A stretch of DNA of 22,440 nucleotides from the IMG/VR virus record IMGVR_UViG_3300047371_000115, positions 1-22,440 of that record; one strand, 5' to 3'. This document shows, one piece after another, positions 1 through 22,440 of this stretch. Source of the DNA: a virus. The notes under the pieces are model-generated. The model had not been told where the DNA came from and did no database searches. It saw nothing but the letters and a program-made list of their open reading frames with translations. A program made the position numbers and the translations under genes. How positions within the stretch are numbered: the first letter of the stretch is position 1; each line of letters opens with the position of its first letter.

Positions 1-102
1 GATAGGTTTAGATACTACCTCAATCTGTTTTGTTCCAAATACGGAACAACCACTAATCAGTAGTGTTAGGCACGTCAAGATTAAATAATTCTTTTGTGTC
101 AT
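1..102 (-). CDS. outer-membrane spanin lipoprotein (Rz1-like), partial
   Basis: Thirty-four codons are visible before the window edge truncates the 3' end. The peptide opens MTQKNYLILTCLTLLISGCS: a short charged start, a hydrophobic stretch and a lipobox (LISGC) with the lipidated Cys at residue 19, so signal peptidase II processing is expected. A GGAGGG Shine-Dalgarno lies 8 bases before the ATG. The start sits inside the 3' end of the preceding inner spanin gene, in another frame. Overlapping inner/outer spanin genes are the classic Rz/Rz1 arrangement; the pair would bridge the periplasm and fuse the membranes at the end of lysis. The short mature part seen so far (from Cys19) gives no further domain. 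Assignment rests on lipobox plus position; the C-terminus lies outside the window. Confidence 0.75.
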   Translation of the reverse strand, partial: MTQKNYLILTCLTLLISGCSVFGTKQIEVVSKPI

Positions 103-436
103 TTTCCATTCCCTCCATAACTTTTTTACTTGCATTGTTCATTCTGAGTTCAATCATTCCTGGCTTCTTAAGTGCAAGTAAATCTAGATTGTGTCTACTA
201 AAGATTGCAAGATACTCTGCTTTTTCAGATTCTATCTCTGCATTCTTTCGACTCATGTTTTGTAATGCTTTACCCTGTTTCTCATATTGTTCTTTCATGA
301 TTGCCATGGTTTGTTTTTGTTCTTCTACTGCATATTCTAATTTTAGATTATTTGCAGTGAGTGTTTGGTTTTCTTGATATAACCAATAACCACCCAATCC
401 GAGAACAAGTATAATTGCAATAAAAAATTGGTTCAT
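53..436 (-). CDS. inner-membrane spanin (Rz-like)
   Basis: The 127-aa protein has one N-terminal transmembrane segment (about residues 3-20, QFFIAIILVLGLGGYWLY) followed by a long charged, Gln/Glu/Lys-rich helix (about 21-75) that looks like a coiled coil. That is the usual i-spanin layout: N-in membrane anchor and periplasmic helical domain that meets the outer spanin. The last 50 bases overlap the lipoprotein gene in another frame, which strengthens the call. The start overlaps the stop of the preceding gene as ATGA, implying translational coupling. No catalytic motif is expected. I see no endolysin or holin nearby in the window, so the lysis genes are probably dispersed, as often in T4-like phages. 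Confidence 0.75.
   Translation of the reverse strand: MNQFFIAIILVLGLGGYWLYQENQTLTANNLKLEYAVEEQKQTMAIMKEQYEKQGKALQNMSRKNAEIESEKAEYLAIFSRHNLDLLALKKPGMIELRMNNASKKVMEGMENDTKELFNLDVPNTTD
111..116 (-). promoter_or_regulatory. Shine-Dalgarno of outer spanin
   Basis: The minus strand reads GGAGGG, 8 bases before the ATG at 102. It lies inside the inner spanin coding sequence and is the main reason for accepting the embedded out-of-frame start. Confidence 0.75.
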
Positions 437-717
437 TTTCCGTCATACTCCTCAATAACATAATTCAGTCCACCCGAACTTCTGTATTCTACTATTTTAC
501 CATGGTCGTCTCTAAATTTCAAGTGCTTTTCTTTCTGAATTATCACTTTTCGGGTTATAAACTGTCTATCGTCTGAATCACCATATACTGAATTGAATGA
601 TACAGTGACTAAGTATCTTCTTGTAAAGAGTTTTTTGAATAATTCAACTAACCACCTACTGAACGTAAGTGTCCATAGTGGAAATTTCTTTATGATTGAC
701 CATATTTTCTTTAACAT
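433..717 (-). CDS. unknown basic, membrane-proximal protein, 94 aa
   Basis: I do not recognise a family. The first 35 residues are rich in Lys, Trp, Phe, Leu and Ile (MLKKIWSIIKKFPLWTLTFS...), which looks like an amphipathic or interfacial helix rather than a clean transmembrane span. The rest (about 36-94) appears to be a beta-rich soluble domain with a Gly/Ser turn and an acidic end. It ends in an ATGA overlap with the inner spanin, so it may be co-translated with the lysis pair; a role in lysis timing or membrane association is only inference from context. A CTATATA box lies 5 bases before the ATG and no Shine-Dalgarno is visible. Confidence 0.6.
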   Translation of the reverse strand: MLKKIWSIIKKFPLWTLTFSRWLVELFKKLFTRRYLVTVSFNSVYGDSDDRQFITRKVIIQKEKHLKFRDDHGKIVEYRSSGGLNYVIEEYDGK

Positions 718-722
718 GGTAA

Positions 723-729
723 TATATAG
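723..729 (-). promoter_or_regulatory. possible late-type -10 box (CTATATA)
   Basis: The minus strand reads CTATATA exactly 5 bases before the ATG at 717. The spacing equals that of two CTAAATA boxes elsewhere in this window (before 11494 and 19933). It is the weakest of the set because it departs from the T4-like late consensus at one position. Confidence 0.3.
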
Positions 730-736
730 GTGAATT

Positions 737-1162
737 CTAAGAGAAGAATTTATCTCTTTGAGATTTGGGTATTTTAAAGTTCTTGTATTCCTTCATAAGG
801 TCGGAACCTTTTGCAAATTTGACTCTGACTGTAGGAAAGTCTATAATATCACATGCAATGTAAGTTATGTCTTTACAGTGTTCTGTTGCAACTTCCTCAT
901 TGATACTTCTACTTCCACCAATCATATTAGAGGGTGCAAATGCAAGACCACCTTTAGTAAAACACTTTTGGTCATAGAGATTTCCCTCTTCGTCAACATG
1001 GTCATAACCCCTTCCATCTACAAATGTCAAGTGTGGATACCATATCTCTAATTGACGTTCTAAGAAGTGTGAAGCAAGTCTTCCATCTTTTAGGATATCA
1101 TGTATAGCTTCCTGTTTTAAGTCCCCAAAAGAGACGTTTTGTATCTCGTATGTGTCTACCAT
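737..1162 (-). CDS. putative PD-(D/E)XK-type nuclease, 141 aa
   Basis: This small protein shows a spacing typical of the PD-(D/E)XK nuclease core: a helix with Glu35/Glu39, then G52-Y-D54, nine residues, and D64-Q-K66 at the end of a predicted strand, followed by a Gly-rich turn and the beta strand ITYIACDII. In the superfamily the first Asp and the D/E-x-K triad bind metal and activate water. Overall identity to a named family is not recognised, so the biochemical call is inference from motif geometry. It starts in a TAATG overlap with the preceding gene, so the two are probably translated together. Possible roles include host DNA degradation or repair; a non-catalytic protein with a chance match is also possible. 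Confidence 0.4.
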   Translation of the reverse strand: MVDTYEIQNVSFGDLKQEAIHDILKDGRLASHFLERQLEIWYPHLTFVDGRGYDHVDEEGNLYDQKCFTKGGLAFAPSNMIGGSRSINEEVATEHCKDITYIACDIIDFPTVRVKFAKGSDLMKEYKNFKIPKSQRDKFFS

Positions 1163-1563
1163 TATGCAACTAAGTTCTTATTGTATTCCCTCAAGTCCTC
1201 GATTTCCTCAATCAAGTCCTCTTCACCACCTCTCCACGTTGGGTGGTCGGGTGTGTTAAAAGGTGAATCAATCACTTCAATGTTGGTGATATAATCAAAA
1301 GAACCACTCAGACCATTCAGTCTGTTAACGTGTTTCATGACCAAAGCTGCAACACTAGCTTCAGTGAGTGAAGGGGAATTGTAATAAGAGTGTTCACCCT
1401 CACCAAATGCATCTTCCTCAAAGACCAGTTTGTCCACGTGGAATCCAATCACATACTCGGAACCACCCTTGAACTTATGGAAGTTCGTTCCATACTCCTC
1501 AAGATTCTGAGTGTTAACCACATACCACCTTGCAGTCCCATCTTTAATTCTATCTAATCCCAT
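1162..1563 (-). CDS. unknown acidic protein, 133 aa
   Basis: I do not recognise this protein. It is acidic, without signal peptide, membrane segment or cysteines, and ends in a charged helix (EEDLIEEIEDLREYNKNL). The aromatic-rich N-terminal half (WYVVNTQNLEEYG...SEYVIGFHVDK) suggests a compact alpha/beta fold. A good AAGGAGA ribosome site lies 5 bases before its ATG and is encoded by the last codons of the nucleotidase gene, so the genes are coupled. Its stop overlaps the next start as TAATG. Confidence 0.6.
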   Translation of the reverse strand: MGLDRIKDGTARWYVVNTQNLEEYGTNFHKFKGGSEYVIGFHVDKLVFEEDAFGEGEHSYYNSPSLTEASVAALVMKHVNRLNGLSGSFDYITNIEVIDSPFNTPDHPTWRGGEEDLIEEIEDLREYNKNLVA

Positions 1564-1564
1564 A

Positions 1565-2068
1565 CTATTCTCCTTTTCTAAGTTCTTTTAATTGATTGAT
1601 TGTATCTTCTGCACTAGTGTGTAAAATACCAATCCCACCATGTTCTTCCCATGCATCAAGGTTCTTTTGTCTGTCGTCAATAAGGACACTCCCTTTGATT
1701 GCAAACATACCTTTTTGACTACCAGTCATAGTGCAAGTGACAACAACACTTGGACTGACATATTCTCTAATCCACTCGTTCTTATCGAACACTACTAATT
1801 CTCTGTTGATTACACCAGCTGCAGTTAGGATTTCCCAAGGAAGTCCAGTGTGTCTGACATATGCAATCAAGTCATACATATCAGGCATAGGTGGTAAGTT
1901 TCTGAACAATCTTTTGTTAGTCAACTCTTCTTTTCTTTCGTCATAGTCATTGTGACCAGCGTCTGTGTTAGGGAATTCTCTCCCTGTCAATGTTTCAACA
2001 CCAGTGTTGAAATCTGCTAATACTCCGTCCATATCAACGAAGATTCTTTTTATTACTTTATTTTCCAT
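1565..2068 (-). CDS. 5'(3')-deoxyribonucleotidase-like HAD phosphatase
   Basis: The protein carries the HAD motif I as VDMDGVLADF near the N-terminus (Asp12 nucleophile and Asp14), a motif II-like segment EILTAA, a lysine in SQKGMF, and the acidic motif SVLIDDRQKNL. This combination and the length (167 aa from the chosen start) fit the NT5C-type nucleotidases common in phages, which dephosphorylate deoxynucleoside monophosphates and help adjust dNTP pools; this fits the nearby RNR genes. I chose ATG 2068 because it gives the usual start just before motif I. An upstream TTG at 2104 would add 12 residues encoded by the promoter itself, which is unlikely. There is no Shine-Dalgarno; a TATACT box ends 6 bases before the ATG, suggesting a leaderless mRNA. 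Confidence 0.8.
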   Translation of the reverse strand: MENKVIKRIFVDMDGVLADFNTGVETLTGREFPNTDAGHNDYDERKEELTNKRLFRNLPPMPDMYDLIAYVRHTGLPWEILTAAGVINRELVVFDKNEWIREYVSPSVVVTCTMTGSQKGMFAIKGSVLIDDRQKNLDAWEEHGGIGILHTSAEDTINQLKELRKGE

Positions 2069-2072
2069 ACTG

Positions 2073-2141
2073 TTAGTATACCAAAAAGTTGACCCCATTG
2101 TCAAGCTTTATCGTATTCTCCTTAATCTTTTGTTTTCTCAT
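2073..2141 (-). CDS. possible 22-codon leader ORF
   Basis: An ATG at 2141 opens a 22-codon frame (MRKQKIKENTIKLDNGVNFL then VY) that ends in TAA four bases before the nucleotidase ATG. It begins 9 bases after the -10 box of the upstream promoter P1 and contains the downstream promoter P2. No Shine-Dalgarno is seen. It could be a leader peptide coupling translation on the P1 transcript, or simply a chance frame across promoter DNA. Confidence 0.25.
   Translation of the reverse strand: MRKQKIKENTIKLDNGVNFLVY
2074..2109 (-). promoter_or_regulatory. sigma70-like promoter P2 of tandem pair
   Basis: On the minus strand a perfect TTGACA (2104-2099) is separated by 18 bases from TATACT (2080-2075). 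The expected start of transcription falls at or next to the A of the nucleotidase ATG at 2068. The 36-base unit is a diverged copy of P1, 76 bases away. Confidence 0.75.
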
Positions 2142-2149
2142 TATAGACA

Positions 2150-2185
2150 TAGTATAACAAAAAATGACACCTATTGTCAAGCTTT
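2150..2185 (-). promoter_or_regulatory. sigma70-like promoter P1 of tandem pair
   Basis: On the minus strand TTGACA (2180-2175) and TATACT (2156-2151) are 18 bases apart, the same geometry as P2. The unit matches P2 at 29 of 36 positions, with both hexamers identical and the differences mainly in the spacer. The -35 box starts 8 bases after the stop of the metallopeptidase gene. It would be read by host or host-like sigma70 polymerase, so early expression is likely. Confidence 0.75.
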
Positions 2186-2187
2186 GT

Positions 2188-2499
2188 CTAGTCTATTTTT
2201 AGGGTTTTTTCGAGTGTATATGCTTCGTTTTCGTCTACGATTCCGTCTGTTATGACTTGTCGTAAATGCACCATTTCGTGTGCAAGTGTCACATATCTTT
2301 CTGAGTCATATTTGATATAGATATCAATATGTGTCTCATCTTTGAATTGACGTGGAAATTCTATGATTCCCTTTTGTTTGAATGAGGGTGGTAGTCGTTT
2401 GATATATACAGTGACACCCTGTTCATCTGCAATATTTAATTGTTCTGCGAGACTCATAGATTTACTCAACATTTTCTTGTCTTTACAGTAAATCTCCAT
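2188..2499 (-). CDS. minimal zinc metallopeptidase-like protein (HExxH), 103 aa
   Basis: The C-terminal half has a clear zincin motif, LAHEMVHLRQ, with His74, Glu75 and His78, followed 12-14 residues later by acidic residues in DENEAYTLE (Glu90/Glu92) that could supply the third zinc ligand, as in gluzincins. The N-terminal part is a small alpha/beta region. At 103 aa it is little more than a catalytic core, similar in size to other phage mini-metallopeptidases of unknown substrate. No signal peptide, so it probably acts in the cytoplasm or is virion-associated. Its ATG overlaps the stop of the zinc-ribbon gene (TAATG), so the two are probably co-expressed. Peptidase activity is inferred from the motif only. 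Confidence 0.6.
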   Translation of the reverse strand: MEIYCKDKKMLSKSMSLAEQLNIADEQGVTVYIKRLPPSFKQKGIIEFPRQFKDETHIDIYIKYDSERYVTLAHEMVHLRQVITDGIVDENEAYTLEKTLKID

Positions 2500-2660
2500 T
2501 ATTCTTCGTCTTGTATCTCTTCTCTACTGTCTTCGTCTATTTCATGACCACAGAATGGACAGTGGTCTATCTCGTATTGGTGTGATTCCATTGAATGGAA
2601 TACGTCACACTCTGATTTGCAAGCAGGACAATAAATCCTGTATCCTTGTTCGTAATTCAT
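2499..2660 (-). CDS. small zinc-ribbon protein, 53 aa
   Basis: This short gene translates as MNYEQGYRIYCPACKSECDV... and contains CPAC near residues 11-14 and HCPFCGHE near residues 33-40, a textbook four-cysteine zinc ribbon, followed by an acidic tail (EIDEDSREEIQDEE). Both ends are fixed by TAATG junctions with the neighbours, which supports it as a real gene. Zinc ribbons of this kind bind nucleic acid or protein partners; the acidic tail argues for a protein-binding or regulatory role. The partner is unknown; the adjacent metallopeptidase is a candidate only through location. Confidence 0.75.
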   Translation of the reverse strand: MNYEQGYRIYCPACKSECDVFHSMESHQYEIDHCPFCGHEIDEDSREEIQDEE

Positions 2661-2926
2661 TATTCCTCCTCGGGAATATATCCGTCATCTATTTTACCTG
2701 TATCAATCATTATCTTCGTATATAAGTTTGTATAACTTTTTTTCTTTCCGTCTAATGTTGCATAGGGTAGGGGGTGTTTTTTCTCGGGTTCATAAAAATC
2801 TAATCCAGCAACAAAAACTCTGACTTCTTGATACATTCTATCAATGTTGTTGAATAAGTGATTCCATCTTCTATCTTGCACAGTTTGTCTTTGAGGTGCA
2901 TTCAGATACAAGTAAAACTTTTTCAT
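2660..2926 (-). CDS. unknown protein, 88 aa
   Basis: I do not recognise this protein. It starts MKKFYLYLNAPQRQ, contains several aromatic residues and a Lys-rich middle, and ends acidic (DDGYIPEEE). No cysteine, membrane segment or known motif. The start at 2926 is chosen because it forms a TAATG junction with the glutaredoxin stop, as do most starts in this operon; an ATG four codons upstream is possible but lies inside glutaredoxin. It sits between glutaredoxin and the zinc ribbon in the RNR operon. Confidence 0.6.
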   Translation of the reverse strand: MKKFYLYLNAPQRQTVQDRRWNHLFNNIDRMYQEVRVFVAGLDFYEPEKKHPLPYATLDGKKKSYTNLYTKIMIDTGKIDDGYIPEEE

Positions 2927-3180
2927 TAGTTTTCCCAAACATCTCCGTGTTTTACATATTCTGCAAGTTGGTCATACCCACCAATGTAAGTCAAAGTATT
3001 TTCTGTTTCTCTGACTCTGATTTGTGGGAATGTTCGTGCAGTTGGGAACTCTTCAAAGAGTTCTTCTCTTGTGAAGTCTGTTCCCAATTGTTTGTAAGTG
3101 TAATCTAATCCTTTTTGTTCACATAAGTTCTTTGCTTTGTCACAAAATGGACATTGTGTTTTTCCAAATATTTCAATCAT
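2926..3180 (-). CDS. grx: glutaredoxin
   Basis: The 84-aa protein has the standard glutaredoxin layout: strand MIEIFGK, active site CPFC at residues 10-13, a TFP cis-proline turn (ARTFPQIRV) and the GGYDQL segment that helps bind glutathione. Glutaredoxins reduce the C-terminal cysteine pair of class Ia ribonucleotide reductase, and this gene lies downstream of nrdA and nrdB in the same run of coupled genes, which makes it the likely electron donor for the phage enzyme. The start overlaps the stop of the 55-aa membrane gene as ATGA. Size is normal for phage and bacterial glutaredoxins. Confidence 0.92.
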   Translation of the reverse strand: MIEIFGKTQCPFCDKAKNLCEQKGLDYTYKQLGTDFTREELFEEFPTARTFPQIRVRETENTLTYIGGYDQLAEYVKHGDVWEN

Positions 3181-3344
3181 AATAAGTAATCACTCCTTTC
3201 TTTCTTTGCAGTATATATTGTTCCAGTTTTACGACCATAATAGGGGTCTCTCTTTACACCTTTAGTTCCCTCGTCAAAGAAGAAAAATGACACTACTGAT
3301 ACCAGTGCCAACCAAAGTATTCCAATTAAAATTATTCCGTCCAT
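3177..3344 (-). CDS. single-pass membrane peptide, 55 aa
   Basis: The frame begins MDGIILIGILWLALVSVVSF and has one clear transmembrane helix (about residues 4-23) followed by a basic soluble tail (about 24-55) with RDPYYGRKTGTIYTAKKERS. Start (TAATG with nrdB) and stop (ATGA with glutaredoxin) are both coupled to neighbours, so it is very probably translated. Its position between nrdB and glutaredoxin could mean it tethers or regulates the nucleotide-synthesis complex at the membrane, but nothing in the sequence proves that. Confidence 0.7.
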   Translation of the reverse strand: MDGIILIGILWLALVSVVSFFFFDEGTKGVKRDPYYGRKTGTIYTAKKERSDYLL

Positions 3345-4441
3345 TATAGTTTAAAGTCCTCAAATGTATCATCTGATACGTCTTGTTTAATACCACCAAT
3401 AAGATAGGATTCAATCTCCGTCTCTTGTGGTGCATTCTGAAGTCCTCTACTGTTGAACCAGTGTTGTGTCCATGGTAAAGGGTTGTTTGTTGAAGGGATA
3501 TCATAGATAGGATTGAGTCCTATTGCACGTAATCTTTTGTTTGCAGTAAACTCTACGTATTGACTCAGTAAAGGAACACTTAGTCCAATCATTGACCCGT
3601 CTTTAAATAGAAACTCTGCCCAGTCCTTTTCTTGTTTGACTGCATCTTCATATAACTCATATACTTCTTTCTCACAATCTTTCATAACTTTGTTCATTAA
3701 CTTATCGTTCTCTTGATTTTTATAGGCTTTGAGTATGTGTTGTGATATTGCAAGGTGTTGTGATTCGTCTCTTGCAATCAGAGATATGATTTTTGCACTT
3801 CCTTCCATCATTTTAAGTTCTCCGAATCCGAATGAACATGCAAAGGATACAAAGAATCTGATTCCTTCTAATATGTTGACTGATATAAGTGCAAGATATA
3901 ATGCTTTATAAAGGTCATAGTCGTCAACCTTTAATCCAAGTAATCTTCTACGACCAAGTGCAATGAACTCGTCATACTTTTCAGTGACCATTTCTGCACG
4001 TTTTACGATTGCTTCTTCGTCAAGTATAGTGTCAAAGATTTCACTAGGGTTTGCATAAATGTTCTTAATGATATGTGTATAACTTCTACTATGGATTGTC
4101 TCCATAAAGTCCCATGTAATAATACAAGACTCAAGTTCAGGCAAACTCACGAATGGTAAGAATGCTATGGACGGAGCTCTACCTTGAACTGAGTCGAGTA
4201 AAGTTTGATACCTCAAATTAGAGGTAAATATATGTTTTTGTGCTTCAGTGAGTGTTTGATAATCACTTCTGTCTTTTTGAAGAGACACTTCTTCGGGTCT
4301 CCAAAAGAAACTCAATTGTTTTTGAGTGAGTTTATCAAATATTGGATATTTGAACTCGTCAAATCTTTGAGTGTTCAACCCCTCTCCAAAGAATATCTTA
4401 TTCTTTGTGAAGTCTACTTTGTTTTTATTAAATACTGTCAT
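3344..4441 (-). CDS. nrdB: class Ia ribonucleotide reductase, small subunit
   Basis: The 365-aa protein carries every di-iron and radical residue expected by comparison with E. coli NrdB: Asp83 (LLDSVQGR), Glu114 and His117 (METIHSRSYTH), radical Tyr121, Glu192 (LEGIRF), and Glu226/His229 (RDESQH). It makes the tyrosyl radical that NrdA uses to reduce ribonucleotides to deoxyribonucleotides for phage DNA synthesis. Length is close to the family norm and no intron or intein interrupts it. It starts in an ATGA overlap with the 2OG oxygenase gene and ends in TAATG with the membrane peptide gene. Confident call. Confidence 0.97.
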   Translation of the reverse strand: MTVFNKNKVDFTKNKIFFGEGLNTQRFDEFKYPIFDKLTQKQLSFFWRPEEVSLQKDRSDYQTLTEAQKHIFTSNLRYQTLLDSVQGRAPSIAFLPFVSLPELESCIITWDFMETIHSRSYTHIIKNIYANPSEIFDTILDEEAIVKRAEMVTEKYDEFIALGRRRLLGLKVDDYDLYKALYLALISVNILEGIRFFVSFACSFGFGELKMMEGSAKIISLIARDESQHLAISQHILKAYKNQENDKLMNKVMKDCEKEVYELYEDAVKQEKDWAEFLFKDGSMIGLSVPLLSQYVEFTANKRLRAIGLNPIYDIPSTNNPLPWTQHWFNSRGLQNAPQETEIESYLIGGIKQDVSDDTFEDFKL

Positions 4442-5451
4442 TCGTCTTCTAATCCATAGTTGTTTGCATATTCACTTCTCTTTCCAAATTGTTCTGATTC
4501 ATATGAATCAATAAAGTCATGATATGCATTTTCAAGTTCTTTTGGTCTATCGTTTTGCATGTGATATCTACTTAGTTTTCCGTCATGTTCAAGGACACAA
4601 GGGTGTTCTAAAGCAGTTCCTGGCCTGAATGTTAAGTCATTTGTGTCTCTTGTTTCAACTTGTTTTAAATTGTTATCAACACCTTGCCAAGTTCCGAGTG
4701 GGTGACTTCTTATCTTTCCTTCTTTATTATAGAAATGGGAAAATATATGATAACTATAATCTCCTATTAAATAGTCTCTAAAGTGAACTGCATTAGGCCC
4801 TTGGTATAATAATACGTCTCCGACTTCTAAATCTATTGGTGTTGAAGTTCTCTTTCTGTTTGGTAGTAATTGAAGTTGTCTTTGTATACCTGTTTCACCA
4901 CCATCATCACTATCGACCCAGTTTCTAGAATTATCAACCCATATTCTCCATGGACTACCATCGTCTGTTTTATAATCTAAACATAGTGTTGTTGATATTT
5001 CACACGCAGGTCTATCTCTATGTGCAGCTAAGTATGCACCTCTGTCGTATTTTCTAGTGAATGAATATGTTTCACCCAAATCAATGTCCAATACACTTCT
5101 TAATTTATCTCTTAGAAATCTGTTCATTGCAACACCCCATGGTGAACAATAGATACTTTCTGATTTACCCAATGAGTCTTTAGGAGATTGGAAAATGATA
5201 TCGTCTTCACGTTTACAAAATGCACCATGCCACTCGGGATTGTGTTCAACTGTTTTCCAACAATCCATTGCAAACGTAATCATTTCTTTAGGAACAAAAT
5301 CTCTAAGAACTACGTATCTATTATTAATAAAATCTGCAGTGATTTGATTGGTTTTAAATGGTAATTTTTTACTCTTTCCTTGTGGAGTTTTAACTTCCTT
5401 TACTAATTCTACAGTTCTATCTTCAAATGGCACATGCTTCACAATCTTCAT
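4438..5451 (-). CDS. 2-oxoglutarate/Fe(II)-dependent oxygenase-like protein
   Basis: The central part looks like a double-stranded beta-helix oxygenase: FTRKYDRGAYLAAHRDRP supplies the HxD iron ligands (His144, Asp146 from this start), WRIWVD and VGDVLLYQGPNAVHFRD supply later strands with the distal His223. In the superfamily these bind Fe(II), with 2-oxoglutarate and O2 as cosubstrates, and hydroxylate protein, nucleic acid or small molecules; the substrate here is unknown. It lies between nrdA and nrdB, overlapping both. Start is uncertain: GTG 5466, ATG 5451 and GTG 5442 are all in frame; AAGGAG lies 9 bases before 5442 and directly abuts 5451. The C-terminal about 90 residues are not part of the core fold. 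Confidence 0.75.
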   Translation of the reverse strand: MKIVKHVPFEDRTVELVKEVKTPQGKSKKLPFKTNQITADFINNRYVVLRDFVPKEMITFAMDCWKTVEHNPEWHGAFCKREDDIIFQSPKDSLGKSESIYCSPWGVAMNRFLRDKLRSVLDIDLGETYSFTRKYDRGAYLAAHRDRPACEISTTLCLDYKTDDGSPWRIWVDNSRNWVDSDDGGETGIQRQLQLLPNRKRTSTPIDLEVGDVLLYQGPNAVHFRDYLIGDYSYHIFSHFYNKEGKIRSHPLGTWQGVDNNLKQVETRDTNDLTFRPGTALEHPCVLEHDGKLSRYHMQNDRPKELENAYHDFIDSYESEQFGKRSEYANNYGLEDE

Positions 5452-7717
5452 CTCCTTCGTCTTCACTTATTGCAAGTGGGGTATCTTCTACCACGTCCTC
5501 TTTTTTTCCGTCCATGGTATTTTGGTAATAACTTGTTTTCCACCCGTATTTATATGTTGTCAACATGTCTCTAGCCATTACTGACACTGGAACTTCTCCG
5601 TTCTCATAGTTCTCGGGATTATAAGACCAGTTTCCACTGATACCTTGGTCAAAGAACTTCTGCATAACTGCAATTATATTGATATAACCAGTGTTATCTG
5701 GCATGTCCCATAACAAGGTGTATGCACTCTTCAACATAGAATATTGTGGAACTACCTGTTTAAGTGTTCCTTTTTTACTCTTCTTGACACTAAGGTAGTC
5801 TCTTGGTGGTTCTACTCCATTCGTTGCATTAGAGACGACTGAGGAACTCTCAGAGGGCATTTGTGCAGTCAATGTGGAGTGTCTTAAACCATGTATTCTG
5901 ATATCTTTTCTTAGTTGTTCCCAATCCATTTTATAAACTGGTTTTACTAATTCGTCTACTTCTTTCTTGTAGTGGTCAATTGGTAATTGTCCTTCTGCAT
6001 ATTTTGTTCTGTCAAAGTCAATACAATTTCCATTGATACGTGCAAGATTATTAGAAGATTTAAGAAGGAAATATTGGAACCTCTCCGTAAGGTCATGAAC
6101 CAGTTGTAATGCTTCTTTGTCTCCGTATTTAACTTTGTTCTTTGCAAGAAAATGTGCAAGTCCGATATAACCTATACCTAAACTTCTTCTTGCAATGGTT
6201 GACATTTCTGCAGCTTTTACTGGATACTCTTGGAAATCTATCAGTTCTTCAAGTCCTCTCACTGATAAATCACAAAGAGATTCCAACTCCTCTTCTTTTA
6301 CAATTCCTACATTGATTGCACTTAAAATACAAAGTGCAATTTCCCCATTCCCGTCTATATGTTGAATTGGGTCTGTTGGTAATGTTATTTCTTGACATAG
6401 ATTACTCATGTTTACTTTATCAGTAAATGAACTGTGAGTATTACAGTGGTCAATGTTCATAATATAGATTCTTCCTGTCTCTGCACGTTCTTTTAAAAGA
6501 CTAGAAAATAATTCCCTTGCACTTATTTTAGTTTTAGGTATAGAAGTTGCACGTTCATACTTCTCATAGAGTTCGTCAAATTCTTCTGTTCCAAATGCTT
6601 CATACAGTCCTTCCACTTCATGTGGACTGAACAATGTAATATCTTCATTTGCAAGGAACCTTTTATAAAATAGTTCAGATAACTGAATGGAGTAGTCTAA
6701 TTTCCTAACTCTGTTATCTTCCGTGCCTTTGTTATTTTTGAGGACAAGAATGTCTTCGATTTCTTGGTGCCATATTGGGAAGTGGACTGTTGCACTTCCT
6801 CCTCTGACTCCGTTTTGGGTGCAACATCTAACAGTTGACTCAAACTTCTTAAGGAAAGGTATGACTCCAGTATGTTGGACTTCACCTCCTCTAATTCTTG
6901 AACCAAGTCCTCGTATTCTTCCTGCGTTAATTCCGATACCAGCTCTTTGTGCAACATATTTTCCAATGGCTGTATCAGACGAGAAGATACTGTCGAGAGT
7001 GTCATCTGTGTCGACAAGCACACACGATGCAAATTGTCGTAAAGGAGTTCTAACTCCTGCCATGATGGGTGTTGGGATATTGATTTTGAATTGCGAAATC
7101 GCGTCGTAGTATTTTTTGACATATTCTAATTTGTCTCCTAGTTCACCACCATACTTTTTAAATAAAGTCATGGCAATCAACATATACATGAATTGTGGTG
7201 TTTCGTATACAACTCCACTTGACCTGTCTTGCACTAGATATTTGTCTACTATTTGTTGTAATCCAGCATAGGTGAAGGTAAGGTCTCTAGAGTGTTTTAT
7301 ATACTTGTCTAGTTGGTCTAACTCTTCTTCTTTATACCATTTTAAAATGTCATTGTCATATACTCCTATGTCAATGTTTCGTTGAATAATGTCTTTGAGT
7401 GGTGGATAGATTTCTGAGTCTTTCCATTTGGTGTTGAATACTTGTTTCTGAATTCCAAATAATAATAGTCTTGCAGCTACAAATTGGTAATTAGGATTAT
7501 CTAATGATATCAAATCACTTGCAGATTTAACTAAAATCTTTTGTATGTCCTTTGTTGTGATTCCGTCATAGAATTGTAATCCACTGTTCATTTGCACTAA
7601 AGATTCTGATACACCTGTAATGTTCTTACATGCTTTATGAACCATTTTGTGGATTTTATCTAAATTGATTTCTACCTTTGACCCGTCTGATTTTAAAACT
7701 CTAATTTCTGAATTCAT
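5423..7717 (-). CDS. nrdA: class Ia ribonucleotide reductase, large subunit
   Basis: The 764-aa protein begins with an ATP-cone allosteric domain (about residues 1-90) and continues with the ten-stranded catalytic barrel. Catalytic residues match E. coli NrdA: Cys232 (FASCVLV), Asn439-Leu-Cys441-Gln-Glu443 (thiyl-radical Cys441), and Cys463 (ALCILSAINVG). MPSESSSVVSNATNGVEPPR is the conserved late motif. The C-terminus has the mobile redox pair C759-x-x-C762, expected to be recycled by the downstream glutaredoxin. It produces dNDPs for phage replication together with NrdB. The start overlaps the primase stop as ATGA. No intein, intron or frameshift is seen. Confidence 0.97.
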   Translation of the reverse strand: MNSEIRVLKSDGSKVEINLDKIHKMVHKACKNITGVSESLVQMNSGLQFYDGITTKDIQKILVKSASDLISLDNPNYQFVAARLLLFGIQKQVFNTKWKDSEIYPPLKDIIQRNIDIGVYDNDILKWYKEEELDQLDKYIKHSRDLTFTYAGLQQIVDKYLVQDRSSGVVYETPQFMYMLIAMTLFKKYGGELGDKLEYVKKYYDAISQFKINIPTPIMAGVRTPLRQFASCVLVDTDDTLDSIFSSDTAIGKYVAQRAGIGINAGRIRGLGSRIRGGEVQHTGVIPFLKKFESTVRCCTQNGVRGGSATVHFPIWHQEIEDILVLKNNKGTEDNRVRKLDYSIQLSELFYKRFLANEDITLFSPHEVEGLYEAFGTEEFDELYEKYERATSIPKTKISARELFSSLLKERAETGRIYIMNIDHCNTHSSFTDKVNMSNLCQEITLPTDPIQHIDGNGEIALCILSAINVGIVKEEELESLCDLSVRGLEELIDFQEYPVKAAEMSTIARRSLGIGYIGLAHFLAKNKVKYGDKEALQLVHDLTERFQYFLLKSSNNLARINGNCIDFDRTKYAEGQLPIDHYKKEVDELVKPVYKMDWEQLRKDIRIHGLRHSTLTAQMPSESSSVVSNATNGVEPPRDYLSVKKSKKGTLKQVVPQYSMLKSAYTLLWDMPDNTGYINIIAVMQKFFDQGISGNWSYNPENYENGEVPVSVMARDMLTTYKYGWKTSYYQNTMDGKKEDVVEDTPLAISEDEGDEDCEACAI

Positions 7718-8742
7718 ATCTTCTTATACTCCTGTAATTTTGTTTTTGCTGAGAGTCCATTATAAGTATTAGAATTTATAATTTCAACAATCTCTTCTTG
7801 ACTTAGTCCACCCATAATCATATCATTAATATCTTTAAATTCACTCACTTTTCTTTCATTCCATATGCAAACATTATATCCGAGGTCTATGACCTCATTT
7901 ATCTTTTTGATTATTTCTGTATTTCGTGGTTCATTGTCATAAATGATTATTGCATTTTCCTTTAACGAGTCATCTATTTTTTTGAAATCACTACCACCGA
8001 CTGCTATACTGTTAGGTAGGAATAAACTGTCTATCGGCCCCTCAGTCACATAGATAGTTTTAGTTTTGTCCACATTTTTTATGTTATAGATGAGTGGCAC
8101 GTCATCTAGGAATCTCATGGTTAAGTATCTAAGAGGTGAGTCGTTTATTGCACGACCAGTGATACCAACTAATTCCCCATTCTCATCTTCGAATGGTAAT
8201 ATTACTCTTGGGTCATTTCCAAGAACTCTGTCTCTATACTTATGTGATAAGAGATTTAGAGATTGTGCAACGGGGACAAACCAAAGTTCTTCTTGTCGTT
8301 CTTTGGGAATCTGTCTAGAGTCAACAAATTCTTGTGCAACTACCTTGTCTGATACCTTAAAGGCTACTGCACTCAAATCTATTTTTTTCATATCTAGTTC
8401 TTCTTTATTAGGAACAAACTTAAACTTATTTGCACTTAACATTTTCTGTGCTTTTTTAGGTTTTCTGCCTGTCTCCGTTAACCACTCCTTGAGATATTCT
8501 TTATGAATAATAGGGAAATGGTCTTTAATAAAGTTTACACTTGAAGTTGAATGTCCACAATTATGACATTTGTAGACGAATGATTGACCTATTGTGAAAT
8601 GAAATCCACGTGATTTAAATTGATTCTTTTGAGAATCACCACAATACGGACACCGATGATTCAGTGTGTTGTCGTTTTTCCATTTTCCCTGTTCAACGAG
8701 TGAAACAATACGGGAAAGATATTTTCTCTCTAACCATAGCAT
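7714..8742 (-). CDS. DNA primase, T4 gp61-like (DnaG type)
   Basis: The protein is 342 aa, the same length as T4 gp61. It has an N-terminal zinc ribbon (C31-P-Y-C34 and C59-H-N-C62) and a TOPRIM domain with YVTEGPIDSL (Glu234), SIAVGGSDF and IIIYDNEP (Asp269, Glu271), the metal-binding residues for RNA primer synthesis. It makes primers on the lagging strand with the replicative helicase, which is not in this window. The gene heads the nrd block, and a TATAAT box ends 6 bases before the ATG while no Shine-Dalgarno is visible, so it may be the first gene of a leaderless transcript. It ends in ATGA with nrdA. Confidence 0.92.
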   Translation of the reverse strand: MLWLERKYLSRIVSLVEQGKWKNDNTLNHRCPYCGDSQKNQFKSRGFHFTIGQSFVYKCHNCGHSTSSVNFIKDHFPIIHKEYLKEWLTETGRKPKKAQKMLSANKFKFVPNKEELDMKKIDLSAVAFKVSDKVVAQEFVDSRQIPKERQEELWFVPVAQSLNLLSHKYRDRVLGNDPRVILPFEDENGELVGITGRAINDSPLRYLTMRFLDDVPLIYNIKNVDKTKTIYVTEGPIDSLFLPNSIAVGGSDFKKIDDSLKENAIIIYDNEPRNTEIIKKINEVIDLGYNVCIWNERKVSEFKDINDMIMGGLSQEEIVEIINSNTYNGLSAKTKLQEYKKI

Positions 8743-8748
8743 ACATTA

Positions 8749-8754
8749 ATTATA
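8749..8754 (-). promoter_or_regulatory. -10 box (TATAAT) before primase
   Basis: The minus strand reads TATAATTAATGT then the primase ATG, so the hexamer ends 6 bases before the start codon. No good -35 hexamer is visible 16-18 bases upstream, so a phage-modified polymerase or activator may be needed. The same TATAATTA string precedes the gene at the right edge of the window. Confidence 0.5.
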
Positions 8755-8788
8755 CTATAATTGGAGAGAAAATACTAGTGGTTTTTTA

Positions 8789-8968
8789 CTATTCTGCGTC
8801 TATTAAAGCTTGAAGTCTCACTAGTTCCTCATTATGAGTCACCATTGAAGCGTCGTATGATGCTTGTGCAAGTGTAGCAGCTTCTCCCTCTAGTCCGTCT
8901 AATAAAAGGACTGGTGGATTTGCTTCGATAAATGCTTTAGCTTCCGCATGTGTCATGTTGTCTGGCAT
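8789..8968 (-). CDS. unknown small acidic protein, 59 aa
   Basis: The frame MPDNMTHAEAKAFIEANPPV... has a good GGAG ribosome site 7 bases before its ATG and fills the gap between the membrane coiled-coil gene and primase. The product is acidic and Ala-rich and looks all-helical: helix-prone HAEAKAFIEA, a PPVLLLDG turn, then a heptad-like helix to the end (EELVRLQALIDAE). I recognise no family. The gene is likely real given the ribosome site and the absence of other coding in 8743-8991. Confidence 0.65.
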   Translation of the reverse strand: MPDNMTHAEAKAFIEANPPVLLLDGLEGEAATLAQASYDASMVTHNEELVRLQALIDAE

Positions 8969-8991
8969 GTTGTTCTCCGTTAATTAACTTT

Positions 8992-10149
8992 TTATTTAGG
9001 TTTTTTTGGAACTCTTATAACAGTTGGTCTATCTAAAACTGACAAAACTCTTGGTTTTTTTCCACTTGGATTAGAGATAAGTGCAATACTTGTAATCAAT
9101 AATAACACTGCAAGTGGGTCAAACACAAAGATAAGTGCAAAAATCACCCATCTAATTGCATTGTCAAGATACTTGACAGACTCTTCTTGTCCATATATGA
9201 CCTCTGCAATATACTGTATCGGCCCTACTTCTCGTTCAAAACCGAGTATTTCCTGTTCGAAAGGAAACTTTTCCTCTCTTAACTCTTGTATTGTATCATA
9301 GATAGTGTCAATCTGTCTATTGTATTCTTCAATGTTTTCTATTTTTTCGTCTGCATTTCCGTTTGATAGAGTTTGGAGTCTACTGATTTCTGCATTTGAA
9401 GTGTCTATAGTGTTCTGTGCTTGGTCTCTATACTTGTCTATGTTATTCTGTTGGTCTTTGATATCTGCACGGATTTGTTCTCTTTGTGATTGTTGATTTT
9501 GGTATAATTCGTCTGCCTGTGCAACATAATCAATGACTCTAACCTCGTCATTAAACACTCCCTCGTCCACTGTAATCGTCTCTACACCCCTGTTTCTGAG
9601 TTCTGATACCGAAGTGTCCAATGCAGTCAATTCAGACCTCAAATTATCAATTTGACCTTGTGCAAAGTCTATATCCCCTTGAACTCTATCCCATGCACCA
9701 TCTCTAATCTCTATTTGTGCATTGACTGAATCTGACACGTCTAATCCACCCGAGTTTAATCCACTGATTCGTTCTTCTAATAACTTGATTCTGTTTTGTT
9801 CTCTACCAATCTTCCCGTCTATTTGACTGATTTCTTGTCGTGCAAATTCAGTTGCAAAAGACGTATCCGAACTTGCCTTTGCAAGATATCCAAAGATTCC
9901 TAATGACGTAATCAACATTAACACTATAACACTGACCACTAAGTAATACTTGAAATAATTTAACTTCTCCCAAAACATGTGTAGGTAAGCTGCACTGACA
10001 ATCTTACCAAATTCCAATGCACCTGCCATGATAACGATTCCTAAGAATGCACCACTGAATATAGTTGCAAGCCCAAGAACACTGAAATATGCAGCTATGG
10101 TTGCAATTCCAATGGACGTAATAAGGGCTAGGTAATTCAAAAATCTCAT
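8992..10149 (-). CDS. membrane protein with long periplasmic or cytoplasmic coiled coil, 385 aa
   Basis: The N-terminus has about three transmembrane segments (roughly 5-30, 33-58 and 67-90). A long heptad-rich, Gln/Glu/Asp/Arg-rich region (about 100-310) follows, then a last transmembrane segment (about 331-358, including IFALIFVFDPLAVLLLI) and a basic tail rich in Lys, Arg and Pro. This is the layout of DUF4407-like proteins and of coil-containing membrane proteins seen in marine T4-like phages; I compare topology only. It is preceded by only three bases by the PAP2 gene, so both may act at the host envelope. Function is unknown; superinfection exclusion, membrane remodelling or lysis control are possibilities. 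Confidence 0.65.
   Translation of the reverse strand: MRFLNYLALITSIGIATIAAYFSVLGLATIFSGAFLGIVIMAGALEFGKIVSAAYLHMFWEKLNYFKYYLVVSVIVLMLITSLGIFGYLAKASSDTSFATEFARQEISQIDGKIGREQNRIKLLEERISGLNSGGLDVSDSVNAQIEIRDGAWDRVQGDIDFAQGQIDNLRSELTALDTSVSELRNRGVETITVDEGVFNDEVRVIDYVAQADELYQNQQSQREQIRADIKDQQNNIDKYRDQAQNTIDTSNAEISRLQTLSNGNADEKIENIEEYNRQIDTIYDTIQELREEKFPFEQEILGFEREVGPIQYIAEVIYGQEESVKYLDNAIRWVIFALIFVFDPLAVLLLITSIALISNPSGKKPRVLSVLDRPTVIRVPKKPK
8993..8999 (-). promoter_or_regulatory. possible late-type box (CTAAATA)
   Basis: CTAAATA occurs 24 bases before the ATG of the 59-aa gene. It overlaps the last codons (Pro-Lys-stop) of the upstream gene, so it could be a coding coincidence. Unlike the other boxes in this window, the start here has a normal Shine-Dalgarno. 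Confidence 0.3.
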
Positions 10150-10152
10150 AAT

Positions 10153-10917
10153 TTAAATGTATCGTCTTAAGAGTTTATACATGTTATCTGTATCGTATCT
10201 CTTATCTCTTTTCTTTTTTTGCATTGTTGGAGGCATACTAATTGCACCTCCAGTGGAATTCATAGGTGCGTCTTCATTTATCTCTTCAACTTTCATATAC
10301 TTGAATAATTCTTTACCAAGATATACACCTGCTTCATAGTCTGAAGGATAATGCAATCCTGCTATGACTCTTCCGAATCCACTAATTTTTGCACCATTCA
10401 TAATTCCCTGTTGGTGTTGTGGATACATTTTACTGTAATATAATCCTACAACATATGGTTGTGTTGTATGTCCACTAGGGTATGAAGGTGTCTTACTTGT
10501 TTCTGTTTTAAATCTGTCAAATTTCATTCCTAAATGTTCTGCAACTTGATATGGTCTTGCACGATTGAAATGGTTTTTGTGGTGTTTGATTACTGGACTA
10601 CATTGTTTTCTGATAAAGTCTATAGTGTCTTGACTGTATTCTAAGTCATGGTCGTCCATGTATTGTTTGATATAACATGATGCATCTTCGTCACAATTTA
10701 TATATTGACGTTTCTGTTCGTCTGTTGCACCCTTTACTAATCTCTGACATTCTTTCAGTTCGTCTATAACTTTCTGTCCTTTAGGATATGCACCCAACAT
10801 TATAGTTTCCCAACCTTCGTCCCATAGTGTGAGTCTTTTATAGTCGGGTTTCTTTAAGTCCTTTTGTTGACCAAAAGTAAGGTTATCTATTTCTTGTACT
10901 GATTCAATAAACATCAT
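10153..10917 (-). CDS. PAP2-family phosphatase
   Basis: All three motifs of the PAP2/class A acid phosphatase family are present: K114-x6-R121-P122 (KNHFNRARP), P147-S-G-H150 (PSYPSGHTT), and R183-x5-H189-x3-D193 (GRVIAGLHYPSD, with Gly in place of the usual Ser before Arg). The His residues carry out phosphoryl transfer. Family members act on phospholipids, phosphate esters or, as haloperoxidases, on halides. Unlike secreted bacterial class A enzymes, no signal peptide or transmembrane helix is visible, so a cytoplasmic or virion location is suggested. It overlaps the previous gene by 14 bases; a second Met follows the first, so the start could be one codon later. Substrate unknown. Confidence 0.85.
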   Translation of the reverse strand: MMFIESVQEIDNLTFGQQKDLKKPDYKRLTLWDEGWETIMLGAYPKGQKVIDELKECQRLVKGATDEQKRQYINCDEDASCYIKQYMDDHDLEYSQDTIDFIRKQCSPVIKHHKNHFNRARPYQVAEHLGMKFDRFKTETSKTPSYPSGHTTQPYVVGLYYSKMYPQHQQGIMNGAKISGFGRVIAGLHYPSDYEAGVYLGKELFKYMKVEEINEDAPMNSTGGAISMPPTMQKKKRDKRYDTDNMYKLLRRYI

Positions 10918-11494
10918 CTGCAGTCAATACGACCCTCTCGTCATTTACAAATCCAATGTATGTTTGAATACCATATATCTTTTCGTATTCTGAATGAACA
11001 AGGACTTGGTCTTTATGTTGGTGTATAATTTCACCTTGTTCTTTGATTGGGAATCTAATGTTATATGTTTCTCCCAATTCTAATTTACCGATATTGATTG
11101 TTTCTGTAATCATTTCGGCTTCTAATAATTCATTGTCTTTTAGGAATCTATAGAACTTTTCATATAACTCTTCTGATTGTTCATCGTCTAACTCACATTC
11201 CTCTTTTAGTAGTAAAAGTGCAGTGACATATGATGCAAATTGAGTTTTTCCGAAAGGAACTTTCTCAATGATTTTCTTTAGATTGAATACAAGTCTATGT
11301 AAAGGTGTGAGAGAAGACTTTTCTTTTGTAGTAACTGGGTCATTCCTAACCATTTTACCATTCTCGTCTTCTATTTTCTTAATTCTAGTTCCGTTTTTAT
11401 CGATAAATCCAAACTTGAATGCCTGCATTTTATTGAAGGGTGTTGTTAACATCTTCAATATACGGAAAACTATTAGTGTGTCTACGATTCTCAT
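10904..11494 (-). CDS. conserved unknown protein of T4-like phages, 196 aa
   Basis: The protein opens MRIVDTLIVFRILKMLTTPFNKMQAF, a pattern I associate with conserved uncharacterised proteins of marine T4-like phages, near structural genes. It has a helical middle (PLHRLVFNLKKIIEKVP..., about 64-125) and a beta-rich C-terminal part (about 130-196). No cysteine cluster or catalytic motif is seen. A CTAAATA late-type box lies 5 bases before the ATG with no Shine-Dalgarno, so late expression and a virion-assembly role are likely but unproven. Confidence 0.55.
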   Translation of the reverse strand: MRIVDTLIVFRILKMLTTPFNKMQAFKFGFIDKNGTRIKKIEDENGKMVRNDPVTTKEKSSLTPLHRLVFNLKKIIEKVPFGKTQFASYVTALLLLKEECELDDEQSEELYEKFYRFLKDNELLEAEMITETINIGKLELGETYNIRFPIKEQGEIIHQHKDQVLVHSEYEKIYGIQTYIGFVNDERVVLTADDVY

Positions 11495-11499
11495 AGAAC

Positions 11500-11506
11500 T
11501 ATTTAG
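11500..11506 (-). promoter_or_regulatory. late-type promoter box (CTAAATA)
   Basis: The minus strand reads CTAAATA, then five bases, then the ATG at 11494. It resembles the T4 late box TATAAATA in its last six bases. The same box with the same 5-base spacing precedes the gene starting at 19933. Confidence 0.5.
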
Positions 11507-11512
11507 GTGTTT

Positions 11513-11884
11513 TTAAAGTTCTCTTAAACGTTCTGCAAGTTTATTATCGATAGGGATATCTATTTTCCAACCTTCCTCTACGTATTCTAGGTATAATAAC
11601 ATAGTTTTTATGGAAGACCAGTAGTTGTCGTCTTTGATTTTGAATTCTAACATTCTCATACATGCGTCATATCCAAAGACATTGAAGATACAGATAAGGT
11701 GATTCAACATTAAACGCTCACGTAATTCACCATTTTCATGGTATCTATGTAATAATCTCTTTAGATATCTAAACCTTCTAAGGTCTTCTTGGAAGTCTTC
11801 CAAGTCCTCACACTGAGGGTCATCGTAATGCTTCATTGCAAACGCTTGAAAGTTTTTTGCTGTGATTTTGTCAAATAGACTCAT
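11513..11884 (-). CDS. conserved unknown protein of T4-like phages, 123 aa
   Basis: The sequence (MSLFDKITAKNFQAFAMKHY..., then a helical FRYLKRLLHRYHENGELRERL and LNHLICIFNVFGYDACMRML) belongs to a type I have seen repeatedly, unannotated, in marine T4-like phages. It is all-helical in appearance, with no signal peptide or membrane span. It follows a 63-base gap containing a hairpin, and has no Shine-Dalgarno. Function is unknown; its position suggests a late gene. Confidence 0.6.
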   Translation of the reverse strand: MSLFDKITAKNFQAFAMKHYDDPQCEDLEDFQEDLRRFRYLKRLLHRYHENGELRERLMLNHLICIFNVFGYDACMRMLEFKIKDDNYWSSIKTMLLYLEYVEEGWKIDIPIDNKLAERLREL

Positions 11885-11905
11885 AATGTAATAGTATGTA
11901 GGTGT

Positions 11906-11940
11906 CCCCGAAATGTCCTTCCTTACTCAGACAGTCGGGG
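11906..11940. other. inverted repeat / hairpin in intergenic gap
   Basis: CCCCGA at 11906-11911 pairs with TCGGGG at 11935-11940, and TGTC at 11914-11917 pairs with GACA at 11930-11933, leaving a 12-base loop and a small internal loop. This GC-rich stem is unusual in such AT-rich DNA. It lies just after the stop of the 146-aa gene on the transcribed strand. No run of U follows it, so it is not a standard intrinsic terminator; mRNA end protection, processing or regulation of the next gene are options. Confidence 0.6.
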
Positions 11941-11947
11941 AAACTAC

Positions 11948-12388
11948 TTAACTTAAAGAACCAATAACTTTATAAGTTCCGTTTTCGTTCTGTTCGTATT
12001 TCACGTTAAGTGATACGATTTTCTCTTCTCTTTCAAATTCGTCATGAGGTGTATCAACTGTTTTACCAGTAACAACACCATATCTGTTGAATTGAATATC
12101 GAATGAACCATTTCCTTCAGTGAATTCTAAGTCTGATTCACCTGTTTTGTTAAGTCCTAATAGAGAAAGTTTTGCTTCCATTTGTGCAACAGCAGCTTTT
12201 GGATTCAACCATTCTGATACTGCAGTTTGACCTAAGATTGCATTAACCTTAGATTTAACGTCTGCATCGTCTATATCGTGTGGTACTTTTTCTGAACTAA
12301 GTCCAGCAGCACCCACAAAAAATGCGTTAGAATCTGTAGGAATTTGACTTCCGCCCTCTTCCAAGATAAAGTTTTTAAATGTTTTCAT
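11948..12388 (-). CDS. putative internal capsid protein with T4-type targeting tag, 146 aa
   Basis: The N-terminus, MKTFKNFILE-EGG, closely resembles the T4 capsid-targeting sequence of internal protein III (MKTYQEFIAE-A), including MKT at the start, aromatic residues at the same positions and Glu at residue 10, where gp21 protease cuts after hydrophobic-X-Glu. The mature part would be about 136 residues, with a helical N-terminal half (about 40-80) and a beta-rich C-terminal half (FTEGNGSFDIQFNRYGVV...). No enzyme motif is seen. A GAGG ribosome site lies a few bases before the ATG. Loading into the prohead and proteolytic trimming are inference from the tag and from neighbouring late genes. 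Confidence 0.65.
   Translation of the reverse strand: MKTFKNFILEEGGSQIPTDSNAFFVGAAGLSSEKVPHDIDDADVKSKVNAILGQTAVSEWLNPKAAVAQMEAKLSLLGLNKTGESDLEFTEGNGSFDIQFNRYGVVTGKTVDTPHDEFEREEKIVSLNVKYEQNENGTYKVIGSLS
12359..12388 (-). other. capsid-targeting-like tag of the 146-aa protein
   Basis: Codons 1-10 encode MKTFKNFILE; the predicted prohead-protease cut follows Glu10. Compare the tag at 21192-21221. Confidence 0.55.
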
Positions 12389-12401
12389 AATTTATCCTCT
12401 A

Positions 12402-12686
12402 TTAACTATCTGATAATACTGTATCGTCATCAACATTAGGTGTTCCAGCGTCTGAGTCATCGTCAAAGTCTGCAACGTCAGCACCCATTGAACCTGAAGA
12501 CATTGCAACCAATGTTTCAAATTGAGTTCTTGACCCTACTACTTTTCTTAATACCCAACCTTCTGAGTTAACACCAGCAGTCGCACCGACTTCAGCTGTA
12601 TCAGCACCATAACATTCTGCTTTATCAGCAGTGTTAAGATATTTTGGTTTAGAAGCTTCGTTGTCTAATAATCCCCAAAGTGCCAT
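12402..12686 (-). CDS. probable small virion protein, 94 aa
   Basis: The protein begins MALWGLLDNEASKPKYLN and has the small, Ala/Gly/Asp-rich composition of a family common near head genes of marine T4-like phages; a middle segment EGWVLRKVVGSRTQFETLVA looks like a beta-hairpin, and the last 25 residues are very acidic and Ser-rich. I take it as a probable virion or capsid-decoration protein, from memory of similar sequences and from context, not from a defining motif. AGGAGA lies 5 bases before its ATG, one of the strongest ribosome sites in this window, consistent with an abundant product. Confidence 0.5.
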   Translation of the reverse strand: MALWGLLDNEASKPKYLNTADKAECYGADTAEVGATAGVNSEGWVLRKVVGSRTQFETLVAMSSGSMGADVADFDDDSDAGTPNVDDDTVLSDS

Positions 12687-12700
12687 GTTTTTCTCCTAGT

Positions 12701-13240
12701 TTACGCAACCTTTAAGATTGCTTTAAATGCTTTTTCAAAAGACTTTTTGTCTTTTTGAAGTAACTGTAGGTATTTAGTACGAATGGGTGTCTTAACCTTC
12801 ATTAAAACGTCATGAACTTTCACTGCATCCGTTCTTTTTACCTTTATTTTCTTCATATCGTCTGTTCTGACCTCACCATCTTTGGAATAGTCTTTGAACT
12901 TACGTAATTGCATTAACATTGCAGCGTCGGGTCGGTTTTGGACTCCCTTTGCTTTACTGTTAAATGCGTCAATAGCTCTATCAATGACTTCGTCCTCTTC
13001 TGCTTCTGCATACTTACCTTTTGCCATTTTAGAAATCTTGTCTAATTTTTGTCTGAGGTCTTTCTCGTTCTTTGCTTGTGATACTGCACGAGCAATCTTT
13101 TTATTACCCCCATCAGACATCATTCCAAAGTCACCAATCTTTTCCATGACTGCATTGACTTTTTTTGCGTCTGCTTTAACGTATCCGAGTTTCTTAAGTT
13201 TCTCTTTAAACGTTTTGTATCTTGCGTCTACTCTATCCAT
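12701..13240 (-). CDS. unknown basic helical protein, 179 aa
   Basis: The product is strongly basic (Lys-rich throughout) and appears all-helical, without cysteines, membrane segments or recognised motifs. It starts MDRVDARYKTFKEKLKKLGY and ends SFEKAFKAILKVA. Composition and location among putative internal proteins suggest DNA-binding or prohead-core function, which is inference. The ATG overlaps the previous stop as TAATG. Confidence 0.55.
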   Translation of the reverse strand: MDRVDARYKTFKEKLKKLGYVKADAKKVNAVMEKIGDFGMMSDGGNKKIARAVSQAKNEKDLRQKLDKISKMAKGKYAEAEEDEVIDRAIDAFNSKAKGVQNRPDAAMLMQLRKFKDYSKDGEVRTDDMKKIKVKRTDAVKVHDVLMKVKTPIRTKYLQLLQKDKKSFEKAFKAILKVA

Positions 13241-13569
13241 TAGTCTCTGTCCATGTCAATGACACCATCATAATTACCTCTTTCGACACCACCCATGTAA
13301 TCATACAATGCTCTTTCTGCATCTCTTAGATTTTCCCAAACTTTATTTGGGTTTCCACCTTTAGTTCCACCACCTGTTTCAGCAGTGTATTGCATGTCAT
13401 CTTGCATCTTTGCAACTTTATGAATTGCTTTAATCATGTTCTTAATGCTTTTAATTTCTTTCTTTCTGTCGAACTCTTTACCTTCAAACTTAGTTTTCTT
13501 ATACATTGGTATTAGACCTTCGTCTAAGTCTAACTGCATTTTACGATATGTTTCAAACAGAGATTTCAC
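13240..13569 (-). CDS. putative prohead-associated protein, 109 aa (GTG start)
   Basis: The gene starts at GTG 13569, just after the stop of the 765-aa gene, giving MKSLFETYRKMQLDLDEGLI. The first 17 residues resemble a longer version of the internal-protein tags (MK-x-hydrophobic-aromatic, ending LDE before Gly), so a prohead-protease cut after Glu17 is possible but weaker than in the two clear cases. The remainder is Lys-rich, with a helix (about 40-60) and a Gly-rich loop (TGGGTKGGNP), then DAERALYDYMGGVERGNYD. No known enzyme motif. It ends in TAATG with the next gene. Confidence 0.5.
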   Translation of the reverse strand: MKSLFETYRKMQLDLDEGLIPMYKKTKFEGKEFDRKKEIKSIKNMIKAIHKVAKMQDDMQYTAETGGGTKGGNPNKVWENLRDAERALYDYMGGVERGNYDGVIDMDRD

Positions 13570-13570
13570 T

Positions 13571-15868
13571 TTACTTCAATCCTTTAGTCAACATTTTATT
13601 GATTTGAGGTGTTGTGTAATCTCCGTTAGTAGGGTCTCCGTATCTTTCTTTACCGATTACTACTCTTAAGAAGTCATTTACTTTTTTCTTTGCACCTTTG
13701 ATTCTGACATGTTTACCTAAAACTGCAGATTTCAATCCAAATCTTCTTGCTTGTTTTGCAATTTCCATTCCGTGATAATTTTGGTCGGAAGGACTACTGA
13801 ACTTTTTGTTCTTTGGGTCTACAGTGATATCTTGAACTTCTTCAGTTAATGATTCTTCCCACATTTGTCTGTAAGAATCCATGACTGATTCATTTTTCTT
13901 TTTCTTTGCAATTGCAATTGCAGCTTGTTGAGCTCTTGATACTGCATGTCCTTCTACTTTAATTGGAGGAGATTTCTTAAATTTCAATCTTCCTTTTCCT
14001 CTTTTGAACTTTTCAACGATTACACTTGTATGGTAATCTACTGACTCTAATTTTGCTTTTACTGGAGATTTATCTTCTCTTTCATTTGGGTTATCTTTCA
14101 TATACCACTCCCTAGGCATTTGAACAATCTCGTGATTTTTGAATTTCAAAACACCACCAGTCCAATCTGATAATTGTTTCTCTAAAACGTCTCTTAGGTC
14201 TGTTCCTTCTTTAATCTTATTGTATTTCTTCATGCGGTCAAGATATTCTTTACCATGTAGACTTCCTTTGTCATAGAAACTTCTTTCTCCACCCTTAAGT
14301 GTAGTCTTGTATGCATCTATATCGTCTGAGAATGAATCGTCTCCAAAGTATTGGTCTGCGTCAATGTGCCATTTATGAACTTCTTGTGCAGTTTTGTAGT
14401 TTGCTTTTCGACTTAAGAACTTATTGAGTTTAACTAGTTTAGGATATGAATCGGGAACTGCCCATGTTCCTTCTGTAAGAGTTTCTTCTTGAACTTGAAC
14501 TGTTGGTTTGAACTTTCTCATGACTTCTTTGTGTTGTTTAGTCATGTCTTTTTTACCAGCATCGATTGCAAGTTCACCTTGACTCAATCCATCATCGTTA
14601 ATGTCTAGTTTGATTAACTGTTGTTTTTTAAAATAATCTAGTGCCTTTTGAGCAACTCTTTTATTTTTAAACATATACTCTACGTATTCTACCTTTTCTG
14701 TAATGTTGTCACCCATTTTCTGCATCATTCTTTGTGCAAGGTCAACAAGTGTAGAGATATTGGACTTCTCCATTCTCTCTTTGTTTTTGTCGTTTACTTT
14801 ACCATAGATTTGTGTAATCATTGAAGCAGTAAACATATCAACCATTATACCACCAACTTTCTTTGCACTCTTTTTGTCTACAATCTGTTGTAAATCAGGC
14901 ATAAGGTTCTTACCTTCTGTAAGATTTTCCATTAAACCTCTTAGATTACCACGATATTTGATTTTATCTTTTTTCTCTGAAACGTCTTCGTCTTGTCCGT
15001 GGGGTTTTGACCAACCACCACCATGGTCTTCTGCAGTTTTTAATTTACCTAATGCAACATATAAAGGTTGTAAGTCTACACCTCTGTCATAGTCATCTGT
15101 TTTACTATAAGTTTTGTCAATCATAAGACCGACTTTGTATGCACTTGAACCTTCTTCGGGTGTTGAGTAAACTGGTTTTTGTTTGATTTTGTTTTTCTTA
15201 CAATAATCATCAATCATTTTCTTTGCTTTTTCAAAGTCTTTTTTATTCTCAGGTGAAGTGATTCTATCTCCTCTACCACCTCTAAATTGAATGTAGAAGT
15301 CTACACATCTAGGATAAGTTGAATCTGAATAAGGTTTGTATTTCTCGTCAAGGATTGACATTATGAAGTCTTCTACATCGTCTTTAGTAGCAACTTCACC
15401 ATTTTGTGAAGCCCATGTTAGTAAATCATCTTCTACTTTTTTAGGTAAATCTTTTTGTTTCTTTTCATCTCTGAATGCGTCAATATGTCTCTTATGTTTT
15501 GTTATAAGTTTTTTCCAATCTCTGTCTCTTGGATACATTTTGATTACTTTCCTGTAATCTTCGTCTAACATATTGAATGAATCTTTGAATGATTCTTCGT
15601 TTGCAAACTGAAGTGCAGTTTGAACTTCTTTTGCTTTTAGGATTTTGTTTCCATAAAAGTCTTTAATAGCTTTGATTGCAATATCCATTGCACCACCAAG
15701 GTCTAATGCAACCTCGACTGCCTTTCTGACTACTTTATCTTTGACTTTGTTTCTACGGAAATAGGTTTGAATCTCACGTCCTGTAAGTTTTTGTTTTCCG
15801 TAAGGGCCGAGTGCATTGACTTTCCCGTCCTTATCTAATACTTTTTTAGCTTCTGCAAAGAGGTTCAT
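13571..15868 (-). CDS. large modular virion-associated protein / possible polyprotein, 765 aa
   Basis: I know pieces of this sequence as recurring modules in structural proteins of marine T4-like phages: NLMPDLQQIVDKKSAKKVGG with VDMFTASMITQIYGKVND (about 320-383), EGTWAVPDSYPKLVKLNKFL (467-486), HAVSRAQQAAIAIAKKKK (641-658) and a C-terminal domain (about 690-765). Four hydrophobic-X-Glu sites mark module borders: FAE6-A, LTE318-G, LTE466-G and LTE676-E. Cutting there would give pieces of about 312, 148, 210 and 89 residues. Lys-rich overall, no membrane span, no catalytic motif that I recognise. It follows the acidic-tail gene by two bases. A prohead-core or ejected-protein role is inference; an ordinary uncut structural protein is the alternative. 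Confidence 0.6.
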   Translation of the reverse strand: MNLFAEAKKVLDKDGKVNALGPYGKQKLTGREIQTYFRRNKVKDKVVRKAVEVALDLGGAMDIAIKAIKDFYGNKILKAKEVQTALQFANEESFKDSFNMLDEDYRKVIKMYPRDRDWKKLITKHKRHIDAFRDEKKQKDLPKKVEDDLLTWASQNGEVATKDDVEDFIMSILDEKYKPYSDSTYPRCVDFYIQFRGGRGDRITSPENKKDFEKAKKMIDDYCKKNKIKQKPVYSTPEEGSSAYKVGLMIDKTYSKTDDYDRGVDLQPLYVALGKLKTAEDHGGGWSKPHGQDEDVSEKKDKIKYRGNLRGLMENLTEGKNLMPDLQQIVDKKSAKKVGGIMVDMFTASMITQIYGKVNDKNKERMEKSNISTLVDLAQRMMQKMGDNITEKVEYVEYMFKNKRVAQKALDYFKKQQLIKLDINDDGLSQGELAIDAGKKDMTKQHKEVMRKFKPTVQVQEETLTEGTWAVPDSYPKLVKLNKFLSRKANYKTAQEVHKWHIDADQYFGDDSFSDDIDAYKTTLKGGERSFYDKGSLHGKEYLDRMKKYNKIKEGTDLRDVLEKQLSDWTGGVLKFKNHEIVQMPREWYMKDNPNEREDKSPVKAKLESVDYHTSVIVEKFKRGKGRLKFKKSPPIKVEGHAVSRAQQAAIAIAKKKKNESVMDSYRQMWEESLTEEVQDITVDPKNKKFSSPSDQNYHGMEIAKQARRFGLKSAVLGKHVRIKGAKKKVNDFLRVVIGKERYGDPTNGDYTTPQINKMLTKGLK

Positions 15869-15870
15869 GA

Positions 15871-16221
15871 TTAGTCCTCGTCTTTATCTTCGTCTTCGTC
15901 CTCATCATCTTCGTCCTCGTCATCATCATCGTCTGACTCGTCTTCGTCTGAATCGTCCTCGTCCTCTTTTTTCTTATCGATTGCTTTCTTCAAAGCAGGT
16001 GGTAACTCACCTTCTTTTACTTCTTCTTTCTTCTCAGAATCACCTTTCCAGTTTTTATCGATATAGTCGAAGAATTCTTTTTTCTTTTCTCCGTCTAATT
16101 CAGCGGGTGAAGTTACACCAAACTTTTTAAGTGTTGCCTGAAAGAAGTCTTCGTATTCTTTCGAGTTCTTTAAGATTTTCTTTGAATCTTCTATAAGTGA
16201 TTTAGGTAGGTCGTGTATCAT
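15871..16221 (-). CDS. protein with extreme acidic tail, 116 aa
   Basis: The first 85 residues form a compact helical region (LPKSLIEDSKKIL..., KKKEFFDYIDKNWKG) with the segment ELPPALKKAIDKKK that recurs in marine T4-like phage structural proteins. The last 31 residues are 28 Asp/Glu, encoded by GAN repeats. Such tails can mimic DNA, chelate cations or bind basic proteins; here the neighbours are strongly basic, so it may act as a scaffold or chaperone for them in the prohead. That is inference. The start overlaps the previous stop as ATGA. Confidence 0.6.
   Translation of the reverse strand: MIHDLPKSLIEDSKKILKNSKEYEDFFQATLKKFGVTSPAELDGEKKKEFFDYIDKNWKGDSEKKEEVKEGELPPALKKAIDKKKEDEDDSDEDESDDDDDEDEDDEDEDEDKDED
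15874..15966 (-). repeat. trinucleotide-type (GAN) low-complexity tract
   Basis: The coding strand is almost entirely GAY/GAR codons encoding the acidic tail of the 116-aa protein. Such tracts can change length by slippage, so tail length may vary among relatives. Confidence 0.75.
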
Positions 16222-16832
16222 TGGTCTAATTCCCCTTTTTCAAAATAGTTAAACATTTTCTGTTTACCTTCTTCGTTAAGTCTTAACTGTTTTGCAAGTC
16301 TACCTAACATATTTCTTTCTACGAGTTTCTCTGCAGATTTTTCAACTGTTTCTTCTGATTCAGTTACGACACCTTCGGGTAATGGGTTGACTCCTGCTTT
16401 CTTGAACATTTTCATAAGGTCTTTATCCTTAATCATGTCTCTTTGTTTATTGTCTGCACCCATACCGAATGTAGTCTTCTTAAATCCACTAGGATTTTGT
16501 TTCTGCATTGCAAGTGCAACTTTAACGTCTGTCATATTAAGAAGTTTTGCAATACCCATAGCTTCTGTTTCACTATCTGTATTGAATACTTTCTTAATCA
16601 TGTCACCCATTGAAGCCTCAAGAACTAATTCTTCTTCTATAGTATCTTTAAGATACTTAGAGTCTTCTATGTCGGGTAGATTATCGTCTTCTTTAAAGAA
16701 TGTGGATAATTCTTCGTCAATTTGGTCGGAAAGAATCTCGTCCGCAGTCTTTTCTACACTACCTTCTTTTAGAGCAATGTGGTTACGGACTTCTTCAAGT
16801 TTCTCTTTCCAGTTTTCTGATTTATAACTCAT
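16218..16832 (-). CDS. unknown helical late protein, 204 aa
   Basis: The product is acidic in its first 70 residues and Lys/Met-rich after that, apparently all-helical. It contains LVLE72-A followed by SMGDMIKKVFNTDSETEAMG, and LNE-E near the C-terminus, both loosely like prohead-protease sites. I do not recognise the family. A perfect T4-like late box TATAAATA lies 8 bases before the ATG and there is no Shine-Dalgarno, so it is probably the first gene of a late transcript covering the following structural-type genes. It ends in ATGA with the acidic-tail gene. Confidence 0.55.
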   Translation of the reverse strand: MSYKSENWKEKLEEVRNHIALKEGSVEKTADEILSDQIDEELSTFFKEDDNLPDIEDSKYLKDTIEEELVLEASMGDMIKKVFNTDSETEAMGIAKLLNMTDVKVALAMQKQNPSGFKKTTFGMGADNKQRDMIKDKDLMKMFKKAGVNPLPEGVVTESEETVEKSAEKLVERNMLGRLAKQLRLNEEGKQKMFNYFEKGELDQ

Positions 16833-16840
16833 AACAGTAT

Positions 16841-16848
16841 TATTTATA
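16841..16848 (-). promoter_or_regulatory. T4-like late promoter (TATAAATA)
   Basis: The minus strand reads TATAAATA, the exact T4 late consensus, 8 bases before the ATG at 16832. It also sits just before the end of the YkgJ-like gene, so it marks the head of a new transcription unit. Reading requires a gp55-type sigma factor and sliding clamp by analogy with T4. Confidence 0.7.
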
Positions 16849-17281
16849 ATTTTTGGTTCTTTAGGTTGATAATCTTCCTCAGATTCTTCATACTTATATT
16901 AGTCAAAGACAACTCTTTAACCTCGTTAATTATATTTAGTGCAGTTGTCCAAGTCATATTCCCACTGTTATAGGACTTTAATACCCCACATTCGAAGTCT
17001 TTACAGATTTTTGGTCTATTTTCATAGACTGAACACTTGTTATCTTCCTGTAAATTCTCACAATTTCCTACAAGACTATAGGTTTTGAAGTGTCTCGTGT
17101 GTCTACCCATATCGGTAGCAATTATCTCATATCTTTCAAAGATTCTATTGTTGTCTTGAAATACCTGTCTTTCGTCATTACCATATTCTAGTGTATCAAA
17201 TAACTTCCCACTACAACATAATCCACACTCAAGACATAAATGTTTCTCAGGCTGTTTTTTCTTTTGTAGGTGTATATACAT
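16844..17281 (-). CDS. YkgJ-family cysteine-cluster protein
   Basis: The protein has the signature CxxCxxCC (Cys16, 19, 22, 23 in CLECGLCCSG) and a later set Cys74, Cys83, Cys93 and Cys98 in NC...CSVYENRPKICKDFEC, which matches the YkgJ (UPF0153) zinc- or iron-binding family. The exact function of the family is poorly defined; metal chelation is the usual description. There is no signal peptide or membrane span. The ATG lies inside the preceding gene (35-base overlap in another frame) and no other in-frame start exists before the first cysteine. It lies next to a cupin-like protein that may also bind metal. Confidence 0.75.
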   Translation of the reverse strand: MYIHLQKKKQPEKHLCLECGLCCSGKLFDTLEYGNDERQVFQDNNRIFERYEIIATDMGRHTRHFKTYSLVGNCENLQEDNKCSVYENRPKICKDFECGVLKSYNSGNMTWTTALNIINEVKELSLTNISMKNLRKIINLKNQKL

Positions 17282-17558
17282 TATCTATTCTAATCACTAA
17301 GTCTCCTTTACCTTTCAACAACCTATGATATTGGTTCTTTAATATAAAGTAATCCTTTCCAATCTCCAATTTAACTGGAAGTTCGTCATCTTTCTGTAAC
17401 TCCCAATCCGTCCCCAATAACACATGAACCTGTCGTGTGGTCTTATCTCTATGCCAAACTAACTCTCTACCTTCTACTTCTTCACTGAATGTTCGAATAA
17501 GGTATTTTCTTTCAGTCCCGTGTTGGGTGTGTTCTGTTTCTGTATAGGGTCTAGTCAT
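17247..17558 (-). CDS. cupin-like small protein
   Basis: From ATG 17558 the 103-aa product reads MTRPYTETEHTQHG..., with a short cupin-like barrel: ELVWHRD (His36), VHVLLGTDW, ELPVKLEIGKDYFI and YHRLLKG (His78), ending DLVIRID. These positions fit a small single-domain cupin that could bind a metal, and similar sequences occur in marine T4-like phages. I prefer 17558 because homologues as I recall begin there and the overlap with the upstream stop is only 8 bases. ATG 17600, with AGGAAG 5 bases upstream, would add 14 residues. Enzymatic activity is unknown. Confidence 0.55.
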   Translation of the reverse strand: MTRPYTETEHTQHGTERKYLIRTFSEEVEGRELVWHRDKTTRQVHVLLGTDWELQKDDELPVKLEIGKDYFILKNQYHRLLKGKGDLVIRIDNVYTPTKEKTA

Positions 17559-17796
17559 CGACTTCGGGGTCAAAGTTATCTGTTTTTTCTTTATACCCAT
17601 AGAAACTTCCTTCCTTTTCTATATCAAATAAACCATGCACAAAGTTCTCTGCAACATTCTCTGCATAAGTCTCTGAATGGTCATGGACTTGTCTTGTTTC
17701 TTTAAAGTTTTCTTTGTATAGGTCAACTTCATAACCTTCTTTTTCTCTTCGAATGATTGCTTTTCTACCTTCATTCCAATATTCACTTATTATCAT
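17551..17796 (-). CDS. unknown small protein, 81 aa
   Basis: The product begins MIISEYWNEGRKAIIRREKEG and shows a short beta-hairpin start followed by a helix (SETYAENVAENFVHGL) and an acidic end. It resembles small unannotated proteins of cyanophages in general pattern, but I can assign no function. Ten bases separate it from the previous stop. No unusual feature. Confidence 0.55.
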   Translation of the reverse strand: MIISEYWNEGRKAIIRREKEGYEVDLYKENFKETRQVHDHSETYAENVAENFVHGLFDIEKEGSFYGYKEKTDNFDPEVDD

Positions 17797-17805
17797 TATA
17801 TACTC

Positions 17806-18489
17806 CTACCAGTAAAAATTACCTCCGTCACTAAGACCTAACTGTTTTGCATAGTAAGGTAATCTACATGCCCAATATGATGCAGTAGTTTTATCTTTCT
17901 GTTGTGAACATTTATGTCTTGCAGCGAATGATTTCCTTGCTTTCTCGTTTCCGAGTTTTACTTTGAGACCTGTAGTGTCTCCCCATGTAATCTTTTTAAC
18001 TTTATCGGTTTGTGGGTCTTTAACATACACATAGTATTTCTTCGGCCCTCCGACTTTTGGTTTGTTGAGTTCGGGTTCTTTGTCTTCGTCTATAGATTCC
18101 CACTGAGGACAATCTAATGGTACTAACTCCCCTTCATATACTTCAAACTGTCCGATATCTGTATCTAAAATGTTCTTATCTACTTCTGTAAGTTTATATC
18201 TATCTTCCCCGACTAATTTACGTGCTTCATTGATTGTTTCAAAATACATCATAGAACCTAAACGAAATGGATTGTCTAGTAGATTGGTTTTTTCTTGTTG
18301 GAGTGTATCAAGTGTTTCATTGATTGCAATTTGAGAAAAGGTTTTCTTTGAATCGTGATATGCTTTTTGGTTTTCTTTTACGTATTTTTCTACTGCTTGA
18401 CCAGGCGTATCTTCTTGATATGCTTTTACTGTTTCGTCTGTACCCTGTTCGTGTACTCCGTTGTCGTGTTTATTTCCGTTTTTTGCCAT
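17806..18489 (-). CDS. structural-type protein with conserved C-terminal Arg/Cys domain, 227 aa
   Basis: The C-terminal third (PKKYYVYVKDPQTDKVKKIT..., KSFAARHKCSQQKDKTTASY and WACRLP) matches a domain found repeatedly in marine T4-like phage virion proteins (DUF5872-like from memory). Its Cys, His and Arg pattern could bind metal or nucleic acid. The N-terminal half has two sites, AINE58-T and FETINE88-A, that look like prohead-protease cuts; the second follows MMYF, echoing the MK-x-F-x-x-F tag. The gene overlaps the end of the HNH-containing gene by 20 bases. Virion location is inferred from domain company. Confidence 0.55.
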   Translation of the reverse strand: MAKNGNKHDNGVHEQGTDETVKAYQEDTPGQAVEKYVKENQKAYHDSKKTFSQIAINETLDTLQQEKTNLLDNPFRLGSMMYFETINEARKLVGEDRYKLTEVDKNILDTDIGQFEVYEGELVPLDCPQWESIDEDKEPELNKPKVGGPKKYYVYVKDPQTDKVKKITWGDTTGLKVKLGNEKARKSFAARHKCSQQKDKTTASYWACRLPYYAKQLGLSDGGNFYW

Positions 18490-19933
18490 TTGGTAAACAC
18501 CCCTTTTCTTTCAATTTTCTCATTCTTGGTTCTGACCTGTTGTATTTTTGTGATACAATTGATAGGTTAGACTTATCATTATTCATAGGATTGTTATCTT
18601 TATGGTGTACGTCCTTTCCTTTTATGTCTTTTCTATCTTTCAGACTTCTACGTGCCTCATTTCTCTTTGCACGTCTTTTAATTTGTTCGGGTTTAGAATG
18701 ATAACTTTCGTATTCTTTTTTGTAATCTCTATCTTCTTGAGCTCTTTTTACTTGGTCATCTGTTGGAGCACCTTCCTCTCCTTTCTTTCTCATTTTCTCA
18801 CCACGAGCTTTCTTTGCACGAATGTTATCCCAAAGTCCTTGTTCGTCAACTGATTCATTTTGTTTCTCAGCAGCCTTTCTAGCAGCGTCACGTTTTGCCT
18901 GAATCTGTTTGTTGATTACTTCTTTTTCTTTTTGTTTGTTGACCTTCTCTGTTTCTCTTTCGTGTCTATCAGTAAGTGCCTCTAACTCTTCAACATGTCT
19001 TTGTTTCATTCTTTCCATTTCTTCGACTTGTTTTGCTTTTAGAATTGCAGCGTCTTCGGCAGCACTTTCTTCTAATTCAACTTCTTCACCAAACTTAAGG
19101 AATAGTTTTCCTTTCTCCTGTTTCTTATCGGTGACTTTCATTCTAACATATGAACCCAACTGGTTAATCATTCCGATTCCTTTTTCGGGATTCTTTTCAT
19201 ATTCCTTTTCAACCATTTTCATTATGTTTTTGAAAATGTATTCTAAGATACTTCTCCAATCAGTGACAAGTTTACCTTCTTTTACTTCACTCATCATAAG
19301 TGTAGATAATTGATTGACCACTGTCGTTAACATAGGTGTAGGAATTGTAGATAGAACTCTGATTTGGTCTTTAGTTAAACCTTTAATTTTCTTGAGTTGT
19401 TTTTTGATATCAACTGCTTCTTCGATTGACTCTGATTTACCTTGTACTTTCTTTGCAAGGTCTTGGTCTGCACCACCCCATGTTCCTTTTGATTTTGTTA
19501 CAAAGGAATTAACGCGTGCATGTCCCCATTGTTCGGGTGTAGTGCCTGGTCTATGTCCACCTTTCCAAGCTGCAACTCCACGTTTGTATACTTGTTTTAG
19601 AATACCAACTGGCATTCCACTCTTGTCTGCTTTCTTTTGTAGAGATTTATCGGCTGCACCTTCTCCAAACATCTTCTTATACTTCTTAGTGTGTTGTGAA
19701 GGTTTTGTTTCTGCTTCTTTATCGCCTGGTGCTGGTTTAAATGCGTCTTCACCTTCTTTATCTTTGTTCTTATTGAAGTGTGAGGCACGTTTATCTTTTG
19801 TAGACTGAGACATTTCGTCTCCGTCTGCGTCTTTTGCATAATACTTCTTAGGTTGAGAGCCTTTCTTACCCTCAACTTCTTTATCTTGTTGTGTCTTACG
19901 TAACTTCTCTCTTATTATTTCTTCTAATAACAT
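18470..19933 (-). CDS. large modular virion-type protein with C-terminal HNH motif, 487 aa
   Basis: Modules in order: a region with KKYYAKDADGDEMSQSTKDK (about 29-48) and MPVGILKQVYKRGVAAWKGG to HARVNSF (about 107-144), both of which I know from marine phage structural proteins (DUF5824-like); a helical part (175-285); a charged coiled coil (about 297-356); NIRAKKARGEKMRKKGEEGA (370-389); and an HNH-like end with D441-V-H-H-K-D-N-N-P-M-N-N452 and NLS. The His-His/Asn pattern suggests an HNH endonuclease core. Hydrophobic-X-Glu sites at IEE172-A, LEE289-S and VDE364-Q fall between modules. CTAAATA precedes the ATG by 5 bases. Packaging and cleavage are inference. Confidence 0.6.
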   Translation of the reverse strand: MLLEEIIREKLRKTQQDKEVEGKKGSQPKKYYAKDADGDEMSQSTKDKRASHFNKNKDKEGEDAFKPAPGDKEAETKPSQHTKKYKKMFGEGAADKSLQKKADKSGMPVGILKQVYKRGVAAWKGGHRPGTTPEQWGHARVNSFVTKSKGTWGGADQDLAKKVQGKSESIEEAVDIKKQLKKIKGLTKDQIRVLSTIPTPMLTTVVNQLSTLMMSEVKEGKLVTDWRSILEYIFKNIMKMVEKEYEKNPEKGIGMINQLGSYVRMKVTDKKQEKGKLFLKFGEEVELEESAAEDAAILKAKQVEEMERMKQRHVEELEALTDRHERETEKVNKQKEKEVINKQIQAKRDAARKAAEKQNESVDEQGLWDNIRAKKARGEKMRKKGEEGAPTDDQVKRAQEDRDYKKEYESYHSKPEQIKRRAKRNEARRSLKDRKDIKGKDVHHKDNNPMNNDKSNLSIVSQKYNRSEPRMRKLKEKGCLPNGKKRK

Positions 19934-19937
19934 ACTA

Positions 19938-21221
19938 CTATTTAGTCCGTTTTGCGTCTAACTCTCTCTGTTTCCAGTTGAGTGCAAGTTTGTTTTTAGG
20001 GAATGAAGTAGACCAACCTAGTAGTTTACTGTATAATGAATTTGCTTTTTTGTCAAGTGTTGCAAGGTCATCATCATTCTTAATCTCTACAAAGTCTCTA
20101 CCAAAAATTGATTTATATTCCTTTGCATTCTTTTGTGCAGCGTCCCAATCACCTTTTACAATTTCGGGTGGTAGTTTTCTAGACCTTAAGTCATTTCTTT
20201 TTTGTGCATTGTCTAGACTTGCATTAACAAATACCATTTTGTATTCGTATCCTAATGTGTCTAACATTTTTTTATAGTTCTTAATCTTAGTTGACTTTGC
20301 ACTTGTAGTGTCAAAGATAAGACCTAGTCTTCCTTCGATATATGCATCTAAGTTTTTACCTGTAATCTTTTTTGCTTTTGCACGGATAGGGTCTACTTTA
20401 TCAAAGTCTGCACTTCTAAGGTCAAGTGACATTCCTGCTTTCTTTAGTCCGTTCTCAAATGCTTTATCAGTGTTGACCATTTTTAAACCAAGTGCAGTCA
20501 AAGCTAATTTCTTTACAACTGCAGATTTACCACTGCCTGGCCCACCACTTAAGAAAACTGCTTTGAAAGTGCCTGGGTCATAGACTCCTTCTTGTATCAA
20601 ATCTTCTACCATGTAGTGTGGTAGTGTTCCTTCTGCAATACCCATTCCTTTACGAATGTCGTTGTATAGTTTCTGAATCAACCCTTTATTCTTTGTTGGA
20701 ACACCTAGTTTAAAATTATCAAAGTCACCCTTCTCTGCATATCCTCTGAGTTTACTTGCAGACATTCCACTGACATCATCTGCATCGGGGTCTCTCTCAC
20801 CAGCAGATATGACATTGATTTCGTCAAATTTATAGAATCCGTGTCTTGCTTTTACACCATTGTATTTGTTTAGTAGTGTTTCAAATTCTCTAATTCTATC
20901 TGACCCAACAACCATAGAGATTCTTTTGTATTTTTTCTTGTGTAATTCTGTTGCAATCTCAAATACTGTTCTTGCATTTACGTCTGCAACAATTTTTCCA
21001 AAGAAATTTCTGAGGTATTTGATTTTATCTTTATGTGATAGTGGATTTTTTACCTTGTCATTTGAGTGTGAGGTAAATAACAGAACGTCATCACCTTTTG
21101 ATTCTTTCTTAAGTTTTGCAACTAACTTCCCATGACCTGTTGTAGGTGGATTGAATCTACCAAAGGTAAACACTGCACCCTTGTCTTTTGCCTCTGTTAG
21201 GAATGAATTAAATGATTTCAT
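19938..21221 (-). CDS. nucleotidyltransferase-kinase fusion with capsid-targeting-like tag
   Basis: From ATG 21221 the protein has 427 aa. Residues 1-10, MKSFNSFLTE, match T4 internal-protein tags. Residues 16-195 form a HIGH-type nucleotidyltransferase: GRFNPPTTGH (21-30) and SGMSASKLR (151-159) are the nucleotide-binding motifs seen in NMN adenylyltransferases and relatives. A linker with IAE197-G and IQE211-G follows, then a P-loop kinase (GGPGSGKS 226-233; NTDKAFE; GLIFDTTSAKS) of the zeta-toxin/polynucleotide-kinase type. NTase plus kinase recalls NadR, so NAD salvage is one option; nucleic-acid end repair is another. Start chosen for its TAATG junction; an ATG four codons upstream would bury the tag. 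Confidence 0.8.
   Translation of the reverse strand: MKSFNSFLTEAKDKGAVFTFGRFNPPTTGHGKLVAKLKKESKGDDVLLFTSHSNDKVKNPLSHKDKIKYLRNFFGKIVADVNARTVFEIATELHKKKYKRISMVVGSDRIREFETLLNKYNGVKARHGFYKFDEINVISAGERDPDADDVSGMSASKLRGYAEKGDFDNFKLGVPTKNKGLIQKLYNDIRKGMGIAEGTLPHYMVEDLIQEGVYDPGTFKAVFLSGGPGSGKSAVVKKLALTALGLKMVNTDKAFENGLKKAGMSLDLRSADFDKVDPIRAKAKKITGKNLDAYIEGRLGLIFDTTSAKSTKIKNYKKMLDTLGYEYKMVFVNASLDNAQKRNDLRSRKLPPEIVKGDWDAAQKNAKEYKSIFGRDFVEIKNDDDLATLDKKANSLYSKLLGWSTSFPKNKLALNWKQRELDAKRTK
19939..19945 (-). promoter_or_regulatory. late-type promoter box (CTAAATA)
   Basis: The minus strand reads CTAAATA, five bases, then the ATG at 19933, the same geometry as before 11494. It lies within the end of the nucleotidyltransferase-kinase gene. 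No Shine-Dalgarno is seen. Confidence 0.5.
20589..20630 (-). other. interdomain linker with two prohead-protease-like sites
   Basis: Residues 198-211 of the NTase-kinase are bounded by IAE197-G and IQE211-G. Cuts at both would release separate nucleotidyltransferase and kinase enzymes and a 14-residue peptide. Confidence 0.4.
21192..21221 (-). other. capsid-targeting-like tag of the NTase-kinase
   Basis: Codons 1-10 encode MKSFNSFLTE followed by Ala-Lys. The T4 IPIII tag is MKTYQEFIAE followed by Ala, cleaved after Glu10 by gp21. Length, MK start, aromatic residues at 4 and 7, hydrophobic residue at 8 and Glu at 10 agree. Confidence 0.6.
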
Positions 21222-22423
21222 TACTTGTCCCATGCTTTTTGTGCAGTAAAGTTGTTGAATGCAAACTCCATTCTGTCTACGAGTTTAACTGCACTTCCTG
21301 TTTTATCTATTGCAACGTATCCTTCGGGGTTAACTACCTCGAAACCATTTGCAGTCTTTTTAAAAGTTCCGATACTCTTTACTCTATTTAGGGATTCTAT
21401 AATCATTTGTTTTGCAACAACCAAATGTCCCATAAATGAAGTAAGATTGGTTATCATTTTCTTTAAACTTCTAAGTTCGTTATAGAGTTGTTCACCGATT
21501 TCTCTTTTGATTTCTTTTGTCTTTTCTGTTTTGACTTTACCAACTACTTTGTCTCTCCAATAGTTCTCAAAGTGTTTCATGTATCCGTCATAAGTTGGTT
21601 TGTATGAACCACCTCTAATAAGTGTATTACAATATGTTTTGTATGATGCACCAGCACCTTTTCTACCTATCTCTTCCTGTATCTTCATGAACTTTTGTAG
21701 GTCATTCTTTTTGATTCCGTGGAATGCTTTACCTGTTTTAGATAACTCTTGTGTAAGTGCAAGTGTTTCTTTTGCAGTCATTGAACCTTGACCACTGACA
21801 TCTTTATAACTTGCGTCGTCAATCCATACGTCTGAATTGTTTCCTAGTTTGGATATGTTTGCACCAAAACTTGCAGATAGGTCTTCTATAGTTCCACCAC
21901 TATAGGTAGTGTGAAATACGATTCCCATTTTAGAGTTTGCAATCTTTTTACCTAAGTCTGATTCTATATTGACTGCATACATGATTGTATTGGGTTGGAA
22001 TGTGACAAAAGACTGTCCGTCAATCTTCTGCATTTTCTTATCGTTGGTATACATTAAATCACCTTGCATGATTGTATTCCAAGATAGTTTAGATAAACAC
22101 TGAAATGAAGTCAAGAATTTTTCTTTCAATGCACCACTTAATTCGTCTGCTTTTTTGATTTCTGATTCTGAAGTATAAAATTTGGGTTCTTTGTTAAAGA
22201 GTGATTTCTTTGCAACAAAGAATTGATTAGTTTCGGGGTGTAAACCACAAAAGATAGCAGGAGCTCCGTCCCACTTAACAGTCATATTGACACTTGAATT
22301 AGAGTTTCCTTTCAACATGTCTCTAAGACCCTGTAAAAAGTTTATAGCACCACGTCCACCATCAATCCCTTGATTGATAATCTCGTCTTCTAAGTGTTCT
22401 AAATGTAGATTTTTTGCACCCAT
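21221..22423 (-). CDS. nucleotidyltransferase / RNA-DNA ligase-like protein, 400 aa
   Basis: The family is common but unnamed in marine T4-like phages. It carries an ordered set of motifs like those of covalent nucleotidyltransferases (ligases and capping enzymes): K50-W-D-G53 (motif I, adenylated Lys), G121-D-L123 (motif III), GIVFHTTYSG (about 167-176, IIIa-like), E367-G-Y-V370 (motif IV) and K380-L-V (motif V-like). A basic helical region (about 280-345) is inserted before motif IV, which is a large separation compared with classical ligases. It lies directly before a kinase-containing gene in a TAATG junction, recalling kinase-ligase repair pairs. Ligase activity is inference. No Shine-Dalgarno; TATAAT ends 7 bases before the ATG. 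Confidence 0.6.
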   Translation of the reverse strand: MGAKNLHLEHLEDEIINQGIDGGRGAINFLQGLRDMLKGNSNSSVNMTVKWDGAPAIFCGLHPETNQFFVAKKSLFNKEPKFYTSESEIKKADELSGALKEKFLTSFQCLSKLSWNTIMQGDLMYTNDKKMQKIDGQSFVTFQPNTIMYAVNIESDLGKKIANSKMGIVFHTTYSGGTIEDLSASFGANISKLGNNSDVWIDDASYKDVSGQGSMTAKETLALTQELSKTGKAFHGIKKNDLQKFMKIQEEIGRKGAGASYKTYCNTLIRGGSYKPTYDGYMKHFENYWRDKVVGKVKTEKTKEIKREIGEQLYNELRSLKKMITNLTSFMGHLVVAKQMIIESLNRVKSIGTFKKTANGFEVVNPEGYVAIDKTGSAVKLVDRMEFAFNNFTAQKAWDK

Positions 22424-22430
22424 AATAGTA

Positions 22431-22436
22431 ATTATA
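22431..22436 (-). promoter_or_regulatory. -10 box (TATAAT) at window edge
   Basis: The minus strand reads TATAATTACTATT then the ATG at 22423. The hexamer ends 7 bases before the start codon. Any -35 element is outside the window. It shares TATAATTA with the primase promoter. Confidence 0.45.
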
Positions 22437-22440
22437 CCAC

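Follow-up and report, generated by a model that had tools for sequence, protein, structure and literature searches.

A T4-type capsid-targeting-like leader on a conserved, acidic protein family of T4-like phages

A gene for a 146-residue protein of a marine T4-like bacteriophage, in IMG/VR record IMGVR_UViG_3300047371_000115 (positions 1 to 22,440, the whole stretch of DNA analysed and hereafter called the window), begins with a ten-residue tag like that of the internal proteins (IPs) of phage T4, joined to a body unrelated to them. The capsid targeting sequence (CTS) is a concept known from T4; here, a T4-type leader is found on a new, conserved and acidic domain, in a protein family previously unnamed. 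The product is quite probably addressed to the interior of the head by this CTS, its conserved domain answering a steady need of the phage lineage and not a host-by-host arms race. From the analysis as a whole, packaging and cutting of the protein are likely, its ejection into the cell is plausible, and an anti-restriction role, though possible, is not the preferred one.

The tag and its likeness to T4 leaders

In the ORF list of the window, the gene has an ATG start on the minus strand and the N-terminus MKTFKNFILEE (Table 1). Since an in-frame stop lies two codons 5' of this ATG, with one open codon in between, no other ordinary start is available and the position is firm. IPII and IPIII of T4 both begin MKTYQEFIAEA, and IPI begins MKTFKEFTSTTTPVSTITEA; comparison of the sequences shows that MKTFKNFILE agrees with the tag of IPII and IPIII at positions 2, 4, 7, 8 and 10, which bears out the pattern shared with IPIII and with an NTase-kinase of the window that the first-pass annotation had noticed. 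According to the relevant part of PMC9026906, mutations of IPIII place the control of head targeting in residues 4 and 7 and that of the gp21 cut in residues 8 and 10. Ten residues are described as enough for incorporation into the T4 head, and the leader as able to package foreign proteins, in the corresponding parts of PMC9026906 and PMC3012670. The 146-residue protein carries the targeting residues (aromatic at 4 and 7) as well as the processing residues (8 and 10) by which a CTS protein is recognised. A cut after Glu11 is as compatible as one after Glu10, because ILE and LEE both fit the [I/L]xE site.

At the DNA level, the window has two occurrences of the strict pattern M-K-x-[FY]-x-x-[FY]-[aliphatic or F]-x-E, one at the start of the 146-residue gene and one at that of the NTase-kinase gene, compared with a mean of 0.02 in shuffles of the window DNA, and none of the 100 shuffles held two matches. 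At the protein level, the motif stands at 2 of the 33 gene starts of a list picked by hand, where the frequency of its nine-residue body anywhere in window proteins predicts 0.019, and at 1 of 180 internal Met residues. The NTase-kinase ORF has an alternative start at 21233, four codons earlier (MGQVMKSF); its likely start is nevertheless 21221, because the tag begins there. The T4 late promoter TATAAATA was found twice in the window, against 1.9 occurrences expected, and is uninformative.

Table 1. Positions of the tagged genes, their parts and their neighbours in the window
Feature	Position	Strand	Basis
CDS of the tag-bearing protein, 146 aa	11948..12388	-	ORF list; family of 73 distinct proteins; purifying selection
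CTS-like tag MKTFKNFILE, 10 codons, with gp21-type cleavage predicted behind codon 10 or 11	12359..12388	-	Pattern count, comparison with T4 and family; cut predicted
GAGG, RBS-like, 7 nt 5' of the ATG	12396..12399	-	Sequence
Linker, residues 11-35, differing among relatives in sequence and length	12284..12358	-	Alignment; low model confidence
Conserved domain (residues 36-146) of two helices followed by three strands	11951..12283	-	Alignment; AlphaFold2 pLDDT 70, pTM 0.56
Upstream neighbour, N-terminus MALWG..., like cyanophage S-layer/T4-GC425 proteins	12402..12686	-	PHROG 11617, E 1.2e-4
Downstream neighbour, DUF7207 / phrog_407, fixed partner of the tag gene	11513..11884	-	Profile match; adjacency
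Next gene, phrog_18642 / N-terminal part of phrog_2086	10904..11494	-	Profile match
NTase-kinase, second tag MKSFNSFLTE then A, basic body of pI 9.7	19938..21221	-	ORF list, profiles, pattern
Tag of the NTase-kinase	21192..21221	-	DNA pattern count

Conservation, body and neighbourhood of the family

IMG/VR searches with four family members returned 42, 32, 19 and 20 loci, and a fifth query returned one, with some contigs occurring twice. Excluded from the family count were the truncated L093, L110 and L112 and the named records L043 and L044, L043 and L094 being one phage. The first-pass annotation had pointed to lack of the tag in close homologues as the observation that would speak against its reading; MKxF together with an [ILVAM]xE site is kept in 72 of the 73 distinct family proteins. 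The start was identified in 72 of these 73, with K2 in 72, F4 in 72, F/Y/H at position 7 in 70 and E10 in 55, the counts for K2 and F4 being somewhat inflated by a choice of start that favoured tag-like Met codons. An [ILVAM]xE site falls within residues 7-20 in 72 of the 72 proteins, which are kin and not independent, against 34% of the other 14-mers in the same proteins. The exception, L042, is without the canonical tag and begins MRYKHLKRKINE from a TTG codon. Members of the HTVC008M-type branch have a longer leader, MKSFKEFQNISE, in which residue 10 is not Glu and [ILV]xE comes later, as in T4 IPI. In the alignment, the linker between tag and domain differs in both length and sequence among relatives.

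The body, from about residue 36 to 146, is modelled by AlphaFold2 from 57 sequences as a domain of two helices and three strands, with middling confidence (pLDDT 70, pTM 0.56). In a full-length model from 22 sequences, the leader is unmodelled, with pLDDT under 50, beside the folded body. The first-pass annotation had called the domain unrecognised, and this still applies: no convincing match was obtained from Pfam, PHROG or NCBIfam, the best Pfam and PHROG E-values for the window protein being 0.066-0.18, below the cut-off, and NCBIfam giving none. Among the 57 family members, the few matches were weak and sporadic, the best being Pfam DUF1825 (2.5e-4, two members), with PADLOC Csn2 at 7e-4 (two members). 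A search of solved-structure sequences with the family profile gave one match, at E 0.75. With the body model (pTM 0.56), Foldseek returned nothing from the PDB at E <=0.001, and the best VIA-align Z was 5.3. In BFVD, three uncharacterised or unnamed viral proteins resemble the model (E 3.6e-6 to 1.2e-5), as does, at E 3.3e-3, a protein of 1134 aa labelled Acb1, with its region of alignment unread. An NTF2-like or Acb1-like body was considered and rejected, the matches being weak or unread.

The mature window protein would have a pI of 4.5. All 111 loci measured encode an acidic product, with a net charge of -13 to -5 and a pI of no more than 5.33; the pI values of the three IPs of T4 are 9.0-9.7. 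A domain profile search of S-SM1, S-SM2, Syn9, P-SSM4, phiM19, CBA120 and T4 found no copy. A distant branch (L193, L238, L247, L181, L191 and L276) was detected by HMM at E 7.5e-10 to 8.4e-7; in it, tag and domain head proteins of 276-643 aa. The tails of these proteins are lysine-rich and, judged by eye without composition control of the spacing, contain repeated [ILV]xE motifs that would suit a precursor for a prohead protease. This branch is called freshwater-type here from the unlike company on its contigs and not from a label.

A DUF7207 homologue lies downstream of the family gene in 114 of the 114 loci where that side is present, at least four of which repeat a contig or phage. The gap between the two genes is at most 137 nt in 111 loci and 419 nt in three; two more loci lie on contigs that stop before this point. 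Among T4-like cyanophages DUF7207 is widespread, and it extends to Ackermannviridae (661 records). In named relatives, gp41 and gp61, the primase, flank the interval to which the family gene belongs. In P-SSM4, the genes flanking DUF7207 (T4-GC425 and 426) are noted as 'similar to Synechococcus phage S-SM1 protein', a note which, from the 18 S-SM2 features that bear it in four stretches, appears to mark virion proteins. A protein encoded at window positions 10153-10917, on the minus strand, contains a PSYPSGHT...GLHYPSD stretch and has no PHROG match; the stretch presumably recalls PAP2 phosphatases. The same protein ends EDAPMNSTGGAISMPP...KKK, as do several virion-region proteins of relatives and T4 gp61.1.

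In 187 matched gene pairs from 85 distinct loci, which are kin and not independent, the family gene had a median dN/dS of 0.140, compared with 0.101 in DUF7207 and 0.093 in the gene that follows; the family gene exceeded DUF7207 in 148 of the 187 pairs and the next gene in 160. Where DUF7207 is 50-70% identical, the tagged protein has a median identity of 34%. The family gene therefore changes somewhat faster than its neighbours, yet is under clear constraint. An initial dN/dS of 0.47 (against 0.13 and 0.11) was dropped, as it came from differing pair sets, many with saturated dS.

Reuse of the tag on other proteins

In 31 records, the strict pattern gave 38 matches, distributed over 25 of the 31, and its reversed control gave none; two of the 38 fall on ORFs of 30 and 35 aa and are probably due to chance. 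Six contigs bear the tag on both the family gene and the NTase. In the 174-kb genome of S-SM1, the sole strict DNA match is the start of SSM1_190, the T4-GC190 cytidyltransferase, and in T4 the strict matches are three: IPII, IPIII and gp61.1. By position and annotation, T4-GC190 corresponds to the NTase-kinase of the window and not to the 146-residue protein. T4-GC190 was seen by mass spectrometry in purified S-SM1 virions, according to the relevant part of PMC3037559.

The first-pass annotation had proposed scanning related genomes for such tags on different bodies. In IMG/VR, a stricter pattern, MKxFKxFIxEE, gave at least 121 matches in at least 120 loci, while the same residues reversed gave none, and the tag was indeed found on at least 38 clusters of different bodies. 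Among the 121 matches listed, 114 have at most 20 open codons upstream and thus lie near an ORF start, and an RBS-like 4-mer precedes 55 (45%), compared with 13% among ATGs. Bodies of at least 35 aa number 120 among these matches and fall into 38 unrelated blastp clusters, and 94 of the 120 loci carry at least one homologue of an HTVC008M core gene. Pfam was applied to 20 representative bodies of the 120 listed, with a match at E 0.01 in five and none in 15; the clearest were HicA toxin (E 1.1e-12, with DUF6321) and DUF5662 (4.7e-22), and matches to DUF5754, cytidylyltransferase and a fibre repeat remained below the cut-offs. The HicA case, L172:12007-12630, consists of a HicA-toxin domain followed by DUF6321, bears the tag MKTFKAFISE and belongs to a cluster of 11 tagged proteins among the matches listed; its contig stretch contains no HTVC008M core homologue. 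The window itself is a fragment, and evidence for a gp21 protease comes from relatives: with the HTVC008M protein as query, a homologue is present in 9 of the 12 records that have the family gene, the three without it being of 58-79 kb.

Several further proteins of the same regions deserve description. On the minus strand of the window, positions 21221-22423 encode a phrog_455 protein (E 1.7e-86) with a KWDGAPA motif, which we take to recall the KxDG site of nucleotidyltransferases and ligases; the frame is open to the end of the window, so that the gene may really begin beyond it. A tagged protein of L269 among the IMG/VR matches listed, starting MKSFKKFIAEE, has KWDGAPA too. Related-looking proteins of about 350 aa open the gp41-gp61 interval at L209:9409-10467 (minus strand), L044:2898-3983 and L043:2102-3160, with the tag-like starts MKNFKQFISEE, MQGFKTFLSEA and MLSFTGYSNLSEA, respectively; a TPKTD...SLK stretch in them presumably recalls PD-(D/E)xK nucleases. 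The small protein encoded at L046:9354-9878 (Syn9 gp190) has an N-terminal TTGYTGGDAATGPTAGYDPV that resembles the N-terminal region of S-SM1 gp23, from which its label of 'major head protein' may stem.

T4 gp61.1, a protein of 54 aa (L164:1967-2131, minus strand, equal to T4 NC_000866 18966-19130), begins MKTFKEFIKE followed by D and adjoins primase gene 61. By its tag, it is an additional capsid-targeting candidate. It matches the C-terminal part of phrog_2086, whose N-terminal part matches the window gene two places downstream of the tagged one. No virion role of gp61.1 was found in the titles and abstract openings of the literature searched. That literature likewise yielded no description of the family or of the breadth of tag reuse, and nothing combining the capsid targeting sequence with metagenomes and T4-like phages.

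Explanations weighed and known systems compared

Given the tag match, its conservation, the S-SM1 virion protein and the modular reuse, CTS packaging followed by gp21-type cutting appears to be the best reading. Late in infection, the N-terminal MKTFKNFILE would bind the prohead core, and the protein would be built in with the scaffold, as in T4. A prohead protease of the gp21 type, whose gene is seen in relatives, would then cut after [I/L]xE and leave an acidic protein of about 136 residues in the head. T4 IPs and Alt leave the head with the DNA at infection; in the same way, the mature protein would remain with the packaged DNA and most likely exit with it at the next infection. The domain of two helices and three strands may serve head maturation or the first minutes of infection.

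The T4 IP tag invites the proposal that this is a tag-packaged, injected anti-defence factor of the IPI/IPII/IPIII type, which inhibits a restriction or defence enzyme of the host. The greater dN/dS of the family gene than of both neighbours, and its 34% identity where DUF7207 retains 50-70%, are in line with this, as is the statement in part of PMC12373910 that T4 IP1-3 all inhibit GmrSD-type restriction enzymes. The proposal is nonetheless unlikely, for the median dN/dS over the 187 matched pairs is only 0.14, the synteny of the gene is fixed, and its body is acidic in every locus measured. The ip loci of T-even phages are variable. No similarity of the body to the T4 IPs was detected beyond the tag, and the window protein matched none of the PADLOC models. 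Named relatives infect Pelagibacter and Methylophilales. Restriction-modification is also rare in SAR11, which may not be the host of the window, being reported in only one of more than 100 genomes in the part of PMC7029224 concerned. The acidic body, the adjacency to DUF7207 and the purifying selection together speak against a hypervariable cassette for anti-defence such as those of the T4 IPs. The first-pass interpretation of an internal-protein candidate thus survives in its T4-type tag, joined to an unrelated body with no likeness to the T4 IPs beyond that tag, and in the modular reuse, and lacks support in its fast-evolving, anti-defence nature, given the fixed locus, the low dN/dS and an acidic body in place of the basic T4 ones.

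IPIII and gp67 assist head assembly and DNA packing in T4, and a comparable role as a prohead-core or head-maturation protein, in which the tag holds the scaffold core, the job lies in assembly or DNA packing and injection is incidental, has a substantial chance of being correct, though somewhat short of even. Purifying selection and the fixed place of the gene agree with it, as do the long lysine-rich proteins of the freshwater-type branch, although their [ILV]xE spacing was judged by eye and without composition control. The domain is absent from S-SM1, S-SM2, Syn9, P-SSM4 and T4 in the profile search and is therefore not a general head part. It is very improbable that the tag is instead an N-terminal helix for tail or neck attachment, or for translation, with a convergent likeness to the T4 IPs. 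The motif is admittedly short; but the match falls exactly on the residues shown to matter by T4 mutation in the part of PMC9026906 cited above, the only strict match of S-SM1 is a virion protein (PMC3037559, in the part cited), and at least 38 unrelated body clusters share the tag, mainly in T4-like contigs.

Beyond head targeting of the 146-residue protein, a broader joint reading can be formulated, for which we see about even prospects when its three parts are taken together. One short leader would serve as a general head-loading system of marine and freshwater T4-like phages, which packs proteins unrelated to one another, dozens in all, and delivers them along with the genome: nucleotidyltransferases, proteins like ligases or HicA toxin, and uncharacterised domains such as the present one. 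The gp41-gp61 interval would be a home of such cargo, with T4 gp61.1 as an extra internal protein; and the 146-aa family would be a conserved member which, in the freshwater branch, stands at the front of polyproteins that the prohead protease cuts. T4-like phages are among the commonest viruses of the sea, and most of their genes in the ocean have no known function. With a sequence rule for head-carried proteins, many 'hypothetical proteins' would become cargo open to test and available from the very start of an infection; the rule singles out T4 gp61.1 as a directly testable laboratory case. From the family it would also seem that not all cargo targeted to the capsid has to come as variable arms-race cassettes, one member being conserved, fixed and acidic.

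Among known systems, the T4 internal proteins IPI, IPII and IPIII share with the 146-residue protein K2, the aromatic residues at 4 and 7, the aliphatic residue at 8 and Glu at 10, as well as a short leader with a predicted cut on unrelated bodies, in a T4-type phage setting with a gp21 protease (seen in relatives). They differ in that their bodies are basic and without sequence similarity to the acidic one described here, and in that the family gene, for whose product packaging, cutting and injection are predicted, is fixed and conserved and not a variable cassette. The T4-GC190 cytidyltransferase of S-SM1, S-SM2 and Syn9 has the same tag (MKKFSAFLNE then A in S-SM1) and lies in the same gp41-gp61 interval, but its body is a nucleotidyltransferase, the counterpart of which in the window is the NTase-kinase. 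T4 gp61.1 combines a strict tag with a location next to primase gene 61, again in the gp41-gp61 interval, whereas its short low-complexity body has no domain in common with the 146-residue protein. The hypothetical proteins HTVC008M AGE60473 and Melnitz QZI94981 are orthologues, with 27-37% identity over the matched part and, in HTVC008M, a longer, IPI-like leader; they have the same domain, tag and DUF7207 neighbour.

Follow-up and report, generated by a model that had tools for sequence, protein, structure and literature searches.

A predicted prohead-protease polyprotein of exchangeable modules in a marine T4-like phage

What is a 765-aa protein that matches no family in Pfam, PHROG, NCBIfam or PADLOC, and does the short motif that recurs along it divide it into separate products? 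The protein is encoded in the window, by which we mean the whole 22,440-nucleotide stretch analysed from IMG/VR record IMGVR_UViG_3300047371_000115, and the first-pass annotation had read it as a polyprotein cut internally in the prohead at three LTE sites and FAE6. The gene boundaries on which that reading was based are correct, to which we add that the gene lies on the minus strand (Table 1). A full-length tblastn of the protein against 50,697 isolate phage records gave no match, and the link to isolates was therefore drawn via the proteins encoded nearby and the modules within them. In a comparison of major capsid proteins the clade is nearest Melnitz, HTVC008M and Mosig, and a syntenic cluster of tagged genes is present in both Melnitz and HTVC008M; the phage itself is probably a marine T4-like one whose near relatives include Pelagibacter phage HTVC008M and Methylophilales phage Melnitz.

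Modules of the 765-aa protein and their exchange among relatives

Table 1. Features of the 765-aa gene and its neighbours in the window; a slash marks a join or a putative cut.
Feature	Positions	Strand	Remarks
765-aa multi-module protein	13571-15868	minus	88 kDa, pI 9.4; predicted prohead-protease polyprotein
N-terminal stretch MNLFAE, residues 1-6	15851-15868	minus	predicted short capsid-targeting propeptide
Module 1a, residues 7-103	15560-15850	minus	helical; terminates at LDE103 (15568-15560)
Module 1b, residues 104-175	15344-15559	minus	terminates at LDE175 (15352-15344)
Module 2, residues 176-318	14915-15343	minus	terminates at LTE318 (14923-14915)
Module 3, residues 319-391 (GKNLMPD...)	14696-14914	minus	terminates at ITE391 (14704-14696)
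Module 4, residues 392-466	14471-14695	minus	terminates at LTE466 (14479-14471)
Modules 5-7, residues 467-676 (GTWAVPDSYPKL...; AVSRAQQAAIAIAKKKK...)	13841-14470	minus	terminate at LTE676 (13849-13841)
Module 8, residues 677-765 (EVQDITVDP...)	13574-13840	minus	C-terminal module
NTase-kinase fusion	19938-21233	minus	tag MKSFNSFLTE/A; internal border LIQE/GVYDPG
487-aa protein, DUF5824 and HNH_3 modules	18470-19933	minus	joins ESIEE/, VELEE/, SVDE/
Small neighbour MKSLFETYRKMQLDLDE/GLIPMYKK	13240-13569	minus	
146-aa protein	11948-12388	minus	T4-like tag MKTFKNFILEE/GG
Ligase-like KWDGAP protein	21221-22423	minus	window end may remove its tag
116-aa protein	15871-16221	minus	C-terminal tail strongly acidic, rich in Asp/Glu; lies immediately upstream of predicted polyprotein gene

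Searches of IMG/VR yielded 17 direct relatives (L001 and L002 are the same over their shared stretch), while single-module searches led to about 200 loci. The relatives' proteins that contain pieces of the window protein show some 45 module orders or combinations, with module 1a common to 88 proteins of the fetched set and module 3 having 169 relatives in viral contigs. Module 2 is missing from L006, L008, L012 and L014; the joins read IIDE/GTLTE/GKNLM or IIDE/GTLSE/GKNLM in L006 and L008, and ILDESTISE/NYRV in L012, while other joins are NIAE/EVNLQE/GTWAVPD in L008 and IISE/GTWAVPD in L017.

Neighbouring genes and their homologues are fused and joined in several further ways. In Melnitz, one fused protein has the DUF5824 module after the nucleotidyltransferase (NTase), and the phrog_3041 'cytidyltransferase' profile (678 positions) spans the NTase and DUF5824 modules, which are separate genes in the window (18470-21233, minus strand), so that the family name covers a fused, possibly cut protein. 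The GLIPMYKK module is internal in L009, after TTVDLDE/, and homologues of the KWDGAP protein in Melnitz and HTVC008M carry the tags MLTLINFSKYITE/ and MYNDLLVE/, respectively. Two Melnitz proteins annotated as 'hypothetical' (L211:10521-11276 and L211:9132-10520) have joins of the same kind, EEVELDE/GYSPKEIK... and NESLAE/.

An AlphaFold2 model of the 765-aa protein, made with 20 sequences, has a mean pLDDT of 64 and a pTM of 0.27, which points to separate units in an arrangement that is not fixed. Modules 2 and 5 are predicted at a pLDDT of about 80-90, and module 2 is modelled as a ferredoxin-like alpha/beta core (residues 189-287; VIA-align Z up to 7.2) with a disordered tail (290-319); this predicted arrangement is a common one and tells no function. 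A Foldseek search of the model against the PDB and viral models gave no match at E<=0.001. The low-confidence stretches include residues 1-25, 92-114, 176-184, 290-319, 382-397, 418-441, 456-468 and 601-647.

Placement of the motif at module borders

The translation bears out LTE at residues 316-318, 464-466 and 674-676 and FAE ending at residue 6. LTE occurs three times against 0.16 expected by shuffling (P = 0.0004), and the repeated context that had been pointed out, TE followed by G or E, recurs at all three (P = 0.002 by shuffling). The wider class [LI]xE, at nine occurrences against 5.8 expected (P = 0.11, shuffling), is not in excess, making the motif count weak evidence and placement the question. 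Two other lines were set aside: motif density, since [LI]xE is no commoner in this gene cluster than in the rest of G001 (a 146-kb contig with a relative of the 765-aa gene), and a genome-wide search for tags, whose simple pattern is too loose, being present in 46 of 182 G001 ORFs, and hence weak when taken alone.

Placement was assessed at five module starts (1b, 2, 3, 5 and 8), counting mutually dissimilar upstream contexts only. [LIVMF]xE stands exactly at the start of module 1b in 7/7 contexts, of module 2 in 5/5, of module 5 in 7/7 and of module 8 in 7/7, and lies within two residues of the start of module 3 in 23 of 24; the strict [LI]xE is exact in 4/7 (1b), 4/5 (2), 6/7 (5), 5/7 (8) and 11/24 (3), and because the sequence contexts have some ancestry in common, the P values given here overstate independence. 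The background per position is 1.2% for [LI]xE and 2.3% for [LIVMF]xE, and the tested starts are virtually free of the control motifs [LI]xD, [LI]xK and [KR]xE. LTE318, LTE466 and LTE676 are thereby real module borders, as the first-pass annotation had supposed: modules 3, 5 and 8 follow unrelated sequence in numerous other phage proteins, with [LIVMF]xE at the join. Further motif-bearing borders lie at LDE103, LDE175 and ITE391, and the border signal thus survives in a different form, as [LI]xE rather than LTE alone and with at least six border sites. Some borders are without the full motif; the RDYKKEY module mostly has xEE only, and at the start of module 7 the motif is usually missing, for which reason modules 5-7 may stay joined. 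Across joins selected for Glu at P1, P3 is L, I, M, V or F with many codons and P2 is free to vary; a hydrophobic P3 that is kept while P2 and the codons change indicates selection on the protein and not on a DNA word.

Because the module borders had first been set with the window protein in view, two border-independent tests were made. Across 76 non-redundant proteins, BLAST homology breaks have [LI]xE at a distance of 3 residues or less 2.1 times as often as random places do (z = 10), with [LI]xD at 0.99. A second, separate set was drawn from these loci: 172 non-redundant proteins without any of the modules, containing 490 breaks. It gives 3.3-fold for [LI]xE (z = 13) and again 0.99 for [LI]xD. 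[LI]xD, [LI]xK and [LI]x[ST] range from 0.8 to 1.0 at breaks and [DE]xE is near 1.1, while [KR]xE rises less than [LI]xE, 1.3-fold in the first set and 1.7-fold in the second, an effect to be expected of E-rich linkers. In a strict paired test, which requires [LI]xE at the BLAST edge in both proteins, 6-23% of cases qualify, against about 1-3% at interior positions; the low value reflects the imprecision of BLAST edges.

The predicted structure agrees with this placement. Seven of the nine [LI]xE sites (103, 175, 314, 318, 391, 466 and 619) are in or beside predicted disordered linkers, IVE619 being in a disordered stretch, and the nine sites have a mean pLDDT of 45, whereas the mean for randomly chosen Glu residues is 59 (P = 0.01). 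LTE676 falls between a helix and a strand (pLDDT 62), outside the low-confidence linkers, and IKE554 lies within a folded, well-predicted module and is not conserved. Burial in globular domains, named beforehand as an outcome that would speak against the polyprotein, is not found for the three LTE sites.

Inside the modules, the motif is scarce. Six module cores contain 5 [LI]xE against 46 expected by shuffling, and the family-weighted ratio in the cores is 0.14, compared with a mean of 1.17 for random stretches from other G001 genes; a value this low is reached by only 0.7% of random six-piece sets (P = 0.007, from six families, a small number). Such avoidance is what selection against cuts within the products would predict. 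The folded enzymes of the cluster do contain internal [LI]xE, for example the NTase (homologue sites 114 and 165), and the motif is therefore not sufficient for cutting.

Avoidance also bears on whether the protein might be a scaffold or core component, degraded by gp21 to small peptides that clear the prohead and have no later role. The T4 core proteins gp22, gp67 and gp68 each undergo several cuts at this motif, and the 765-aa protein, which is basic and partly helical, would suit such a part. Its module cores, however, are conserved, partly folded and avoid cut sites, the opposite of a protein made for shredding; a separate gp22-like scaffold gene adjoins the capsid gene in G001, Melnitz and HTVC008M, and sister genes with the same tags encode enzymes. 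We consider a scaffold role quite unlikely.

Tags, prohead protease and predicted products

If the borders are cut sites, a module encoded by its own gene should start where the internal copy would be released, and the kinase of the cluster allows this to be seen. In HTVC008M it has its own gene, starting MIPFILKE/GLYDPGIFKA, and the L078 kinase gene starts MDILNYKEDDLVLDE/GVNDPG; in the window the kinase is fused behind the nucleotidyltransferase in one ORF, as ...MVEDLIQE/GVYDPG. [LIVMF]xE stands exactly at the kinase module start in 27/27 internal contexts. Module 8 likewise follows the gene-start tag MKKLSEIRE/ or MKKLSDIRE/ in L084/L085 (MKKLSEIRE/EVANITV) and has [LIVMF]xE in all 17 of its internal contexts, and the GKLV module, with the gene-start tag MAAKKFNEIKKELPLEE/GKLV, has it in 27 of 28. 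The internal site thus corresponds to the position of the stand-alone protein's would-be mature N-terminus, and this equivalence of tag and internal site is, at the level of sequence, the strongest single comparison. The likeness of the LTE sites to the NTase-kinase tag (MKSFNSFLTE/A) that had been proposed is real, and the T4 IPII/IPIII tag MKTYQEFIAE/A resembles both this tag and MKTFKNFILEE/G of another window neighbour. At the window protein's own N-terminus, MNLFAE/AKK, six residues precede the putative cut, where T4 tags have 10-19, and F at P3 places FAE6 outside the strict [LI]xE consensus; the relatives begin MNLFYE/, MNLFHE/, MNIFQQIKE/ or MNIFQELKE/.

These comparisons can be set against the view that the modules make up one stable multi-domain protein and escape cutting altogether, the [LI]xE linkers serving as hinges or as preferred recombination points. 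Swapping of modules at linkers is common in phages, the border linkers are disordered in the model, and the mild enrichment of [KR]xE at breaks would fit such linkers. The enrichment is nevertheless specific to hydrophobic-x-E, the varying codons at the joins leave no DNA word that would drive recombination, and [LI]xE is avoided in cores and recurs at the ends of the tags of stand-alone copies. An uncut protein is, in our estimate, unlikely.

A candidate protease is encoded by the clade. G001 has an S77 gp21-type prohead protease (E = 1e-38), and Melnitz and HTVC008M have a prohead protease by their annotation; the GELxHP and GVSSRG stretches of the clade protease agree with T4 gp21. The protease gene is absent from the 22-kb window, which is a fragment. 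T4 gp21 has the specificity L/I-X-E (PMC9026906), and the T4 major capsid cut FLTE/A aligns with NLEE/A in G001, FLSE/A in Melnitz and FLGE/I in HTVC008M. With L and E invariant at this aligned site, the clade appears to retain the gp21 specificity.

Border placement, motif specificity, core avoidance, tag equivalence, disorder at most sites and the clade protease all agree with the polyprotein reading offered earlier, and from them we infer the cutting and its location in the prohead. We put the probability at roughly 0.7 that the 765-aa protein is a polyprotein of head-internal, host-delivered proteins processed by a prohead protease of the T4 gp21 type. Its short N-terminus would act as a capsid-targeting tag that brings the precursor into the prohead core, where the gp21-type protease would cut after LDE103, LDE175, LTE318, ITE391, LTE466 and LTE676, and probably after FAE6. 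Cuts at the six borders would give products near 10.9, 8.7, 16.5, 8.2, 8.8, 24.5 and 10.0 kDa, most of them thus between 8 and 17 kDa, the size range of the T4 internal proteins. By prediction they are for the most part basic, with pI values reaching 10.0, though modules 1b and 7 are close to neutrality; once freed, they would remain with the DNA in the head and be delivered to the host, as are T4 IPI-III and Alt. Because each border would be a self-contained cut site, modules could be lost, gained and reordered without harm to their neighbours. The nucleotidyltransferase, kinase, DUF5824 and HNH modules nearby make early roles directed at nucleic acids or nucleotides plausible.

The modules might instead be cut and their products kept as structural parts of the head, such as an inner-shell lining, and never delivered. 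T4 gp24 (MAKINELLRE) and other shell proteins of T4 likewise shed a tag that ends in [LI]xE, but modules are replaced faster between close relatives than is typical of shell proteins, and the neighbours with the same tags bear nucleotidyltransferase, kinase and HNH modules. This we regard as very unlikely.

Extending the delivered-polyprotein reading to its neighbours, we hold it moderately probable that in marine T4-like phages infecting SAR11, OM43 and related hosts the gene cluster as a whole encodes capsid-targeted, protease-cut polyproteins with modules swapped at [LI]xE joins, a combinatorial cargo by which each phage would load a different set of small proteins and enzymes into its head for its host. 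The polyprotein reading offers a testable function for many genes that lack annotation in phages common in the ocean, and the rule of a cut after [LI]xE at borders predicts exact product ends. Prohead maturation would extend from tag trimming and scaffold clearing to many delivered proteins per precursor, with domain shuffling using the protease sites as its joints, and the cultured relatives Melnitz and HTVC008M make the polyprotein reading directly testable.

Comparison with known systems

Several known systems share part of this arrangement. In the giant phages SPN3US and phiKZ, ejection proteins are matured by the prohead protease, with several cuts per protein, but their head proteins are cut at AxE or S/A/GxE, and no polyprotein of shuffled modules with several products has been described from them; of the 14 sites mapped in SPN3US, 13 serve to take off an N-terminal propeptide and one a C-terminal propeptide (PMC10052503). 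The polyvalent proteins of phages and conjugative elements are many-domain mosaics thought to enter the cell with the DNA, and were likened to polyproteins by their describers, who proposed an embedded metallopeptidase domain as the cutter (PMC5512222). In the 765-aa protein, by contrast, no peptidase domain was found, and no known polyvalent domain or embedded metallopeptidase at the Pfam cut-off; its cutting would be done in trans by the prohead protease. The open-access literature, which cannot prove absence, gave no further phage polyprotein cut by a prohead protease, and a keyword check of the pelagimyophage and Melnitz papers found no mention of one.

The T4 proteins gp22, gp67 and gp68 resemble the 765-aa protein in having several [LI]xE cuts each. 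They are scaffold proteins whose peptides mostly leave, however, whereas the modules described here are conserved, partly folded and avoid the motif; no PHROG match places the protein among T4 core or scaffold proteins, and its gene sits in the NTase-kinase cluster. The T4 internal proteins IPI-IPIII and Alt, to which no homology was found in PHROG, Pfam or the tblastn of 50,697 phage records, have likely counterparts here in the relatives' N-terminal tags ending in [LI]xE, the gp21-type protease of the relatives, the predicted small basic products and a fast-changing gene content. They differ in yielding one mature protein per gene, where the 765-aa gene, with putative cut sites at the majority of its module borders, would give about seven. 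On the best reading of the sequences, the system would work like T4 internal-protein maturation, as a variant with a multi-product precursor.
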